Part shown: positions 1 to 64,000 of the stretch, piece by piece | Numbering within the stretch: the stretch's first letter is position 1 | Layout of the letters: each line of letters starts with the position of its first letter | NCBI GenBank assembly: GCA_025782575.1 | Contig: JALGYY010000035.1 | Span: forward strand, 62,001 to 126,000 | Source of the DNA: a bacterium | Lineage (GTDB): Bacteria > Orphanbacterota > Orphanbacteria > Orphanbacterales > Orphanbacteraceae | Direction of reading: 5' to 3' | Length of the DNA: 64,000 nucleotides | Translations under genes and position numbers: made by a program | Notes under the pieces: model-generated | What the model was told of the DNA's origin: nothing | What the model saw: only the letters and a program-made list of their open reading frames with translations | Database searches by the model: none

Positions 1-1300
1 CATCCGTCGAGGGGGAATCGGCCGCGGCCGCTTCGAACAGAGTAACGGCGACGGGTGCTACGTTCTCAGTCGTGCCGGCCACTTCGTTTGAGCGGGCGAT
101 CCTGCCGTCCCTGTCTTCGACGAAGACCCTGTAGTAGTAAGTAGTCGCATCGAGCAGACCGCTCGAGTCGACCAGGGTCGTCACATGGCGATCGGTGATC
201 ACGCCGATCACGCGGTCCTCCGCTTCCACGCTCGGAACTGTCCCCCGAAAGACGCGATAACGCGCGAAATCGAGGTCGCCGTTTACGCTCCAAGAGAGGG
301 CGATCCAGTCGGGACCGATCTCGGTAGGCGCGGAAAGCAGAACTGCCTCCGGATCGCCACCGGTCTCTGCTATCGTAACGCCCGTTTCGGTAGTCACGTC
401 ACTCGCGATATTTCCCGCACGATCGACAAACTCGCCGATGAGTACGGTCGTGTCTACTTCGACTCCGGGCCGGATCACGAAATCAGTACGATAGGTCGCC
501 GAGGCTTCGTCGTAGAGGAGAGGCTCACTCACTAGCACGCCGGGAAGCGTGAACGATGCCGTGCCACCAGGTTCACCGGTTTTCATCACCAGACTCAATG
601 TGTCACCCGGCTCCAGAATCGCCCCACCCGAAGATTCCGTGAACGAGAGGATCTTCGCCTCGGTATCCAGCATGATTTCATCGGTAAAGACATCGGTCAG
701 CGTACCCGAAGCCGTTCGGAACTGGACGTAGACCGTTTTTGTTCCGTCCCCCTCTTCGAGGAGCCATCCCCTCGATGACGTGAAGGCTTCAAAAAAGCTC
801 CCCGTGAAATCGGAATCATTGGCGACCATGATCGAGGCTGCGTCGCCGGGAGTGGTGAATACCAGATTGACTGTTCGAGTCGCCGTAAACTCCGCGCGGT
901 CATTGATTACAAGACCGAACGTGCCCGGCGTCACCAGAATGGCGGCGGAGAGATTCGACTCGATCCTGTTATCGCCGATCGAGGTCACTTGATAGCTGTA
1001 GGTACGGCCCGGTACGAGCCCGTCGTCCTGATAGGCCGTGGTCGCGGATGTGTCGACCAGAACCGTATCGATACTCGCATTGTCGGCGCGATAGACTCCG
1101 AAACCGGCCACACCACCCAGGCTTGCGATCTCCCAGGTAAGAGAGACGCCATCCTCACCGAGGACGGCACCGAGATCAGTCGGGACGGGGGGGGCGCGAA
1201 GGGGGTCGGGAATCGTGGTCGGAGCATCGTCGCCACCACAACCGGATAGTCCGATCAGGAGGACCACTCCCATCGTGAAAGGAATTCGATTCAGCCTCAT
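1..1300 (-). CDS. FN3-repeat surface lipoprotein, 3' end cut by window edge
   Basis: The frame stays open from an ATG at 1298-1300 to the left edge (433 codons visible), so the C-terminus is missing. A strong ribosome site (AGGAGG) lies just upstream at about 1308-1313. The N-terminus is a lipoprotein signal with lipobox LSGC (Cys21), then an Asp/Pro-rich linker. Fibronectin type III-like domains follow: one at about residues 38-110 (LTWE, GVYR, YSYQVTSIG) and one near 325-415 (LSWSV, YRVFRG, YYYRVFVED). It probably sits on the outer envelope as a binding or scaffold protein; ligand unknown. It follows the 1313-2455 gene by 12 bases on the same strand and shares its promoter. Confidence 0.85.
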   Translation of the reverse strand, partial: MRLNRIPFTMGVVLLIGLSGCGGDDAPTTIPDPLRAPPVPTDLGAVLGEDGVSLTWEIASLGGVAGFGVYRADNASIDTVLVDTSATTAYQDDGLVPGRTYSYQVTSIGDNRIESNLSAAILVTPGTFGLVINDRAEFTATRTVNLVFTTPGDAASIMVANDSDFTGSFFEAFTSSRGWLLEEGDGTKTVYVQFRTASGTLTDVFTDEIMLDTEAKILSFTESSGGAILEPGDTLSLVMKTGEPGGTASFTLPGVLVSEPLLYDEASATYRTDFVIRPGVEVDTTVLIGEFVDRAGNIASDVTTETGVTIAETGGDPEAVLLSAPTEIGPDWIALSWSVNGDLDFARYRVFRGTVPSVEAEDRVIGVITDRHVTTLVDSSGLLDATTYYYRVFVEDRDGRIARSNEVAGTTENVAPVAVTLFEAAAADSPSTD

Positions 1301-1312
1301 TCCCCAATCCTC

Positions 1313-2455
1313 CTAAAACCGGTAAGAAATAGCGACGCCGGGAGCATGTGTAGCCGGCGTATGAACCATGCCGAGTTCCGTGGTCGATTCAGGACGGGCG
1401 GAATCCCTCGGGCCGGTGAAGATCGCGTCGATCACCGAAGCCGCCCATACACCTGCGGCGGCAATCGCCCAGGCGTTACGTCGGTCTTCCACGTCATCTC
1501 GATCGCCGATCGCAACGCCTCTTCGAGCCTCGACCTGATTGAAGAACGCCGCCTCTTCTTCCGAATTCGGTGCAAGCACCGCCAGCTCTCTATCCAGCGC
1601 GTCCAGCCGATCTCTCTCTTCTTCCAGATTGAGATGGGCTTCGAGGGCCTGATATCCTACGAACACCGCAGAGGCCGCGTACACCAGACCACGAAGCGAG
1701 TAGCCGGCATAGTCCTGGCCGAGCCCCGGAAAGAGCGCGGATCGAATGGCGCGACGGAAACGGTTCTTCTCGCGAAGTGAAATCTGTAATAGATTGCCCG
1801 ATCCCTCTTGGAGATCGAGTGATTGATGGAAGAAGAGGGCGTCAATGAGATTCCCAGCCCAGAACGCCCCCATGGTCATGAGAGCAAAGTCACGGTTTCT
1901 CTTGGCGGCATCCCGGAGAACTTCGAGTTCCAGTGTGGCGTCGAGTACGAGGGGATCCACGTCGCCCGACGACAATGACTGCTGCAGAACGACATTGGAC
2001 AGATCGTAAAGAGACCGGGCGTCATCGTAGTCACCATCCAGCCTCCAGGTTGTGATTCCCGATACCGCCCACATGCCGCCCCAGATAGAACCAGCTGTGC
2101 GCCGTCCCTCGAAGAACTGTCCGCTCCCCGGGAGCGTGGCGGACCGGAAGAATCGGCCGAGCCTGAGGCTCCTCACTTCGGGCATCAAGAGAAGACGATC
2201 GTTCCTGGTACGGAGACGAATGATCCCGCGCGATTCCTGGTACCCGTCCAGCCGGGCCCGCACGTAGTATTCACCGTCCATCCGGTTATCCAATGGGAAC
2301 GGGCTTACCCCCCTGACCGCCGTATTCCCCGTAAGTTCGACAAATGCGCCGAGGGGATGGGTCCAGACAGTCAGATCATCAGCAGAAACAGTTGATACGG
2401 GAACGAGAGAAAGCAGAAGGATCAGGGAGATCCATGGAGTGGTTCGTCTACTCAT
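1313..2455 (-). CDS. DUF5683-like envelope protein with PEGA-like N-terminus
   Basis: A 380-residue exported protein with a Sec signal (hydrophobic residues 8-25, AXA-type end at VSA). Residues ~28-85 look PEGA-like (a Gly-Tyr loop in RARLDGYQ). Two copies of a P-G-[SL]-G-Q motif (TLPGSGQFFEG and LFPGLGQDYAG), each before hydrophobic stretches, are the hallmark of DUF5683/TM2-like proteins common in FCB bacteria. It ends SYRF, like an outer-membrane strand. Function is unknown; an envelope-spanning role is inferred. It is first in a two-gene minus-strand unit with the lipoprotein at 1-1300, behind a good promoter at 2502-2530. Confidence 0.7.
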   Translation of the reverse strand: MSRRTTPWISLILLLSLVPVSTVSADDLTVWTHPLGAFVELTGNTAVRGVSPFPLDNRMDGEYYVRARLDGYQESRGIIRLRTRNDRLLLMPEVRSLRLGRFFRSATLPGSGQFFEGRRTAGSIWGGMWAVSGITTWRLDGDYDDARSLYDLSNVVLQQSLSSGDVDPLVLDATLELEVLRDAAKRNRDFALMTMGAFWAGNLIDALFFHQSLDLQEGSGNLLQISLREKNRFRRAIRSALFPGLGQDYAGYSLRGLVYAASAVFVGYQALEAHLNLEEERDRLDALDRELAVLAPNSEEEAAFFNQVEARRGVAIGDRDDVEDRRNAWAIAAAGVWAASVIDAIFTGPRDSARPESTTELGMVHTPATHAPGVAISYRF

Positions 2456-2501
2456 CTGAGTCAGATTCCTTCCTCTCGCGAATCGCAGTTAAGCCTGCCG
2501 C

Positions 2502-2530
2502 AGTATAAGGACGCCCCAATGAGGTGTCAA
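2502..2530 (-). promoter_or_regulatory. Sigma70-type promoter for the 2455-1 unit
   Basis: On the minus strand a perfect -35 TTGACA (2530-2525), 17-base spacer and -10 TATACT (2507-2502) precede the 1313-2455 gene. The expected start is near 2495, giving a leader of about 40 bases. Confidence 0.7.
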
Positions 2531-2572
2531 GACTCCAAGTCCCTTCATCTACAGAGGTTCGACATACGGGTT

Positions 2573-3463
2573 TCAATCTTGATCGAATGATTCCATCTCG
2601 TACAGGGGAAGTTCTCGCGATCGAATCGCCTCCCGGATCGGTCCGAAGGCTCCCTCGCCGATCAGTCTACCCAGCCTCTCCTCCACTCGGCCGATTCCGC
2701 TGTAATGCCGGATGCGGGAGAGGAGTGGCATCGGAATTCTCGGCTGGTCCGAATCAATTTCCCAGGGATGGGTGTAGAGGTTGATGAAGCCCCCCCGTTT
2801 CCGTACCGACCGAAAGCCCTGACGGATCAATGGGAAGGGGAGAAGCCTGAGATATCCCCCTCCAGAAACCGGAAAAGCGACCGGCCCCAATGGGAAGGTC
2901 GTCATCGGGACTTCAATAATCTCAGCCCCGCCCGTTTGGAGCCGAACCGGGTCGGCCGGAAATCCGGGAATGCCGTATCGATCATGATGGATCGGAAATA
3001 TACTTGAGTCGTACTCAAACCCGAGTTCCTCGAGAATCGGGATCGCCCACAGTGTCTTTCTGGTGATGGAGAATGTCGGTGCCCGATACCCGGTCACCCG
3101 GGCCCCGATCATATCCTCGAGGAGAGACTTCGCGGCACCGACGTCTTCTCGAAACTGCTCCTCCGATAGATTATGAATCAGTTCATGACGGCCGCCGTGA
3201 CATCCCACTTCGTGGCCCGCTTCGTGGATTCGACGTATGAGAGGGCGGTTTCTTTCGGCGAACCATCCTAGAACGAAGAAGGTCGCGCACACTCCCCACT
3301 GGTCGAACCGTTCGAGCAGGCGCTCGACGGCAGGAGCGCTTCTCCCCTGGCGTTCTTCCCATTCGTGTTCGCTGATTCTGCCGTCAAATATCGTGGCATG
3401 GAAGTACTCTTCCACGTCTACACTCAACCCGTCCCGAATTTTTGGCGAACCGTTTTCAGTCAT
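2573..3463 (-). CDS. Polysaccharide deacetylase, XrtA/DUF3473 type
   Basis: A 296-residue carbohydrate esterase 4 protein. The N-terminal NodB fold starts with SVDVEEYFH (metal Asp) and carries GCHGGRHELIH (metal His pair) and GYRAPTFSI. The C-terminal third (VPMTTFPLG, GGGYLRLLP, INLYTHPWEID) is the DUF3473 extension typical of deacetylases in exosortase-A/EPS loci. It would remove acetyl groups from an exopolysaccharide or its precursor. There is no signal peptide. No exosortase, glycosyltransferase or Wzx/Wzy gene is in view, so the partner EPS locus must be elsewhere. It is divergent from the ABC importer at 3611. Confidence 0.88.
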   Translation of the reverse strand: MTENGSPKIRDGLSVDVEEYFHATIFDGRISEHEWEERQGRSAPAVERLLERFDQWGVCATFFVLGWFAERNRPLIRRIHEAGHEVGCHGGRHELIHNLSEEQFREDVGAAKSLLEDMIGARVTGYRAPTFSITRKTLWAIPILEELGFEYDSSIFPIHHDRYGIPGFPADPVRLQTGGAEIIEVPMTTFPLGPVAFPVSGGGYLRLLPFPLIRQGFRSVRKRGGFINLYTHPWEIDSDQPRIPMPLLSRIRHYSGIGRVEERLGRLIGEGAFGPIREAIRSRELPLYEMESFDQD

Positions 3464-3512
3464 GACGCTTACCTGCCGGGGCGGTCGATTCCCGGAATGA
3501 AGAGAAGTCCCC

Positions 3513-3541
3513 TTGCGGTCTCCGGGAGACCTGACTATGCT
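3513..3541 (+). promoter_or_regulatory. Candidate promoter for the peptide ABC operon
   Basis: TTGCGG (3513-3518), a 17-base spacer and TATGCT (3536-3541) lie in the divergent region before the binding-protein gene. Both boxes are imperfect, so this is tentative. Confidence 0.35.
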
Positions 3542-3610
3542 GGGGCTTTCCCGGTTCGTCTAGCATTTTACCGGTAACCTGAATCCCCGGCTTGACGAAA
3601 GGAAGGATCC

Positions 3611-5218
3611 ATTCGCGCTTTCAGTACGATATTCGTCTTTGTCGCGCTTCTCTTAAGTTCTTCCTGCGGAGGGGGAGAGAAGACTGCGAACAACGGGAAT
3701 GAAGGGCCGGACGGCGGCACACTGATTGTCGGCGTCGATATCGATGCGGATGCGCTCACGCCGCTCGTTTCCCGCACCGCTTCCGGCAGCCAGGTGCACG
3801 CCCAGATTTTTGCTTCCCTGGCGAGAACGAATCCTGACATGGCGACCTATTCTCCCTGGCTGGCCGAGTCATGGAAATTTTCCAAGGATCATAAGTCACT
3901 CACATTTCTGCTTCGAAACGATGTGACATGGCATGACGGTGTCCGCTTTTCCGCGTATGACGTCGAGTTTGCCGCGCCTCTCTACAAGGAACCGTCGATC
4001 GCCTCTTCGGTGGTTCGCTGGCAGGATCACATCACGAATGTTGTCGCTCTTGATTCATTCAGAGTTCGTTTCGATTTTGATGCGGTCTATCCGTATCAGT
4101 TTACCGACGCCAATGTGGCGAAGCCGCTTCCCCGGCATATTCTGGAGGGGCTGACTCCTGAGGAGATTCGGGATTCCCCGTTTCACCGCTCGCCGATCGG
4201 TACGGGACCGTTTCAATTCGATAGCTGGACTGCACAGCAATCGATCGTGCTCACTGCCTACGAAGAATACTTTGAAGGACGGCCCCATCTTGATCGCGTG
4301 GTCTTCAAGATCGTGCCAGACCGCGTGAATCTACTGACTCAGCTTCGAACCGGTGAGATTGATTTTTATCCCAAGCTTCCCCCGCACGCTCTTCAGGAGC
4401 TGGAAGAAAACGATGCGCTGGAAGTAATCGAGGTTCCGAGCCGGGTCTATTATTACCTGGGCTGGCAGAATGATTTTCCATTGTTTGCCGATCGAAAAGT
4501 CAGGCGGGCGCTCACGATGGCGATCGATCGGGAGACGATTGTCAGCACGCTGCTCTACGGAAAGGGAGGGGTGATTCATGGACCGATCCTTCCGTTCTTG
4601 TGGGCCTACACTTCCGACGTCCCGACGATTCCCTACAATCAGGATGAGGCAAAGCGGCTCTTCGCCGAAACAGGATGGGTGGATAGTGACGGAGACGGGT
4701 GGCTCGACAAAGACGGTGAAAAATTCGAGTTCACCATGAAGACTAACGAGAACAACGATCTTCGGAAAGATGTAGTGGTAATCGTGCAGGAGATGCTGGC
4801 CAAGGTCGGCGTCAAACTCCATCCGGAGACTGTCGAGTGGACCGTGTTCGCCGAACAGGTGAGAGGACGCCAGTTCGAGGCGAGTTGCTACGGCTGGAGC
4901 CAGGGTGTCAAAGTCGATCTGACGAGCATCTGGCATTCCCGGTCGATCGAGTCCTCCTATAATATGGTGAGCTATCGTAATGACGATGTCGACCGGCTGA
5001 TCGATCAAGCCGTGCTTGAACTGGACCGGGGAAAGGCGAAAAGGCTGTGGGCAGAGACGCAGCGAGTCATCGCAGGCGACGTGCCCTACACGTTTCTCTT
5101 TTACCTCGACGATCTGTACGCCATCGACAAACGGTTCGAGAATGTAAACATCATCACGTACGCCTGGCACTACAATCTTCATCAGTGGTACGTGCCGCCG
5201 GGAAAGAGGAAGTACTGA
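3611..5218 (+). CDS. ABC transporter substrate-binding lipoprotein, family 5 (peptide/OppA-like)
   Basis: A periplasmic solute receptor for oligopeptides or similar substrates. The SBP-family-5 pattern is clear: ESWKFSKD, TWHDGVRFSAYDV, GTGPFQFDSW, RRALTMAIDRE, and a lone C-terminal domain, 535 residues in all. The frame extends upstream of the first usual start (GTG 3794) into a full lipoprotein signal (FVFVALLLSSSC, Cys19), with an in-frame stop at 3593. In that interval the only plausible start is ATT at 3611, four bases after an AAAGGAAGGA ribosome site. A start at 3794 would delete the export signal and part of domain I. It heads an operon with the two permeases at 5244 and 6227; no ATPase gene is visible. 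Confidence 0.88.
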   Translation: MRAFSTIFVFVALLLSSSCGGGEKTANNGNEGPDGGTLIVGVDIDADALTPLVSRTASGSQVHAQIFASLARTNPDMATYSPWLAESWKFSKDHKSLTFLLRNDVTWHDGVRFSAYDVEFAAPLYKEPSIASSVVRWQDHITNVVALDSFRVRFDFDAVYPYQFTDANVAKPLPRHILEGLTPEEIRDSPFHRSPIGTGPFQFDSWTAQQSIVLTAYEEYFEGRPHLDRVVFKIVPDRVNLLTQLRTGEIDFYPKLPPHALQELEENDALEVIEVPSRVYYYLGWQNDFPLFADRKVRRALTMAIDRETIVSTLLYGKGGVIHGPILPFLWAYTSDVPTIPYNQDEAKRLFAETGWVDSDGDGWLDKDGEKFEFTMKTNENNDLRKDVVVIVQEMLAKVGVKLHPETVEWTVFAEQVRGRQFEASCYGWSQGVKVDLTSIWHSRSIESSYNMVSYRNDDVDRLIDQAVLELDRGKAKRLWAETQRVIAGDVPYTFLFYLDDLYAIDKRFENVNIITYAWHYNLHQWYVPPGKRKY

Positions 5219-5243
5219 TCGGTCATTGCAAAGGGAGTGCTGA

Positions 5244-6230
5244 TTGATCGCTTACCTGATCCGGCGCCTTCTCGGCGCGATTCCTCTTCTCTTCGGGATT
5301 TCCACGCTAATCTTTTTCGTCGTTCATCTCGCACCGGGCGACCCGACGTCGCTCTACTTCAGCGAGGATTCCGATCCCGAGATCGCCGAACTCATGCGCC
5401 ACAATTTCGGCCTCGACCGGCCGCTCCCTGAGCAGTACGGAATCTGGATTTTCCGTTTCTTCCGGGGAGAGTTCGGGTGGTCCTACGGGCATCATCGCCC
5501 GGTCGCCGACGTTCTCCGGGAGGCTGTGCCCAACACATTACTTCTCTCTTCGGTCGCCCTGGTTCTGATTTTCGTCCTCGGCGTGGCGACCGGCATGCTC
5601 TCCGCGGTAAAGCATCACTCCACTCTCGACAAGATCATCACGCTGGTTACGTTCTTCTTCTATTCCATGCCGGGCTTCTGGTTTGCACTCATGCTGTTAC
5701 TTCTATTTTCGTATCAGCTCGGCTGGTTTCCGTCGTCTCACATGAGATCGATGGAATTTATCTATGAAGGACTTACGCCTCTCGGCCGTTTGGCTGACAG
5801 GCTGCACCATATCGCTCTCCCGGCGATCGCGCTCGGCCTCGGTTCGTACGCCACAGTCGCCCGCTACACCCGCGCGAGCATGCTGGAAGTCATTCGTTCG
5901 GACTATGTCCGGACCGCCCGTGCGAAGGGATTACCTGAGCGAACTGTCCTGTTCCGTCACGCCCTTCGGAACGCCCTTCTGCCTGTGATCACGTTGCTCG
6001 GACTTCACATCCCGTTTCTCATAAGCGGCGCCGTACTGATCGAGACGATCTTCGGCTGGCCCGGCATGGGACGGGTCATCGTGACGGGAATCTTCCAGAG
6101 GGATTACCCGCTCATCATGGCGAGCACATTTCTCGCGGCGTCTATGGTAGTCGCCGGGAATCTTCTCGCGGATATCGCTTACGGGTTCGTCGATCCCCGA
6201 ATCCGTCACGCCGGCGAGGAGGAACGATGA
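5244..6230 (+). CDS. Peptide-type ABC transporter permease, DppB/OppB family
   Basis: Inner-membrane permease of 328 residues with the family N-terminus (YLIRRLLGAIPLLFGISTL), six predicted membrane segments, and the cytoplasmic EAA loop (ARYTRASMLEVIRSDYVRTARAKGL) that contacts the ATPase. It pairs with the binding lipoprotein 25 bases upstream and the second permease, whose start overlaps its stop. The TTG start is preferred because AAGGGAG lies 7 bases upstream and no ATG precedes the first membrane helix. Confidence 0.93.
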   Translation: MIAYLIRRLLGAIPLLFGISTLIFFVVHLAPGDPTSLYFSEDSDPEIAELMRHNFGLDRPLPEQYGIWIFRFFRGEFGWSYGHHRPVADVLREAVPNTLLLSSVALVLIFVLGVATGMLSAVKHHSTLDKIITLVTFFFYSMPGFWFALMLLLLFSYQLGWFPSSHMRSMEFIYEGLTPLGRLADRLHHIALPAIALGLGSYATVARYTRASMLEVIRSDYVRTARAKGLPERTVLFRHALRNALLPVITLLGLHIPFLISGAVLIETIFGWPGMGRVIVTGIFQRDYPLIMASTFLAASMVVAGNLLADIAYGFVDPRIRHAGEEER

Positions 6231-7063
6231 AGAGGCCTTCTTTTGCCAGGCGCTTCCGGGCGAGCCATCTCGGTGTGGCGGGAGCGGTCGGCATGCTCAT
6301 TCTATATTTTGCCGCGTTTCTCGCTCCGGTTCTCTCCCCTTATCCACCCCAGGAGCAGAACCTGCAGGCCGGCTACACGGCACCAGGAGAGGATCATCTT
6401 CTCGGTACCGACAAGTTCGGGCGGGATATTCTGAGCCGGGTACTGCACGGCTCCCGAATCTCTCTCTCCATCGGCTTCGTGGCGGTTGCACTGTCGATTT
6501 CGCTCGGCACGATTATCGGGATGCTGGCCGGTTACTTTCGCGGCTGGGTCGATACGATTCTCATGCGGACCGTCGATGTTCTGCTCTCTTTCCCAAGACT
6601 GATCCTGCTGCTTGCCGTGATTGCTCTCTTTCGTCCGTCCATTTATCTTCTCGTGGTCATGCTCGGGGTTACCGGATGGATGGGAACGGCCCGGATCGTA
6701 CGCGGGGAAGTGCTCTCTCTCCGGGAGCGGGAATTCGTTCTAGCAGCGCGTGCGCTCGGGTTCAGCACCCCCCGTATTCTCTTCCGTCATATTCTGCCCA
6801 ACATCCTCGCCCCAGTGATCGTCGCTGCCACGCTGAATATCGGAAACACGATTCTGCTGGAAGCGTCGCTCTCTTTTCTGGGGCTCGGCGTTCAGCCACC
6901 TGCCGCGAGTTGGGGAAGCGTGATCAATGATGGACGGGAAGCGCTCACTCACGCCTGGTGGATCGCCACATTCCCGGGCCTCGCCATACTCTTCACGGTC
7001 ATCTGCTTCAATCTTGTCGGCGACGGGCTCCGGGATGCTCTCGATCCCCGCCTGGAGCGCTGA
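6227..7063 (+). CDS. Peptide-type ABC transporter permease, DppC/OppC family
   Basis: A 278-residue second permease subunit. It has an N-terminal membrane anchor, then the diagnostic GTDKFGRDILSRVLHGSRISL segment, five further membrane helices and an EAA loop near REFVLAARALGFSTPRILFRHILPN. It forms the channel heterodimer with the DppB-like protein; the stop/start overlap (ATGA) indicates translational coupling. The usual dppD/dppF ATPase genes do not follow, so the ATPase must be encoded elsewhere. Confidence 0.93.
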   Translation: MKRPSFARRFRASHLGVAGAVGMLILYFAAFLAPVLSPYPPQEQNLQAGYTAPGEDHLLGTDKFGRDILSRVLHGSRISLSIGFVAVALSISLGTIIGMLAGYFRGWVDTILMRTVDVLLSFPRLILLLAVIALFRPSIYLLVVMLGVTGWMGTARIVRGEVLSLREREFVLAARALGFSTPRILFRHILPNILAPVIVAATLNIGNTILLEASLSFLGLGVQPPAASWGSVINDGREALTHAWWIATFPGLAILFTVICFNLVGDGLRDALDPRLER

Positions 7064-7143
7064 CTACGCTCAACCGACTCCCCGACCTCCTGGGGAAGAG
7101 GATCGCCCGGCTCGGACGGGGGGGGCAGCCCGACCCGCGAGAA

Positions 7144-7172
7144 TTGACGTCGGATTTCGATGGGGGTATGGT
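7144..7172 (+). promoter_or_regulatory. Candidate promoter before lipoprotein gene 7263
   Basis: TTGACG (7144-7149), a 17-base spacer and TATGGT (7167-7172) sit in the 200-base gap after the permeases. The -35 is good and the -10 is fair. Nothing else is seen in this gap apart from a G-rich run. Confidence 0.4.
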
Positions 7173-7262
7173 TTCCCAGTCAGTTAACTAACATTTAGAA
7201 ACGTTCGTCGGCCTGCCCGATTCGGGCGGCGACTTTGGAATGATCCGATGGGGGTTCATGGA

Positions 7263-9002
7263 ATGAGAAGATTCAAGGGATTCGGAAGTCTGCTGATCGT
7301 TTGCGCGATCGGAGTCTTCGGATGCGGTGATGACAACAACGATCCGCCGCCGACCGCCCCGGATGGTTCGGACCAGATCGTGCTCACACTCGCCAACTTC
7401 GGCGAGGCTTCCCCATCTCATTACGCACTTTGGGCCAACGGGAGTGGGGGGGCGGAGCTGCTGCTACGATTCTCCGTCGTCGATGACGCACCGATCGGTC
7501 TTGACGGCGAGCCCGCTTCAGCGACCGACCAGTCCCGTGCCCTCGCGGGATCGAGCGGTTTTACCATTACTCTCGAGGACGACACCACTCTTTCTGCTCC
7601 GGCAGGTCCCGCTCTCGTAGCCGGAACGCTGAGTGATCTCTCTGCAATCCTCACTGTGGAAAACGGCGGCGCCCTCGGCGTCGATCTGACCGGTGCAGCC
7701 GGGAGCATGTTGCTGGATGCTCCGACGACCACCGATCCCCATGATTGCGAGCGGGGCATCTGGTTCACCGATGGAGCAGGAGCGCCGAGCCTGGCACTCC
7801 CGACACTCTCTTCCGGCTGGCGGTATGAAAGCTGGGTGATCGACCGGACGTCAGATATGGTCTACTCTACCGGGCGCTTCGCCGGAGCCACCGGAATGGA
7901 TAGCGACGGCGCCGGCTCTACAAGCGGAGACGAGCAGGCAGGTTATAATTTCCCGGGGCAGGACTTTGCTGTGGAAGCGGGAGGGATTCCTCCACTCGAT
8001 CTCGATAACGGCCTTTTTGGAGTGAGCATTACGGTCGAGCCCGATCCTGATAACTCCCCCGATCCTTTTTCATTTACCATTCTGGGGAGAAACGTCGCCA
8101 CAGGTACGGTCGAATTCGATTTCTCCAATCTCCCGCCGCTGGTCGAGGGGTCGGGTGCTTTCTACGAGGCGTGGGTCGCATACGATGATGACTCACTGCT
8201 GACACTCGGGGCCTTCTACTGGACAGGTATGCGAATGATCGACCCCGCTACGGGCAAGGACATTCTCGGCCTTCCCGCCCGCTGTTCCATGGAAGGTGCT
8301 TCCGGTGTTCGTGTCTCAGTCGAACGGGAAGGTGATGACGATCCGAGGCCGAGCGGAAGTTTTATTCTTGCAGGTGATCTTCAGGTCGGATCTGTAGCTC
8401 TCTCCCACAAGCACAAAGATGCGTTCGGCGACTCGATCGGTCCACCCTGGATCTCCTACATTCTGGAAGGGGCTACCACGATCGACACATCGGATTTCGA
8501 GAGCGGAATCTGGTTCTATGTAGTTGACGAGTTCGGAGATTCCCTCTCGACGCTTAATCTACCTCCCGCCCCGAGCGGATGGGTTTATCAGGGCTGGATC
8601 GATGTAGGCGGTATCGACGGATGGATTTCCCTTGGAACATTTGCGAATTCGCTCGGCGCTGATTCGGACAGTTCCGGCCCGTGGGCGGCTGACAGCATCG
8701 AGTATCTGCCCGCGTTTCCCGGCCAGGATTTCATAGCAGGGGATGGGGCACGCAATCTGGTAGATGGCAGCACCGAGGCTGTGGTGACGATCGAGCCGGC
8801 AGACGACCATGCTCCTGACGACCCGTTCATCGAGCTTTACAGGGACAGGATCAACACGCGGAACAGGAACGAAACCCAGGACATGGACGGGATACTCGAC
8901 CTGCTCCCCGTATCACCGACGACGTTCGACGCGACCAGGGTCTACGCTCTCCAGTCTAACGGGGACAGGCTCCCCCAGGCGACCGTTCACATCGCGCGGT
9001 AG
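7263..9002 (+). CDS. Secreted lipoprotein with repeated anti-sigma-K-like (RskA) modules
   Basis: A 579-residue lipoprotein (lipobox VFGC, Cys21). It carries three versions of a module with a Trp-rich core: SGWRYESWVID...STGRF, AFYEAWVAY...LGAFYWTG, and SGWVYQGWIDVGG...LGTF. Each is followed by an Asp-rich loop and a strand ending in VTVEP- or VSVERE-like sequence. The cores resemble the extracytoplasmic domain of RskA-type anti-sigma factors, but no sigma factor is nearby. I chose ATG 7263 over an ATG at 7248 because it opens a compact signal peptide and has GGGGG 8 bases upstream. Function unknown; probably on the cell surface. Confidence 0.72.
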   Translation: MRRFKGFGSLLIVCAIGVFGCGDDNNDPPPTAPDGSDQIVLTLANFGEASPSHYALWANGSGGAELLLRFSVVDDAPIGLDGEPASATDQSRALAGSSGFTITLEDDTTLSAPAGPALVAGTLSDLSAILTVENGGALGVDLTGAAGSMLLDAPTTTDPHDCERGIWFTDGAGAPSLALPTLSSGWRYESWVIDRTSDMVYSTGRFAGATGMDSDGAGSTSGDEQAGYNFPGQDFAVEAGGIPPLDLDNGLFGVSITVEPDPDNSPDPFSFTILGRNVATGTVEFDFSNLPPLVEGSGAFYEAWVAYDDDSLLTLGAFYWTGMRMIDPATGKDILGLPARCSMEGASGVRVSVEREGDDDPRPSGSFILAGDLQVGSVALSHKHKDAFGDSIGPPWISYILEGATTIDTSDFESGIWFYVVDEFGDSLSTLNLPPAPSGWVYQGWIDVGGIDGWISLGTFANSLGADSDSSGPWAADSIEYLPAFPGQDFIAGDGARNLVDGSTEAVVTIEPADDHAPDDPFIELYRDRINTRNRNETQDMDGILDLLPVSPTTFDATRVYALQSNGDRLPQATVHIAR

Positions 9003-9044
9003 AAAGCTGCCGGACCGGATTGCGGTATCAAGTCGGGAGGGGGG

Positions 9045-9410
9045 TTATCGGCGCCTTCCTCGTCCCGCGCCCACGCCCGGAGGCTGAGTGCCGGCCGGGT
9101 AGACGACCATGAGGTCAACGTAGTAGGGTCGATAGGGGATGGAGACCTTACGGTCGTAGTCAATCCAGATTCGCAGGTTCCCGTTCTGCCTCCACACACG
9201 GAGATCGCGCAGTTCGAGCGGGATTCTCTTGTCCGACGCATAGCCGAGTATCTCATTCTGCACGTACTGCTCTGACCTCAGGTGGTTCTCTCGCGCGATC
9301 TCTTTCACCTTCATCGAGAGAAGCCTGTTTGCAATATGCGGAGTGGCCATGGTGAGCCCTATGTGGATCAACCCAACAAGCAGAGCGAGTTTCAGAATCC
9401 CCCTTAGCAT
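9045..9410 (-). CDS. Small membrane-anchored protein, unknown function
   Basis: A 121-residue protein: one N-terminal membrane helix (about residues 5-25), a charged region (MKVKEIARENHLRSEQYVQNEIL) and a strand-rich tail with IWIDYDRKVSIPY, then a Gly/Arg-rich end. The layout resembles DUF4845-like small inner-membrane proteins, but I cannot assign it firmly. The start at 9410 has GGGAGGAAG upstream; longer starts add a low-complexity Pro/Arg stretch lacking a ribosome site. It lies downstream of the 9540 gene and its terminator. Confidence 0.6.
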   Translation of the reverse strand: MLRGILKLALLVGLIHIGLTMATPHIANRLLSMKVKEIARENHLRSEQYVQNEILGYASDKRIPLELRDLRVWRQNGNLRIWIDYDRKVSIPYRPYYVDLMVVYPAGTQPPGVGAGRGRRR

Positions 9411-9488
9411 GGCAGACTTCCTCCCTGTACCGGTTATCGGCCTCCCGGGCAGGGATATGAGCCGCCCCTGATCAATACCCCCATCTGA

Positions 9489-9512
9489 CAAAACCCCGCG
9501 GGGTGGCGGGGC
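9489..9512 (-). terminator. Rho-independent terminator after the 9540 gene
   Basis: Read on the minus strand, CCCCGC (9511-9506) pairs with GCGGGG (9499-9494) around a 6-base loop and is followed by a TTTTG tract. It lies about 30 bases past the stop of the 9540-10190 gene. Confidence 0.75.
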
Positions 9513-9539
9513 TCTGTCTTCAATCATGGGAAGAAACGA

Positions 9540-10190
9540 TCAATATTCGGTAATCTGCACCTTTTGGGCGAATTTGTCCTCACTCAGCTTGCCCGAGGTG
9601 AAGGCGCTGATCTCCTTCATCTGAACGCGAAGCACTAGCCTGTGGTAGCCGTCGTCCCCCCAGGAAGTGTGAAGAGGAGAGGCGAATACCGTGAACCACT
9701 CGTTAGGCTTTGCTTTGGCTATTGTGTCACCATAGTCACGCATCACCTCGATGATCTCATCTTTTACTTTTCCATACTTTTCCTCATCACCCATCACATC
9801 TTCATTGTCGGCTTTTTTACCCTTCTTGCTCCCTGAGCGAATGGTAATGACCTTCTCGCCATCCTCATCTTCCTCTGTGATGATCGAGAAATCCTTGCCT
9901 AGATTCGACCAGATCGATCCGCCGAACCATCCCTCGGAATCGACGAGGCCGACTTCCAGTGTAAACACGGGGCCGTAGTCTTCGATATAAACGCCGTGGG
10001 TAGGATGGGTAGAGCGAACGAGAGCGAAACGGCTTTCCACCAGCGCCTCGTCCAGGATTTTCTCCATAATGGAAATCTGCTTCGAGATCCGTTTGTTATC
10101 ACCTGCTGTTGCATCGACACTTGTCATGAGCAGCAGGGGACCGAAAAGAACTGCCATGGTGATGGCTGATCTGATCTTCATTCTCAGCAT
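9540..10190 (-). CDS. Exported protein of unknown function
   Basis: A 216-residue protein with a Sec signal (residues 5-28, hydrophobic FGPLLLM, ending ATAG). The mature part is helical at first (KRISKQISIMEKILDEALVES), then strand-rich with HPTHGVYIEDYGPVFTLEV, an acidic patch (TEEDEDGEKV), a Lys-rich loop (SKKGKKAD), and DGYHRLVLRVQMKEI. I do not recognise a family. GGAGG eight bases before ATG 10190 sets the start. It is divergent from the Omp85-like gene, which may mean a shared control region or an envelope role. Confidence 0.65.
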   Translation of the reverse strand: MLRMKIRSAITMAVLFGPLLLMTSVDATAGDNKRISKQISIMEKILDEALVESRFALVRSTHPTHGVYIEDYGPVFTLEVGLVDSEGWFGGSIWSNLGKDFSIITEEDEDGEKVITIRSGSKKGKKADNEDVMGDEEKYGKVKDEIIEVMRDYGDTIAKAKPNEWFTVFASPLHTSWGDDGYHRLVLRVQMKEISAFTSGKLSEDKFAQKVQITEY

Positions 10191-10366
10191 TTCATTTGCC
10201 TCCAGATGAGCGAGAAGTACCAACTTCACCCCAAAGACGGAGATCAGGAGGCAGAGTGCTTAAACTAATTGGGGGGAAGCTGGTAGACTTCTGGACCCGA
10301 GCGACCCACGAGGTGCGGAGCACCAGCCGGAAAAGAGCGAGGATGATCATGTCGGGAGGTGAGGAA

Positions 10367-12118
10367 ATGGCCGCGTGGGGGACCGGCTGCCGTGCCAGGC
10401 GGCTCCGGGGCATCGAAAGCGGTCGGCCTGCCGGTTCGGGGGCGCTTCTCCTCCTGCTCCTTTTCATCGCCATCTTCCCGCGGTCCACCTGCGCCGTCGA
10501 ATCGGACAGCCTCACCAGCAACCCCTCTCCGGTCCGGTTCGGAGAGATCCTGATCCTCAGGAAGGACGTCTTCAATCCGTCAGTTCCCGGATTGGATCGT
10601 TTCCCATTCCGCATTCTGAACAAGCTCCACGTTGTAACCAAGGACAATGTGATTCGCGAGCAGCTTCTCATCCGCGACGGAGATATCTTTGATCAGTCCC
10701 TTCTGGATGAATCCGAGCGAGTTCTCCGCCGCCTCAGCTTTATCGGGGCAGCGTCTGCCGTCGCCCTGGATGAAAAGGACGGCTCACGCCGTGTGGTTGT
10801 GGAGACTCAGGATCAGTGGTCTACGAATCTCGAGCTGGAAATCGATCGATTCAAGGACTCCGACGAGGGGGATACGCGCGACGAGAACGGGTTTGAAGTA
10901 ACTCTCAGTGAAGACAACTTTCTAGGATGGGGAAAGAAGATCCGGTTCCGCGCCCGGCACGAGTTCTCAGAAACACAGCTCGGCTATCTTTATGAGGATC
11001 CGAACCTGCTTGACACACGATGGATCATGAAGGGGGCGTTTCAGGATCGCTCCCGCGGCAAAGAGTGGGAGGGATTGATCCTGAGGCCTTTTTACTCGCT
11101 CGGAACGAGATGGAGTCTCGGCTGGCAATCGGTCTTCGAGGCGGAAGAGAATCTCGTTTTCCGCGACGGGATCGAAGAAGCCGTGTTTTTTCAGGAGATT
11201 CGAAATGACGAGATTTTCGTAGGGCGCATGTTCGGGCCGCGGTATCGGCGGAAGGTTCTCCTGCGCGTCTCCGCCGCCCACCGTGATCAGTCCTTTTCTG
11301 ATCTCGCCTCCCCGGATGGCCAAGCGGAGATGCCCGACTTTATCCCGCCCGCCAGCCTACTTCCCGAGGGGGAGCGAGGCCCTTCCCTTATGAGCTCACT
11401 CCGGTTCGGCAGCTTCCGATTCAAAGAAGAGCGCCGCCTCGACAACTTCATCCGTGTAGAAGATGTGGAACTCGGCGGTTTCATCGGTGTGGAGGCGGGA
11501 AGAATCGCTACCAACAGGAGCCGGTGGCGCCTGGGCGCTCAAGCCGCCTGGGGAGGAAGCTGGGGAACAGGCCGCTACTATTCGCTCTTCGGCCAGCTCA
11601 TCTCACACCGACGGCGGGACAGATGGATCGAAACGGAGCTGAGCTCCGCGCTTCAGGCCTACGCTCATCTGGGAGGCTGGAACACTCTCGCCGGAAGAAT
11701 CGCCCTCGACAGAGGATGGAAAATGCTGCCGGGGGATGAGTTCTTTCTGGGAGAGAACAACGGACTTCGCGGCTTCCCGGCGCGGAGTTCAGCGGGACCG
11801 AATCGGCTCCTGCTGAATGTCGAGGATCGGCTGTTCTCGGATCTCGTCCTCTATACCGTGGCTATCGGCGGCGCTCTGTTCGTCGATGGTGGAGCGGTGT
11901 GGGAAGATGGCACCGGGATTTCCTGGAACGACCTCGATGCCGGCGCGGGATTCGGTCTTCGATTCGGTTTGACCAAGTCCCGGTCATCGCCTGTGATCCG
12001 GATTGACCTGGCCCGGAATCTTACGAATGGTTCCTATCGATTCAGCGTCATATCAGGACACATATTCGCGCTCCTCCGACCTTTCCGCGAATTCACCCTC
12101 CGGCAGGAAGATCGCTGA
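10367..12118 (+). CDS. Omp85-family outer-membrane protein (BamA/TamA-like) with POTRA domain
   Basis: A 583-residue protein with an N-terminal signal (LLLLLLFIAIF, cleavage near STCAVES). A POTRA-like segment follows (NKLHVVTKDNVIREQLLIRDGDIFD, then ERVLRRLSFIG). After that comes a long amphipathic-strand barrel containing the Omp85 hallmarks LRGFPARSSAGPNRLLLNVEDRLF and a closing DAGAGFGLRFGL. It is shorter than BamA and has only about one to two POTRA units, so a TamA/lipid- or LVIVD-type transporter is possible. GGGAGGTGAGG just upstream fixes ATG 10367; an open extension to 10196 lacks a signal. Confidence 0.82.
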   Translation: MAAWGTGCRARRLRGIESGRPAGSGALLLLLLFIAIFPRSTCAVESDSLTSNPSPVRFGEILILRKDVFNPSVPGLDRFPFRILNKLHVVTKDNVIREQLLIRDGDIFDQSLLDESERVLRRLSFIGAASAVALDEKDGSRRVVVETQDQWSTNLELEIDRFKDSDEGDTRDENGFEVTLSEDNFLGWGKKIRFRARHEFSETQLGYLYEDPNLLDTRWIMKGAFQDRSRGKEWEGLILRPFYSLGTRWSLGWQSVFEAEENLVFRDGIEEAVFFQEIRNDEIFVGRMFGPRYRRKVLLRVSAAHRDQSFSDLASPDGQAEMPDFIPPASLLPEGERGPSLMSSLRFGSFRFKEERRLDNFIRVEDVELGGFIGVEAGRIATNRSRWRLGAQAAWGGSWGTGRYYSLFGQLISHRRRDRWIETELSSALQAYAHLGGWNTLAGRIALDRGWKMLPGDEFFLGENNGLRGFPARSSAGPNRLLLNVEDRLFSDLVLYTVAIGGALFVDGGAVWEDGTGISWNDLDAGAGFGLRFGLTKSRSSPVIRIDLARNLTNGSYRFSVISGHIFALLRPFREFTLRQEDR

Positions 12119-12132
12119 CCTGAATATTTGAT

Positions 12133-12161
12133 TTGGAGGTCCCGCGCCCCGTCCCTATCCT
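12133..12161 (+). promoter_or_regulatory. Weak candidate promoter for the hem operon
   Basis: TTGGAG (12133-12138), a 17-base spacer and TATCCT (12156-12161) lie upstream of hemX. The match is only partial. Confidence 0.3.
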
Positions 12162-12200
12162 ATATTATGGAAGCCGGTGCCCTTCGGGGGGAGAGTATTC

Positions 12201-13028
12201 ATGCATCAGTTCATCGAGGTAACCAATGCCGCCCTGCCGGTACTCTACGGCATCCTCTTTGCCGCCTACCTCTCCGCGTTCCTGGGCAAAGGGGAGGTCT
12301 GGGTAAGACGGGTCACCAGTTTTCTCCCGTTCTTGGTTGTGCTCCATGGTGCCTACCTGGCAGGTCGTACGATCCACCTGGGCCACATTCCGCTACTGTC
12401 ACGCAGCGAGGCGATGAGCACCGTAGGGTTCTGCCTCGCGGTAATCTACCTGATCCAGGAACGGCAGGTGCGGGTGCGCGAGGTGGGAGTTTTCGTCCTC
12501 GGTCCCGCCTGGGCATTGCAGCTGTTCAGTTCGTTCCATATCCAGCATATCGTCCTGACGCAGGATCCCCAGTTTCAAGGCGCCCTCTTCCGGTTTCATG
12601 TGTTCACGTCCATACTCGCCTATGTGGGATTTGCCGTGGCGGCCTTTTACGGCGTCCTCTTCCTGCTTCTCCTCAGAGAAATCGAATCGCGAAGGCTCGG
12701 CTTCATGTTCTCACGTCTCCCCGCACTTGAAACGCTCTCCCGGATGAATTACAGGACGGTACTTCTCGCGTTCGTTCTTTTCACACTCGGTGTCATCACA
12801 GGTACGGTCTGGGCAATCCGCGTACTCGAGGATCATTCGGCCGTCGATCCCAAAATGATCGGCTCGGTCGTGATCTGGCTGATCTACGCCTCTTTTCTCG
12901 GCTTGAGCGCATTGCGGCGATGGCAAGGGCGGAGCGGCGCATTGCTCTCCCTATTCGGGTTCGCGGCCGTGCTGACCGTATTCGTGGCGCTGAACTTCCT
13001 TCTTCCTTCATTCCACGACTTCCTTTGA
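12201..13028 (+). CDS. hemX: HemX / CcsA-like membrane protein
   Basis: A 275-residue polytopic protein with about eight hydrophobic helices (for example LPVLYGILFAAYLSAFL, VLLAFVLFTLGVITGTVWA) and conserved His residues facing the membrane (LHGAYLAGRTIHLG). It belongs to the cytochrome-c-assembly superfamily. In Bacillus-type hemAXCDB operons this protein modulates glutamyl-tRNA reductase levels, and its position directly before hemA supports that role over cytochrome c biogenesis. GGGGGGAGAG about 7 bases upstream selects ATG 12201 rather than GTG 12177. Confidence 0.85.
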   Translation: MHQFIEVTNAALPVLYGILFAAYLSAFLGKGEVWVRRVTSFLPFLVVLHGAYLAGRTIHLGHIPLLSRSEAMSTVGFCLAVIYLIQERQVRVREVGVFVLGPAWALQLFSSFHIQHIVLTQDPQFQGALFRFHVFTSILAYVGFAVAAFYGVLFLLLLREIESRRLGFMFSRLPALETLSRMNYRTVLLAFVLFTLGVITGTVWAIRVLEDHSAVDPKMIGSVVIWLIYASFLGLSALRRWQGRSGALLSLFGFAAVLTVFVALNFLLPSFHDFL

Positions 13029-13029
13029 T

Positions 13030-14331
13030 ATGGGCCATTCGGAGAATCAATCGAATCGGGAACGCCGTCACCTGGTCATGGCCGGCCAGAACTATCGATC
13101 CACGCCTGTCGATCTCCGAGAACAGCTCGCGTTCGACGAGGAGACCACGAAACTGGCTATCTCCTCGTTGCTCGGAAACGGAGAGATCAGCGAGTGCGCC
13201 GTGCTGTCCACGTGCAATCGGAGCGAAGTTTATGTAGTGGCGGAATCAGTGGAGTCCGGCCTCTCCCGCATACGTGAAACGTATACGAATCTGTTTCAGA
13301 TTCCTCTGGCGACGATCGACCCCATACTCTACAAGCATCAAGGATCGAAAGCGGTGCACCAGCTGTTTGCTGTCGCCGCCGGGATCGACTCCATGGTGAT
13401 CGGCGAACCTCAGATTCTCGGGCAGGTGAAAGACGCGTTCGCAGTGGCATCCCAGTCGAAAGCAACCCGCCTGATTCTGAACCGTCTGTTTTCCCAGGCG
13501 ATCGAAGTGGGAAAGAAGGTGCGGACAGAGACATCGATCGGGAGCGGTGCTGTCTCGATCCCGTTCGCTGCTGTTGAAATCGTTAAGAACATCTTCGATA
13601 AGCTGGGAAATCGCTCAGCTCTCGTTGTCGGCGCAGGCGAAACGGGCGTACTCGCCGCACGGCATCTGAAAAACGCCGGTTTCGGTTCGATCGTGCTCAC
13701 CAATCGGACGTTTTCCAAAGCGGCCCGTCTGGCTGAGGAGATCGGTGGATCGGCGAGACGCTTCGAGGACCTCACCGAATGTCTTGTCGCGTCAGACGTA
13801 GTGTTGTGCGCCACATCATCCCCCGAACCGATTCTCAAGGCGGCCACGATTGCGGAGGTGGCGCGGGACAGGAAGATGCCGTTCTTCCTGGTCGATCTCG
13901 CTGTTCCGAGGGATATCGACCCTGCGGTGCGAAAAATCTCGGGCGCCATTCTTTACGATCTCGATGATCTGAAAGTCATCGTCGATCGGAATCAGAAACA
14001 GCGCATCAAAGAAGCAGAACGAGGTCGCTCCATTCTCGAGGAAGAAGTCGGGCGATTCGGCCGCTGGATGGACGCCCTTGATTCTACCCTGACCATCAGG
14101 CTCCTCCGGTCCAAGCTCGAGCGCATCAGCGGAGCCGAGCTCGAGCGTCACGGAAAGGGGCTCTCCCCCGAGGAGAAAAAACATCTCCAGCGATTCGCTC
14201 ATGGCCTGCTTAACAAGATCCTTCACACGCCCACATTGCGCCTCAAGTCGATGAACGGCTCCAGTGCAAGCTCGGAGGAGCAGCGTATTGTGAAAGATCT
14301 GTTCGCGCTGGAAGAGGAGGATGGGGAATGA
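13030..14331 (+). CDS. hemA: Glutamyl-tRNA reductase
   Basis: Makes glutamate-1-semialdehyde from glutamyl-tRNA with NADPH, the first committed step of C5 tetrapyrrole synthesis. It has 433 residues with nucleophilic Cys62 in STCNRSE, the GIDSMVIGEPQILGQVK substrate loop, a Rossmann motif (VVGAGETG) and the C-terminal dimerisation helices. It starts one base after hemX and its stop overlaps the hemC start (ATGA). GTG-free ATG start is unambiguous. The hemL aminomutase is not in the window. Confidence 0.97.
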   Translation: MGHSENQSNRERRHLVMAGQNYRSTPVDLREQLAFDEETTKLAISSLLGNGEISECAVLSTCNRSEVYVVAESVESGLSRIRETYTNLFQIPLATIDPILYKHQGSKAVHQLFAVAAGIDSMVIGEPQILGQVKDAFAVASQSKATRLILNRLFSQAIEVGKKVRTETSIGSGAVSIPFAAVEIVKNIFDKLGNRSALVVGAGETGVLAARHLKNAGFGSIVLTNRTFSKAARLAEEIGGSARRFEDLTECLVASDVVLCATSSPEPILKAATIAEVARDRKMPFFLVDLAVPRDIDPAVRKISGAILYDLDDLKVIVDRNQKQRIKEAERGRSILEEEVGRFGRWMDALDSTLTIRLLRSKLERISGAELERHGKGLSPEEKKHLQRFAHGLLNKILHTPTLRLKSMNGSSASSEEQRIVKDLFALEEEDGE

Positions 14332-15269
14332 ATCGATCTCTCCGTCTCGGTACACGAGGGAGCCCGCTCGCCCTCTGGCAGGCCGATCGCGTACAGAACG
14401 ACCTGCGGAAGATCTACCCGGATCATTCCGTTGAGGTGGTAATCCTCAAAACGACAGGCGACAAGAACCAGACGAGCCCACTGGCCGAGATCGGTACAAG
14501 CGCGCTCTTCACCGCCGAGATCGATCGCGCTCTACTTTCGGGAGAAGTAGATTTCGGGGTTCACAGCCTGAAAGACTGCGAATCCGTACTGGAGTCGGGG
14601 ATCTATCTCGCGGCCGTCCTTGAGCGAGGATCTCCGTTCGATTCATTCGTTCCTGCAGAGGGAGTCGAATCCGTCGGTTTTTCTTCTCTTCTCGAGGGCT
14701 CATCGATTGCCACGGGGAGCTTGAGGCGGCGGGCACAAATCCTGGCCGCCCGTCCCGATCTCGTCGTGGAGGAGCTCCGTGGAAACATCGACACCCGTCT
14801 GGAGCAGCGTAACAGGCCGGGTCTTGCCGGCGTCCTCATGGCCGAGGCGGCGCTGCTTCGACTGGGTCGTCATGTAAAGCGCGAGGTACTTCCCGCTGAA
14901 ATCATGTTGCCGGCGGTCTGCCAGGGGATTGTCGGAATCACCACCAGGGAAGGGGATGAGGAGATCGCCACGTTCGTCCGGGCCATCAACTGTGAGGAGA
15001 CGATGAGCCGAGCCCTCGCCGAGCGGGCTATGCTTCGCGTACTGGAGGGGGGGTGCCGAGTCCCGGCGGGCGCCTTCGCTGTGAGAAACGGAGACACGAT
15101 TCATCTGCGGGCACTGATTGCAGCGGTCGATGGAAGCCGGGTGGTCACCAGGGAGGGCTCCGCTGACGTGTACCAAGGCGAAAGCCTCGGCCGCCGACTG
15201 GGAGAGGAGATCCTCGCCGCCGGAGGAGCCGAGATCCTTAACGACATTCGCTTCGAGGATCTCCCTTGA
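14328..15269 (+). CDS. hemC: Hydroxymethylbilane synthase (porphobilinogen deaminase)
   Basis: Polymerises four porphobilinogen units into hydroxymethylbilane. The 313-residue length is normal. N-terminal LGTRGSPLALWQAD, HSLKDCE, GSLRRRAQ and LRGNIDTRL are the substrate and cofactor Arg/Lys/Asp motifs; LEGGCRVPAGAF holds Cys243, which carries the dipyrromethane cofactor. The usual HSMKD is HSLKD here. It is translationally coupled to hemA and hemD. Confidence 0.97.
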   Translation: MNRSLRLGTRGSPLALWQADRVQNDLRKIYPDHSVEVVILKTTGDKNQTSPLAEIGTSALFTAEIDRALLSGEVDFGVHSLKDCESVLESGIYLAAVLERGSPFDSFVPAEGVESVGFSSLLEGSSIATGSLRRRAQILAARPDLVVEELRGNIDTRLEQRNRPGLAGVLMAEAALLRLGRHVKREVLPAEIMLPAVCQGIVGITTREGDEEIATFVRAINCEETMSRALAERAMLRVLEGGCRVPAGAFAVRNGDTIHLRALIAAVDGSRVVTREGSADVYQGESLGRRLGEEILAAGGAEILNDIRFEDLP

Positions 15270-16087
15270 ACGACCGTCCTTCATCGACCGGTGGCGGAGG
15301 GCCGCTCGCCGGAATACGGGTTGTTCTCACCAGGCCACGCGACCTCGCACCAGAATGGAAAGAAGCTCTCCGTTCATCGGGAGCGGAAGTGCTCCTGTTT
15401 CCCACGATTCGAATCCGACCGATTCCGAGTTCACTGAAACCGTCTCTCGCCCGGCTCGATGAATTCGACTGGATCATATTCACGAGCCGTAACGCCGTGC
15501 GCCTTTTTGCCCAGGCGATTCCACCAGGCAGCACGATGGCGAAATTTCTCGCTCCGGTAAATGCCAGGGTAGCGGCCGTCGGAAGGGGAACAGGAGAGGA
15601 ACTGGAAACCAGGGGAGTCGCCGGTGCATTGGTATCCGAGAGGGGTGACGGCCTCTCCCTCGCTGAAGACATTATCAGACAGTTTAACTCCCCCGGTCCG
15701 AAAGTGCTGCTCCCTCGATCAGCCGCCGGTCTTTCGGAATTGCCGGATCGACTCGCAGCGGCAGGTGCTGTGGTTACCGATATTTCAATCTATGAGACTG
15801 TCCGGGAAGAGAGGCATTCAGCTGAGATTCTCGGAAAGATCCGGAGCAACCGGTTCGATGTCGTGCTATTTTCGAGCCCGAGCAGCCTGGATAGTTTTCT
15901 GGAACTGGCCGGTAGAGAAAGCCTGTCCGATCGAGCCATTGCGATCGGCGTCATCGGCAAAGTGACTGCGGGAGCGCTCCGGAAAACGGGCCGTGAACCT
16001 GATTTCATCATGGCGGCGCCGACTACGAGCGCGATGATCGATTCGATGACACTCTGGCGCCAATCGCGCCGAACCAGGAGCAATTGA
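15266..16087 (+). CDS. hemD: Uroporphyrinogen-III synthase
   Basis: Closes hydroxymethylbilane with inversion of ring D. The sequence is divergent, as usual for the family, but shows the two-domain layout: [24 protein letters not shown] in the first lobe and [17 protein letters not shown] with [13 protein letters not shown] in the second. It has 273 residues. The TTG start lies in a TTGA overlap with the hemC stop; there is no ATG before the first strand. Confidence 0.92.
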
Positions 16088-16088
16088 T

Positions 16089-17060
16089 ATGGAGTTTCCA
16101 CTCTCCCGCATGCGGCGCCTGCGCGCGAACCCGACGATCAGGCGGATGGTCCGCGAAACACGTCTCACCCCCGATCACCTTATCTATCCACTGTTCGTAA
16201 TTCATGGGGAGGGACTGGAAAGGCCGATCGCTTCCATGCCGGGTGTCTTCCAATATTCGATCGACCGGATGATCGAAGAGGCCCGTGCCGCTCATGCCGA
16301 CGGAATTCCCGCCGTGATTCTATTCGGTCTCCCCGCGCAGAAAGACGCGGCCGGAACCGAAGCATACGCGGAAGACGGCATCATCCAGAGAGCGGTAACA
16401 GCATTGAAGAACGAGATTCCAACTCTGCTTGTCATTACCGATGTCTGTCTCTGCGAGTACACCGATCATGGACATTGCGGTCTTCTCGATGGTGAGAAAA
16501 TTGATAATGACACCACTCTTCCTCTCCTCGCTCGAGAAGCGGTCTCCCACGCCCTTGCGGGTGCCGACATGGTCGCCCCTTCTGACATGATGGATGGGCG
16601 CGTTGCTGCGATCAGGCATGCCCTCGACGGCAAGGGGTTCGCTGACACGCCGATTCTCTCGTACGCAGCCAAGTTCTCGTCAGCTTTCTACGGTCCGTTT
16701 CGTAATGCGGCCGATTCAGCTCCTCAGTTCGGAGACCGCAAGAGCTATCAGATGGACCCGGCCAACAGGAGACAGGCCCTTCGGGAGGTCGAACTTGACA
16801 TAGTAGAAGGAGCCGATCTGATCATGGTCAAACCCGCGCTTTCTTACCTCGATGTGATCCGTGAAGTCCGCAACAGTTTCGATTTACCGGTAGTGGCATA
16901 CAACGTCAGTGGTGAATACTCGATGGTCCACGCAGCGGCCGAAAGGGGTTGGGTCGACGGGGAAGCGCTTGCCCTGGAAATTCTTCTATCCATACGAAGG
17001 GCGGGAGCGGATCTGATCATCACGTACCACGCCCGAGAAGCCTGCCGGTGGTTTGCGTAG
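16089..17060 (+). CDS. hemB: Delta-aminolevulinic acid dehydratase (porphobilinogen synthase)
   Basis: Condenses two 5-aminolevulinate molecules to porphobilinogen. It has 323 residues. The zinc-type motif [14 protein letters not shown] is present (three Cys), so this is the Zn-dependent class. The two Schiff-base lysines lie in [12 protein letters not shown] and [12 protein letters not shown]. It begins one base after the hemD stop and closes the hem operon; no clear terminator follows, only a small CCGGT/ACCGG stem. Confidence 0.97.
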
Positions 17061-17282
17061 CCTACCGGTTAAATGACCGGCCCTCCAGGTCCTTCCAGTC
17101 CTTCCCTTTCCCTTCAGGGGCGATCCCGCCGCCCAATCGTCATCATTCCTGAGCATCCGTACCAAACTCGCTAAGAACAGATCTAAAGATCACCGATCTT
17201 CCATCCGAAACGGAGATTGAGGGATCGCAGGGTAATCCCTCTGCCGTTTGTCGATTTGTGACGCAATTGCGCGGATACAAAC
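17061..17282. other. Intergenic region before pilus operon, with inverted repeat 17219-17241
   Basis: This 222-base gap holds an inverted repeat GAGGGAT-N9-ATCCCTC (17219-17225 / 17235-17241) 40-60 bases before the pilus ATPase start. It could be an operator. I see no convincing -35/-10 pair and no purine-rich ribosome site before the next ATG. Confidence 0.4.
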
Positions 17283-18962
17283 ATGGAAGATGAAAAAATT
17301 ATAGATAGCGCAGAAGATCGGCCGCTCCCCCCCCGTCTGACCGAAGATGAGTTGCGGGAGCGGGCAACGCGACTCGATCTCCCCTACGTTCGTCCGGATA
17401 CGGCGACCGTCGATCAGATCGTGATCGAACAGGTCCCGGAAAGCACCGCACGCAGGCTTCGTGCCTTGCCCCTTTTCCTCGTTGAGGCTTCCCTTTCGGT
17501 CGCCATGACCGATCCTACCGATGTTCTCGCGTTGGACGAACTCCGGCGAATCACCGGCTACGCCATTCTCCCGGCGCTCTGTGGAGAAGAGTTTCTGCAA
17601 GATGCTTTCGATCGCTATTACCGAGTGGATTCCACGATTCGAGTGGTCCTCGAGCGTATGAAAGATACGAAAAAGGAGATCGAGGAAGACGAATCGGTCC
17701 GGCATCGAATCGATGACGTAGAGAGCGGCCATGACATCGTCGATCTCGTGAACATGATCCTTCTGCAGGCCGTTCGTGATGGGGCGAGTGACATACACGT
17801 GGAGCCGGATGATCACCTCTTCCGAATCCGCTATCGGGTGGACGGTGTGCTTCGGGAAGCACACTCAGCCGCGATGGGAATCCATCCGGCGTTCACTTCC
17901 CGCCTGAAAACGATGTCCAACATGGATATTACCGAGAAGCGCCTTCCCCAGGACGGCCGCATGCTCGTTCGAACCGGCGGCAAGGAGATTGATTTCCGAG
18001 TGAGTTCGCTCCCCACTGTGCAAGGTGAGAAAGTAGTGCTCCGGATTCTTGACCAGGAGGCCTTGCGACTCGACCTCGATCACCTCGGGTTCCCGGACGG
18101 CGTCAAGCAGGCCTGGCTGAAACTGATCAATCATCCGGACGGAATGATCCTTGTGACCGGCCCCACGGGAAGCGGGAAGACATCAACCCTCTATTCCACA
18201 CTGCAGAAGCTCAATTCCATCGATCGCAATATCATCACCGTGGAGGATCCGGTGGAGTACAACTTCCCGGTGATCAATCAGGTGCAGGTGAACGACAAGG
18301 CCGGCCTCGTTTTCTCGAGCGTACTGCGCAGCATCCTTCGACAGGATCCCGACATTGTAATGGTCGGCGAAATACGCGACAGGACGACTGCTGAAATCGG
18401 CATTCGTGCGGCCCTTACCGGTCATCTCGTCCTCAGTACTTTGCATACGAATGATTCGGTAAGCGCGGTAACACGTCTCGTCGATATGGGGATTCCCCCG
18501 TTTCTGGTAGCGACTACCATTCGAGGCATTCTGGCGCAGCGTCTCATCCGGATGATCTGCAGCAAGTGCCGAGCCCGGACCGAACCGGAAGGGGAGCTCC
18601 TCCACCTCGCCGGTCTGTCACCGAGCGATGCCCGGTCAATGGAGTTCTACAAAGGGAATGGCTGCCGGGCCTGCTCCAACACCGGATACCGGGGCCGGAC
18701 GGGAGTGTATGAGGTACTGGTCTTCTCCCACGCCGTGAATCGAGCGATTGTCGCTGAAAAATCAGAATCCGAGATCGTATCAGCCGCCAGGAAGGAGGGT
18801 GCTTTCTGCCGCCTCTGGGATGACGGGATGGACAAGGCGCGCCAGGGGATCACTACGCTCGAAGAGGTGATCCGCGTAACCCGGGTCGCCGAGGAGGCCG
18901 AAGAAGCAAGGTCTGAAGCTGGTGAGCCCCTCCCGGCCGCACCCGAGGGAGGGGCGGCGTAG
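17283..18962 (+). CDS. pilB: Type IV pilus / type II secretion assembly ATPase (PilB/GspE)
   Basis: Cytoplasmic hexameric ATPase that drives pilin extrusion. It has 559 residues: an N-terminal MshEN-like domain (residues ~20-120), then ASDIHVEPDD, Walker A GPTGSGKTS (about 293), the Asp box (TVEDPVEYNF), Walker B region DPDIVMVGEIRD (about 354), and a His box (GHLVLSTLHTND). A CSKC/CRAC zinc finger follows (about 425-462). The C-terminal tail is Glu/Ala/Pro-rich and may be disordered. It opens the pilus operon; the platform gene overlaps its stop. No retraction ATPase PilT gene is nearby. Confidence 0.95.
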   Translation: MEDEKIIDSAEDRPLPPRLTEDELRERATRLDLPYVRPDTATVDQIVIEQVPESTARRLRALPLFLVEASLSVAMTDPTDVLALDELRRITGYAILPALCGEEFLQDAFDRYYRVDSTIRVVLERMKDTKKEIEEDESVRHRIDDVESGHDIVDLVNMILLQAVRDGASDIHVEPDDHLFRIRYRVDGVLREAHSAAMGIHPAFTSRLKTMSNMDITEKRLPQDGRMLVRTGGKEIDFRVSSLPTVQGEKVVLRILDQEALRLDLDHLGFPDGVKQAWLKLINHPDGMILVTGPTGSGKTSTLYSTLQKLNSIDRNIITVEDPVEYNFPVINQVQVNDKAGLVFSSVLRSILRQDPDIVMVGEIRDRTTAEIGIRAALTGHLVLSTLHTNDSVSAVTRLVDMGIPPFLVATTIRGILAQRLIRMICSKCRARTEPEGELLHLAGLSPSDARSMEFYKGNGCRACSNTGYRGRTGVYEVLVFSHAVNRAIVAEKSESEIVSAARKEGAFCRLWDDGMDKARQGITTLEEVIRVTRVAEEAEEARSEAGEPLPAAPEGGAA

Positions 18963-20173
18963 TGGGCATGTTCGTCTACCGAGCACTTACATCGAACGGC
19001 CAGGTTGTTTCCGGCCTCGAAGATGCCACCACAATGCGGGCGGCATCGGAACGGCTTCAGGCGCGCAATCTCATGCCCATCGAAGTGAGGGAAGATAAAG
19101 AGAAGACATCTATTCTCTCACGAATTCTCCCCCGTCGAATTCCGAGCGAGCTCCGGCTCCAGGCGCTCGGCCATCTCTCCAGCCTTTTAAACGCCGGACT
19201 TTCGCTCACGCTCTGCTTGCGAACGATTGCCGACCAGATCCGACATGACGGACTTCGTCGTGTTCTCAGGGACATTTCCACGCAGGTGCAGCAGGGAAAG
19301 ACATTCACCGAATCACTGGAGACCCACGGCGAACTTTTCCCGCCAATCCATCGCTCCATGATCCGGGCCGGCGAGGAATCGGGCCACCTGTCCGACGTTC
19401 TCGATCGCCTGGTCGAGCATACGGAGAGGGAGCAGGTGCTGAAGAGGAAGGTGGTGGAGGCGAGTACCTATCCCGTGATCGTTATTTGCATCGCCGTGGT
19501 GATTGTCGGGCTTCTCCTCACTTTCGTCGTTCCCAAATTTGTCGAAGTGCTCCAGCAGGGTGATAGGGAGCTTCCCGGTCCGACAAGAGTACTCATGGCG
19601 ATTTCGGCCGCGTTCCGTCAGTACGGACTGTTCGGTCTCGGCGTTCTGGTACTGGGGGGACTCGGCATGCCGGGTCTCCTTCGCCGTCCCGGGTTCCGTC
19701 TGAAATGGGATCGCTCGCTCCTACACATTCCCGTGGTAGGCGACCTGTTGAAGAAGGCGGCCATCGCCCGGTTCGCCCATACATTGGGAACGCTGCTCGA
19801 AAGCGGACTCCCCCTTCTCACATCCCTCCGGTTGACAGCGCCCGTCCTCGGCAATCTGGCACTCGAACAGATCTTGATGAAGACGGTCGCCGCGATCGAG
19901 AGCGGGGAAGACCTGACAGCTCCGATAAGAAGGGAGCCCCTCTTTCCCCCCATGGTTGTTCAAATGATCGCCGTGGGAGAGGCGAGCGGCTCGTTGGAGC
20001 TCATGCTCGGAAAGATCGGAAAGATGTACGACAAGGAAGTGGAGGCGGCCGCCCGGCGGCTCATGCTCGTGCTCGAACCGGCGCTCATCGTCGTACTCGG
20101 CGTGATCGTGGCATACGTCGCCCTCGCCCTGCTTCTACCGATGCTCAATGCGGTGAGCGGACTGCGCCGCTGA
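18962..20173 (+). CDS. pilC: Inner-membrane platform protein PilC/GspF
   Basis: A 403-residue platform that transmits ATPase motion to pilins. Two T2SSF cytoplasmic domains are visible (residues ~67-190: LGHLSSLLNAGLSL, MIRAGEESGHLSDVLDRL; and ~270-390: FAHTLGTLLESGLPLL, MIAVGEASGSLELMLGKI). Three membrane helices separate or end them. GTG at 18962 has a ribosome site (GGGAGGGG) 7 bases upstream; an ATG two codons later is possible. Confidence 0.95.
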   Translation: MGMFVYRALTSNGQVVSGLEDATTMRAASERLQARNLMPIEVREDKEKTSILSRILPRRIPSELRLQALGHLSSLLNAGLSLTLCLRTIADQIRHDGLRRVLRDISTQVQQGKTFTESLETHGELFPPIHRSMIRAGEESGHLSDVLDRLVEHTEREQVLKRKVVEASTYPVIVICIAVVIVGLLLTFVVPKFVEVLQQGDRELPGPTRVLMAISAAFRQYGLFGLGVLVLGGLGMPGLLRRPGFRLKWDRSLLHIPVVGDLLKKAAIARFAHTLGTLLESGLPLLTSLRLTAPVLGNLALEQILMKTVAAIESGEDLTAPIRREPLFPPMVVQMIAVGEASGSLELMLGKIGKMYDKEVEAAARRLMLVLEPALIVVLGVIVAYVALALLLPMLNAVSGLRR

Positions 20174-20205
20174 TAAGGACAGTTCAGTCCGAAAGGAGAT
20201 TGGTA

Positions 20206-20733
20206 ATGCGATTCATCCGAAACAGGAGAGGTTTCTCCCTCGCGGAAATTCTCATCGTTCTCGGCATAATGGGGATTCTCGCTACAGTTGTGGTGATCAA
20301 TTTTGCCGGAAGTGATACGGGGGCGAAAGAGGAGACCATGAAGTCGAACGTCGCCGTTTTTCGTGAGGCGATCGATCTGTACAGAGCCGACCATGGCTGG
20401 TATCCGTGCGATCCCGTAAAAGACTGGAACAAGGCGGGGAAGCCGAGTAATTTCCACCGTCAAATGACTGAGTTCACGGATGTCACCGGCAAGCCGTCAA
20501 CGAAGAAGACGACGAAATTCAAATACGGACCCTATCTCCGTAAATTCCCCGAGGAATCGGTTACCAAGTCGACCGCCATCTACGTTGACAAAATCAACGA
20601 GCGGATCCAGTCCAAGATGGCAGCCACGGTCGCCAAGGGAACCGGTAGTGGGGGCTGGTACTACGAAGCGAAGTCAGGAAATGTCTGCGCCAATCTGGGC
20701 AAGGCCTATCCCATAGAGTATGCCGGTTACTAG
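20206..20733 (+). CDS. Type IV pilin-like / GspG-type pseudopilin
   Basis: A 175-residue prepilin with a short basic leader (MRFIRNRRG) before the class-III cleavage site G/FSLAE and a hydrophobic helix (ILIVLGIMGILATVVVINF). The C-terminal domain has DLYRADHGWYPCD, as in GspG-like major pseudopilins, and two Cys that could pair. AAAGGAG eight bases upstream selects ATG 20206; the frame stays open upstream inside pilC but has no signal there. It is the only pilin in the operon, so it may be the main subunit. Confidence 0.93.
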   Translation: MRFIRNRRGFSLAEILIVLGIMGILATVVVINFAGSDTGAKEETMKSNVAVFREAIDLYRADHGWYPCDPVKDWNKAGKPSNFHRQMTEFTDVTGKPSTKKTTKFKYGPYLRKFPEESVTKSTAIYVDKINERIQSKMAATVAKGTGSGGWYYEAKSGNVCANLGKAYPIEYAGY

Positions 20734-20783
20734 AAAAAATCGGATCGGGGGAGCGGCCGGACAGTTCCGCCGGAGGACTACTG

Positions 20784-22430
20784 ATGCGGAAGCGAGCAAA
20801 ATTCCTGGTCGGAATCCACGTGGGGGAATCCCGTATGGACGGTGTTCTCTTGCGGGGTGGCAGGAGAGCGGAGAAGCCGCTACGCCGACTGGCACGGGAA
20901 TGGGCAAGGGGGGCGGACATACCGCTCGAATCGTTTCTGTCTGAACTCGTGCCGGAGGCGAAACTCCGCAATCTGGCTGTGGCGTTCCTGCTCGACCGCG
21001 TCCAGTTCGCGTTCGAGCGAAGAACATTTCCTTTCATGGATCCGAGTGACTTTCTGAGGGCCACACGGTGGTACGGGGAGAACAACAGGAGGACCGATCT
21101 CGAGAACCCCCATTTCTCCGCCTGGCATCAGCCGGGCGCACCAACGGGGGAGCGTCATGAGGCGATAGACTCCCTGCTTCTGGAAACGGATGGCGACGAA
21201 GTAGATCGACTGCTGGAAGCGGTCACTCGGGCCGGCATCAAGAAGTACGGCCTGATTCCCGCTCCATTGGCCTGGCAATCCTTCCTGCCCTCCCGTCTGG
21301 AAGAAGACCATGTAGATACAGCCGTGATAGTGGAACTCGGCCGCGAGTCAGGAAACCTGACGGTGTACGAAGGAAATCGACTCGTGATCCATCGTGAAGT
21401 CGATCTCGCGCCCGACCCGTTCGATCTATCTAAGGATGAGCTCGCAATCTCATTGACTCCGGTGGATGAGACAGTGGCGACTGCGGTGTTGACGAAACCT
21501 GAACCCGCCGTTTCCACTTCAAAATTGGTGACCGAACTGCAACGAACGGCGCACTATGTCGAGTCTCGATATTCGATCGTTCCGGAAGCGGTCTATCTGA
21601 CCGGGCCGGATCCCGAGCTAACAGAAGCACTCTCTCATTCCCTTGGATGGAAAACAGGAACTCTCCTGACCGGGCAGGAGGCCCTTGTGTCATGGGGAGA
21701 GCCATTTGCAGCGTGTGTCGGTTCGGCCATGCGTCTCGGATCGGGCGAATCAGTCGGTCTGATTCCTGACAGGGCCCCGCGAACGAGACTCATGCGCGAA
21801 TTGAACCGTCAGAGGAACTGGCTGGTCAACGGCGCCCTTCGGGGTCTGCTGGGAGCGTTACTCGTGCTCCTGCTCATCCAGCTGGGATCTTACATTGGTA
21901 CCAGGAATCGGGACCAGTTGTCGGATCGAGTAGCCCGACTTACAGAATCTTACGAGCTTCCTGAACTTGAAGCCCGACTTACAGAATGGGAACGCTCCGC
22001 ACTCACCCTGAATCACTTCCGGTCGATGCAGTTTCTTTGGTCCGAGGTTTTTCGATCGGTAGGGACAGGCGTACCGGATCGGCTATCACTCTCCCTCGTC
22101 AGCGGAGAAGTGCCCGGACTATCGGAAATGGATCTCGAAGCGGTCGATCCGCTGGCCATTCCTGACCCGCTCGCGGACGTCTGGGATGATGAGTGGGAGG
22201 AAGAAGAGGCATCCGTTCCCTGGATGACGTTGCAGGGCACGAGTGTGTCCATGCATCCGATTCGTGAACTGATCCGTTCGTTGGAGAAGAGCCCCCCGTT
22301 CCGCCAGGTCATTCTGGAATCGGCTGAGTACGATGAAGACAAGAGTGACGGCACTCTCCTGTTCCTCGTTCGGTGCCGGCCCGCTGTTGATCGAACCACG
22401 TGGAGAGAAAGGGAGTCTGGTGATGATTGA
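20784..22430 (+). CDS. PilM-PilN fusion protein of the pilus/secretion machine
   Basis: Length 548 residues. The first ~330 residues have the actin-like PilM outline: VGIHVGES at the start, RRTFPFMDPSDFLRATRWY, ELGRESGNLTVYEGNRLV as the second phosphate-loop region, ELQRTAHYVESRY, VYLTGPDPEL. A single membrane helix (about 349-368, LRGLLGALLVLLLIQLGSYIG) then leads to a coiled coil and a small ferredoxin-like domain of PilN type (VPWMTLQGTSVSMHPIRELIRSLE). In most systems these are separate PilM and PilN genes. The product would join the cytoplasmic ring to the periplasmic PilO/PilP assembly. A 17-base direct repeat (21932-21948, 21971-21987) encodes the coiled-coil unit ARLTE twice. Confidence 0.82.
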   Translation: MRKRAKFLVGIHVGESRMDGVLLRGGRRAEKPLRRLAREWARGADIPLESFLSELVPEAKLRNLAVAFLLDRVQFAFERRTFPFMDPSDFLRATRWYGENNRRTDLENPHFSAWHQPGAPTGERHEAIDSLLLETDGDEVDRLLEAVTRAGIKKYGLIPAPLAWQSFLPSRLEEDHVDTAVIVELGRESGNLTVYEGNRLVIHREVDLAPDPFDLSKDELAISLTPVDETVATAVLTKPEPAVSTSKLVTELQRTAHYVESRYSIVPEAVYLTGPDPELTEALSHSLGWKTGTLLTGQEALVSWGEPFAACVGSAMRLGSGESVGLIPDRAPRTRLMRELNRQRNWLVNGALRGLLGALLVLLLIQLGSYIGTRNRDQLSDRVARLTESYELPELEARLTEWERSALTLNHFRSMQFLWSEVFRSVGTGVPDRLSLSLVSGEVPGLSEMDLEAVDPLAIPDPLADVWDDEWEEEEASVPWMTLQGTSVSMHPIRELIRSLEKSPPFRQVILESAEYDEDKSDGTLLFLVRCRPAVDRTTWRERESGDD

Positions 22431-22977
22431 TCGTCTGGGCCAGACCCTTGCGTCCCGAGGAGGACTGGGCATGCCGCTCATGACCGCCCTCGTCACGGTC
22501 ATGGTGGCAGCCATATGTCTGTCATTCGTCTGGAAGGGACCAGGGAAGAATCTGGTGCGCCTGCACGAGGACATTCAGGAACTTCAGATGGAATACAAGC
22601 GATCCATGGCGGAGATTTCGGAGAGTCGTAAACGATTCCTGGAAGGAGAAGAAGCGGAGATTCTCAAATCCTATTTTGAAGAAGACGCTTCTTTTGCCGA
22701 GTACTTCAATCTTGCTTTCGAGGAACTGGACAGACGAAGCCCGACAGGCCTTGCGCTCCGAACACTGACGACCGAGCCGGCGGAGAACACGAACGATGTT
22801 TCCAAGCTCGACTTCGAGATGGAATTTCTGCTCGATTATCCGGAGACGGTTTCCTATATCGCCTGGCTCGAAGAGGCTTACCCCGTTTACCTCATTCACG
22901 GTATCGAGATGAGGCGCTCCGATGGTGACAGCGACATTCGCACGCTGCTCCGGGGCTCACTCATCATGCCACGCTGA
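22423..22977 (+). CDS. pilO: PilO-like alignment-subcomplex protein
   Basis: A 184-residue bitopic inner-membrane protein: short cytoplasmic tail, helix at about 17-36, a coiled coil (LHEDIQELQMEYKRSMAEISESRKRFL), then a compact α/β domain with DYPETVSYIAWLEEAYP, the usual PilO position for the sixth strand. It likely dimerises with the PilN part of the preceding fusion. ATG 22423 overlaps that gene's stop and has GGGAG upstream. Confidence 0.82.
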   Translation: MIDRLGQTLASRGGLGMPLMTALVTVMVAAICLSFVWKGPGKNLVRLHEDIQELQMEYKRSMAEISESRKRFLEGEEAEILKSYFEEDASFAEYFNLAFEELDRRSPTGLALRTLTTEPAENTNDVSKLDFEMEFLLDYPETVSYIAWLEEAYPVYLIHGIEMRRSDGDSDIRTLLRGSLIMPR

Positions 22978-22984
22978 GAGGGAT

Positions 22985-23542
22985 ATGATGCAACGGCTTT
23001 CCCAATTCGTTTTGCCTCTCTTCCTGGTGATCGCGACAATTTCCTGCGGCGGAGGTGATTCGGATCAGGTCGGTAACGAGATTGTCGCCGATATAGAGGA
23101 CAACTCGGAAGAGCAGTCAGTCGCCGAAATCGAGCAGTTCCTTCAAACCAGGCACCGCAAAGTGGCTGCGATCGAGCATGCCACGCTCAAAAATCCCTTT
23201 CTCCAAGCCGCCTCATCGTCCCCGACGCCCAAGGCGCCTTCGAGGGTGGTCAAGCGCACTTCAATCAGGGAGAACCGTCCGGTCTACAGACTCGAAGGCT
23301 TTATCCGCGTGGCAGGCGAATCGCGCGCCCGGATTGCGGGAAAATTCTACGTAAAGGGGGATCGAGTGGCCGACTGGATTCTTCTGGAACTGGAGAGCGA
23401 CCGAATACTGGTTGATCGGGACGGCCGGACGTACACAGTTCTTCTCGGTGAGACACTGAGTGGTCATTCGCGCCCGAACCGCCCCTCTCGTGACGAAAAC
23501 AGGCCGAAGCCGGAAGTCGCCCAGGAAAGGATCGATTCATGA
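22985..23542 (+). CDS. PilP-like pilotin/inner-membrane lipoprotein
   Basis: A 185-residue lipoprotein (lipobox TISC, Cys21). After an acidic linker and a charged helix it has a β-rich domain with VYRLEGFIRVAGESRARIAGKFYVKGDRVADW and ILVDRDGRTYTVLLGE, the layout of PilP/GspC-type domains that connect PilN/PilO to the secretin. The assignment rests mainly on position between pilO and the secretin. The gene starts 7 bases after pilO and overlaps the secretin start. Confidence 0.75.
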   Translation: MMQRLSQFVLPLFLVIATISCGGGDSDQVGNEIVADIEDNSEEQSVAEIEQFLQTRHRKVAAIEHATLKNPFLQAASSSPTPKAPSRVVKRTSIRENRPVYRLEGFIRVAGESRARIAGKFYVKGDRVADWILLELESDRILVDRDGRTYTVLLGETLSGHSRPNRPSRDENRPKPEVAQERIDS

Positions 23543-24831
23543 TTCAACTAACCCGAAGTGAAGAGCTCGCCCGAAAAATCGGCGTCTGGATCAGTTTCGT
23601 GTTGATCGGGTGGACCTGTCTCGGGGCAACCCCCGCTTCCGGGGACAGTCCGATCGAATCGCTCCGATTCGACCGGATTCCCGTTCAGGAGCTTCTCTTT
23701 ATCCTGACGGATCTTGAGGGTTACGACCTCTCATCGAGCGGAGTCGTGCCGGGGACCGTCTCGATCAACGTGGGCAATCGGTCCATGGAGCAGACCCTGG
23801 ATGAAGTGCTGTTCGGTTCGGGCTACACATACTGGATTGAAGGCCGGATCGTGCGGATCGTACCGGCCGACGTTGCTGTTACGCGTACGATACCGCTGAA
23901 CTATGTAGACGCGGAAACGACAGTGGAAAACCTACGGGAGATTGCAGGCGAAGCGTTACTCGCATACGACAAGAACAGCAACTCGATCACGATTGTCGGA
24001 ACGGCCCGGGACCTTCGGACGCTCGCAGGGGCGGTCAGAGGGTTTGACCAGCGGCCAAGGCAGGTTCAGATCGTCGGCCGGATGATTGAGATCAATCTGC
24101 TCGATACGAAGTCGCTCGGAATCGACTGGACAGCAGGCTGGAGTGACGCGTTGCAGGAAGCCAGGGGAGTAACGAATGTCGGCGGCCCGGCGATCGGAAC
24201 GCTCTCACTCTCCTACTCGCGGATCACAGATACCGAACTCCACGCCGTCCTGGACGCCATACTTACGGAAACGGATTCGCGGATCGTGTCCAATCCGATG
24301 CTTGTGGCTTCCAACCGAGAAACCGCCAAGATTCTCGTGGGTGAGCGGGTCCCTTTTACACGGTATTCAACAGAAACCCAAACCGGAAACGTTCTCGAGG
24401 AAGTAGACTTCGTTGACGTCGGGATCCGGCTCGAGGTAACGCCGACGATTTCTTCCGATTCTCTCATCATTCTCCAGGTATTCGCGGAGATCTCGGAAGT
24501 CCTCGATCAGGAGGTGCAGGGTATTCCGCGGATCGGCTCGAGAGAGGCGGAGACTCGCGTAGCTGTCAAGAGCGGCGAAACTGCGATCATTGCGGGCCTC
24601 AGACGGAATCAGACAATCGAGTCGACAGCACGGGTTCCTCTGCTCTCTTCCATTCCGTTTCTGGGACGGCTCTTTCGGTCCGATAGAACAAGCGTTACCC
24701 AGACCGAACTGATTATCTTCCTGACACCCACCGTGGTGGAAGCCGGTGTAGTTCCGGATGTCTTCACTACAGGCGACGCGGAAAAGTCGCTCACTCCGGC
24801 ATCGGCATCGGTATCAGGCCCATCCCCTTGA
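23539..24831 (+). CDS. pilQ: Secretin (PilQ/GspD-like outer-membrane channel)
   Basis: A 430-residue multimeric outer-membrane gate, short for the family. It has an N-terminal signal ending near PASG, a STN/N0-like domain (FDRIPVQELLFILTDLEGYDL), one N1-type KH domain (IPLNYVDAETTVENL, GTARDLRTLAGAVRGFD), and the secretin core (VQIVGRMIEINL, SNPMLVASNRETAKILVGERVPF, GIRLEVTPTI, VPLLSSIPFLGRLFRSD). AMIN domains found in larger PilQ proteins are absent. It is the last gene of the operon. Confidence 0.93.
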   Translation: MIQLTRSEELARKIGVWISFVLIGWTCLGATPASGDSPIESLRFDRIPVQELLFILTDLEGYDLSSSGVVPGTVSINVGNRSMEQTLDEVLFGSGYTYWIEGRIVRIVPADVAVTRTIPLNYVDAETTVENLREIAGEALLAYDKNSNSITIVGTARDLRTLAGAVRGFDQRPRQVQIVGRMIEINLLDTKSLGIDWTAGWSDALQEARGVTNVGGPAIGTLSLSYSRITDTELHAVLDAILTETDSRIVSNPMLVASNRETAKILVGERVPFTRYSTETQTGNVLEEVDFVDVGIRLEVTPTISSDSLIILQVFAEISEVLDQEVQGIPRIGSREAETRVAVKSGETAIIAGLRRNQTIESTARVPLLSSIPFLGRLFRSDRTSVTQTELIIFLTPTVVEAGVVPDVFTTGDAEKSLTPASASVSGPSP

Positions 24832-24894
24832 CATAATTGGCCCTAGCTGACTATCTTCCTTTGAGTACCCTTCGAATTCTCCCCTACTGGGCCG

Positions 24895-25734
24895 GTGGGG
24901 GAGATGCTTTTTCCCCGGGCGGACAGGGTGGTAGTCATCAACGAAACGGCAGAGTTAAAACGGCTTCGGACTCAGTTCCGGGAGCTCGGCTCGGTGCTCG
25001 TCGCCTTCTCAGGCGGCGTAGACAGCGCCCTGCTCGTTCGGGTCGCCCACGATGAACTGGGTGACCGGGCAGTCGCCTTGACAGCTGTCTCCCCATCCCT
25101 CGCACAGAGCGAAGCAGACGATGCCGCGACGTTTGCCGCCCAGGTCGGCATCCGTCATCTCATTCTGGGATCGAGGGAGATGGAAAACGCCGATTACCGA
25201 GCCAATCCGACTAATCGATGCTATTACTGCAAGGGAGAGCTCTTTCGTCTCTGCCGGGAAAAGGCGGATGAACTCGGCCTTGAGTGGGTGGTGGAAGGGA
25301 CCCATCCCGATGATCTCGGGACCCACCGTCCGGGAGCGGCAGCCGCCATGGAGAACGGAGTGCGGTGGCCTCTGGTAGAGGCGGGGATCGGGAAGAGAGA
25401 TATACGCCGCCTGGCGAATGAACTCGGCCTTTCCGTACAGGACAAGCCGGCGATGGCCTGTCTCGCCTCGCGCATCCCTCATGGCACGCCCGTAACCAGC
25501 AGACGGCTCTCTCAAGTGGAACGGTGCGAGGCCTTTCTCCGTGAAAACGGGTTCCGGTATTACCGGGTACGCCACGAAGGGGAGAAGGCGCGGGTGGAAC
25601 TCGGTCCGACCGAGATGATCCGTCTGGTGGAAAACGGCCTTCGGGAAGCCTTCCTCGACCACTGCCGGACACAGGGATTCAAAGAGATCACCCTCGATCT
25701 GCAAGGCTATTCCGTTCCCGAGGGGGAGGCATGA
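24895..25734 (+). CDS. larE: LarE-family ATP-dependent sulfur transferase
   Basis: A 279-residue PP-loop enzyme. LarE family members convert the carboxylates of a nicotinic-acid-derived dinucleotide to thiocarboxylates during assembly of the nickel-pincer cofactor of lactate racemase. Visible: PP-loop SGGVDSALL (~40), AVSPSLAQSE, CYYCKGELF and MACLASRIPHGT. The three Cys (CxxC plus the CLASR Cys) match the [4Fe-4S]-binding catalytic form rather than the single-Cys sacrificial form. larA, larB and larC are not in view. The start is uncertain: GTG 24895, ATG 24904 or GTG 24928. Confidence 0.88.
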   Translation: MGEMLFPRADRVVVINETAELKRLRTQFRELGSVLVAFSGGVDSALLVRVAHDELGDRAVALTAVSPSLAQSEADDAATFAAQVGIRHLILGSREMENADYRANPTNRCYYCKGELFRLCREKADELGLEWVVEGTHPDDLGTHRPGAAAAMENGVRWPLVEAGIGKRDIRRLANELGLSVQDKPAMACLASRIPHGTPVTSRRLSQVERCEAFLRENGFRYYRVRHEGEKARVELGPTEMIRLVENGLREAFLDHCRTQGFKEITLDLQGYSVPEGEA

Positions 25735-26072
25735 ACATGCGCGTCTCCCGCGACTTCCGATTCGAAGCCGCCCATCGTCTGGAAGACTATGATGGTCGCT
25801 GCGAGGCGCTCCATGGCCATAGCTGGAAACTCCGGGTAACAGTGTCCGCGCCTGTAGGTGAGGACGGCCTCGCCTACGATTTCGTCAAGCTCGCGGATGA
25901 GGTAAACGAGAAAGTTATTTCCGTGTTAGACCATTCATATCTAAATGAACTATTTCGACCACCATCCGCGGAAAAGGTCGCCGAGTGGGTGTGGGAGCGG
26001 CTTACCCACTTGCCACTGGCGGAAATCGTAATCTGGGAAACTGAAGATTGCATGGTGACCTATGACGGATGA
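25731..26072 (+). CDS. queD: 6-carboxytetrahydropterin synthase (QueD)
   Basis: Converts dihydroneopterin triphosphate to 6-carboxytetrahydropterin in 7-deazaguanine (queuosine) synthesis. The 113-residue protein has zinc ligands in FRFEAAHRL and CEALHGHSW. The CxxxHGH motif with catalytic Cys is the QueD-type PTPS pattern; LDHSYLNE and EIVIWETED complete the site. It overlaps the larE stop and shares its operon with folE, which supplies its substrate. queC and queE are not seen. Confidence 0.92.
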   Translation: MNMRVSRDFRFEAAHRLEDYDGRCEALHGHSWKLRVTVSAPVGEDGLAYDFVKLADEVNEKVISVLDHSYLNELFRPPSAEKVAEWVWERLTHLPLAEIVIWETEDCMVTYDG

Positions 26073-26613
26073 GAATGGCAACCTGCTCGGGAAAGAGGAG
26101 TTTGTCAAATCTGAGATAGTGGCCGCCGCGAAGAACCGTTATGCAAACACCTTCCGCAAAAGGTGGGGGCGTGATCGGCCGCCGTCCCATGTCCGGCAGG
26201 TTCTGGTCCTGCACGACCAGTCCTACTCAGGCCGGAACATTGATTCCCTTCGACGCTATTTTAGTGGAAAGGGAGCGCAGATGGCTGATCGGATCCTCGA
26301 GGCGAACGGGGGCGACTATCCCCCGCTCGATGATCTGGATATTATCCTGGTAGCTACCTTTCAGAAACCTCGTCCTGAAGAAACGGCCGGACTCAGAGAG
26401 CACCTGCATGAGGCCCTGGAATGGGCCTGTGTGATCGGCGCACTCGGAGGGGCGGCGGACTGGTTCGTGGAGCGTGGGTTATGCCCCGCTGCAGGCAATA
26501 CGGATTCAGATGCCGTCGCGAAGGCGGATCGTTGTATGATCGCAGGCGCTCCGGAAGATGGCGAGAAGTTGGCCGAGGCTCTTCTTGATCGGCTCGAAGA
26601 ACTCCGAAGATAG
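26062..26613 (+). CDS. Unknown protein between queD and folE
   Basis: A 183-residue soluble protein that I cannot place. It is helix-rich and charged, with [23 protein letters not shown], a central hydrophobic strand ([10 protein letters not shown]) and [15 protein letters not shown], then an acidic helical end. There are two Cys, no membrane segment and no obvious catalytic motif. Its ATG overlaps the queD 3' end by 11 bases and folE starts 7 bases after it, so it is translationally embedded in the pterin/queuosine operon. A role with pterin or deazaguanine intermediates is inferred from position only. Confidence 0.75.
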
Positions 26614-26620
26614 GAAATCG

Positions 26621-27205
26621 ATGGCTCTCGAGAAGATTGACCGTCCTTTGAAATCACATACCACACCTGAACTCATCAGGGAGCTCCTCGAACGGATGGG
26701 GGAGAATCCAGACCGGCAGGGGCTCCTCCGCACGCCTGAGCGTGTGGATAAAGCGCTTGATTTTCTAACTTCCGGGTATGCCGCGAATCCGGCCGAGGTA
26801 GTGAACGGCGCCGTATTCCAGGAGAAGTGCGATGAAATGGTGATGATTCAGGACATCGATCTGTATAGCTTGTGCGAACATCATCTTCTGCCGTTCTACG
26901 GAAAGTGCCACGTCGCCTATATTCCTCAGGGACAGATCATCGGTCTCTCGAAAATCCCGCGGATCGTAGAAGTCTATTCCAGACGGCTCCAGGTTCAGGA
27001 GCGTCTTACGAACCAGATTGCCGTGGCGCTGAATGAAATCCTTCAGCCCCGCGGGGTCGCCGTGGTGATCGACGCGCTTCACCTCTGCATGGCAATGAGG
27101 GGCGTCGAAAAACAGAACGCATTCACAAAGACGAGCGCATTGCTCGGCTGCTTCCGGAATCACTCCGAGACGAGAGCCGAGTTCTTCTCGCTCCTCAGGA
27201 AATGA
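26621..27205 (+). CDS. folE: GTP cyclohydrolase I
   Basis: Makes 7,8-dihydroneopterin triphosphate from GTP for folate and queuosine. It has 194 residues with zinc Cys/His in [11 protein letters not shown] and [10 protein letters not shown], the substrate loop GLSKIPRIV and the tail [16 protein letters not shown] ribosome site (TAGGAAAT) precedes ATG 26621. Its stop overlaps the start of the squalene/phytoene synthase gene. Confidence 0.96.
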
Positions 27206-28143
27206 ACATGAAGGATCGAATGGAAAAGAGATCGGTGCTCGGACGGGCCATGGCGTATTGCGATCGCATCTCTTCCCAGGGCAACAACTATCTCAACCGG
27301 GTGTCTCAGTTTCTTCCGGACCCGGTCAAGTACCGTCTCTTCTCTGCAACTTATGCGGCGATGCGCGTCATTGATGACGCCGTGGACGAGGAGTTTCTCG
27401 CCCAGCCGACAGACCGGCGGCGGGAGGGAAGACAAGCCATGCTCAGTCTCGTCGACCGCTGGCTCTCTCAGGCCGAGGATGCAGCGGGGGGAGCCTACCG
27501 CACTCTCAGTTCCTCATTTGAGCCTGTCGTATTCGAGGCGCTCAACTTCGTTCTTCGGGGTACGGAACTGGGACTCGCCCCCTGGCGAAAACTCGCAGCG
27601 AGCATGAAACGCGATATCCGGGAGGAGACACTTCATACGTGGAATGATTTTCTTGCCTATTGTGAAGGAGCCTGTGTTGCTCCCGCGACGATTTTTCTGT
27701 ACATCCTGGGTTGCCGGGTCGACTCCGAGAAGCGATCGACCCTATCCTGGCCCGAGCCACCCGACCACTATGCCCGGGACATGGCAATCTTCTGTTATCT
27801 CGTACACATTCTGCGCGATCTCCCAAAAGATGTCCGACAGAATAATCAGCTCCTCACGATTCCGGTAGAGTTCTTTTCAGGCGCGAGCATTCGTGTTCAG
27901 GAATTTACCCACGCCATTCTTGCAGGGAACTCGCACGAAGCGGCGCCGGTAATCGGAAAAATGATCGAACAGGCCCACCAGTACGAAAAACGGGCCGAAG
28001 ATCAACTCCGGCGACTTCGTGGTCTTCTTGACAGGCGGGAGTATCGCATGGTGTGGGTTCTCCACAAGCTTTACTCTCGAACATTCAGAACCATTAGAAA
28101 CGACTACAAGAAAATGCTCATGCAATCCCCCCAGGCGAGTTGA
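27202..28143 (+). CDS. Squalene/phytoene synthase family protein
   Basis: Head-to-head prenyl transferase of 313 residues acting on C15 or C20 diphosphates to start hopanoid or carotenoid synthesis. The two Asp-rich motifs are present: [11 protein letters not shown] (about 53-63) and [18 protein letters not shown] (about 198-215). The second is less typical (usual form DxxED), so substrate choice is open. [15 protein letters not shown] marks the active-site helix. No cyclase or desaturase is nearby; the all-trans polyprenyl synthase at 30856 could supply substrate. It is last but one of the larE-folE unit. Confidence 0.85.
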
Positions 28144-28154
28144 CGGGAATATTC

Positions 28155-28583
28155 ATGAATCGAGACGGCCAGGAGTACCCCCTTGCGAAACCGCTGGGTC
28201 CGATTCGATCGATCTGGATCGCTTGCGAGCCGGAAGAGACATGGGAATTCCTCGCTGAAGCGCGGAATCTGGAGCGGTGGTGGTACCGGCCGGAGTCCCA
28301 GCTGGTGGATGATACGCCGCAAGGCTGTCACTTCGACGCTGATCCTCAAGCGATGTCTGTCGACCTTCGTTGGGGGGGAGCAGGCGCCTGGCGGCACATG
28401 CGAGCGAGTGTTCAGGTGAGGGAGGGGGGCTCACATGTAGCGGCCACCATTCTTCCCGTTCCCGGCTGTGACTATGGCTGTCTCGAGAAGGAATCGATCA
28501 GGACCGGTCGGGACCTCCTGCGGCTGAAGAGGGCCATCGAATCGCGGGACCATCTCCTGGGCAGCGACACCTACTGGTTGTAG
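28155..28583 (+). CDS. START/SRPBCC-like small protein
   Basis: A 142-residue protein with a START-like pattern: IRSIWIACEPEETWEFLAEARNLERWW, then strands (SVDLRWGGAGAWRHMRASVQV) and a C-terminal helix (GRDLLRLKRAIES). Such folds bind hydrophobic ligands; the assignment is by pattern, not a signature motif. It is coupled to the upstream prenyl transferase, so a terpenoid ligand is conceivable. ATG 28155 with GGGA upstream is preferred to a TTG at 28140. Confidence 0.55.
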   Translation: MNRDGQEYPLAKPLGPIRSIWIACEPEETWEFLAEARNLERWWYRPESQLVDDTPQGCHFDADPQAMSVDLRWGGAGAWRHMRASVQVREGGSHVAATILPVPGCDYGCLEKESIRTGRDLLRLKRAIESRDHLLGSDTYWL

Positions 28584-28591
28584 GCCGGGGC

Positions 28592-28897
28592 TCAGGTCTT
28601 GAGAGACCGGCCCAGTTTCTTTTCCACTGAAGCGACTTTGTCTGTCAACGCCCCCTCGACCCCCGGGCGGTCATCAATACGAATGGTGGTAATCACTCGG
28701 GAAGCGCCCGCCCTCATCTCCATGTGACAATCGCGGATCAATGCGAACACCTCGTCCGGCTCTCCCTCAATAATCGTCCCCATGGCGGTCAATTGATACG
28801 AGATACCGCTCCTATCCACACGATCCAGGATCCGCGCCACGTGAGAGGAGAGCGAATCTCCTCCTCCCGCCGGAGCAATGGAGAATTCGGCAAGCAT
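28592..28897 (-). CDS. MTH1187/YkoF-type thiamine-binding family protein (UPF0045)
   Basis: A 101-residue ferredoxin-fold protein. MLAEFSIAPAGGGDSLSSHVARIL, ISYQLTAMGTIIEGE and VITTIRIDDRPG are typical of the MTH1187 family, whose members form tetramers and can bind thiamine. It starts one base after the stop of the tandem-BMC gene, with GGAGG upstream, so the two are one transcription unit. Physiological role unknown. Confidence 0.88.
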   Translation of the reverse strand: MLAEFSIAPAGGGDSLSSHVARILDRVDRSGISYQLTAMGTIIEGEPDEVFALIRDCHMEMRAGASRVITTIRIDDRPGVEGALTDKVASVEKKLGRSLKT

Positions 28898-28898
28898 G

Positions 28899-29531
28899 CT
28901 ACTTTCCTCCGCGAGACTTGGTGCGGCCGGTCATGCGCTCGATCGCGGCGATGGCCGCCTCTGCTGCGGCGTCGATATCAGCTTCTTCGCCGCTCATCTG
29001 AAGACGCCCGAACGCCCCGAACGGCTGCACGTGATTCAGAGTGATACGGGCCGCCTTTTCGGCTTCGTTCGCAGCCAGGGTGATATAGGCCGCCGGATCA
29101 GTCTCCATGACGAAGAAGGACTGGCCCGGAATGAGAAGGGAGCCGAATCGGCTCCGGTTGACTGTCTGGGCATGCATCGGCTCGATATGGCGAATCACCT
29201 GGTGGGAGACGACTCGAGGCTTCAGGCGCTCCTCCTCGCCCACTCCAAGATGCTCGAGGGCGGCCACGCCCGCCTGGAGCACTTCTCCCTGGTCCGCATG
29301 ATGAACCTCCAATAGTCCGAAGGCCCTTTCGACAACCTGGACAGCCGGTTGCACGTTCGTCGACTTCAGGCAGACGTCAGTGAGCGTGTGAATCGGCATC
29401 CCCGGTGCGATCTCGATCCAGAGCGATGCATCATGACGAATGGGGGGAAATCCCCGACCGGTACACCCGGTAAAAGCCGCAAGCTGCGGCTGAAGCGAAT
29501 CCAGAAACACATAGCCTCTAAGGTCGATCAT
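28899..29531 (-). CDS. Tandem BMC-domain shell protein (BMC-T type), isolated
   Basis: A 210-residue protein with two bacterial-microcompartment domains. The first shows [53 protein letters not shown]. The second shows [40 protein letters not shown] and a closing helix. This resembles BMC-T proteins that form pseudohexameric trimers with gated pores in polyhedral shells. No BMC-H, BMC-P or signature aldehyde dehydrogenase gene lies beside it. DeoC (49873) with an encapsulation-peptide-like N-terminus and RpiB (57115) are in the window. GGGAGG and a promoter at 29561-29589 precede it. Confidence 0.75.
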
Positions 29532-29560
29532 TTTCTGCCTCCCTGTCCCGGTTTCTGTCT

Positions 29561-29589
29561 TTTGTACCGAACGGCACCGCCTGCGTCAA
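29561..29589 (-). promoter_or_regulatory. Promoter for the BMC-T / MTH1187 unit
   Basis: Minus strand: TTGACG (29589-29584), 17-base spacer, TACAAA (29566-29561), about 30 bases before the start codon. Confidence 0.5.
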
Positions 29590-29653
29590 GAGTGGATCAA
29601 AACACTGCTCTCCCACCCCTCGTGGTCAATACTGATTGAACAGGAGTATTGTC

Positions 29654-29895
29654 GTGAATACATGTTCGATGTTGATGTTCGATTCCGGCCCTCCGATGGA
29701 GATACGCTGGTACGAGGCGATCCATCGGGCCGGCTTCTCGGTGGAGGCGCGACGGACATTCCCGGAAATCGATTCGCTCATTCCAACCGGAATCTATCCA
29801 GGCTGATCATCGATATACGGGAGGCGGTCCGGGCAAACAGACAGACTAAGGGCGCGCCCCGGAAGGCGCGCCCTTTTCTCGCGCATGAGCCCTGA
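29654..29895 (+). pseudogene. Possible decayed response-regulator receiver fragment
   Basis: A GTG at 29654, seven bases after AGGAG, opens a 50-codon frame to TGA 29804. Its residues (MLMFDSGPPMEIRWYEAIHRA, then GFSVEARRTFPEID) follow the β1-α1-β2 order of a receiver domain. One base out of frame, from 29803, the reading continues as LIIDIREAVRANRQTK, where the β3 D-x-x-x phosphoacceptor segment would be expected. A single-base frameshift would therefore join two halves of a truncated receiver domain. Acidic-pocket residues are already degenerate (FDSG for xDDD). It could instead be a genuine 50-residue peptide, since ribosome site and terminator are intact. Confidence 0.35.
29850..29880 (+). 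terminator. Strong rho-independent terminator
   Basis: GGGCGCGCC (29850-29858), a 6-base loop and GGCGCGCCC (29865-29873) are followed by TTTTCTC. It ends the short forward unit at 29654 and lies 36 bases past the stop of the minus-strand lipoprotein, so it may act in both directions. Confidence 0.85.
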
Positions 29896-29915
29896 CCCTG
29901 TTCGTGAAGTCCTGA

Positions 29916-30692
29916 CTACCCTTTTACCATTTCGATATTCTTGTCCAGCGTGAGATCCCAGTTATTGGGAAGGTCAATCAGATCAAACTCGGGGAAGGCG
30001 GCGATCGTGCCAAAAATCCCGAAGAAATCGCCTTCTCCGAACGGGAAGCCGTCTCCGTTCCCATCTTTGAACGCGATCAAGTAGTAGTTTCCACTCTTCA
30101 GATGTTCAATCGTGAATTCGCCATTGCCGTCGGTGACGAACGCGACCCCTTCAAAAACATCTTCGTCGAAAACGTTCGTTCCGTTCCCGAACCGGCCGGC
30201 GTCGACCAGCATGACCACTGTCCCGGCAGGTGTCGTGGTCCCCGGCGTCGCAACACGACCCGAGATTGTTGACTTCGGCAGCACCGGATTCAATGTGAAT
30301 GTCGAGAGAACGGGATAAGCGAGATTCTTCTCTTCTTCCGTCTCGGCGGAGAAGACGATCAACCAGTAGTTCTCGCCGGTTTTGAGAGGGAGAGGCTCGG
30401 AAGTCCAGGTCATTCCATCTTCTGTTGTCATCCACTCTTCGGTCTCTTCCGTAACTCCGAACTCGCCCGGATTCATGACAGCGATCAGCTCGCTCACCAC
30501 CTGATCGAAGGTCACTGAAACGGTCACGAGCCCTTCCAGACCGGTCGCTCCATCGGCGGGCGTGATCGATGTCACTTTCACGATTTGCGGCTCTCCCGAA
30601 TCGGAGGGGGCGGTCGGGCTATCTCCGCCACCACTACACCCCCAAAGGGCGAGAAGCGCGGCGGAGAGGATCAATGCGCTTCGCTTCATCAT
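29916..30692 (-). CDS. Ig-like (Big_5) and carboxypeptidase-regulatory-like lipoprotein
   Basis: A 258-residue lipoprotein (lipobox LWGC, Cys19) with a Ser/Gly/Asp linker. Residues ~35-140 look like a bacterial Ig-like domain (SITPADGATGLEGLVTVSVTFDQ). From ~145 a carboxypeptidase-regulatory-like strand bundle follows (ISGRVATPGTTTPAGTVVMLVD, GEFTIEHLKSGNYYLIAFKD). A Ca-binding-like Asp/Gly loop (DGNGDGFPFGEGDF) is also present. It is probably a surface or periplasmic stalk protein. AGGAG five bases before ATG 30692 sets the start. Confidence 0.75.
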   Translation of the reverse strand: MMKRSALILSAALLALWGCSGGGDSPTAPSDSGEPQIVKVTSITPADGATGLEGLVTVSVTFDQVVSELIAVMNPGEFGVTEETEEWMTTEDGMTWTSEPLPLKTGENYWLIVFSAETEEEKNLAYPVLSTFTLNPVLPKSTISGRVATPGTTTPAGTVVMLVDAGRFGNGTNVFDEDVFEGVAFVTDGNGEFTIEHLKSGNYYLIAFKDGNGDGFPFGEGDFFGIFGTIAAFPEFDLIDLPNNWDLTLDKNIEMVKG

Positions 30693-30734
30693 GTCAACTC
30701 CTGGCTCGGTTCCGTTTGTCAATTTCGGATTGGT

Positions 30735-30751
30735 GCCGGAAGTCTTCCGGC
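30735..30751. promoter_or_regulatory. Perfect 8-1-8 palindrome upstream of lipoprotein gene
   Basis: GCCGGAAG-T-CTTCCGGC is a perfect palindrome 43 bases before the 30692 start codon. No T-run follows on either strand, so an operator fits better than a terminator. Confidence 0.4.
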
Positions 30752-30855
30752 CTCATATGAACAAGACGAGAGGAACGGGGAAAAGGTTAAAAGAAAATGA
30801 ATGGGGTGAGAATCGAAACCGGGTCGGGGCTGTGATCAGACGCCTGAGATACGGC

Positions 30856-31893
30856 TTAATGGATCCGGCTTACTGTGAACCGGCAAAGCTCAGCGAGCCC
30901 GTCGCGGTAGGGAGAATCGGGAAACTCCTCGAGAATGGAGAGCGCGAATTCAACATGTTCCTGTGCTGTCTGAAGTGAGCCCGCGATTCCATTGCTAGCG
31001 AGAACCCGGCGAGCGACCTCCTCCAACCGTTCGAGCGGCATGCCCGGTTCATCGACCGGGAGAGAATCCAGAATCCCGGCGAGTATATCATCATCTTCTC
31101 TCGCAAGGATGAGAGGGAGCGTCGTCTTCCCCTCTGCGAGATCGCTGAAATTGCTCTTCCCCATCTCCAGGCTGGCTCCTGCATAGTCGAGTACATCATC
31201 AGAGATCTGAAAGGCAATACCGAGATGATGACCGAATCGTGCCATCGCATCGACCCGATCCTGAGCCAGTTCTGCCACCATGGCCGCAGATCGGGCGCAC
31301 CAGGAGAAGAGCGATCCTGTCTTGCATCGCACGATTTCCAGATATTGCTCCCGCGTGAGAGCCCGGTTTCCCGCCTGCTCCAGTTGAAGCAATTCGCCGA
31401 GCACAAGATCTTCCACAGTTTCGCCGAGGTACCTGGCGATTCTGTAATGCCCCGCACCCATCATGATCGTGAAAGCTCGTGCAAAAATGAAATCACCTAC
31501 CAGGATGACTTTTTCGTTCCCCCAGATCCGATTGGCCGTCGGCCGACCGCGCCGGACCGTCCCTTCATCGATCACATCATCGTGGAACAGTGTGGCTGAA
31601 TGGATCATTTCGCTTACCGCAGCGAGGGTGACGTGCTCCTTCCCGGTATACCCACAGAGTCCGGCTGCCAGGAAGTGGACGATCGGGCGAATCCTCTTGC
31701 CGCCCGCCTCGAGCAGATGACGGACAACCGTTGGCGCGATCGAAAACTGAGCTTGTGTCTGGTCGAGAAGGAACCGCTCCACCCGCCCGTAGTCCTCGTC
31801 GACTACCGCAAACACGCCCTGATCGACGAGTTCCTCGAGCAGGCGCGGGGCATCGAGCCCGGAACGAGTGAGTGGTTCCTTGTTGATTGCCAT
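30856..31893 (-). CDS. All-trans polyprenyl diphosphate synthase
   Basis: Adds isopentenyl units to allylic diphosphates for quinone side chains or similar. It has 345 residues with the first Asp-rich motif HDDVIDE (105-109), second SDDVLDY (232-236), GGKRIRP and KTGSLFSW. The residues before the first motif are small/aromatic (SATLF), fitting a medium-to-long chain (C30-C45) product, but I cannot fix the length. It stands alone, divergent from the pentapeptide-repeat gene. Confidence 0.93.
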   Translation of the reverse strand: MAINKEPLTRSGLDAPRLLEELVDQGVFAVVDEDYGRVERFLLDQTQAQFSIAPTVVRHLLEAGGKRIRPIVHFLAAGLCGYTGKEHVTLAAVSEMIHSATLFHDDVIDEGTVRRGRPTANRIWGNEKVILVGDFIFARAFTIMMGAGHYRIARYLGETVEDLVLGELLQLEQAGNRALTREQYLEIVRCKTGSLFSWCARSAAMVAELAQDRVDAMARFGHHLGIAFQISDDVLDYAGASLEMGKSNFSDLAEGKTTLPLILAREDDDILAGILDSLPVDEPGMPLERLEEVARRVLASNGIAGSLQTAQEHVEFALSILEEFPDSPYRDGLAELCRFTVSRIH

Positions 31894-32034
31894 TGTCTGA
31901 TTCCTCTGGGAGGCCCGATCATCATCGCCGGGATTCTGCTCCCGACCTTTGGAGCATGTAACAAAGTCAGTTGATCACAAACCGTTATTTTGAGTGATTC
32001 CACCCTGCCGGGCAAGCAGAATCTGGAGCGCGTC

Positions 32035-32064
32035 TTGAGTGCGGACCATTGGCTATGGCATAAT
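32035..32064 (+). promoter_or_regulatory. Promoter giving a probably leaderless transcript
   Basis: TTGAGT (32035-32040), an 18-base spacer and CATAAT (32059-32064). The expected start is at about 32071, at the ATG of the next gene, which lacks a clear ribosome site. Confidence 0.5.
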
Positions 32065-32071
32065 AGACGGC

Positions 32072-33157
32072 ATGGAAGAGTGTCAATATCAGGATCCGCG
32101 AAACCGCTATCGCTGTTCCGAATCGGCCGGTCCCGGGAAACCGTGGTGCACCTGGCATAGCCCGGAAGAGATCAAGACCAGAGAAGACGTTCTGGGGGCG
32201 ATCCTGGAGCGCCGAAACCTGACAGGGGCGTGGCTGGAGGGTGTCGATCTCTCTGGGGCCAACCTGCAGAATGCCTGCCTCTACGGCGCCGTCCTCCGAT
32301 TCGCTAATCTGGAGGGAGCGGTCATGAATCGGGTCGATCTCCGGTATGCGGATCTGAGCGGTGCGAATCTCGACCAGGCCGAACTGGAGGACGCCCTTCT
32401 CGAAGGAGCGAATCTCTCGGGCTCATCACTCAGAAGATCGATTCTGCGTTACGCGAATTTGAAGGGGGCCAATCTGCAGGGATCGAATCTGATCGAAGCC
32501 GATCTCCTTAACGCCCATCTCATTCAGGCGAATATGGCCGGATCCAATCTCTGGCTAGCCAAAGGAAGTCTCGCCAATTTCCTGAAAGCCGACCTCTCCC
32601 ACTCCAACCTCGAGCAGACCGACCTCGTAGGCGCCAACCTGTCGAATGCCAACTTCGATAATGCGACCCTTCGTGAGGTCAAACTCGACAGAGCAACGAA
32701 CTTCGTCAACGTGCGCTACAATCTGAAGACATCATTCAGCCAGATCGATACGACCGCGATCGATCCGGGACTCTTCCCCAGCCTCGTGCGGGACATCCGG
32801 GACTATCAGTTCATGGCCGAGTTCCACGAAAGACACCCGGCACTTTACTGGATCTGGAAACTGACGTCCGATTGCGGCCGTTCGCTCAGAAGATGGTGTT
32901 CACTCTATCTGGTGCTCGGCGTCCTGTTCGGACTGCTCCGTCTTCTAATGCCGGACGCGATCGACAGTGCGGGATTGACAGGGTTTTTCAGCCCCTTTTA
33001 CTATTCACTCACCCATCTCCTGACCCTCGGATGGTCCGGCGGCGTCGCTCTCACTATCTCGGGACAAATCCTTCTGCTGGCCGAAACGATGGGCGCCTAT
33101 CTGCTATTTGGCGGCCTGATATCCATTCTCGTACAGAAGTTCGCCCGCCGGGCATAG
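32072..33157 (+). CDS. Pentapeptide-repeat protein with zinc-knuckle N-terminus and ion-channel-like membrane tail
   Basis: 361 residues in three parts. Residues 1-30 hold CQYQDPRNRYRC...PWCTWH, a C-x10-C-x10-C-x2-H pattern likely to bind zinc. Residues ~45-205 are pentapeptide repeats (A[DN]LxG forms such as LSGANLQNA, LKGANLQGS), a right-handed β-helix. The last 110 residues form about three membrane helices (YLVLGVLFGLLRLL, YYSLTHLLTLGWSG, GAYLLFGGLISILVQKFARR), with a layout like two-helix ion channels though without a TVGYG filter. Function unknown; a gated channel or membrane sensor is inferred. The start ATG coincides with the predicted transcript start. Confidence 0.78.
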   Translation: MEECQYQDPRNRYRCSESAGPGKPWCTWHSPEEIKTREDVLGAILERRNLTGAWLEGVDLSGANLQNACLYGAVLRFANLEGAVMNRVDLRYADLSGANLDQAELEDALLEGANLSGSSLRRSILRYANLKGANLQGSNLIEADLLNAHLIQANMAGSNLWLAKGSLANFLKADLSHSNLEQTDLVGANLSNANFDNATLREVKLDRATNFVNVRYNLKTSFSQIDTTAIDPGLFPSLVRDIRDYQFMAEFHERHPALYWIWKLTSDCGRSLRRWCSLYLVLGVLFGLLRLLMPDAIDSAGLTGFFSPFYYSLTHLLTLGWSGGVALTISGQILLLAETMGAYLLFGGLISILVQKFARRA

Positions 33158-33248
33158 CTTCTTCACACTCGCCAGTCCTCTGTCGCCAGGTTCGGGCTGC
33201 GACATAATGGTGGTGCGATTGCAGGGTTCGGATGGTGAGTGTAGAGAG

Positions 33249-34034
33249 TTAGCTTTGAATCAGCAGTTCGGGCCGGTTGGAAGCGATCCCCTGTACGCCC
33301 ATCTCCGCAACCTGCTTGATCGAATCCAGGTCATCGACTGTATAGGCGAACACGTGAAAGCCCCATCGTCTGAGAAGTCGAACGAGCCCGGGAGTCAGCA
33401 GGCGATAATAGATCATCACCGCATCAGCTTCCGCCCGCCGAATTTTGCCGAGCCATCTGAGACGCATCATTCTTCGCATGATCCAGATCCCGGTCTGCGT
33501 GAGCAACCGGCTCTGGCGAAAGCGGCCGGCATCGCACCAGTCCTTGGGTATCGAGATCCCCGTCAGGATCTGGGGTTCCAGACTCTTGATCTTCTTGAGG
33601 CTCTTTTCAAAGTAGGAACTGACAAGTACCTGATTCTGAACACCCTTCTGCACGAGCAACTTTACGAGATCCTCTTCCCCTCCGGGGGACTTCAGATCGA
33701 TGTTCATGTAGGCCTTTCCCTTGACAATGTCGAGGGCGTCCTGGAGAAGAGGAAATCTCTCAGGGCGCTTGGCCCTGTGCTTGGCGAGCTCATCCAGTTT
33801 CTTTGAGCCGATCCGTCCCCGCCAGAGCGGTATGCTGCGGAGCTTGTCGCTATGGGCGAGCACGAAATGATTGTCCACCGTCCGGCGAATATCAAACTCC
33901 ACCATATCGACGCCAAGTTCTATGGCGTGCTGAAGGGACCGAAGCGTATTCTCCCAGAAGTGGGAGGGGGCGCCTCGGTGGCCGATCTTAAGCATTCCGT
34001 TGTCGGTCAAATCCAATCCTCCGCCGGGCTTCAT
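33249..34034 (-). CDS. Glycerophosphodiester phosphodiesterase family protein
   Basis: A 261-residue TIM-barrel that hydrolyses glycerophosphodiesters to glycerol-3-phosphate and an alcohol. The catalytic set is visible: IGHRGAPSHFWENT (His, Arg, Glu), MVEFDIRRT (Glu/Asp metal ligands), LAHSDKL (His), YMNIDLKS (metal), and FAYTVDD near the end. No signal peptide, so cytoplasmic. It is convergent with the pentapeptide gene and divergent from the 8-oxoguanine deaminase gene. Confidence 0.9.
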   Translation of the reverse strand: MKPGGGLDLTDNGMLKIGHRGAPSHFWENTLRSLQHAIELGVDMVEFDIRRTVDNHFVLAHSDKLRSIPLWRGRIGSKKLDELAKHRAKRPERFPLLQDALDIVKGKAYMNIDLKSPGGEEDLVKLLVQKGVQNQVLVSSYFEKSLKKIKSLEPQILTGISIPKDWCDAGRFRQSRLLTQTGIWIMRRMMRLRWLGKIRRAEADAVMIYYRLLTPGLVRLLRRWGFHVFAYTVDDLDSIKQVAEMGVQGIASNRPELLIQS

Positions 34035-34182
34035 CCTTCTTCAATGAAAGATCGTCACCAAACCCGGATCACGCAAGAGATTCAACGCCTGAATTTATCG
34101 GGAGACGCGCCCGGCTGTCAAGCTCTTCGACTATCCCTCAAGCCCGTGAAAGTGCTAGTTTTCAATCAAAAGGAGGATGATT

Positions 34183-35535
34183 TTGAAAATTTTGATCCGG
34201 AATTCCCACACGATCGCCCTGCTCGATCTCTCGAAAAGGGAAATCAGGGGGGGATGGATATCGGTCACGGATGGTGTCATCGACGGAGTGGGCGAGCCCG
34301 GGCAGGAACCGGAAGGGCCTTTCGAGGAGATCCTCGACGCTTCAGGCATGGCCGTACTCCCCGGCTTCGTTAATACTCATCACCATCTTTTCCAGACGTT
34401 GACCCGTGCGCTTCCGGGTGCGACGGACGCCGAACTGTTCGACTGGCTGACCACGTTGTACCCGATCTGGGAGAAAATCAATCGGGATGGTGTGAAGTCC
34501 GCCGCCCTCACAGGTATGGCGGAGCTCCTGCTTTCCGGCTGCACCACGACTTCCGATCATCACTATCTCTTTTCGCGCAACTGCGCCGACCCGATCGACG
34601 CGACGATCGAGGCGGCGAAAGAGATCGGCATCCGTTTTCATGCCACCAGAGGAAGCATGTGTCTGTCGGAAAAAGATGGCGGCCTGCCCCCCGATACTGT
34701 CGTTCAGGATGAAAAGACCATCCTTGCTGACTCCCGGCGGACAGTGGAAGAGCATCATGATCCCTCACCGGGTGCGATGATTCGTGTCGCCCTCGCCCCT
34801 TGCTCTCCGTTTTCGGTCACCCGGTCCCTCATGAAAGAGACGGCTGATCTCGCAAGGAGTCTCGACGTTCATCTCCACACCCATCTCGCGGAAACGAAAG
34901 ACGAAGAAGATTACTGTATCAAGCACTTCGGAAAACGACCGCTCGACTATCTTGACGAAGTCGGGTGGCTAGGTGATTCCACATGGCTCGCCCACGGCAT
35001 CCATTTCGAGAAGGCGGAGATCAGCCGGCTGGGATCCGTCTGTTGCGGCATCGCCCATTGTCCCCAATCCAATATGCGTCTGGCTTCGGGGATCGCCCCC
35101 ACTCTTGATCTGATTCGGGCAGGGGTGAGACTGGGGCTCGGCGTGGACGGCTCCGCCTCGAACGATAATTCGTCCCTCTCGGCAGAAGCGAGGCAAGCGC
35201 TCCTTCTCGGCCGCCTCAAGTACGGCGCCGCCAGTCTGACTGTGGACGAGGTGCTTCGATGGGCAACACGCGGAGGGGCCTCCCTACTCGGGAGAGATGA
35301 TATCGGCCGGATCGAGCGGGGCGCCCGAGCTGATCTCGCTCTCTTCCCGCTCGATGACATCGCCTTCTCCGGTGCGGGAGACGCGATTGCGGCAATCCTG
35401 CTCTGCGGGCCGCTCCGTGTTCACACCCTTCTCGTGGAAGGCCGGATTGTAGTCAGGGAAGGACGGCTGGAGACGATCGATCTCGGCCGGCTGCTGGAAG
35501 CTCATCGAGCCGAGGCCAGGCGGATTCGAGAGTAG
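34183..35535 (+). CDS. 8-oxoguanine deaminase-like amidohydrolase
   Basis: A 450-residue amidohydrolase with the metal pair NTHHHLFQTL, THLAETKDE, ENTWLAHGIH-like WLAHGIHF and GVDGSASND. The segment TRGSMCLSEKDGGLPPD with VVQDEKTIL is typical of the subgroup that deaminates 8-oxoguanine to urate, next to AtzB/TrzN-type enzymes. AGGAGG is immediately followed by ATG (34177), which is too close; TTG 34183, six bases later, fits the ribosome site better. It precedes SsnA and other purine-cluster genes. Confidence 0.85.
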   Translation: MKILIRNSHTIALLDLSKREIRGGWISVTDGVIDGVGEPGQEPEGPFEEILDASGMAVLPGFVNTHHHLFQTLTRALPGATDAELFDWLTTLYPIWEKINRDGVKSAALTGMAELLLSGCTTTSDHHYLFSRNCADPIDATIEAAKEIGIRFHATRGSMCLSEKDGGLPPDTVVQDEKTILADSRRTVEEHHDPSPGAMIRVALAPCSPFSVTRSLMKETADLARSLDVHLHTHLAETKDEEDYCIKHFGKRPLDYLDEVGWLGDSTWLAHGIHFEKAEISRLGSVCCGIAHCPQSNMRLASGIAPTLDLIRAGVRLGLGVDGSASNDNSSLSAEARQALLLGRLKYGAASLTVDEVLRWATRGGASLLGRDDIGRIERGARADLALFPLDDIAFSGAGDAIAAILLCGPLRVHTLLVEGRIVVREGRLETIDLGRLLEAHRAEARRIRE

Positions 35536-35628
35536 CAAGTAGAGAAGAACCGGCGAGCGACTACCGTCTGGTACAATGTTCTCCCTGTATGTCTCAGGCC
35601 CGGGCGAATGGAGAATAATCGAACAGCC

Positions 35629-36957
35629 ATGTCATCACTTGTCATTTCAGGCGGCATTGTCATCACTCTCGGTGAAAAGCCCCGGGTCATTCCGAACGGC
35701 GCTGTTCGTATTCGAGATGGCGTTATAGAAGAAGTCGGGCTCGCGACGGAAGTCGGAACAGCGGGAGCGGAGTTGATCGAAGGATCGGGGCAGGTCATTC
35801 TCCCCGGTCTGATAAACGCCCATACTCATCTCTACGGAGCCCTTGTACGAGGACTCCCATGGTCGGGCCCTCCCCCTACATCGTTCCGTGACATTCTGGA
35901 GCGTCTCTGGTGGCGCTGGGACAAGCTGCTCGATGCCGATGCCATTCGTCTGAGCGCCCAGGTCGGTATGCTCGAAGCTCTTCGCTCGGGAGTCACTACT
36001 CTCATCGATCATCATGCAAGCCCGAACGAGATCGACGGCTCTCTCGATCTCATCGCAGGCGCCGCCACGAAAGTGGGTATGCGGATCGCCACTGCATACG
36101 AGGTTTCGGATCGGGACGGCTCCGAGGTGAGAGATCGGGGCGTGCAGGAAAACATCCGCTTCGCCCGGCGGGTAAGCAAGGAAAAACCGGGGCTTCTCGG
36201 AGCGGCGATCGGTGCACATGCTTCGTTCACACTGTCCGATGAATCGCTCTCGCTGCTGGCGGCCGCGAGGGAAGAGACCGGAGCTCCGATTCATATCCAT
36301 ATGGACGAGGGGACGGAGGACGGCGAGGCATCACGCGCTGCTTCACACAAGTCCACGGCAAGAAGGCTCGCCGATCGCGGCATTCTTCGAGAAGAGACGA
36401 TCCTCGCCCACGCAGTGAATATCGATTCGAGTGACATCCCCCTTCTTGCCGAACGGAGAGCATTCGTAAGTCATCAGCCTCTTTCCAACGGAAACAACGC
36501 TGTCGGGCGCGCGCCGATTCCCGCCATGCTGAGCGCCGGTGTCCGGCTTTGTCTGGGGAGCGACGGCATGAGCGGCAGCCTCGGTGTTGAAGCCCTGGCA
36601 GCCGGTGCGATCCACCGTATGGCCGAGAAGGACGTGACCATTCCGTTCGACCTCCCCTGTCGACTGGCGTGGGAAGGAAACGCGCAGCTCGCGGCCACAT
36701 TGTTCGACCCGCCTCCCGGGGTGCTTCGTCCGGGAGCGGCCGGTGATATCGTACTGATCGACTATGATCCGCCTACAGAGATCAATGAGTCCAACCTCGC
36801 CGGGCACTGGTTGCTCGGCATACTGCACGCGCCCGTGAATCGTGTCATCGTCGCCGGTCAGGTCGTACTTGACGGTGGACGGTTGACTCGAATGGACACG
36901 GCAAGGATACTGGCAGATTCGAGAAAATGTGCGGAAAGCCTCTGGCGCCGCTTCTGA
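35629..36957 (+). CDS. ssnA: SsnA-like putative aminohydrolase
   Basis: A 442-residue amidohydrolase: PGLINAHTHLYGALVRG, TTLIDHHASPNEIDGSLD, HIHMDEGTEDGE, LAHAVNID and LGSDGMSG. The LIDHHASPxxIxGSLD segment is characteristic of the SsnA group, which co-occurs with selenium-dependent molybdenum hydroxylases and the E. coli yge/ygf urate-inducible genes. Its exact substrate is unproven. ATG 35608, seven codons earlier, is an alternative start; neither has a good ribosome site. ygeY follows after 37 bases. Confidence 0.88.
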   Translation: MSSLVISGGIVITLGEKPRVIPNGAVRIRDGVIEEVGLATEVGTAGAELIEGSGQVILPGLINAHTHLYGALVRGLPWSGPPPTSFRDILERLWWRWDKLLDADAIRLSAQVGMLEALRSGVTTLIDHHASPNEIDGSLDLIAGAATKVGMRIATAYEVSDRDGSEVRDRGVQENIRFARRVSKEKPGLLGAAIGAHASFTLSDESLSLLAAAREETGAPIHIHMDEGTEDGEASRAASHKSTARRLADRGILREETILAHAVNIDSSDIPLLAERRAFVSHQPLSNGNNAVGRAPIPAMLSAGVRLCLGSDGMSGSLGVEALAAGAIHRMAEKDVTIPFDLPCRLAWEGNAQLAATLFDPPPGVLRPGAAGDIVLIDYDPPTEINESNLAGHWLLGILHAPVNRVIVAGQVVLDGGRLTRMDTARILADSRKCAESLWRRF

Positions 36958-36994
36958 CGGAAACGAATTGAATCGAACATTTCAGGAGGAGAAC

Positions 36995-38200
36995 ATGAAG
37001 AACGCGGTCCTCGATCGCGCTGCGAAATACGAAAAAAAGGTCGTCCGCTTTCTGCGGGACATCGTGGCGATTCCCTCGATGAGCGGGGAGGAGAAGGAAG
37101 TCGTAGAGCGTGTGGGCAACGAGATGACCGATCTGGGTTACGACGAGGTCCGTACGGACAAGCTCGGCAATGTAATCGGCAGAATCGGAAAGGGGAAGAA
37201 GACTATTCTCTTCGACTCCCATCTCGATACGGTCGACATCGGCGATCCGGACAACTGGAGTCATGATCCTTTCAAAGGAAAACTCGATTCCCGATTCGTC
37301 CATGGCCGGGGAACATCCGATAACAAGGGTGGACTCGCTTCGATGGTATATGGAGGACGCGTACTTCGCGACCTTGCCCTGGACGGCGGCTACACCATTC
37401 TCGTCGTCGGCTCGGTCATGGAAGAGGATTGTGACGGCCTCTGCTACAAATCGATGATCGAAGAAGACAAGACCAGGCCCGACTTCGTCTGCCTCGGAGA
37501 GAGCACTAATCTGCGGATCTACCGGGGCCATCGTGGACGGATGGAGATCAAAGTGACCGTCGGGGGAAAGTCGTGTCACGCGAGTGCACCCCACCGGGGC
37601 GTAAATGCCGTCTACAAAATCACGCCGATCATCCAGGGAATCGAAAAACTGAACCGGCGCCTGAAAAACGACAAGGATCTCGGCAAGGGAACGATTGCAG
37701 TCACTAAAGTCGACTGCCGGACAGCCTCTTTGAACGCGGTACCCGACCAGGCAGTGATCTATCTTGACCGGCGGCTCACAAAGGGAGAGTCGAAGAAGAG
37801 TGCGGTGGCCGAAGTTCGCAAGATCGTCCAGAGAACCGGCAAGGTGGAAGTGCTTACCTATGAGCGGAAGAGCTGGAAGGGGCATACATTGCCGATGGAG
37901 AAGTACTTCCCCACATGGGTACTCCCCGAAGAGCACGATCTTGTTCAAGCAGGAGCCGATGCCTTTCGCGAGCTCTTCAGCCGTAGACCCAAAATCGACT
38001 TCTGGACATTCTCTACGAACGGTGTTTACACGATGGGAATCGCGGGGATTCCGACTATCGGCTTCGGGCCGTCCGAAGAAAAATTCGCACACTCTCCCCT
38101 GGACCGGTGTCCCATTGATCACCTCGTAAAAGCATCGGCGTTCTATGCGGCACTTCCGACAGCACTCCGAGGCCGTCTGACTTCAAAAGGAAAGAAATAA
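36995..38200 (+). CDS. ygeY: YgeY-family M20 hydrolase, selenium-metabolism/purine-cluster linked
   Basis: A 401-residue M20-type metallohydrolase. Metal and catalytic motifs: FDSHLDTVDIGD, GRGTSDNKGGLASM, SVMEEDCDG, ESTNLRIYRGHRGR and FGPSEEKFAHSPLDR. YgeY enzymes act in the anaerobic purine-degradation cluster beside YgeW and SsnA, probably hydrolysing a ring-opened purine intermediate; substrate inferred. AGGAGGAG before ATG 36995 is an excellent ribosome site. Confidence 0.92.
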   Translation: MKNAVLDRAAKYEKKVVRFLRDIVAIPSMSGEEKEVVERVGNEMTDLGYDEVRTDKLGNVIGRIGKGKKTILFDSHLDTVDIGDPDNWSHDPFKGKLDSRFVHGRGTSDNKGGLASMVYGGRVLRDLALDGGYTILVVGSVMEEDCDGLCYKSMIEEDKTRPDFVCLGESTNLRIYRGHRGRMEIKVTVGGKSCHASAPHRGVNAVYKITPIIQGIEKLNRRLKNDKDLGKGTIAVTKVDCRTASLNAVPDQAVIYLDRRLTKGESKKSAVAEVRKIVQRTGKVEVLTYERKSWKGHTLPMEKYFPTWVLPEEHDLVQAGADAFRELFSRRPKIDFWTFSTNGVYTMGIAGIPTIGFGPSEEKFAHSPLDRCPIDHLVKASAFYAALPTALRGRLTSKGKK

Positions 38201-38202
38201 GA

Positions 38203-39198
38203 ATGACATTTCAAGTGCCGGACCATCTCAAGGGCCGTGACTATATTGAGACGAGCGATTGGACAGTAGAAGAGATCAACACGGCACTCGAAGTTTCGAG
38301 CGATCTGAAGCGCCGGTTCAAGAATGGCGAACCGACCAGATGCCTCGTGGACAGAACAATCTTCCTGTTTTTCTTTGATAAGTCGACCCGTACGAGAAAC
38401 TCGTTCGAAGCGGGGATCACGCAGCTCGGTGGCCACGCTCATTTTATTGACGCCGAAACGAGTCAGGTATCCCACGGCGAGAGCCCACGCGATACGGGGA
38501 TCATCCTTTCCCGTTACGGCCATGGCATCGCCATTCGCCATGATCTCGTCCCGGGCGAGGGGAACAGCTACATGCGTGAAGTGGCGGAACATGCCGACAA
38601 ACCGGTGATCAACATGCAGTGCGACGTGGATCATCCCTGTCAGACACTGGCCGATCTCATGACGATCCGTGAGCGTTTCGGGGACGATCTCCAGGGAAAG
38701 AAGATCGCCGTCTCCTGGGCCTATGCGCCGTCCTACGCCAAACCGATGTCGGTTCCCCAGGGGTTGATCATGCTGATGACCCGTTTCGGCATGGACGTCA
38801 CCCTCGCCCACCCGCCGGAATTCGAGCTCATGCCTCATACTATGCAGAGAGCGGAAAAGAACGCTTCGGAATCGGGCGGCCGGTTCAGGGTAGTGAAGAC
38901 CATGGAAGAGAGCTTCGATGGAGCGCACATCGTGTATCCCAAAAGCTGGGGTTGCCACGATCTCTTTCATGAGCCGGAAAAATCGCTCGAGGTCGGGAGG
39001 AAGTACACCGACTGGATCTGTGATGAAGAGAAGATGAAGCTCACCGATTCCCAATCGCTCTACATGCACTGTCTGCCGGCGGATCGAGGGAGCGAGGTTA
39101 CCGACGAAGTGATCGACGGTCCCCATTCGATCGTGTTTGACGAGGCGGAAAACCGGCTTCATACGGCCAAGGCGCTCATGGCGCTCACGATGGAATAA
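38203..39198 (+). CDS. ygeW: Knotted carbamoyltransferase YgeW
   Basis: A 331-residue member of the aspartate/ornithine carbamoyltransferase superfamily. The carbamoyl-phosphate loop is FDKSTRTRNSFEAG, the HPCQTL motif is present (VDHPCQTLADL), and the C-terminal motif is HCLPADRGSEV. The insert ETSQVSHGESPRDTGIILSRYG is characteristic of the YgeW knotted group. In purine degradation it would transfer carbamoyl from a ureido intermediate to phosphate. It begins two bases after ygeY. Confidence 0.95.
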   Translation: MTFQVPDHLKGRDYIETSDWTVEEINTALEVSSDLKRRFKNGEPTRCLVDRTIFLFFFDKSTRTRNSFEAGITQLGGHAHFIDAETSQVSHGESPRDTGIILSRYGHGIAIRHDLVPGEGNSYMREVAEHADKPVINMQCDVDHPCQTLADLMTIRERFGDDLQGKKIAVSWAYAPSYAKPMSVPQGLIMLMTRFGMDVTLAHPPEFELMPHTMQRAEKNASESGGRFRVVKTMEESFDGAHIVYPKSWGCHDLFHEPEKSLEVGRKYTDWICDEEKMKLTDSQSLYMHCLPADRGSEVTDEVIDGPHSIVFDEAENRLHTAKALMALTME

Positions 39199-39202
39199 GG
39201 GA

Positions 39203-40453
39203 TTGGCAGCGGGGCTCACCGATCGGGTTCTAGGCTACCGCTGCGTCTCCTGCAACCGGGAGCACGGGCGAAACGCGGCCGGGATGACCTGTGATCATTG
39301 CGGCGGCAATCTGGATGTCGTTTATGACTATGGCCGGATCGCCCGCGAATGGGATCGGAACCGGCTGGAGCGATCGACAGATCGGACGATCTGGGCATAC
39401 AGGCCTCTGCTTCCCCTGCATGAAGACACACCTGTGCCGGCACTCCCGGTAGGGGGCACACCTCTAGTTCGATCCGAGGCGCTCGAGAAAGCGATCGGCC
39501 TTTCGAAAATCTACCTGAAAGACGATACGCGGAACCCGACCGCGTCATTCAAAGACCGGGCGAGTCTCGTCGCTTCTCTACGGGCGATCGAGTCCGGAGT
39601 TCGCACGATCGCGACCGCTTCGACCGGGAATGCCGCCTCTTCGCTCGCGGGAATGGCGGCCGCCCTGGGTATGAACGCCATTATCTTCGTGCCGGAGAGC
39701 ACACCGGAGCCCAAGCTCACCCAGATCCAGATGTATGGTGCGGAACTTTATCGTGTACAAGGGAGTTACGACGATGCCTTCGAGCTTTGCTCGAAGTGCT
39801 GTAAACGATTCGGGTGGTACAGTCGCTCCACAGGTGTGAACCCGTTCACTGTAGAGGGAAAAAAGACCGCCGCTTTTGAAATCGCCAGGGAGATGAACTG
39901 GAAAGCACCTGACTGGGTGCTCGTGCCGACAGGGGACGGCAATATCCTCGGCGGTGTGGCCAAAGGCTTTCGTGAACTTCAACTGCTTGGATGGATCGAT
40001 CGAATTCCCAGGATGGCTGCGGTTCAGGCGGAAGGCTCAGCCGCCATCGTGAATGCCATTCGCTCGGGTGGTGAGATAGAATCGGTAGCCGCAAAAACGG
40101 TGGCGGACTCGATATCGGTCTGCCTGCCTCGGGATGGTGTTCGTGCGGTCCGGGCGGTCAGGGAGACAGGCGGCGCCGGTGTTTCCGTAACAGACCGGGA
40201 AATTCTGGAGGGGGCGAGAGAACTCGCCCGAATGACGGGGATCTTCGCGGAACCATCCGGTGCGGCTCCCCTCGCCGGGCTCCGGGCACTCCGCCGGGAC
40301 GGCACAATCAAGGCTGGTGAAACCGTTGTTCTCATGATCACTGGAAACGGGCTGAAAGATACAGACTCCGCAGCCCGACAGTTCACTCTCCCTGAACCGA
40401 TTGCTCCGGAATTGGAAGCGGTCGAGCGGGAGATCGCCCGGCGGTCATCATGA
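39203..40453 (+). CDS. Threonine-synthase-like PLP enzyme in the purine cluster
   Basis: A 416-residue fold-type II PLP enzyme. The N-terminus has two Cys pairs (YRCVSCNRE and CDHCGG) that may bind zinc. The PLP lysine is in NPTASFKDRASL; the phosphate loop is STGNAASSLAG, and SNG-like PTGDGNILGGVAKGF and MITGNGLKD follow. It resembles threonine synthase, but no homoserine-pathway gene is nearby. It occupies the place that YgeX (2,3-diaminopropionate ammonia-lyase, also fold-type II) has in E. coli, so a lyase role is possible. TTG 39203 is the first start after the ygeW stop. Confidence 0.85.
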   Translation: MAAGLTDRVLGYRCVSCNREHGRNAAGMTCDHCGGNLDVVYDYGRIAREWDRNRLERSTDRTIWAYRPLLPLHEDTPVPALPVGGTPLVRSEALEKAIGLSKIYLKDDTRNPTASFKDRASLVASLRAIESGVRTIATASTGNAASSLAGMAAALGMNAIIFVPESTPEPKLTQIQMYGAELYRVQGSYDDAFELCSKCCKRFGWYSRSTGVNPFTVEGKKTAAFEIAREMNWKAPDWVLVPTGDGNILGGVAKGFRELQLLGWIDRIPRMAAVQAEGSAAIVNAIRSGGEIESVAAKTVADSISVCLPRDGVRAVRAVRETGGAGVSVTDREILEGARELARMTGIFAEPSGAAPLAGLRALRRDGTIKAGETVVLMITGNGLKDTDSAARQFTLPEPIAPELEAVEREIARRSS

Positions 40454-41241
40454 CCAGTCCGCGCAGAGTTCTTATTCTCGGCGCAGGAGAGATGGCGTCA
40501 GGAATCGCGGTTCGGCTCCATCGCGCACGCTTCGCGGTATCAATGACAGAGATCAGCGAGCCGCTCGCCGTCCGCAGGGGGGTGGCTTTCGCCGATGCCG
40601 CGTGCGACGGAACATGCCGGGTAGAATCGATCGAAACGCGGCGGGCCGACCATGTCGAAGATGAAGCGCGGATTCGGGAAGCCGGTGCGATTCCGCTTCT
40701 GGTCACCGGCACAATCCCCGAAGCCTGGATCTCCCATTCGGACGTCCTGGTGGACGGCCGGATGATGAAAGGGGGGCACGGTCTCTCCCGGAATCTGGCG
40801 CCCCTCGTCATCGGCATCGGCCCCGGGTTTCACGCAGGCGATGACTGCCACTATGCGATCGAGACCGAGAGAGGGCACACTCTTGGCCGGGTGATCGAGA
40901 GCGGGCCGACCAGACCCAATTCGGGAATACCGGGCATGATCGCCGGGGTGTCCGAAGGGCGGATATTGAGAGCGACCGCGGACGGCCGTATTGAGGAGAG
41001 TCTTGCAATCGGCGCAATCGTGACTCGGGGAGAAGAGGTCGCCCGTACAGGGGGAAAGCCTGTCTTCGCCGCGATTGACGGCATTCTTCGGGGGGTGATC
41101 CGCCCCGGTACCCGCGTGTCAAAGGGACTCAAGATCGGCGATGTCGATCCTCGCATGGATGTGCCGATCGATCGTGTCTCGGACAAAGCGCTCGCGATCG
41201 CCGGAGGTGTGCTGGAAGCAATCATGCGGGGCCCCGCGTGA
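40450..41241 (+). CDS. yqeB: YqeB / EF2563-family selenium-dependent molybdenum hydroxylase accessory protein
   Basis: A 263-residue protein with an N-terminal Rossmann-like motif (VLILGAGEMASGIAVRLHRA), LVDGRMMKGG, IGIGPGFHAGDDCHYAIETERGH and KIGDVDPR. These match the EF2563 family, found with selenium-dependent molybdenum hydroxylases (xanthine dehydrogenase-type) and likely needed for their labile selenium cofactor. No hydroxylase subunits, selD or ygfK are in the window. Its ATG overlaps the previous stop, and the NicO gene overlaps its end. Confidence 0.92.
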   Translation: MTSPRRVLILGAGEMASGIAVRLHRARFAVSMTEISEPLAVRRGVAFADAACDGTCRVESIETRRADHVEDEARIREAGAIPLLVTGTIPEAWISHSDVLVDGRMMKGGHGLSRNLAPLVIGIGPGFHAGDDCHYAIETERGHTLGRVIESGPTRPNSGIPGMIAGVSEGRILRATADGRIEESLAIGAIVTRGEEVARTGGKPVFAAIDGILRGVIRPGTRVSKGLKIGDVDPRMDVPIDRVSDKALAIAGGVLEAIMRGPA

Positions 41242-42680
41242 GGGGGGCGGGCCTCACGATTTTCCTTTTGCTCTTGACGGCAATTATGCCCAGGCCCGCC
41301 GCTGGCCATCCGATGGGTAATTTCTCCGTCAACCACTACGCTTCCATCCGAATCTGGGATGACACTCTCTCCATCCGCTATCTGCTCGACTTCGCCGAAA
41401 TTCCTTCGGTCCCCCTGATCAAACAGATCGATCGAGATGGTGACGAACTGATTACGGCTGAAGAGAGAGAGGTTTTCGTCGATTCCCTGCTCCCTTACAT
41501 AGAAAACGGCATTGAACTGAAGGTCGACGGCGTCCCGCTCCCACTGTTGAACCGATTCCGGAACATCCACCTGATCGAAGGGGAGGGGGGCCTGTTCACC
41601 GTCGTCGTCGGTCTGGATTGGGTCGCCGGTTACGACCCCGTTCGAGCCGAGAACACGGGCCCCCGGCTGGCAGAGTACACTGATCGGAACTACTTGGATC
41701 GGCCGGGCTGGAAGGAGATCAGAATCGATGGGGAGGAAAATGGTACCCGGCTGCTGCGGGCGTCTATCGATCCAGGAGATCCGACAGAAGGACTGACCAC
41801 CTATCCGGAGGAATACCGCGAAAATCCGCCTGACGAAGATCACGCTCTCTTTTACTTCGGGGATGGGGAAGCGCCCCCATTCCCGGGGACCGGAGAGAAA
41901 GGGACGTTCGCAAAGCGAGAAACGAATCGCTACGCCGATCTGCTGACCAGGCGGGGTTCGCCGTTCGCACTCGCCGGCGCTCTCGGACTGGCTCTTCTTT
42001 TCGGCGCGCTTCATGCAGTCGAACCGGGGCATGGAAAGACACTGGTTGCCGCCTATCTCGTTGGATCGAAGGGAACGATCGGACAGGCTCTCCTGCTCGG
42101 GCTGGTCGTTACGATCACTCATACTCTTTCCGTTTTCCTGCTTGGCCTGGTCACTCTCTTTGCGTCCGATCGAATCATGCCGGATCGTCTCTACCCCTAT
42201 CTCGCCCTTGTCTCGGGAACGCTCGTCCTTGTGATCGGCCTGGTCCTTTTCCGTAGCGCCTTTAGGGCTCTGAAGAGGGGGACGACCGACCATGGGCATC
42301 ACCACCATCATGGACGGGGCGGGGATGACCATCACCATCACCACCATTCCGTAACGGACGAGAGCGCCTCTCTGGGTCAGCTCCTCATCCTGGGTATCAC
42401 CGGGGGACTCGTTCCCTGCCCCTCCGCCCTTGTCGTTCTTCTGGGAGCGGTCGCCCTGGGGAGAATCGCGTTCGGCCTGGCGCTCATACTCGCCTTCAGC
42501 CTCGGTCTCGCCCTCGTTCTCATGGGGATTGCGGTGCTTTTCGTCGTCGCCCGCCCGCTGGTGGAGCGCCTGACTATAGGGGAGGGGGCCTTCCGCTGGC
42601 TCCGTCTCGCCTCTTCGGGGGCAATCACGATTATCGGGGCGATCATCCTCTATCACGCATTCTTTGCAGTTTCTTATTAA
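41238..42680 (+). CDS. NicO/RcnA-family nickel/cobalt transporter with periplasmic domain
   Basis: A 480-residue protein. A signal-like N-terminus precedes HPMGNFSVNHYASI and a periplasmic domain that contains an EF-hand-like loop (DRDGDELITAEERE). From residue ~235 there are about six membrane helices with GALHAVEPGHGKTLVAAYL, the NicO metal motif, and a cytoplasmic His-rich loop (GHHHHHG... and HHHHHH). It probably exports or imports Ni2+/Co2+. It is translationally coupled to yqeB (GTG start in a GTGA overlap). Nickel links it loosely to larE. Confidence 0.88.
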   Translation: MRGAGLTIFLLLLTAIMPRPAAGHPMGNFSVNHYASIRIWDDTLSIRYLLDFAEIPSVPLIKQIDRDGDELITAEEREVFVDSLLPYIENGIELKVDGVPLPLLNRFRNIHLIEGEGGLFTVVVGLDWVAGYDPVRAENTGPRLAEYTDRNYLDRPGWKEIRIDGEENGTRLLRASIDPGDPTEGLTTYPEEYRENPPDEDHALFYFGDGEAPPFPGTGEKGTFAKRETNRYADLLTRRGSPFALAGALGLALLFGALHAVEPGHGKTLVAAYLVGSKGTIGQALLLGLVVTITHTLSVFLLGLVTLFASDRIMPDRLYPYLALVSGTLVLVIGLVLFRSAFRALKRGTTDHGHHHHHGRGGDDHHHHHHSVTDESASLGQLLILGITGGLVPCPSALVVLLGAVALGRIAFGLALILAFSLGLALVLMGIAVLFVVARPLVERLTIGEGAFRWLRLASSGAITIIGAIILYHAFFAVSY

Positions 42681-42698
42681 GAAATCGACCGAATCAGC

Positions 42699-42727
42699 TT
42701 GAAAATGACTCTTCGATCTGCTATTAT
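42699..42727 (+). promoter_or_regulatory. Sigma70-type promoter for the 42982 gene
   Basis: TTGAAA (42699-42704), a 17-base spacer and TATTAT (42722-42727). The predicted start near 42734 leaves a leader of about 248 bases. Confidence 0.6.
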
Positions 42728-42981
42728 CTTCTTGTTCTCAAAGGTTTCAAGAGCTTCCGACGGGGTGCAGATGACTCCGGAGACGCTTTCCTGGAAAGCG
42801 TGCTTTGGTCGTGCTGGACCCATGAAGAGGCGTGGAGGGCAGAGCCTTTTCCGCAGATTGCGGGCAGAAAGGCGAGACAATAGGTCCCTTATAGTGAAGG
42901 AGGAGGAAGGAGCAGCCTGGGATGGCGTGGAGGCTGTCCGGAAAGATTGCTCCCCGAACCCTGAAGGAGGAAAGGCAGAAT
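42728..42981 (+). promoter_or_regulatory. Long structured leader of the 42982 gene
   Basis: The untranslated leader holds a perfect stem ACGCTTTCC-T-GGAAAGCGT (42783-42801), further G-rich pairing segments, and two purine-rich runs (around 42896-42912 and 42963-42973), of which the latter is the ribosome site. It matches no riboswitch class I recognise. A cis-regulatory RNA is possible. Confidence 0.35.
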
Positions 42982-43686
42982 ATGAAGAAGGCTATCATTC
43001 TGAGCGCCGCCATCTCGCTGATGGTTGCGCCGATGGCACTGGCAGAGACGATCAACGAGGTCTTTGCGAGCATGACCGGGACGGATTTTGATGAGTACAT
43101 CGAGATCTGCGCGACTCCCGGCCAGGACATGTCCGATCTCACGTTTATCGTGGTCGAAGGCGATGCCTCTTCTAACGAAGGTACCGTGGATCGTGTCTGG
43201 CCGCTCACCGGCACCTGCCCGCTTGACGGCTTCTACGTCCTTGGCGATGATGCTGTTGCCGAAGTAAACCTCAACATCGGTACGAGCAACAGGATCGAGA
43301 ATGGTACGAACTCGTACTTCCTCGTCCGTGGCACGATGAACGCCGGCCTCGGCGACGATATCGACCTTGACGATGACGGCGTGGTCGACTTCCCGGGCGG
43401 CCTGGGCTGGACGATTGTCGATGAGCTCGGCGTGAACGACGGCGGCACGGGCGATCTGAACTACGCGAGCCCTGTGCTCGGCCCGGATGGGTCCTTCGGT
43501 CCTGCCGGCCTCGCTCGTTGCTCCGACTGCGATGGCACGTACAACTTCATGTGCTTCGGTATCACGACCTGTGACGTGGACATTGACGGTTACTCGAACG
43601 TCACACCTGGTACGCCGAACGACTGCCCCGGTGGTACCGCCACCGAAGACGCGACCTGGGGTGGAGTCAAGGCGCTCTTCCGGTAG
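42982..43686 (+). CDS. Lamin-tail-like secreted protein with WGxxKxLF C-terminus
   Basis: A 234-residue secreted protein. Signal peptide MKKAIILSAAISLMVAPMALA. The body (INEVFASMTGTDFDEYIEICATPG, LTFIVVEGDASSNEG, VRGTMNAGLGDDIDLDDDGVVD) resembles lamin-tail-domain (LTD) proteins, with an acidic Ca-binding-like loop and six Cys near the C-terminus. It ends TEDATWGGVKALFR, a terminal motif shared with the two cupredoxins at 46939 and 47403. AAGGAGGAAAGG before ATG 42982 decides the start; a longer frame from 42922 has no signal at its own N-terminus. Confidence 0.8.
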   Translation: MKKAIILSAAISLMVAPMALAETINEVFASMTGTDFDEYIEICATPGQDMSDLTFIVVEGDASSNEGTVDRVWPLTGTCPLDGFYVLGDDAVAEVNLNIGTSNRIENGTNSYFLVRGTMNAGLGDDIDLDDDGVVDFPGGLGWTIVDELGVNDGGTGDLNYASPVLGPDGSFGPAGLARCSDCDGTYNFMCFGITTCDVDIDGYSNVTPGTPNDCPGGTATEDATWGGVKALFR

Positions 43687-43718
43687 ATCGGAAGCCCTTG
43701 GTGTTTTTGCAAATCGAG

Positions 43719-43750
43719 ACCGGGCTTCCCGCGAGGGAGGCCCGGTTTTT
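43719..43750 (+). terminator. Rho-independent terminator after the 42982 gene
   Basis: ACCGGGC-TTCCC-GCGA-GGGAG-GCCCGGT-type stem (43719-43746) followed by TTTTT. Confidence 0.85.
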
Positions 43751-43768
43751 ATCTTATGAGGTCCCCCT

Positions 43769-45544
43769 GTGATATCCGGTAGACGCACAGCCCAATCGGC
43801 CGCTCTCATTCTTCTGCTCACCCTTGTCCCGGGCGCTATGGCGGGGATCACCTTTGAGCCCTATAATACTCAGTCGGGTATCCAGGTGACTACAGACGGC
43901 CATATCTTCGGGTTCGGGGCAGCTGTCTCTGACATCGATAACGACGGCGATCTCGACCTCTACGTGACGGACGGGCCGGGGAGAGCGAACAGGCTGTTTC
44001 GAAACGAGGGGGGATTCTTTTTCGCCCAGATTCCGGACGCGGCAGGAGCGGGACATCTGGGAAACAGCAAGGGGAGCGCGTTCGCCGACTATGACAATGA
44101 CGGCGACAAGGATCTGTTCGTCGCGAACTATGATGGTGCCTGTGTTCTCTATCGAAACGACGGGGGGACCTTCAGCGATGTAAGCGCATTCGCCGGAATT
44201 CTGGCCGATACGCTTCGATCGACAGGGGTTTGCTGGGGAGATATCGATAACGACGGCTATCTCGATCTCTATGTGGGAAGCCGGGGAGAATCAGACGACC
44301 AGACCGAGCCGAATCTCTTCTATCATAATCAGGGAGACGGCACGTTCGTCGAATCGGGGGCGGTCTACCGGCTCGACTCCCATGCGATGACATTCCAACC
44401 TGTCTTTTCCGATTATGACCGGGACGGCGATCTCGATCTCTATTGCGCCAGTGATCGATTCACTTTGAACCGGCTCTTCCGGAACGACGGAATCATCTTC
44501 AGCGACGTCTCCGCCCTGGAAGGGGCCGCCCTATCCATGGACGGCATGGGAAACGCCATTGGTGATGTAAACGCCGATGGATTCCCCGATTTCTATGTGA
44601 CCAACACGCCGGGGGGAAACAAGCTGATCGTGAGTCAGCCCGGCGGCGGCTTTCTGGAGATGAGCGATAGTCTCGGAATCGCCGTGAACGAAATCGGGTG
44701 GGGCGCGTTCTTCTTCGATGCCGACCAGGATGGCGATGAAGATCTTCTCGAAGTGAACATGCAGGCTATGCCGAATTTTCTGTTTCGGAACGATGGGGCC
44801 GGATTGCCCTTTGCCGATGTTTCGCTGGCGGCAGGCATCGGGGGGACCGGGATCAGCTATGGTTGCGCATGCGCCGACATGGATAATGACGGCGACCTCG
44901 ATCTCTACATTTCAAACCGTGGCTCCACATGCGAAGTCTATCGAAACACGACGCCGAACGCCGGCCACTGGATCCAGATTCTTCCCGAGGGGACGGTCTC
45001 CAATCGGGACGGGATCGGGACACGTATCGAAGTCGAGGCGGGGGGGAGCACACAGTTCCGCGAAATCCGCGCCGGTTCCAGTTACTTATCCCAAATGCAG
45101 GGGCGAGCACATTTCGGTCTGGGAGCAGAGACCGGTATCGACCGCCTGACTGTCCGCTGGCCATCGGGAATCGTGAATGAGTGGTTCAATATCAGTGCCG
45201 ATCAGATGGTCACGGTGGTCGAGCAGAGCCCGACAGGGATCAGCGATACCAGTCCGGCCCGTCCGGCGCCGATCTCACTTCTCGCTTCACCCAACCCTTT
45301 CCGCCACTCCGTCACGTTTCACGCTCGCCTGCCCGAATCGACCGGGGCGATATCGGCCGAAATCTATGACATAGGCGGACGCCTGGTTCGGCGCCTTTCG
45401 ATCGACCCCACGCCCCGCAGCCTCCGCCAGATCCGATGGGATCGCCTCGACCGGCAAGGGAATGCGGTATCAGCCGGCACTTATTTTCTGCGCCTCCGTG
45501 CCGGTCGTCATGTGGTCACGTCAAAAGTGATCGCCATACGCTGA
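43769..45544 (+). CDS. FG-GAP/VCBS-repeat ASPIC-domain secreted protein with FlgD-like C-terminal domain
   Basis: A 591-residue exported protein. After the signal (LILLLTLVPGAMA) there are seven repeats with a Ca-binding DxDxDGDxDL core (e.g. DIDNDGDLDLYV, DYDNDGDKDLFV), forming an integrin-α-like β-propeller to about residue 395. An ASPIC/UnbV domain follows (NRDGIGTRIEVEAGGSTQFREI, HFGLGAETGIDRLTVRWPSG). The end is a FlgD-Ig-like domain (SPNPFRHSVTF, EIYDIGGRLVRRL, AGTYFLRLRAGRHVVTSKV), the layout of type IX-style sorting domains. The start is GTG with GAGG 8 bases upstream. Confidence 0.9.
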   Translation: MISGRRTAQSAALILLLTLVPGAMAGITFEPYNTQSGIQVTTDGHIFGFGAAVSDIDNDGDLDLYVTDGPGRANRLFRNEGGFFFAQIPDAAGAGHLGNSKGSAFADYDNDGDKDLFVANYDGACVLYRNDGGTFSDVSAFAGILADTLRSTGVCWGDIDNDGYLDLYVGSRGESDDQTEPNLFYHNQGDGTFVESGAVYRLDSHAMTFQPVFSDYDRDGDLDLYCASDRFTLNRLFRNDGIIFSDVSALEGAALSMDGMGNAIGDVNADGFPDFYVTNTPGGNKLIVSQPGGGFLEMSDSLGIAVNEIGWGAFFFDADQDGDEDLLEVNMQAMPNFLFRNDGAGLPFADVSLAAGIGGTGISYGCACADMDNDGDLDLYISNRGSTCEVYRNTTPNAGHWIQILPEGTVSNRDGIGTRIEVEAGGSTQFREIRAGSSYLSQMQGRAHFGLGAETGIDRLTVRWPSGIVNEWFNISADQMVTVVEQSPTGISDTSPARPAPISLLASPNPFRHSVTFHARLPESTGAISAEIYDIGGRLVRRLSIDPTPRSLRQIRWDRLDRQGNAVSAGTYFLRLRAGRHVVTSKVIAIR

Positions 45545-45574
45545 TCTTCGGCGACCGGCTGGCGATGCGCGCCG

Positions 45575-45604
45575 TTGACAGAAGCCTAAGCCCCCCGCTA
45601 CCCT
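45575..45604 (+). promoter_or_regulatory. Tentative promoter for the queuosine-precursor transporter
   Basis: A perfect TTGACA (45575-45580) is followed after 18 bases by TACCCT, a poor -10. Confidence 0.3.
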
Positions 45605-45615
45605 CCCATAACGTT

Positions 45616-46329
45616 ATGAATTCACCCGGCCTCAATCATGAATCCGCACCCGTCGACCTTACACGCCCGCCAGGCAGACGGGGAACTCTCTTTCTGGCAT
45701 TGACCGGGATCTTTCTGGGATCGCTCGTCATCGCCAATGTTCTCGTATTCAAACTCTGGTCATTTTTCGGTATCACATTGATAGCCGGAATCATCCCTTA
45801 CCCGGTTACGTTTCTCGCTACAGATTTGCTGAGCGAGATTTTTGGCCAGAAGTGGGCGAGCCGTGTGGTATGGGCCGGCTTTATCACCAGCTTCTGGGTG
45901 TTGATCGTGATCCTCGCCGCGGGCGCGGTGCCGGCCGTACCGATCGGTGATCGAACAGTTGCGGATATCGATTATCTCTATCAGTCAGTGTTCGGGATGA
46001 GTGTGCGGGCGATTTTCGCTTCCATGATCGCTTATCTCGCGGCCCAGCTGGTAGACGTCAAACTGTTCCATTTCTGGCGCCGGCTCACCAAGGGAAAGCA
46101 CCTCTGGCTTCGGAACAACGGCTCCACGATCTTCTCTCAGCTTCTTGATACCGTTCTGGTCGTCTCGATCCTCTTTGCGGGCAAGCTCCCCACCCGCGAT
46201 CTCCTCGCTCTGATCGGTGGCTCGTACCTGTTCAAGCTGGTAATCGCCCTGCTGGACACACCGCTCTTCTATCTCGGCGTCTGGTTCTGCAGAAAATCGG
46301 GAATCGAACCGGCTCCTCTCGATGCGTGA
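45616..46329 (+). CDS. Queuosine precursor transporter (YhhQ/QPTR, VUT family)
   Basis: A 237-residue inner-membrane protein with about six helices that imports preQ0/preQ1. Typical segments: SLVIANVLVFKLW, FLATDLLSEIFGQKWASRVVWAGF, VRAIFASMIAYLAAQLVDVKLFHFWRR and WLRNNGSTIFSQLLDTVLVVSILF. It complements queD at 25731. ATG 45616 begins a normal family N-terminus; an upstream open frame runs into the preceding gene. Confidence 0.92.
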   Translation: MNSPGLNHESAPVDLTRPPGRRGTLFLALTGIFLGSLVIANVLVFKLWSFFGITLIAGIIPYPVTFLATDLLSEIFGQKWASRVVWAGFITSFWVLIVILAAGAVPAVPIGDRTVADIDYLYQSVFGMSVRAIFASMIAYLAAQLVDVKLFHFWRRLTKGKHLWLRNNGSTIFSQLLDTVLVVSILFAGKLPTRDLLALIGGSYLFKLVIALLDTPLFYLGVWFCRKSGIEPAPLDA

Positions 46330-46346
46330 GGAGGCTGCGGAAGAGG

Positions 46347-46754
46347 TTACTTCTTCAACGTGCAGGCGATAATGGCGGGCATCGCTTTCGGTGGCCGGAT
46401 GACCTGGACGATCTCGGCAGTCTCCCCATCATACTGCACCGAAGCGATCTGGTAGCGCTCCGGATCGATCTCGTCGTCCTCTCCCAGGTAGCGTAGCAAC
46501 GCCGTCCGGAGGGCGTCCCACTCGAGAAACAGCAGGAACTGATCATCCGGATCGCTGATATTCAACGCAGCCAGGACTTCGTGGAGGCCGAGTTCCACGA
46601 TTTTGCGGATCTGTTTGCCCCGGACGATGGTCAGATAGGACGCCTCACCGCCGATTGACTTCGAGCAGGTCATCTTATTATAATCGAACGAAAGGAGCCG
46701 GTCAGCCCCGTCGACCCGGACTTTGATTCGTGATGAGCTGTCTTCACATGGCAT
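46347..46754 (-). CDS. Small protein of unknown function, remotely NifU-like
   Basis: A 135-residue soluble protein. RLLSFDYNKMTCSKSIGGEASYLTI and QIRKIVELGLHEVLAALNI, then FLLFLEWDALRTALLRYLGEDDE and IIACTLKK. TCSKSIGGE recalls the region around the first Cys of NifU/IscU-like scaffolds, but the other two cluster ligands are not where expected; Cys at 30 and near the end remain. Function not assigned. It has its own good promoter, divergent from the cupredoxin promoter. Confidence 0.7.
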   Translation of the reverse strand: MPCEDSSSRIKVRVDGADRLLSFDYNKMTCSKSIGGEASYLTIVRGKQIRKIVELGLHEVLAALNISDPDDQFLLFLEWDALRTALLRYLGEDDEIDPERYQIASVQYDGETAEIVQVIRPPKAMPAIIACTLKK

Positions 46755-46787
46755 GATTGCCTCAAAAGCCTCCCTATAATTGAACTT

Positions 46788-46816
46788 ATTGTAAACTTTG
46801 TGCGCTTACACTTCAA
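46788..46816 (-). promoter_or_regulatory. Promoter for the 46347 gene
   Basis: Minus strand TTGAAG (46816-46811), 17-base spacer, TACAAT (46793-46788). Confidence 0.65.
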
Positions 46817-46821
46817 TCTGC

Positions 46822-46851
46822 TTGACATTTTGCGACGGAATCCCATATAAT
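46822..46851 (+). promoter_or_regulatory. Consensus promoter for the cupredoxin pair
   Basis: Both boxes are perfect: TTGACA (46822-46827), 18-base spacer, TATAAT (46846-46851). The -35 is only five bases from the divergent -35 box. Confidence 0.8.
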
Positions 46852-46938
46852 GCAGTCACTTGGTGGAAATGTACCCATCGAGAGAATTTGGGCGAATCCA
46901 GCATTACCCGGCATTCAAATTATATTAAGGGGCCACAT

Positions 46939-47352
46939 ATGAACAGATTGTTATGGGTGATCCTACTGACAGCATATCTGATCCCTCCCCAGGCCGCCGC
47001 AGCGGATACTGTCCTGGTGATGCAGGTAGGGCTCACATTCCAGCCGCAGAACGTGACTATTCAGGTGGGCGATACGGTTCAGTGGGTCTGGAATGACGGA
47101 AGCCACACGGTAACGAGCGGCTCGGGGCCGTTCGATCCTAACGCCGGCTCGCTTTTCAATATGATGTTTGATGTGACCCACCAGTCGCCATCCTACACCT
47201 TTAATGGTAGCCCGGGCCTCTATCCTTACCATTGTATTCCTCACTTCTTCCTCGGTATGACCGCATCGGTAACCGTAGAAGAGGGCGGGACGACTGCTAC
47301 GGAGAGTACGACCTGGGGAGATATAAAGAAACTGTTCTCTCTGGACCATTAG
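46939..47352 (+). CDS. Secreted cupredoxin with WGxxKxLF C-terminus
   Basis: A 137-residue blue-copper (plastocyanin-like) protein. Signal peptide MNRLLWVILLTAYLIPPQAAA. Copper ligands: His in DGSHTVTSG, then Cys-x2-His-x5-Met in YHCIPHFFLGM, a complete type-1 site. It could carry electrons or copper outside the inner membrane. After the fold a Thr/Ser/Glu linker leads to ESTTWGDIKKLFSLDH, matching the terminal motif of the proteins at 42982 and 47403. AAGGGG precedes ATG 46939. The paralogue at 47403 follows after 50 bases. Confidence 0.85.
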   Translation: MNRLLWVILLTAYLIPPQAAAADTVLVMQVGLTFQPQNVTIQVGDTVQWVWNDGSHTVTSGSGPFDPNAGSLFNMMFDVTHQSPSYTFNGSPGLYPYHCIPHFFLGMTASVTVEEGGTTATESTTWGDIKKLFSLDH

Positions 47353-47402
47353 ACCACCAAGGGGTCGAATCACCGTTTCGTCTCGAGAAGGGGACCCGGT
47401 CT

Positions 47403-47843
47403 ATGAAAGGCATTATGCGCAGCTATATCCTGGGTCTCCTCATCTGCTGTGGACTCGGGCTTTCGGCCGGCACCGCAGGCGCTACGACTTACCTGGTCAA
47501 CGCATCCGGGATTTCGTTCAGTCCTGCCGATATTGTGATCGCCCTGGGTGACACCGTTCACTGGCATGTCGATTTCGGTAATCACACGGTCACCTCGGGA
47601 TTCGACTCAACTGAAGCGAATTGGGGCGCACTTTTCGATTCCCCTCTTACTACCACGAACAAGGACTTCTTCTACACCTTTGATGATACATCCGGCGTCT
47701 ATCCATACTTCTGCCTAACTCATCTGGTGGCATTCGGCATGACTGGAACGGTAACAGTCGAAGAAGACACACCAACCTCCATAAAACTCGGCCGGTTCGT
47801 GAATACGGACTGGGGCCGACTGAAAGAGCTCTTCCGACGATAG
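47403..47843 (+). CDS. Second secreted cupredoxin with WGxxKxLF C-terminus
   Basis: A 146-residue paralogue of the preceding cupredoxin. Signal peptide with ILGLLICCGLGLSAGTAGA. Ligands: His in GNHTVTSG and Cys-x2-His-x5-Met in YFCLTHLVAFGM. The fold ends TGTVTVEE as in its neighbour, then a linker and NTDWGRLKELFRR. The two share only limited identity, so the duplication is old or both were recruited separately. A terminator at 47871 ends the unit. Confidence 0.85.
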   Translation: MKGIMRSYILGLLICCGLGLSAGTAGATTYLVNASGISFSPADIVIALGDTVHWHVDFGNHTVTSGFDSTEANWGALFDSPLTTTNKDFFYTFDDTSGVYPYFCLTHLVAFGMTGTVTVEEDTPTSIKLGRFVNTDWGRLKELFRR

Positions 47844-47870
47844 ACACCCCTCATACGATTGATTCCGGTT

Positions 47871-47891
47871 GCGGCCCACGGGGCCGCTTTT
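47871..47891 (+). terminator. Rho-independent terminator after the cupredoxins
   Basis: GCGGCCC-ACG-GGGCCGC (47871-47887) followed by TTTT. Confidence 0.85.
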
Positions 47892-47894
47892 CGT

Positions 47895-47923
47895 TTGACC
47901 GGAATGCCCTGCTGGCCGATAAT
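47895..47923 (+). promoter_or_regulatory. Promoter of the nucleoside-catabolic operon
   Basis: TTGACC (47895-47900), a 17-base spacer and GATAAT (47918-47923), placed just after the terminator and about 45 bases before the phosphorylase start. Confidence 0.6.
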
Positions 47924-47968
47924 GCTTTTTTCCCCTGAACGTCGTTCCCGACTCGCCGGAGCAATCCG

Positions 47969-49303
47969 ATGCGCATGACCGATCTTATTGCCCGGAAGAA
48001 AAAGGGCGGCCGGCTTACCTCAGAAGAGATCGGCTTCTGGGTGGACGGCATCGTCTCGGAGTCGATTCCCCGCTATCAAAGCGCCGCCCTCCTGATGGCG
48101 ATCTACTTTCGTGATCTGGCAGAAGAGGAGACTGTCGCGCTCACCGAGATCATGCGCGATTCAGGGGAGACGCTCGACCTGACTTCAATCGAAGGCCGCA
48201 CTTCCGACAAGCATTCCACGGGAGGGGTAGGAGACAAGCTCTCGTTTCTGATCGGCCCGCTCGCAGCTGCCTGCGGCGTTCCCGTACCGATGCTTTCCGG
48301 CCGCGCTCTCGGTCACACAGGGGGGACGCTCGACAAACTCGAAGCGATTCCCGGCTACCAGACCAGGCTGAGCCGCGAACGATTCATCGAGATCGTCCGT
48401 GACGTCGGCATCTCAATCATCGGACAGACAGCCTCACTTGCACCAGCCGACAAGACTCTTTACTCATTAAGGGATGTCACGGGAACGGTTGAATCGATTC
48501 CCCTGATCGTTTCCAGTATTCTCTCCAAAAAGCTCGCCGCCGGCCCCGAGACGTTGGTATTTGACGTGAAATCGGGAGACGGCGCGTTTCTCCAGGATCT
48601 GGACTCCTGTCGAAAACTGGCCGAGACGCTCGTTCGTGTGTCCGGACGGATGGGGCGTCCCGCGACTGCGTTTATTACCAATATGAATACACCCATTGGA
48701 CGAATGGTAGGAAACGGGATCGAGATCGCCGAATCGATCGAAGTCTTGCGGGGGGGCGACGGCGGGGATATGATGGAGATCAGTGTAGCGCTTGCATCAG
48801 AGATGGTTCTCCTCTCCGGGCTTGCCGGGAGCGAGGTCGAGGCGCGTGCCAAAGTACTTGATGCCCTGACTTCCGGGAAGGGGGCGGAGACTTTTCAAAA
48901 GATGATCGTCGCACACGGGGGAGACGGACGGGTGGTGGATGATCCGACTTCGATCCTGCCGGCGGCCAGGTACAAGCGAGAGCTCACCTCACCCCGGTCA
49001 GGATGGATCGATTCGATCGGCGCCCGCGCGATCGGTCTGGCCGCGACCCGACTGGGAGCAGGCCGGGAGACGGCCGAAGACGTAGTCAGTCCCGGCGCGG
49101 GCATTGAATTACTGAAGAAGCCGGGCGACGAAGTTCGTGCAGGAGAGCCGGTCGCGATCCTGCTGGCGGATCAAGAAGATCGTTTCGACAGGGTTTCGGA
49201 CGACGTCCTCGCGGCCTATCAGGTAACTGATAAGAAAGGTTCTCCAGATATCATGATTATCGAGACCATCCGCTCCCATGCCAACGGGGGAGAAAAGGAC
49301 TGA
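47969..49303 (+). CDS. Pyrimidine-nucleoside / thymidine phosphorylase
   Basis: Cleaves pyrimidine (deoxy)nucleosides with phosphate to base plus (deoxy)ribose-1-phosphate. The 444-residue protein shows the family signature SGRALGHTGGTLDKLEAIPGY, phosphate-site KHSTGGVGDKLS and VFDVKSGDGAF, and a C-terminal barrel-hybrid domain (SPGAGIELLKKPGDEVRAGEP). Both DeoA and Pdp enzymes look alike; the choice is open. It heads the operon with hpt and deoC, starting one base before the next gene. Confidence 0.93.
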   Translation: MRMTDLIARKKKGGRLTSEEIGFWVDGIVSESIPRYQSAALLMAIYFRDLAEEETVALTEIMRDSGETLDLTSIEGRTSDKHSTGGVGDKLSFLIGPLAAACGVPVPMLSGRALGHTGGTLDKLEAIPGYQTRLSRERFIEIVRDVGISIIGQTASLAPADKTLYSLRDVTGTVESIPLIVSSILSKKLAAGPETLVFDVKSGDGAFLQDLDSCRKLAETLVRVSGRMGRPATAFITNMNTPIGRMVGNGIEIAESIEVLRGGDGGDMMEISVALASEMVLLSGLAGSEVEARAKVLDALTSGKGAETFQKMIVAHGGDGRVVDDPTSILPAARYKRELTSPRSGWIDSIGARAIGLAATRLGAGRETAEDVVSPGAGIELLKKPGDEVRAGEPVAILLADQEDRFDRVSDDVLAAYQVTDKKGSPDIMIIETIRSHANGGEKD

Positions 49304-49876
49304 ATGGAACGTATAGAAGCCTCCACGCTCTCCGGCGCCAAAAATATCGAAGTCTATATCCCCCGCGAGAAGATCCTCGCGAAAGTCTCGGAACTCGGAC
49401 GCCAGATCACGCTCGACTATGCCGGTAAGGACCTCTTCGTGATCGCTGTTTTGCGGGGGGCGATCTTCTTCGCCTGCGATCTCGTCAGGCATATCGATCT
49501 TCCGCTGGTTCTCGATTTCGTCCAGATCACCAGTTATGGTGACGGCACCGAGTCGAATGGACGCGCGAAGATCACGAGAGAACTCGACCTTTCCATAAAA
49601 GACAAGGACGTGCTGGTGGTCGAGGATATTGCCGACACGCGACACACGCTTTTCAATCTGTTGAGCTTCCTGAATTCCAAATTTCCGAGGAGCGTAAAGA
49701 TCTGTTCATTGCTGAACAAGGAATCGCGCAAAGAGCGAGAAGTGCCGCTCGATTACGTCGGGTTCGACATTGAGAACAAATTCGTAATCGGTTATGGCCT
49801 GGACTACGCTCAGCGTTATCGCAATCTCCCCTTCGTGGGAGTACTTCGAACAGACGACGGGGAGATAATGAAATGA
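49304..49876 (+). CDS. hpt: Hypoxanthine phosphoribosyltransferase
   Basis: A 190-residue type I phosphoribosyltransferase that returns hypoxanthine/guanine to nucleotides. Motifs: [20 protein letters not shown] flexible loop, and the PRPP loop [12 protein letters not shown] (usual form EDIxDTGxTL, so the Gly is Arg here), ending [31 protein letters not shown]. It follows the phosphorylase by one base and overlaps deoC. Confidence 0.94.
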
Positions 49877-50736
49877 CCCAGGACCGTTCGATCGATGCGG
49901 TGGTGGAGGAAGTTCTTGCCCGTCTGTCTGAAAGCCTGACCACCGGACAGAATCTGGACGGTCGCTCTTGTATTACATGCCGAACCAAGGGCTGCTGCGC
50001 GTCCGTCTGCCCGCAGACTACTGTCGCCATGCTTCAGGCGGGCGCCGAGAGAGTGAGCAACGCCCCCGGTATTGTTGATCCTGTGACCGAGGATATGGCG
50101 CGTGTCATCGATCATACGATTTTGAAGGCCGACGCGTCCTGGGCAGACCTCAGCACGATTCTGGATGAAGCGAAGAAGCACCACTTCATTTCGGTCTGTG
50201 TCAATCCGGGCTGGGTCAAGCGATGCAAACGGGAACTGGAGGGGAGCGGCGTAAAAGTGTGTACCGTAATCGGCTTTCCTCTGGGGGCGAACAGCCCCGA
50301 GACCAAAGCATTCGAGGCACGGCGAGCCTGCTATGATGGGGCGGATGAACTGGACATGGTGATCAATGTGGGCGCTCTCAAATCGGGAGACTTGGAACTC
50401 GTGGAACGAGACATCCGAGCGGTCGTCGAGTCGGCGGGTGCCGGCATTCTGGTTAAGGTAATAATTGAAACAGCCTATCTTACAAATGAGGAAAAAGTAG
50501 CCGCCTGCTCTGCAGCCAAACGAGCCGGAGCGCATTTCGTCAAGACATCCACCGGATTCGGACCAGCGGGAGCGACGGTGGAGGATGTGCGTCTGATGCG
50601 AAGTGTTGTCGGCTCGGGAATGGGCGTCAAAGCGTCCGGCGGCATCCGGAACAGACAGGACGCCGACGACATGATCCGCGCCGGAGCCAGCCGGATCGGC
50701 GCGAGCGCTTCCGTGGCTATTGTGAAGGGAGAATGA
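49873..50736 (+). CDS. deoC: Deoxyribose-phosphate aldolase with encapsulation-peptide-like N-terminus
   Basis: Splits 2-deoxyribose-5-phosphate into acetaldehyde and glyceraldehyde-3-phosphate. The TIM-barrel core has [10 protein letters not shown], Lys195 ([11 protein letters not shown]) and Schiff-base Lys224 (FVKTSTGF). It carries about 70 extra N-terminal residues. Residues 4-20 ([19 protein letters not shown]) form an amphipathic helix like the peptides that target enzymes to bacterial microcompartments. A Cys-rich linker follows ([14 protein letters not shown]), able to bind metal or an Fe-S cluster. This architecture fits sugar-phosphate-utilising microcompartments. It overlaps hpt and the next lipoprotein. 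Confidence 0.93.
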
Positions 50737-51644
50737 ACTTCATGGCGATCCGCAGGGCAACTCGATCCTTCTTCGAAGCGGCAGGAATAACGACCGTTCT
50801 TCTTTCCTTTCTTGTCGGATGCGGCGAGGACGAGAACGCGCTCGACCGGTCCAATCTCTACACCGGGCTGTGGGAAACACAAACCTCTTCTGGAGATTTA
50901 TTCGTCTGGGAACTGCAACATATGGATGATGGTCTGCTCGAGGGTGTGTTGTTCGTGGAGCGACTGGGGGAGCTCAGTGATCCTCTGCCTATCAGGAACG
51001 GAAGAGTTTCCGGTGGCGTCGCCTCTTTCGATATCGACATTCAAGCGTTTGCCGAGGACGATCCGATCAGGTCTGTGCCTAATTTTGCAAGCCTGGTCTG
51101 CGAAATCCCCCTCTTCGTCGACTCTCTGTTCAGCGACTCGCTCGCTGGAGACGGGAAGTACGATACGGATGTTCCCACGCAGGCATTACCCACGGTGGGC
51201 GACTTTATGCGCCATCCCTTTATCGATATCGATGCTGACTACGTGAGCCAGGCCGTGAGGGGCAAGCGGCTCACCGATCGTCTCACAATTGATCCGGAGA
51301 TGCCGGGATGCCCTCTCGATTCCATTGCCACCGGCGCCGTCGTACAGATCGAGGGAGTCCGGTTTACCGCGAGTGGCGGCATTCCTCCGTATGGTTGGGG
51401 CGCCGGAGGCCTTCCACGGGGAATTCGCATGGGCGCCGACGGTACCCTCTTCGGATCGCCCACAGATTCTCCAGGACTTTATGAGTTTATTGTCGTAGTT
51501 GGTGACGCCGCACAGATCGATTCTTTCCACGTACGAGCCAATCTCGAAAATCCGCAGTTGCTCAACTTGACAGTCACAGTGTGCAACGATGATACGTGCT
51601 ATGTGTCTACCGACTTCGCGGAGAGGCAGTTGGTGAGTTTCTGA
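50733..51644 (+). CDS. Lipoprotein with putative Ig (He_PIG-like) domain
   Basis: A 303-residue lipoprotein (lipobox LVGC, Cys30). The middle ([36 protein letters not shown]) looks like an extracellular lipocalin/β-sandwich fold. Residues ~205-260 ([37 protein letters not shown]) are a clear putative-Ig (cadherin-like) repeat. The stop overlaps the start of the next gene. Its presence inside a nucleoside-degradation operon is unexplained; substrate capture at the envelope is possible. Confidence 0.78.
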
Positions 51645-52693
51645 TGGCCGCCCCCACCGGAACGGTTATCTGTACCGGAATCAGCAAGACCGGCCGCATG
51701 CCTTTCCTGGAAGATGTTGCCGAGGCGGGCCGGAGAACCGGCGCCGACGTGGAGGTCTTTGACGTCGGATACATGCTCTTACGAAAAGCGGAGGTTCTCG
51801 GCATCCCGTATCGAGATGAGAAGATTCTCGATGCGCCCGAAGTGACTCTCAAAACCCTTCGGGCCGCGGTTTTCGAAGAAATCCTCAAGAATCTATCCAA
51901 GAACAAGCTGAACCTGATCTCTCTCCACGCCTGCTTCAAGTGGAAGGGAGCGCTGATGGCCGGGTTCGACCCTTACTATCTGAACCAGCTGAAGCCCCGG
52001 CTTTTTCTAACCGTCGTTGACGACCTGGTCAAGATCGAGGAGAGAATGGCGCGCAGTACGCAATGGAAGGGGCGGATGTCCCGCAGGGAGGTGGTGGACT
52101 GGCAGAATGAAGAGACTTTCGTAACCCAGACCATGGCCGCCTTTCTGAATCGACCATACTACATGGTACCGAAAGCACAGCCTGTAGGGTCGGTCTGGAA
52201 ACTGGTATCCAAGCCGTCCTACCCGAAAGCCTATCTCTCCTATCCCATCAGCGCCCTCTACAACGATGACTCTGAAACCTCGCCTGATGATTTCTTCAAA
52301 GAGGTTCAGAATTTCAAAGAATTCGCTGACGATTTTCTGGTGGTATTCGATCCGATGAGCATCAAGGATCTGGACGGTGATCCATCGTCGATCGACGATC
52401 CGGATTTCGAGCTACTGAAAAAGGTCACAGTGTGGAGGGACTTTGCGTTTATCAACCAGGTGGACTTTCTTGTTGTTTTCAATCCCCTCGGTCTCGATTC
52501 TCCCGGAGTCAATGACGAAGTCTTTCATGGTTTCGCCAATAATCGGGATGTCTACCTGTACTACAAATCTCCCAAGCGCTCTCCGTTTCTTGAAAGCAAG
52601 ACAACTCGCATCTTCGATGACCTGGATGAGATGAAGAAGTTTCTGAGAAAAAAGTACGGAACGTCGCCCGCGATCGGGGATCGGGAGGAGTGA
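51644..52693 (+). CDS. Uncharacterised two-part protein, possible P-loop plus deoxyribosyltransferase-like domain
   Basis: A 349-residue cytoplasmic protein I do not recognise. The N-terminal ~170 residues start TVICTGISKTGRMPFLEDVAEAG, like a degenerate nucleoside-kinase P-loop, and continue with KLNLISLHACFKW and FLTVVDDLVKIEER. The C-terminal half starts KAYLSYPIS, then FLVVFDPMSIKDLD, and VWRDFAFINQVDFLVVFNPL, GVNDEVFHGFANNRDVYLYYKSPK. That pattern resembles nucleoside 2-deoxyribosyltransferase-type folds, without certain catalytic residues. It sits between a deoC-linked lipoprotein and btpA-deoB, so a deoxynucleoside role is inferred. Confidence 0.75.
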   Translation: MAAPTGTVICTGISKTGRMPFLEDVAEAGRRTGADVEVFDVGYMLLRKAEVLGIPYRDEKILDAPEVTLKTLRAAVFEEILKNLSKNKLNLISLHACFKWKGALMAGFDPYYLNQLKPRLFLTVVDDLVKIEERMARSTQWKGRMSRREVVDWQNEETFVTQTMAAFLNRPYYMVPKAQPVGSVWKLVSKPSYPKAYLSYPISALYNDDSETSPDDFFKEVQNFKEFADDFLVVFDPMSIKDLDGDPSSIDDPDFELLKKVTVWRDFAFINQVDFLVVFNPLGLDSPGVNDEVFHGFANNRDVYLYYKSPKRSPFLESKTTRIFDDLDEMKKFLRKKYGTSPAIGDREE

Positions 52694-53484
52694 TCGGAAC
52701 AGCGCCCGCCTGGCTGCCGAAATCCCGTCCGGTCCTCATCGGTGTCGTTCACCTGGGCGCTCTCCCGGGAGCGCCTCTCCATGCCAAACCACTCGCCGCC
52801 CTGGTCGATGCCGCTCTTCTGGATGCACGCGCCTGGGAAGAGGGCGGGGCGGACGCGCTCATTGTCGAGAACTTCGGCGATGTCCCGTTCTTCCGTGATG
52901 CCGTACCACCCGAAACAGTTGCCTGTATGACTGCGGTCACCGCACGTGTGGTTGATTCCGTCTCAATTCCCATCGGAGTCAACGTGCTCCGGAATGACGG
53001 AGAGGCGGCCCTCGCCGTCGCGGAGGCGACCGGGGCGCGATTCATCCGCGTAAACGTCCTTACACATGCAGCCATTACGGACCAGGGGATCGTGCAGGGA
53101 ATCGCCGCTTCTCTTATGAGAAAGAGAGCGGCACTAGCGAGCAATGTCTCCGTGTTCGCAGATGTGCTCGTGAAACATGCCAGACCATTGGCTCCCCTCG
53201 ATGCGGGACAGGCAGCGGAGGATGCCGTACAGCGAGCGGGCGCAGACGGTTTGATCGTGACCGGAGAGGCGACAGGATCGTCGACCGATCGGTACATTGC
53301 TGAGACAGTGGCCGCCCATGCGGGGGAGACCCCCGTATTCATCGGGAGCGGTGTTACGCCGGAGAGCGTCCAACACTACTCGGATTTCGCGGCCGGAATG
53401 ATTGTGGGGACGTGGTGCAAAGTGGAAGACCGTGTGAGCGAAGATCGCGTTCGGCGACTCGCCGATCGGATCCACGGAGATTAG
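52690..53484 (+). CDS. BtpA/SgcQ-family TIM-barrel protein
   Basis: A 264-residue barrel with the BtpA signature: LIGVVHLGALPGAPLH, LDARAWEEGGADALIVENFGDVPF, GVNVLRNDGEAALAVA, FIRVNVLTHAAITDQG and VFADVLVKHA. Family members are linked to photosystem I stability in cyanobacteria and to sugar loci elsewhere; chemistry unknown. The GTG start overlaps the previous stop and deoB follows after two bases, indicating a role in (deoxy)ribose metabolism here. Confidence 0.92.
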   Translation: MIGTAPAWLPKSRPVLIGVVHLGALPGAPLHAKPLAALVDAALLDARAWEEGGADALIVENFGDVPFFRDAVPPETVACMTAVTARVVDSVSIPIGVNVLRNDGEAALAVAEATGARFIRVNVLTHAAITDQGIVQGIAASLMRKRAALASNVSVFADVLVKHARPLAPLDAGQAAEDAVQRAGADGLIVTGEATGSSTDRYIAETVAAHAGETPVFIGSGVTPESVQHYSDFAAGMIVGTWCKVEDRVSEDRVRRLADRIHGD

Positions 53485-53486
53485 CG

Positions 53487-54650
53487 ATGAAGAACCGGCG
53501 CGCCTTTCTGATCGTACTCGACGGCGTCGGGATCGGCTCACTTCCCGATGCCGCCGAGTGGAATGATGAAGGCTCGAACACGTTCGTCCATGTCGCCGAG
53601 GAGTGCGGACCGCTGGATCTGCCCCACCTGGTCAGCCTCGGAATGGGCTGCATCGCTCCCGCTCCCGGCGTGAAACCGGTCTCCTCCCCGGGTGCTGCGT
53701 ATGGCCGGATGCACGAGCAGGCGGCAGGGAAGGATACCACCGCCGGCCACTGGGAACTGGCAGGCTCGATCTTGCGAGATCCATTCCCGGTTTTCCCCGA
53801 GGGATTTCCCGCCGAACTCATGCATCGGTTTGAGTCGGCCATCGGTCGTAAGTCACTTGCTAACCGCCCCGCATCGGGAACGGTAATCCTGGAAGAGTTG
53901 GGCGTCGAGCATAGGCGCACCGGCTTCCCGATCGTTTACACATCAGCCGATTCTGTTTTCCAGATAGCCGCTCACGAGGATATCGTCCCCATCGAAACAC
54001 TCTATGAATGGTGCAGGATTGCACGGGGTCTGCTGATCGGCGATCTCGCGGTTGCCAGAGTCATCGCCCGGCCGTTCATCGGAGAGGAAGGCGCCTTCCG
54101 CCGGACCAAGCGGCGACGAGACTTTTCCCTCGAGCCTCCCGCGACGACGATCTTCGACAAGCTGGCGGCGGCCGGGGCCGAAGTTCACGGGATCGGCAAG
54201 ATTCACGATATTTACTGTGGCCGGGGAATCACCCGTTCCACCAGGACGGCGGACAACGACGAGGGGATGGATCGACTGATCGAGTCTCTCCAAGACCTCG
54301 AGCAGTGTATGGCATTCGTCAATCTGAACGACTTCGATTCTCTCTGGGGGCATCGTAACAACCCCGAATCGTTCGCGAGGGGGCTGGAAGCGTTCGATCG
54401 GCGACTCCCGGAAATGCTCAAGCTTCGTCGGGATGAAGATCTGTTTCTGATTACGGCCGATCATGGGAATGACCCGACAACGCCCGGCACGGACCACAGC
54501 CGCGAATATGTCCCTCTGATCGTCCTCGGTCCTGGTTTCGCCCCGGGGCGCGATCTCGGAACGCGAGAAACATTTGCCGATGTGGCCGCGACTCTCTCAC
54601 GGCACTTCGATGTCTCTTTCAAAGGCCCCGGCCGCGCCATGCAAACATGA
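53487..54650 (+). CDS. deoB: Phosphopentomutase
   Basis: Interconverts (deoxy)ribose-1- and 5-phosphates, joining the phosphorylases to DeoC and RpiB. It has 387 residues of the alkaline-phosphatase superfamily: LIVLDGVGIGSLPDA (metal Asp), AAGKDTTAGHWELAG (phospho-Thr), SADSVFQIAAHE, HDIYCGRGIT, ITADHGNDPTTPGTDHSRE (metal ligands). It starts two bases after btpA and is coupled to apbE. Confidence 0.97.
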   Translation: MKNRRAFLIVLDGVGIGSLPDAAEWNDEGSNTFVHVAEECGPLDLPHLVSLGMGCIAPAPGVKPVSSPGAAYGRMHEQAAGKDTTAGHWELAGSILRDPFPVFPEGFPAELMHRFESAIGRKSLANRPASGTVILEELGVEHRRTGFPIVYTSADSVFQIAAHEDIVPIETLYEWCRIARGLLIGDLAVARVIARPFIGEEGAFRRTKRRRDFSLEPPATTIFDKLAAAGAEVHGIGKIHDIYCGRGITRSTRTADNDEGMDRLIESLQDLEQCMAFVNLNDFDSLWGHRNNPESFARGLEAFDRRLPEMLKLRRDEDLFLITADHGNDPTTPGTDHSREYVPLIVLGPGFAPGRDLGTRETFADVAATLSRHFDVSFKGPGRAMQT

Positions 54651-55711
54651 CGGGCCGGCGCCGTCTGATTCCGTCCTGCCGTCATCTGCTGCTGAGCACC
54701 GCACTTCTCCTTGTTATCGATGGATGCGATTCCAATCGAATCCCCGCCGAGTCAGCCGGGACTCCGAATCCCCTCTACCGCACTTTCTCACGCGCGATGA
54801 TGGGAACCACTATCCAGGCGACGCTGCCTGAATCGGATCGGGACTCGCTCCTCGCTGAAGCGGTTTTCGAGCAATTCCGGCTCGTGGACGAGCGCATGAG
54901 TGAGTGGAAAGAGACTTCACCTCTTTCCGCCGTCAATCGACTGGCTGGAGCCGAGGCAGCCCCCGTCCCCGATGACCTCCGTGAAGTTGTTCGTCGCGGG
55001 CTCGAGTTCGGGGACCGGACAAACGGTGCTTTTGACATCACCTGGGCCGCCCTCTGGGGCCTCTGGAATTTCCGCGCCGATCACCCGACGCCCCCCGATG
55101 ACTTCGCCATTGAAGAGCGGGTCGCCCTTGTTGACTACAGAGCTGTCTCGATTGACGATGACGCGGGAACGATCCGCCTCCCCCGGAAGGGGATGAAGAT
55201 CGGCCTCGGCGGAATCGCGAAGGGCTATGCCCTCGACAGGAGCGTCGCCGCTCTTCGGGCAATGGGAATCGACAGTTTCCTACTATCCGCCGGGGGCCAG
55301 GTGTATGCGGAAGGGGAGAAGGGGAACCGTCCCTGGAAGGTAGGGATTCAGGATCCCCGGCGGGAACGAGGGGAATATTTCGCGCTTGTTCGCGTGAGTG
55401 GACTATCGGTCTCCACCAGCGGGGACTATGAGAGTTATTTCATTGATAAAGGTATTCGATACCATCACATTCTCGACCCCCGCACCGGCCGGCCGAGCGA
55501 CGGACCGCGAAGCGTGACGGTGATTTCCACGGATGCCACGCTTGCTGACGCGCTCTCCACTTCAATTATGGTGATGGGGCGCGATGCCGGCCTCGATCTC
55601 GTCGAATCCATGGCGGGAGTCGAAGCAGTGGTCGTCGGCCGGAACGGTCACCTCTACTCGTCAAGCGGCGCAGCCCCGATGCTCGATGTACTCCACCCGC
55701 CGGATCCTTGA
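54647..55711 (+). CDS. apbE: FAD:protein FMN transferase (ApbE), lipoprotein
   Basis: Attaches FMN to Thr/Ser of target proteins such as Nqr/Rnf subunits in the periplasm. It has 354 residues with a lipoprotein signal (IDGC, Cys27), MGTTIQATL, DITWAALWGLWNF, GLGGIAKGYALDR, LLSAGGQVYAEGEK, HILDPRTGRPSDG and the FMN/FAD end LADALSTSIMVMG. It is the last gene of the forward nucleoside operon; no flavin target gene is in view. Confidence 0.95.
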   Translation: MTGRRRLIPSCRHLLLSTALLLVIDGCDSNRIPAESAGTPNPLYRTFSRAMMGTTIQATLPESDRDSLLAEAVFEQFRLVDERMSEWKETSPLSAVNRLAGAEAAPVPDDLREVVRRGLEFGDRTNGAFDITWAALWGLWNFRADHPTPPDDFAIEERVALVDYRAVSIDDDAGTIRLPRKGMKIGLGGIAKGYALDRSVAALRAMGIDSFLLSAGGQVYAEGEKGNRPWKVGIQDPRRERGEYFALVRVSGLSVSTSGDYESYFIDKGIRYHHILDPRTGRPSDGPRSVTVISTDATLADALSTSIMVMGRDAGLDLVESMAGVEAVVVGRNGHLYSSSGAAPMLDVLHPPDP

Positions 55712-55723
55712 TCCCCGGTCGGT

Positions 55724-56356
55724 CTATAGGTCTTCAGGGGGATGGAGTGCCGTATGGATGGTGGAGAGGATGATTCGAAGGGCTGCACGATTCCGTCCCC
55801 CTTGGGGCACAACGACATCGGCATATCGCTTTGAGCCGAGAACATGCTTCAGGTGCATCGGCTTTACTTTGGTCAGATAACGCCGGCAAACCTCCTCGAG
55901 GTCCTTCCCCCGCTCATTCACCTCACGCTCCAACCGACGGATGAACCGGAGATCGGAGTCGGCGTCCAGGTAGATCTTGACGTCCAGCAGATCACGGATC
56001 CTGGCGTCGGCGAGTATGAGGATCCCCTCGACGAGCACGACAGGCTTTGACTCGATCATTTCGCCTGTCTCCTGCCGTACACAGAGATCCGGGAGATAGT
56101 GCAGGCGGGGTACCGACCGGCCGGCGATCAGCAACTGTAAATGGGCAGCCATCAAATCAAAATCGATTGACTCGGGCGCGTCGAAGTTGATCTCCTTCCG
56201 CTCTTTCCCGGAGAGGTGAGTCTGATCGAAATAGTAGCTCTCTTCAGGGAGGATAACCGTCTGATCCACACCGACTTTCTCGGCGATCCGCGTAGCGAAC
56301 GTGCTTTTACCGACACTGGTTCCGCCGGCGATTCCAACAAGTAGTGGCTTATCCAT
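55724..56356 (-). CDS. udk: Uridine kinase family protein
   Basis: A 210-residue P-loop kinase that makes UMP/CMP from uridine/cytidine. GIAGGTSVGKSTFA (Walker A), ESYYFDQTHL, NFDAPESIDFDLM, and VLVEGILILAD are the uridine-kinase set; the lid is RRLEREVNERGKDLEEV. It is convergent with apbE and divergent from tdk. Confidence 0.94.
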   Translation of the reverse strand: MDKPLLVGIAGGTSVGKSTFATRIAEKVGVDQTVILPEESYYFDQTHLSGKERKEINFDAPESIDFDLMAAHLQLLIAGRSVPRLHYLPDLCVRQETGEMIESKPVVLVEGILILADARIRDLLDVKIYLDADSDLRFIRRLEREVNERGKDLEEVCRRYLTKVKPMHLKHVLGSKRYADVVVPQGGRNRAALRIILSTIHTALHPPEDL

Positions 56357-56465
56357 AACCTCATCATAACCTGTCGCCGGGGGAGAGGGTAGAGAGAAGA
56401 GAGCGGAAAGCGGGTCAGTTTGATTCTGACCGTCACGATGACCAGTGCCTGCGGGTCATTTCCGG

Positions 56466-56495
56466 TTGCCCGCCCTTCGGACGCTTTGCTAAGAT
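56466..56495 (+). promoter_or_regulatory. Candidate promoter for tdk-rpiB-add
   Basis: TTGCCC (56466-56471), 18-base spacer, TAAGAT (56490-56495), about 35 bases before tdk. Confidence 0.4.
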
Positions 56496-56533
56496 GCCTT
56501 CGATCGTCGACCGTGATACTCAGAGGAGATCCG

Positions 56534-57118
56534 ATGGAACTCATTCCCTCTCGACCAGGTACTCTCGAAGTCATTGCCGGCTGCATGTTCAGCGGCAAGA
56601 GCGAGGAACTCATTCGCCGGCTCCGGCGGGCGCAGATCGCCAAGCTGCACGTGCAGGCGTTCAAACCGGAAATCGATACGCGATGGTCCGGAAATGGAGG
56701 AGGGGAGATCATCACTCACGACTCCCGCAAGATCTCTTCCATTACGATCGGATCCATGAGCGAGATCGAAGAGCGGCTCGATCCTCGAACTTCCGTCATG
56801 GGAATCGACGAGGCGCAGTTTTTCGAGCCCGGACTTGTGGATCTGGTGAATCGCCTCACCCTTCGAGGTGTTCGTGTGATCGTCGCAGGGCTCGACCTCG
56901 ACTATCTCGGGCGTCCATTCGATCCGATGCCCCAGCTCATGGCAACGGCCGATTACGTGACGAAGGTTTTGGCCGTCTGCATGAATTGCGGAGGCCCTGC
57001 CAGCCGATCCCAGCGCCTCGTCGCCTCCAGGGAGCGAGTCCTGATCGGTGACGAAAAGCTGTACGAGGCACGCTGCCGCCACTGTTTTGCCCCTGAAGAG
57101 CCATCGGAGGACGCGTGA
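56534..57118 (+). CDS. tdk: Thymidine kinase
   Basis: A 194-residue type II thymidine kinase. Walker A GCMFSGKSEELIRRL, VMGIDEAQFFE, AGLDLDYLGRPF, and a four-Cys zinc site (VCMNC and CRHC). It salvages thymidine to dTMP. GAGGAGAT sets ATG 56534. It overlaps rpiB by the GTGA junction. Confidence 0.95.
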   Translation: MELIPSRPGTLEVIAGCMFSGKSEELIRRLRRAQIAKLHVQAFKPEIDTRWSGNGGGEIITHDSRKISSITIGSMSEIEERLDPRTSVMGIDEAQFFEPGLVDLVNRLTLRGVRVIVAGLDLDYLGRPFDPMPQLMATADYVTKVLAVCMNCGGPASRSQRLVASRERVLIGDEKLYEARCRHCFAPEEPSEDA

Positions 57119-57534
57119 ACACACCCCTCACAATCGGTCCGGTCGCCATCGGCGCCGATCATGGCGGATTCATGCTGAAGGAATCCCTGAAGCGCTACCT
57201 GAAAGAGGAACTCGGCGTTTCCGTAACGGATTGCGGCGCCTATTCGCGGGACGCCGTCGACTACCCGGATATTGCAGCCGCTGTGGGCGTCCGCGTTTCC
57301 GGAGGAGGCTGCCATCGCGGAATCCTGATCGATGGTGCGGGAATCGGCTCAGCGATCTCAGCCAACAAGATCGCCGGAATTCGCGCGGCGGTCTGCCACG
57401 ATGATCGATCCGCTCGGAACAGTCGTGAACATAACGACGCCAATGTACTCTGTCTGGGCGCATCGTTCATACCGGTCGGCCAGGCGAGGAGAATCGTCAG
57501 GCTCTGGCTCTCCACGGACCCTGGACGCTCATGA
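57115..57534 (+). CDS. rpiB: Ribose-5-phosphate isomerase B / LacA-LacB family
   Basis: A 139-residue sugar-phosphate isomerase. VAIGADHGGFMLKE (active-site Asp/His), CGAYSRDAVDYPDIAAAV, GILIDGAGIGSAISANK (phosphate loop; the usual catalytic Cys-Gly-Thr-Gly is Asp-Gly-Ala-Gly here), HNDANVLCLGA. Cys at the usual catalytic place is replaced, so activity may use another base or differ. RpiB-type enzymes occur in sugar-phosphate-utilising microcompartment loci. GTG start overlapping tdk. Confidence 0.9.
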   Translation: MNTPLTIGPVAIGADHGGFMLKESLKRYLKEELGVSVTDCGAYSRDAVDYPDIAAAVGVRVSGGGCHRGILIDGAGIGSAISANKIAGIRAAVCHDDRSARNSREHNDANVLCLGASFIPVGQARRIVRLWLSTDPGRS

Positions 57535-58679
57535 CTCCGACCAAGAAAAAATCACCACGAAGACGCTACCAGGTTAACGAAGAATGGAAGGAATTCGATC
57601 AGGCGTTCATCCATCGCTTGCCAAAGACTGATCTTCACATTCACTTAGACGGTTCGATTCGACTCAATACTCTTTGGGATCTCGCCAAACAGCAGGGGAT
57701 TCGAATCGCGCGAGACAAGCAAGGCCTGAAGAAAAAAGTGGTAGTCGGGAAAAAGGTGAAAAACCTGGTCGACTATCTTCGGTCCTTCGACACAACCCTG
57801 AAGGTTCTCCAGGAGGGGAATGCGCTCACGCGAATTTCCTACGAGCTGGCGGCTGACGCCGCGAAGGAGAACGTACGATATATGGAAGTGCGCTATTCAC
57901 CCCTCCTCCATCTCGAGCATGGTCTCACCATGCCTGGCACGGTCGACGCCGTCCTCCGAGGTCTCAAAATGGCCGAAGCGGACTATCGCATTCGGACCGG
58001 CGTGATCCTCTGCGGCATCAGACAGATGACCCCTTCCAAATCGCTGCAGCTCGCTGAGACAGCGATTGCCTACCGGAATGACGGTGTGGTCGCCTTCGAT
58101 CTCGCCGGCCAGGAAAAGGACTATCCCGCAAAAAAACACCGCGAGGCATTCTACAAGATCCTGAATGCGAACATGAATGTTACGGTTCATGCTGGGGAGG
58201 CGTTCGGTCCGGCAAGCATCCATCAGGCGATTCACTACTGCGGCGCCCATCGGATCGGGCACGGTACGCGGCTCGTGGAGGACGAGGGCCTGATGGATTA
58301 CGTGACCAACCATCGGATTCCGCTCGAGATCTGTCTCACATCAAACGTCCAGACCTGCGTGGTCGACCGGATCAGCGATCATCCTTTTCGCGAGTATCTC
58401 GATCGCGGGATCCGTGTCACGATCAATACAGACAGCAGGCTTGTTTCAAACACCAACGTTACCCGCGAAATCAATCGTACCTGCCGGGCGTTCCGCCTCA
58501 ATCACTACGAACTACGACACATCCTGCTGAACGGATTCCGGTCGGCTTTTCTTCCCTACCTGGAGAAAGCCGCGTTGATCCGTGATGTGCTTCAGGAGAT
58601 GGACGAGATTTTCGGCGAGGTGTTTCCGATGGAGGACCTCGTCGTACTCCAGGATTGGAGATCGGTTCGGCGCGATTGA
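57531..58679 (+). CDS. add: Adenosine deaminase
   Basis: A 382-residue zinc amidohydrolase converting adenosine to inosine. Metal and catalytic residues: TDLHIHLDGSIR, VTVHAGEAFGP (catalytic Glu), HRIGHGTRL, and TINTDSRLVS (metal Asp). The N-terminal ~15 residues are Lys/Arg-rich (TKKKSPRRR), an unusual basic tag. It overlaps rpiB by ATGA and feeds PNP, whose gene is convergent with it. Confidence 0.94.
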   Translation: MTPTKKKSPRRRYQVNEEWKEFDQAFIHRLPKTDLHIHLDGSIRLNTLWDLAKQQGIRIARDKQGLKKKVVVGKKVKNLVDYLRSFDTTLKVLQEGNALTRISYELAADAAKENVRYMEVRYSPLLHLEHGLTMPGTVDAVLRGLKMAEADYRIRTGVILCGIRQMTPSKSLQLAETAIAYRNDGVVAFDLAGQEKDYPAKKHREAFYKILNANMNVTVHAGEAFGPASIHQAIHYCGAHRIGHGTRLVEDEGLMDYVTNHRIPLEICLTSNVQTCVVDRISDHPFREYLDRGIRVTINTDSRLVSNTNVTREINRTCRAFRLNHYELRHILLNGFRSAFLPYLEKAALIRDVLQEMDEIFGEVFPMEDLVVLQDWRSVRRD

Positions 58680-58699
58680 CTGGCAGGGGGGAGGGCTTC

Positions 58700-59539
58700 T
58701 CAGCTCAGCCGGGCGACGAGCCGTTCGATCAGATCTGAAAAAGGACCAGCCACGCGGTTCGCCGTCTCGATCACTTCATTGTGAGAAAGCGGTTCTCCGG
58801 TTGAACCGGCTGCTTTGTTGGATACGCAAGAGAGGACCAGGACCCGAAGTCCCACCTGATTCGCCACGATCACCTCCGGCACAGTCGACATCCCGATCAG
58901 ATCGGCGCCCATCGCCCGTAGCATCTGAATCTCCGCCGGGGTCTCATAGCTAGGACCCGACATCGCGGCATAAACTCCGGATTGCAGCTCGATTCCGACA
59001 TGACGCGCTTCTTCGACCGCAAGATCCCGCAAATCCACCGGGTAAGCATGGGTAAGATCCACGAACCGCTCTTCCCCTTCTGCGGGTTGATAACCGATCA
59101 GCGGATTCGCGCCCATCAGGTTCAGATGATCCCGCACTGCAACCACGTTTCCCGGTTCAAGATGGTCAGCAATGCCACCGCTCGCATTTGTAACAATCAG
59201 CGTCTCTACGCCCAGCTTTCGGACGACTCGAACCGGAAGTGTCGCAAGAGAGAGCGGAACACCTTCATAGAAATGAACACGGCCCCTTAGAAAGAGCGCC
59301 GGATATTCGCCCAGCTTTCCGACCAGAAGCTCGCCGGCGTGGCCGTGAACAGTCGAGGGGGGAAAGCCGGGAATCTTCTCGTACGGTATTCGTGTGAGCG
59401 GCTCGGCGCGGTCGGCCAGCGGTCCCAGTCCGGACCCCAGAATGAGTGCGACCCTGGGCCGAACGGAAAGCGCGGGCTCCAGAAACCGGACAGCATCTTC
59501 GACCAGACTCGATACATCGATGTGAGAATTCTTCCCCAA
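58700..59539 (-). CDS. Purine-nucleoside phosphorylase
   Basis: Splits inosine/guanosine into base and ribose-1-phosphate. Trimeric PNP-type motifs: ALILGSGLGPLAD, GFPPSTVHGHAGELLVG, LRGRVHFYEG, TNASGGI, MSGPSYETPAEI, MSTVPEVIVA and SNKAAG. I start it at TTG 59539 (279 residues, normal length). It has AAGG six bases upstream, and the promoter at 59585-59613 would begin transcripts near 59578, inside the longer frame from 59647. Confidence 0.92.
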   Translation of the reverse strand: MGKNSHIDVSSLVEDAVRFLEPALSVRPRVALILGSGLGPLADRAEPLTRIPYEKIPGFPPSTVHGHAGELLVGKLGEYPALFLRGRVHFYEGVPLSLATLPVRVVRKLGVETLIVTNASGGIADHLEPGNVVAVRDHLNLMGANPLIGYQPAEGEERFVDLTHAYPVDLRDLAVEEARHVGIELQSGVYAAMSGPSYETPAEIQMLRAMGADLIGMSTVPEVIVANQVGLRVLVLSCVSNKAAGSTGEPLSHNEVIETANRVAGPFSDLIERLVARLS

Positions 59540-59584
59540 AGAAAACCTTGCCGCTGGAGTGATCCGGAGGATATAGTAGTCGCG

Positions 59585-59613
59585 ACTGTAGTGGAAATTC
59601 CCCTTATCGTCAA
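59585..59613 (-). promoter_or_regulatory. Promoter for purine-nucleoside phosphorylase
   Basis: Minus strand TTGACG (59613-59608), 17-base spacer, TACAGT (59590-59585). Confidence 0.5.
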
Positions 59614-59685
59614 TGACCTGTGCGGTTTCTGTTACCCCGCCGGGCAAGCGATCATGTCGAGGCCACCCCGGAGGGAATGCACATC

Positions 59686-62520
59686 ATGATGAGACCACGC
59701 GCCTCATTGATTCTAGGTCTCCTGATCCTTGCACTCCTGTTGTTCCCCGATTTCACTCTCGCGCAGAATGTCGGTTCCATCCAGGGTCGTGTAAAAGACT
59801 CCGATACCGGTGAACCGATCGCGTTCACGGATGTGATTCTGGTTGGTACCGGTAAGGGGACTATCACAAAGAAAGACGGTACCTTCATCCTCGTGCAGGT
59901 TCCGGAGGGCTACTATCAGGTCCGACTGAATCGGATGGGATACTTGAGCAAGGTTCTCGATCAGGTCAAGGTCGAAGCGGGATACTCGAAGAAGCTGAAC
60001 GTCAGTATGGATCCGATCGCCGTCCGCGAAGTAGAAACTATTGAAGTTTCGGGGGAACGGGCACTGGTCGATGTGCAAATCGCAAAAACCTCGCACTACG
60101 TCACGGCAAAAGAGATAGAAGCCATGGCTGTAACAGTAATAGACGATGTAGTCGGCAAGCAGGCCGGCGTGATCGTTGAAGACGACGCCCTTTATGTACG
60201 TGGTGGACGTGCCGAGGATACGGTCTACCGCGTCGACGGCGTCATCATCCGCGATCTGATCACCGGAAGAAGCTCCGCGGGTACCATCAGCGCCCGCACC
60301 GTGCAGAGCGTTGAGATCATTACAGGGGGATTCGACGCTGAATTCGGCCAGGCACTTGCCGGGGTTATCGACATCAAGACCAAAGAGGGTAGCCTGGATT
60401 ACCATGGCTACGGGGAGTACCAGACCAACGTTCCTTTCCTCGCCGGTTGGCGATCCGACGGGACCTTCAGCCGCGAAAAGCTCGACTTCAATCTCGATAA
60501 TTTTGAATTTCAGATCGAGGGGGCGGAGCCTCTAAGCAACTTCGGTCTGAAACGCCTTGGTATGGATGTCCCGGGCAAGCTCACATTCTTCCTCAGCCTG
60601 TCAGGTGCGTTCGACGACACCTACCTGCCTGTCCAGGCTGCAGACGATCCCAGGGGTGCCACCCCGGACCAGGCCTCAAGCACACTGAACTCGAATTACC
60701 GAGACAAATTCCTCGGCTTCGAATTCGGATATGATAGTGACTTCTGGACACCCCGCGCTCAGAATCGATGGCAAGGGCTTTATAAAATGTCCTGGCAGGC
60801 AAACGGCCGAAACAAGCTCAATCTGTCATTTTCGAAGAAGCTCGAAATTGATCATGGTTTCTTCCGCCGGAATCTCGTCAATGCAGTCGATCCCAGCTCC
60901 ACCTCGTCGAACTACAACTACGAGTGGAGCTTCCGCAAGGATCACGACTACACCTATACCGACGATACGAATACAATCACATTCGATTGGCGAAAGATCT
61001 GGAACAGACGGTTTACGACTACGCTACGCCTCTCTCGGGCGTTCAACGCTTTCTTTCAGAATGTGAACGGCAAGCCCTGGTTCGAATATCAGGAAGGCTA
61101 CGACCAGGACCTGACAGAAGAGGAAGATAATGTCTTCTTCGAGGATACCGGGGACAATGAAGTCTGGCATAACCGTTATACCGAAGCGTGGACCGCCTAC
61201 ATGGACGGCGTACACAAGAAAGGCGATCACCACACGATCAAGGGTGGGTTCGAGCTTTCCTATGAAGATGTTCAGTTCCTGACCATCTCCGAGCCATGGG
61301 TGTTCGACGAGGACGGTCTGGGGCGATTTCACGATCTGTGGCATGTCAACCCGACCACCGGCGCGATGTTCATACAGGACAAATTCATATACGAAGGTTT
61401 TGTCGGAAATATAGGCCTCCGCTACGACTACTGGTTCCCTGGAAAAGCGGCCGAGGACGCCATCGCCGACACATCGCGCGATGCATTCAACCCGACACTC
61501 CTCTCGGAGTTCGAGAACGACACGCAGACCCTTCTGGGGCGCCAGTTCAAAGCGACGCTCCTTCCTCGTTTCCAGGTCTCCCACCCGGTGACCGACCGGT
61601 CTCATCTCTTCTTCAATTACGGCCACTTCTCCCAGAGACCGAACTACTTCTTCGTCTATTCCAAGATCGCTTCCGTTTCGAGCGAGGACTTCCCCCTTAT
61701 CGGCAATCTCAATCTCGACCCCAAGCGGGAAGTGAAATACGAACTCGGCGCGCGCCACCAGGTCCGAAACGACATGGCCCTCGATTTCTCCGTCTTTTAC
61801 AACGACATTTACGACTACCCCAAGTCGGTCAGATTCGAACGACGGGGCCGATCCGACTTTTTTGTCTACATCAACGAAGACTTCGCGAGAGCCCGGGGAT
61901 TCGAGCTCGAACTCCGAAAGAAGCGCACCAAGTATCTCTGGGCGCGAGCCGCCTACACCTACTCCGTCGTATCCGGTAAAGCGTCCGATCCCAATCAGTC
62001 GAATCTGCTTCAGGAGGAAGTGGGCGCGTTCACCCAGATAGGTGAGGATGAAGAATTCCTGTTCTGGAACCGTCCCCACAAACTTACCCTCGATCTGACA
62101 ATGGGTGTGGGTCCCAAAACCGATCCGCCTACCGTCTTCGGCTATACACTCCCCCGTGACTGGTCTCTCAATCTCTACTACTGGGTCCAGTCGGGACGGG
62201 CGTATACGCCGACAAATGATGCCGACGAGGAAGTGGCGAAAGAGAACTCAGGCAATGCCCCGTTCGAAACCACTTTCGATATGAGATTTTCGAAGGGCAT
62301 CCAGGTTTGGGGATCGAAGTTGAAGTACCTGCTCGAGGTGAGAAACCTCTTCAACCATATATACCCCCGGCGGATCGACGCGATCACCGGTAGAGGATTC
62401 GAGATCGGCGAAGGCACGCTGTCGGGAGAGCAGCCCCCATCGAGATTTGTACAATTCGGCGACCCTTCCTTCTGGAGTCGACCCCGTTCGGTGCGCGTCG
62501 GCCTTTCGACCGAGTTTTAG
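59686..62520 (+). CDS. TonB-dependent receptor with carboxypeptidase-regulatory-like N-terminal domain
   Basis: A 944-residue outer-membrane receptor. Signal peptide with LGLLILALLLFPDFTLAQ, then a CarboxypepD_reg domain (GSIQGRVKDSDTGEPIAFTDVI, GYYQVRLNRMGYLSK), a plug (KTSHYVTAKEIEAM, ALYVRGGRAEDTVYRVDGVII, VQSVEIITGGFDAEFGQALAGVIDIKTKEG) and a ~700-residue β-barrel ending RVGLSTEF with a terminal Phe. It resembles Oar-like receptors. No TonB box is evident. The PorV-like gene begins two bases after its stop, so it may help place a surface protein. ATG 59686 fits GGAGGG better than the closer ATG 59677. Confidence 0.92.
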   Translation: MMRPRASLILGLLILALLLFPDFTLAQNVGSIQGRVKDSDTGEPIAFTDVILVGTGKGTITKKDGTFILVQVPEGYYQVRLNRMGYLSKVLDQVKVEAGYSKKLNVSMDPIAVREVETIEVSGERALVDVQIAKTSHYVTAKEIEAMAVTVIDDVVGKQAGVIVEDDALYVRGGRAEDTVYRVDGVIIRDLITGRSSAGTISARTVQSVEIITGGFDAEFGQALAGVIDIKTKEGSLDYHGYGEYQTNVPFLAGWRSDGTFSREKLDFNLDNFEFQIEGAEPLSNFGLKRLGMDVPGKLTFFLSLSGAFDDTYLPVQAADDPRGATPDQASSTLNSNYRDKFLGFEFGYDSDFWTPRAQNRWQGLYKMSWQANGRNKLNLSFSKKLEIDHGFFRRNLVNAVDPSSTSSNYNYEWSFRKDHDYTYTDDTNTITFDWRKIWNRRFTTTLRLSRAFNAFFQNVNGKPWFEYQEGYDQDLTEEEDNVFFEDTGDNEVWHNRYTEAWTAYMDGVHKKGDHHTIKGGFELSYEDVQFLTISEPWVFDEDGLGRFHDLWHVNPTTGAMFIQDKFIYEGFVGNIGLRYDYWFPGKAAEDAIADTSRDAFNPTLLSEFENDTQTLLGRQFKATLLPRFQVSHPVTDRSHLFFNYGHFSQRPNYFFVYSKIASVSSEDFPLIGNLNLDPKREVKYELGARHQVRNDMALDFSVFYNDIYDYPKSVRFERRGRSDFFVYINEDFARARGFELELRKKRTKYLWARAAYTYSVVSGKASDPNQSNLLQEEVGAFTQIGEDEEFLFWNRPHKLTLDLTMGVGPKTDPPTVFGYTLPRDWSLNLYYWVQSGRAYTPTNDADEEVAKENSGNAPFETTFDMRFSKGIQVWGSKLKYLLEVRNLFNHIYPRRIDAITGRGFEIGEGTLSGEQPPSRFVQFGDPSFWSRPRSVRVGLSTEF

Positions 62521-62521
62521 C

Positions 62522-63526
62522 ATGAATCGTTTTGCACCAGTCATTCTACTCGCCGCTCTGGCCGCCCCCCCCTCTATCTCGATTGCTCAATCGAACTTCG
62601 GCGAAGAACGTGTCGGAACGAACATGGGCACATTCCTCAAGATCGGCGTAGGTGCGAAAGCGGCCGCCCTCGGGGGAGCGTTCACGGCGATAGCAGACGA
62701 TCCGACCGCCATGTTCTGGAATCCGGCCGGACTTGCCAACCTGACCGAGCGGGAGGTCTACTTTGCCCACACATCATGGATTGCGGACATCGACTATGAG
62801 TATGTCGCCTACGTACAACCTGTACCGTTCCTGAACGAAGGTTCCCTCGGGTTTCATGTGGGAACGCTCCGAACTTCGATGAACGAAACCACGGAATTGC
62901 AGCCGGGAGGGACCGGCCGAGAATTCACCTATTCCGATCTCTTCATCGGCGTGGCCGCGGCACAGAAGTTTACCGACAAGATCTCGCTCGGGTTCGGATT
63001 GAAATATATCCGTGAAGATTTCGGGGGTTCCGTGGGGAATCCCAGCCTGAATACCTGGACAGCCGATTTCGGGACGTTCTATCGAATCGGCGGCCGGGAT
63101 GCTGTCTTCTCGGTTGCGCTCCTCAACTTCGGCCCCGAATGGCGACCGGACGGTACATTCCTCGAGTTCGAAGGGGATAACTTCGCACAGGATCGTGACT
63201 TTGAAAGCTTTCCCTCGCCCACAAGTTTCAAGGCGGCACTCGCCGGAATGATCTGGGAAAACGGCGCGTTCCGGCAGAGCGGGACTGTCGAAATGAATCG
63301 CCCGCCGGATAACGCGGAAACCTACAGACTGGCGACCGAACTGACATATCACGGCATGCTCGCTCTTCGCACCGGCTACAATCTGAACGCAGATGAACTG
63401 AAGTGGAGCGGAGGGATCGGCTTGCAGTTCCGGTCTTCCGGAATCGGCGAGAGAATCGATTATGCGTTCACCCAGAGTGAGAACTTCGGCCGTGTGGATC
63501 GCCTCTCCGCGGGAGTGAAGTTTTAA
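62522..63526 (+). CDS. PorV/PorQ-family outer-membrane protein
   Basis: A 334-residue barrel. Signal (ILLAALAAPPSISIA), then GTFLKIGVGAKAAALGGAFTAIADDPTAMFWNPAGLA, the hallmark of PorV/UPF0164 (FadL-like) proteins, and a strand-rich body ending LSAGVKF. In type IX secretion systems PorV carries secreted substrates on the surface; here it is coupled to a TonB receptor and a lipoprotein. No porK-P genes are visible. Confidence 0.9.
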   Translation: MNRFAPVILLAALAAPPSISIAQSNFGEERVGTNMGTFLKIGVGAKAAALGGAFTAIADDPTAMFWNPAGLANLTEREVYFAHTSWIADIDYEYVAYVQPVPFLNEGSLGFHVGTLRTSMNETTELQPGGTGREFTYSDLFIGVAAAQKFTDKISLGFGLKYIREDFGGSVGNPSLNTWTADFGTFYRIGGRDAVFSVALLNFGPEWRPDGTFLEFEGDNFAQDRDFESFPSPTSFKAALAGMIWENGAFRQSGTVEMNRPPDNAETYRLATELTYHGMLALRTGYNLNADELKWSGGIGLQFRSSGIGERIDYAFTQSENFGRVDRLSAGVKF

Positions 63527-64000
63527 TGAACCCCTGCAGATTCCGGCCTGCATGTGCCCTCGCAATCTTGCTGGTCCTCACGATCACGGGCTGCGGAAAC
63601 AAAATCGACCTCCCGAAGGAAACGCCGGCGGGTGTGATTCCGTTCACGAACTACACCGTAATCGCGGAGTGGGACAGCACACAGATCGGTGAGATCACCG
63701 ACATCACGGTAACGAAAGCCAGATGGCTCTATTTTGCCGAGGACAGTGCCGCGATCAAGAGGTACCGCGGAAACGGTGAAATCGTCGACGGCGTGAACGT
63801 GGCCAGTTTTATTCGGGAATTCTCCGGTTTCGAGCGACCGGTCAAGATGGACGAAGGGTCAGGTGACATCCTCTGGGTGATCGACCTTACGGAGGATTGG
63901 CCGATCACCGCACCTGAAATTGTCCAGTACGATCTCCAGGACAGGATTGTCAAGCGAAGGTGGAGCGATGACTCCTGGGCCCGGATCGACACTTTCTGGC
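63526..64000 (+). CDS. Lipoprotein, 3' end cut by window edge
   Basis: A frame open from ATG 63526 (overlapping the PorV-like TAA) to the right edge, 158 codons visible. Signal with CALAILLVLTITGC (Cys23), then ETPAGVIPFTNYTVIAEWD and ITDITVTKARWLYFAEDSAAIKRY, IDLTEDWPITAPEIVQYDLQDRI. The spacing of Trp/Tyr strands suggests a β-propeller or NHL-like repeat. It likely works with the receptor and PorV-like protein. Confidence 0.8.
   Translation, partial: MNPCRFRPACALAILLVLTITGCGNKIDLPKETPAGVIPFTNYTVIAEWDSTQIGEITDITVTKARWLYFAEDSAAIKRYRGNGEIVDGVNVASFIREFSGFERPVKMDEGSGDILWVIDLTEDWPITAPEIVQYDLQDRIVKRRWSDDSWARIDTFW

Follow-up and report, generated by a model that had tools for sequence, protein, structure and literature searches.

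C-terminal tags determine which proteins a bacterium displays outside. Among the described C-terminal signals, the cargo-loading peptides of encapsulins are short and conserved, are carried on a flexible linker and dock into a protein partner, and the encapsulin cargo is cytosolic. In the type IX system, the C-terminal domains present a conserved basic residue close to the end (PMC11969387, PMC10994853), and the last residues of these signals are important (PMC4804311). Here we describe a nine-residue protein end, with the core W-G-x-[VI]-K-x-L-F-R, that resembles a so far undescribed shipping label for secreted proteins; it has no matching model in Pfam or NCBIfam, and a literature search on the motif and on protein sorting in the phyla concerned retrieved nothing relevant.

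Protein tails in the window

The window, i.e. the whole 64,000-nucleotide stretch of bacterial DNA analysed, encodes three secreted proteins with this end or a variant of it, together with an FG-GAP protein and a PorV/PorQ-family protein, as follows:

42982..43686, + strand: lamin-tail-like secreted protein, 234 aa, with the signal peptide MKKAIILSAAISLMVAPMALA and a canonical tagged C-terminus
43657..43683, + strand: tag WGGVKALFR of the lamin-tail-like protein, preceded by TATEDAT and directly followed by the stop codon (G000:C13:105657-105686)
43769..45544, + strand: FG-GAP/UnbV_ASPIC protein with a FlgD/type IX-type C-terminal domain in place of the tag
46939..47352, + strand: cupredoxin 1 (Copper-bind, PF00127, 5.6e-11), 137 aa, with a signal peptide and an off-consensus tag end
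47314..47349, + strand: tag variant WGDIKKLFSLDH of cupredoxin 1, followed by the stop codon (G000:C13:109314)
47403..47843, + strand: cupredoxin 2 (Copper-bind, PF00127, 2.6e-6), 146 aa, with a signal peptide and a tag end
47811..47840, + strand: tag variant WGRLKELFRR of cupredoxin 2, followed by the stop codon (G000:C13:109811)
62519..63526, + strand: PorV/PorQ-family outer-membrane protein (NF033709, 140.9 bits, cut-off 90)

The first-pass annotation had placed C-terminal motifs on the lamin-tail-like protein and on both cupredoxins, and all three lie at the position and in the reading frame claimed; the N-terminal signal peptides attributed to these proteins are likewise present. Its statement that the three proteins end alike holds for the lamin-tail-like protein, whose end is canonical, whereas the cupredoxins depart from the genome-wide consensus (...LFSLDH and ...LFRR versus ...LFR). 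The FlgD-like end that it had read on the FG-GAP protein is borne out by two models above their cut-offs, PF13860 (28.1 bits, cut-off 27) and TIGR04183 (27.7 bits, cut-off 23). Searched alone, the lamin-tail-like protein gave no Pfam match; it aligns with LTD-like relatives, one of which (L039), 56% identical, has retained the tag. The PorV/PorQ-family protein is possibly a shuttle of the type IX kind, with a connection to the tag that we only infer.

Distribution of the tag on secreted proteins

The distribution of the tag is much larger than these three proteins. In the window's genome, a DNA pattern written without the stop codon retrieved 43 matches (reversed control, 0), and in 42 of them the protein ends at most 12 residues from the W, the other match being internal (L015); this 42/43 is the unbiased figure for the terminal position. 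When the stop codon was included, the resulting 30-base pattern gave 42 matches, versus 0.004 expected from the base composition and none in the reversed control, which stayed at 0 in all genomes to which this pattern was applied. Altogether, 49 tagged ORFs were catalogued in this genome. The full consensus of the tag is [TV]-E-x-x-[ST]-W-G-x-[VI]-K-x-L-F-R-COOH, without a membrane helix. The cross-phylum sets were collected with a pattern that fixes the stop codon as well as W, K, F and R; that 100% of their matches are terminal, and that their logo shows these four residues at 100%, follows from the search itself. In relaxed searches, variants at W, K, F and R were only a minority.

The same end is found in Eiseniibacteriota, Krumholzibacteriota, Fermentibacterota, Latescibacterota, Effluviviacota and others. 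Its passengers, unrelated proteins in about 72 clusters, include the NCBIfam choice-of-anchor W, E, V and X domains, which upholds the earlier contention that the tail is not domain homology. Although the two cupredoxins are paralogues, chance or the common ancestry of three adjacent genes has practically no probability as an explanation, given 42 to 43 matches against so small an expectation, empty controls and an identical end on so many passengers in several phyla. Homologous passengers differ in their tails, which may be the tag, a variant of it (WGSIKAMYR, FGSVKSLFR) or a FlgD/type IX-type tail. Low-tag genomes have a conserved gene slot in which the signal peptide and the tag persist while the passenger has diverged past recognition. 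Some of the matches carry the labels "Fibrobacter", "Gemmatimonas", Verrucomicrobia or Reyranella, which are doubtful, the first two because both fall in the phylum of the Krumholzibacteriota genomes.

A signal peptide is present on 44 of the 49 tagged ORFs of the window's genome, most of the remainder being fragments. In a 1.28-Mb sample of this genome, the tag was found on 12 of the 420 signal-peptide genes versus none of the 626 others (P = 1.6e-5), and across phyla signal-peptide-like starts amount to 153/157 for tagged proteins versus 248/1120 otherwise. Therefore, the enrichment at the C-termini of signal-peptide proteins that had been anticipated is observed at both scales, and the tag is not equally present in cytosolic proteins, as the 0/626 of the sample indicates. 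When residue pairs at the C-termini of signal-peptide genes were scanned de novo, W-9 G-8 K-5 L-3 F-2 R-1 came out among the top pairs, together with K-6/L-3/R-1, with which type IX tails end. As in C-terminal sorting tags in general, the same short end thus occurs genome-wide on unrelated secreted proteins and was not found on cytosolic ones in the sample, and the tagged proteins share the Sec signal peptide with type IX substrates. The signal-peptide enrichment, the unrelated passengers and the tail swaps among homologues, all read from sequence, support the suggestion that the motif may serve as a sorting tag.

Shape of the tag and its possible handling

The tag is probably a short amphipathic helix, a reading drawn from its conservation pattern only. 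The hydrophobic residues at -9, -6, -3 and -2 fall on one side of the helical wheel with K-5 and R-1 adjacent, and the variable positions -7 and -4 are both on one face; position -8 is G or S, L occupies -3 in about 97%, the N-cap is Ser/Thr in 90% and Pro is absent from -10 to -1. In AlphaFold models, both cupredoxin 1 and the lamin-tail protein have a terminal helix, but the models are poor and the helix has a pLDDT under about 50. Because many synonymous codons encode the tag, selection acts on the protein level. A DNA-level element was considered and rejected, the Lys, Phe, Leu, Arg and stop codons being variable.

On choice-of-anchor domains, the tag sits where PEP-CTERM, LPXTG and MYXO-CTERM signals sit, as would suit a sortase-like enzyme that cuts or joins it. 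However, the transmembrane helix and the basic cluster that follows it are both absent, so the tail has no membrane foothold on which such an enzyme could act. In addition, 178 tails stop at the Arg and lack a hydrophobic stretch beyond the motif, a layout different from the PEP-CTERM type, and no recurrent sortase-like gene was found among the neighbours of the tagged loci, so that we consider such processing very improbable. A simple amphipathic membrane anchor, with W, V/I, L and F inserted into the leaflet and K/R reaching the head groups, would make a receptor unnecessary and agrees with the helical-wheel arrangement of the hydrophobic and basic residues; it is nonetheless improbable, as residue identity is fixed beyond hydrophobicity (G/S at -8, L at -3), the exact terminus is conserved, nine residues are very short, and at least two tagged proteins (L075, L140) are lipoprotein-like and would be anchored anyway.

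On balance, we favour the view that these nine residues serve Sec-exported proteins as a transplantable address tag that docks into one envelope receptor. The signal peptide would take the protein across the inner membrane and then be cut off, and the free C-terminal peptide would project from the folded domain via a short Thr/Ser/Glu-rich linker. The tag would dock, presumably in its helical form with the terminal Arg exposed, into a dedicated envelope receptor, which would pass the protein on to a final site at or beyond the outer membrane; surface export and envelope retention fit the data equally well as the destination.

We favour, as an unproven route for this address tag, the type IX-like outer-membrane pathway of the SprA/PorV family, in which the tag would stand in for the FlgD-type domain in a much shorter form. 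SprA was detected in 7/7 genomes of the window's phylum versus 0/14 controls (TIGR04189, 533 bits), and PorV-family genes number 5–17 in most genomes (2–17 overall), their copy number showing no clear correlation with tag number (rho 0.20, P = 0.07). FlgD tails end in [KR]-x(1,2)-h-h-[RK] in 73/91 cases versus 12/1634 other ORFs, and type IX tails in these genomes also finish basic-x-x-L-hydrophobic-Arg. Against this route, the 25 families seen most often in 124 tagged proteins do not include the TIGR04183/TIGR04131 sorting domain, and the sole type IX domain-model match among tagged proteins is one with an internal FlgD domain. Two genomes whose completeness is not given (G020, G085) have 6–7 tags and no SprA hit.

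Alternatively, an envelope receptor of its own, unrelated to type IX, could capture the tag, as happens to cargo-loading peptides, and retain the proteins, for instance in an envelope complex or at the outer membrane; we regard this as rather unlikely. It would account for the failure of SprA to separate tag-positive from tag-free genomes in another phylum (42/49 and 25/31, P = 0.55) and for the absence of the GldM motor (GldM_1st, 0/7 genomes of the window's phylum). Furthermore, about 12 low-tag genomes encode a secreted FlgT-like protein (FlgT_M/FlgT_C matched weakly) beside or near a tagged gene, in most cases behind a LarA-like gene; this protein is the only conserved neighbour found for tagged genes and a lead as candidate receptor. 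However, the generality of this family is unproven, because it was found neither beside tagged genes in tag-rich phyla nor in the 1.28-Mb sample of the window's genome. Clustering the neighbourhoods of 117 loci gave no partner gene in tag-rich phyla, and none that tracks the tag emerged from the neighbourhoods, SprA, GldM or PorV copy number. We entertain, as a reading somewhat less probable than not, a separate and so far undescribed sorting system of FCB-related phyla, with a probably helical nine-residue tag, near-invariant W/K/F/R and its own receptor, independent of type IX, sortases and exosortases.

If the SprA/PorV route is true, nine residues replace a whole domain as the minimal type IX signal; otherwise, the tag would indicate a new sorting machine. 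In phyla almost without cultured members, up to about 50 proteins of a genome bear the tag, which is short enough for grafting onto any protein, and a list of surface or envelope candidates is thereby available for Eiseniibacteriota, Krumholzibacteriota and their relatives.

Comparison with known sorting systems

Like the signals of the PEP-CTERM/exosortase, LPXTG/sortase, GlyGly-CTERM/rhombosortase and MYXO-CTERM/myxosortase systems, the tag is a short homology at the very end of numerous secreted proteins that are otherwise unrelated, choice-of-anchor domains included. Unlike them, it has no transmembrane helix, basic cluster or signature Cys, GlyGly or PEP, and it ends exactly at Arg. Like the cargo-loading peptides of encapsulins, it is short, conserved and C-terminal and follows a flexible linker; the tagged proteins, however, have signal peptides, number dozens per genome and are spread over several phyla.

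Compared with the type IX system, the tag consists of nine residues with a W-G motif and is probably helical, whereas the type IX domain is a β-sandwich of 40–80 residues (Ig-like fold) made of strands; in addition, no GldM motor was found and the presence of SprA does not predict the tag. Nevertheless, as in the type IX system of Bacteroidota (type A, TIGR04183, and type B), a Sec signal peptide is combined with a C-terminal signal on unrelated passengers, SprA and PorV-family proteins are encoded in the same genomes as the tag, and one passenger family may bear either the tag or a type IX tail.

Occurrence of the tag in the window and its genome

The sequence W-G-x-[VI]-K-x-L-F-R, which stands directly before the stop codon of signal-peptide proteins and contains no membrane helix, is very probably a genuine targeting tag on exported proteins, as argued by its position, its exclusivity and the diversity of its passengers (the parts of the tagged proteins upstream of it). 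It was first noted on three proteins of the window:

42982..43686, plus strand: lamin-tail-like protein, ending in WGGVKALFR
46939..47352, plus strand: cupredoxin 1, ending in WGDIKKLFSLDH
47403..47843, plus strand: cupredoxin 2, ending in WGRLKELFRR

The first-pass annotation had placed these ends correctly, and the signal peptides that it claimed are present in all three proteins; a lamin-tail-like domain precedes the first end and, by profile search, a plastocyanin-like domain precedes each of the others. WGGVKALFR is the sole match among them to the full consensus derived later; the cupredoxin ends diverge past the Phe. The FlgD-like end proposed for the intervening FG-GAP protein (43769..45544, plus strand) is indeed a FlgD/type IX-type tail, scoring above curated cut-offs.

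Searched as DNA with no stop codon included, the pattern W-G-x-x-K-x-[LF]-[FY] gave 43 matches in the 4.88-Mb genome of the window versus 0 for the reversed control. All but one (42/43) lie a few residues from a C-terminus, and the pattern extended with Arg and a stop was found 42 times versus 0.004 expected. The sole internal match, PEEGNWGNVKGLFR, lies within a von Willebrand-domain protein (CarboxypepD_reg/VWA/YfbK_C; locus L015:1-2865, minus strand, about 431,800 on contig G000:C13) and perhaps reflects a fusion behind an old C-terminus. Under a relaxed definition, the parts of this genome that were read contain 49 tagged ORFs, 44 of them with a signal-peptide-like start; four of the other five are short fragments or at a contig edge, and the fifth (L186, 171 residues) has no signal peptide by the crude rule used. 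Five paralogous small secreted proteins stand in tandem at G000:C21:223729-226221, each ending in the tag.

In 1.28 Mb of contiguous stretches of this genome (1046 genes called; the window, in which the motif was originally noted, is part of this sample), the anticipated C-terminal enrichment on signal-peptide genes was recovered, with the tag in 12 of 420 versus none of the 626 genes lacking a signal-peptide-like start (P = 1.6e-5; both groups defined by the same crude rule, not SignalP); the feared equal presence in cytosolic proteins did not appear. When residue pairs at set distances from the C-terminus were counted blind in this sample, two signals emerged, the tag (W-9/G-8/K-5/L-3/F-2/R-1) and the end of type IX-type tails (K-6/L-3/R-1).

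The suggested search of related genomes gave 16-47 matches in each of the 7/7 genomes of the window's phylum, with 0 for the reversed control. Among the matches listed from a scan of 84,980 species were Eiseniibacteriota, Krumholzibacteriota, Fermentibacterota/Aegiribacteria, Latescibacterota and Effluviviacota, together with a single Zixiibacteriota and a number of assemblies whose labels are loose. The tag occurs in 49/80 genomes of a set including Krumholzibacteriota (1-21 copies per genome); a 64-genome set including some Latescibacterota gave 1-3 matches in 23 genomes, with spurious 12-residue ORFs at two of its checked loci.

Anatomy and passengers

Across 187 tagged proteins, the consensus reads T/V at -14, E at -13, S/T at -10 (90%), W at -9, G at -8 (S in 7%), any residue at -7, V/I at -6, K at -5, small or polar at -4, L at -3, F at -2 and R at -1 before the stop; the invariance of W, K, F and R is built into the search pattern, and that of L-3, G-8 and the upstream residues only partly so. 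Codon usage at the fixed residues is variable and, therefore, the conserved unit is the peptide. Judging from its sequence, the tag likely forms a helix: the variable -7 and -4 fall on one side, Ser/Thr occupies the would-be N-cap and Pro is absent from -10 to -1. The grade is kept at likely because the hydrophobic moment, maximal near 110 degrees (0.66), is little lower at 180 degrees (0.58). AlphaFold gives a helix at both modelled tails, with pLDDT around or below 50.

Removal of the last 16 residues leaves 72 clusters among the 187 proteins. Their domains include beta-helix, Copper-bind, LTD, CHRD, pre-peptidase C-terminal, pullulanase X25 and others in Pfam, and choice-of-anchor W, E, V and X in NCBIfam; choice-of-anchor is the NCBI name for domains to which different lineages give different sorting signals. 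Members of one homologous family can differ in their ends: some have the tag or a FlgD-type tail, others a close variant of the tag (WGSIKAMYR, FGSVKSLFR, WGTIKALYQ). At L075:1-4538, tandem lipoprotein-like genes include domain-tag-domain-tag fusions in a single reading frame.

Possible modes of reading

We lean towards a targeting tag with an envelope receptor and a role in delivery, a mode of reading that we infer. That this reading follows a type IX-like route in particular is a proposal that we rate at somewhat below even odds. Consistent with it, SprA is present (TIGR04189, 533 bits), PorV-family genes number 5-17 in most of the 80-genome set (2-17 overall), and the type IX-type tails of these genomes end in [KR]-x(1,2)-hydrophobic-hydrophobic-[RK] (73/91 versus 12/1634 other ORFs), resembling K-x-L-F-R. 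In Bacteroidota, secretion requires the last residues of the type IX domain, of which the last 22 suffice (PMC4804311), and a basic residue is invariant in its final motif (PMC11969387); in type A domains, the PorV-binding Lys is the only conserved residue of the contact surface (PMC10994853). However, SprA does not track the tag (42/49 tag-positive versus 25/31 tag-free genomes, P = 0.55), some genomes with 6-7 tags have no SprA match, and GldM was not found in the seven genomes of the window's phylum.

G000:C21:304360-310473 (= L180:7360-13473): SprA/Sov translocon

All genomes of this phylum combine SprA/Sov and 110-149 FlgD-type tails per genome with no detectable GldM motor, a type IX-like system outside Bacteroidota whose power source may be a different one. 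In the window, a TonB-receptor-like gene (59680-62520) is followed immediately downstream by a PorV/PorQ-family protein (62519-63526).

In about a dozen of the low-tag genomes, a conserved FlgT-like secreted protein adjoins or lies near the tagged gene, and a LarA-like gene usually precedes the pair:

L247-L259: operon of LarA-like (Lar_N) gene, FlgT-like secreted protein and small tagged secreted protein (genomes G151, G156, G163, G164, G166, G025, G107, G116, G117, G118, G008 and G115)

Passengers in the tagged slot are mutually unlike, with signal peptide and tag retained; one set resembles a small thioredoxin-type domain by eye, with no profile match. The FlgT-like gene is a lead rather than an answer to how the tag is read, because it is not near tags elsewhere and was not found in the 1.28-Mb sample of the window's genome.

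Comparison with known signals

No Pfam or NCBIfam model matched the tail, and the motif was not found in the openly accessible literature searched. Sortase-type tags combine a membrane helix with a basic cluster, whereas this tag has neither, and type IX signals comprise a whole domain, a feature that it also fails; therefore, we file it in neither class. Nevertheless, it behaves as a sorting signal would.
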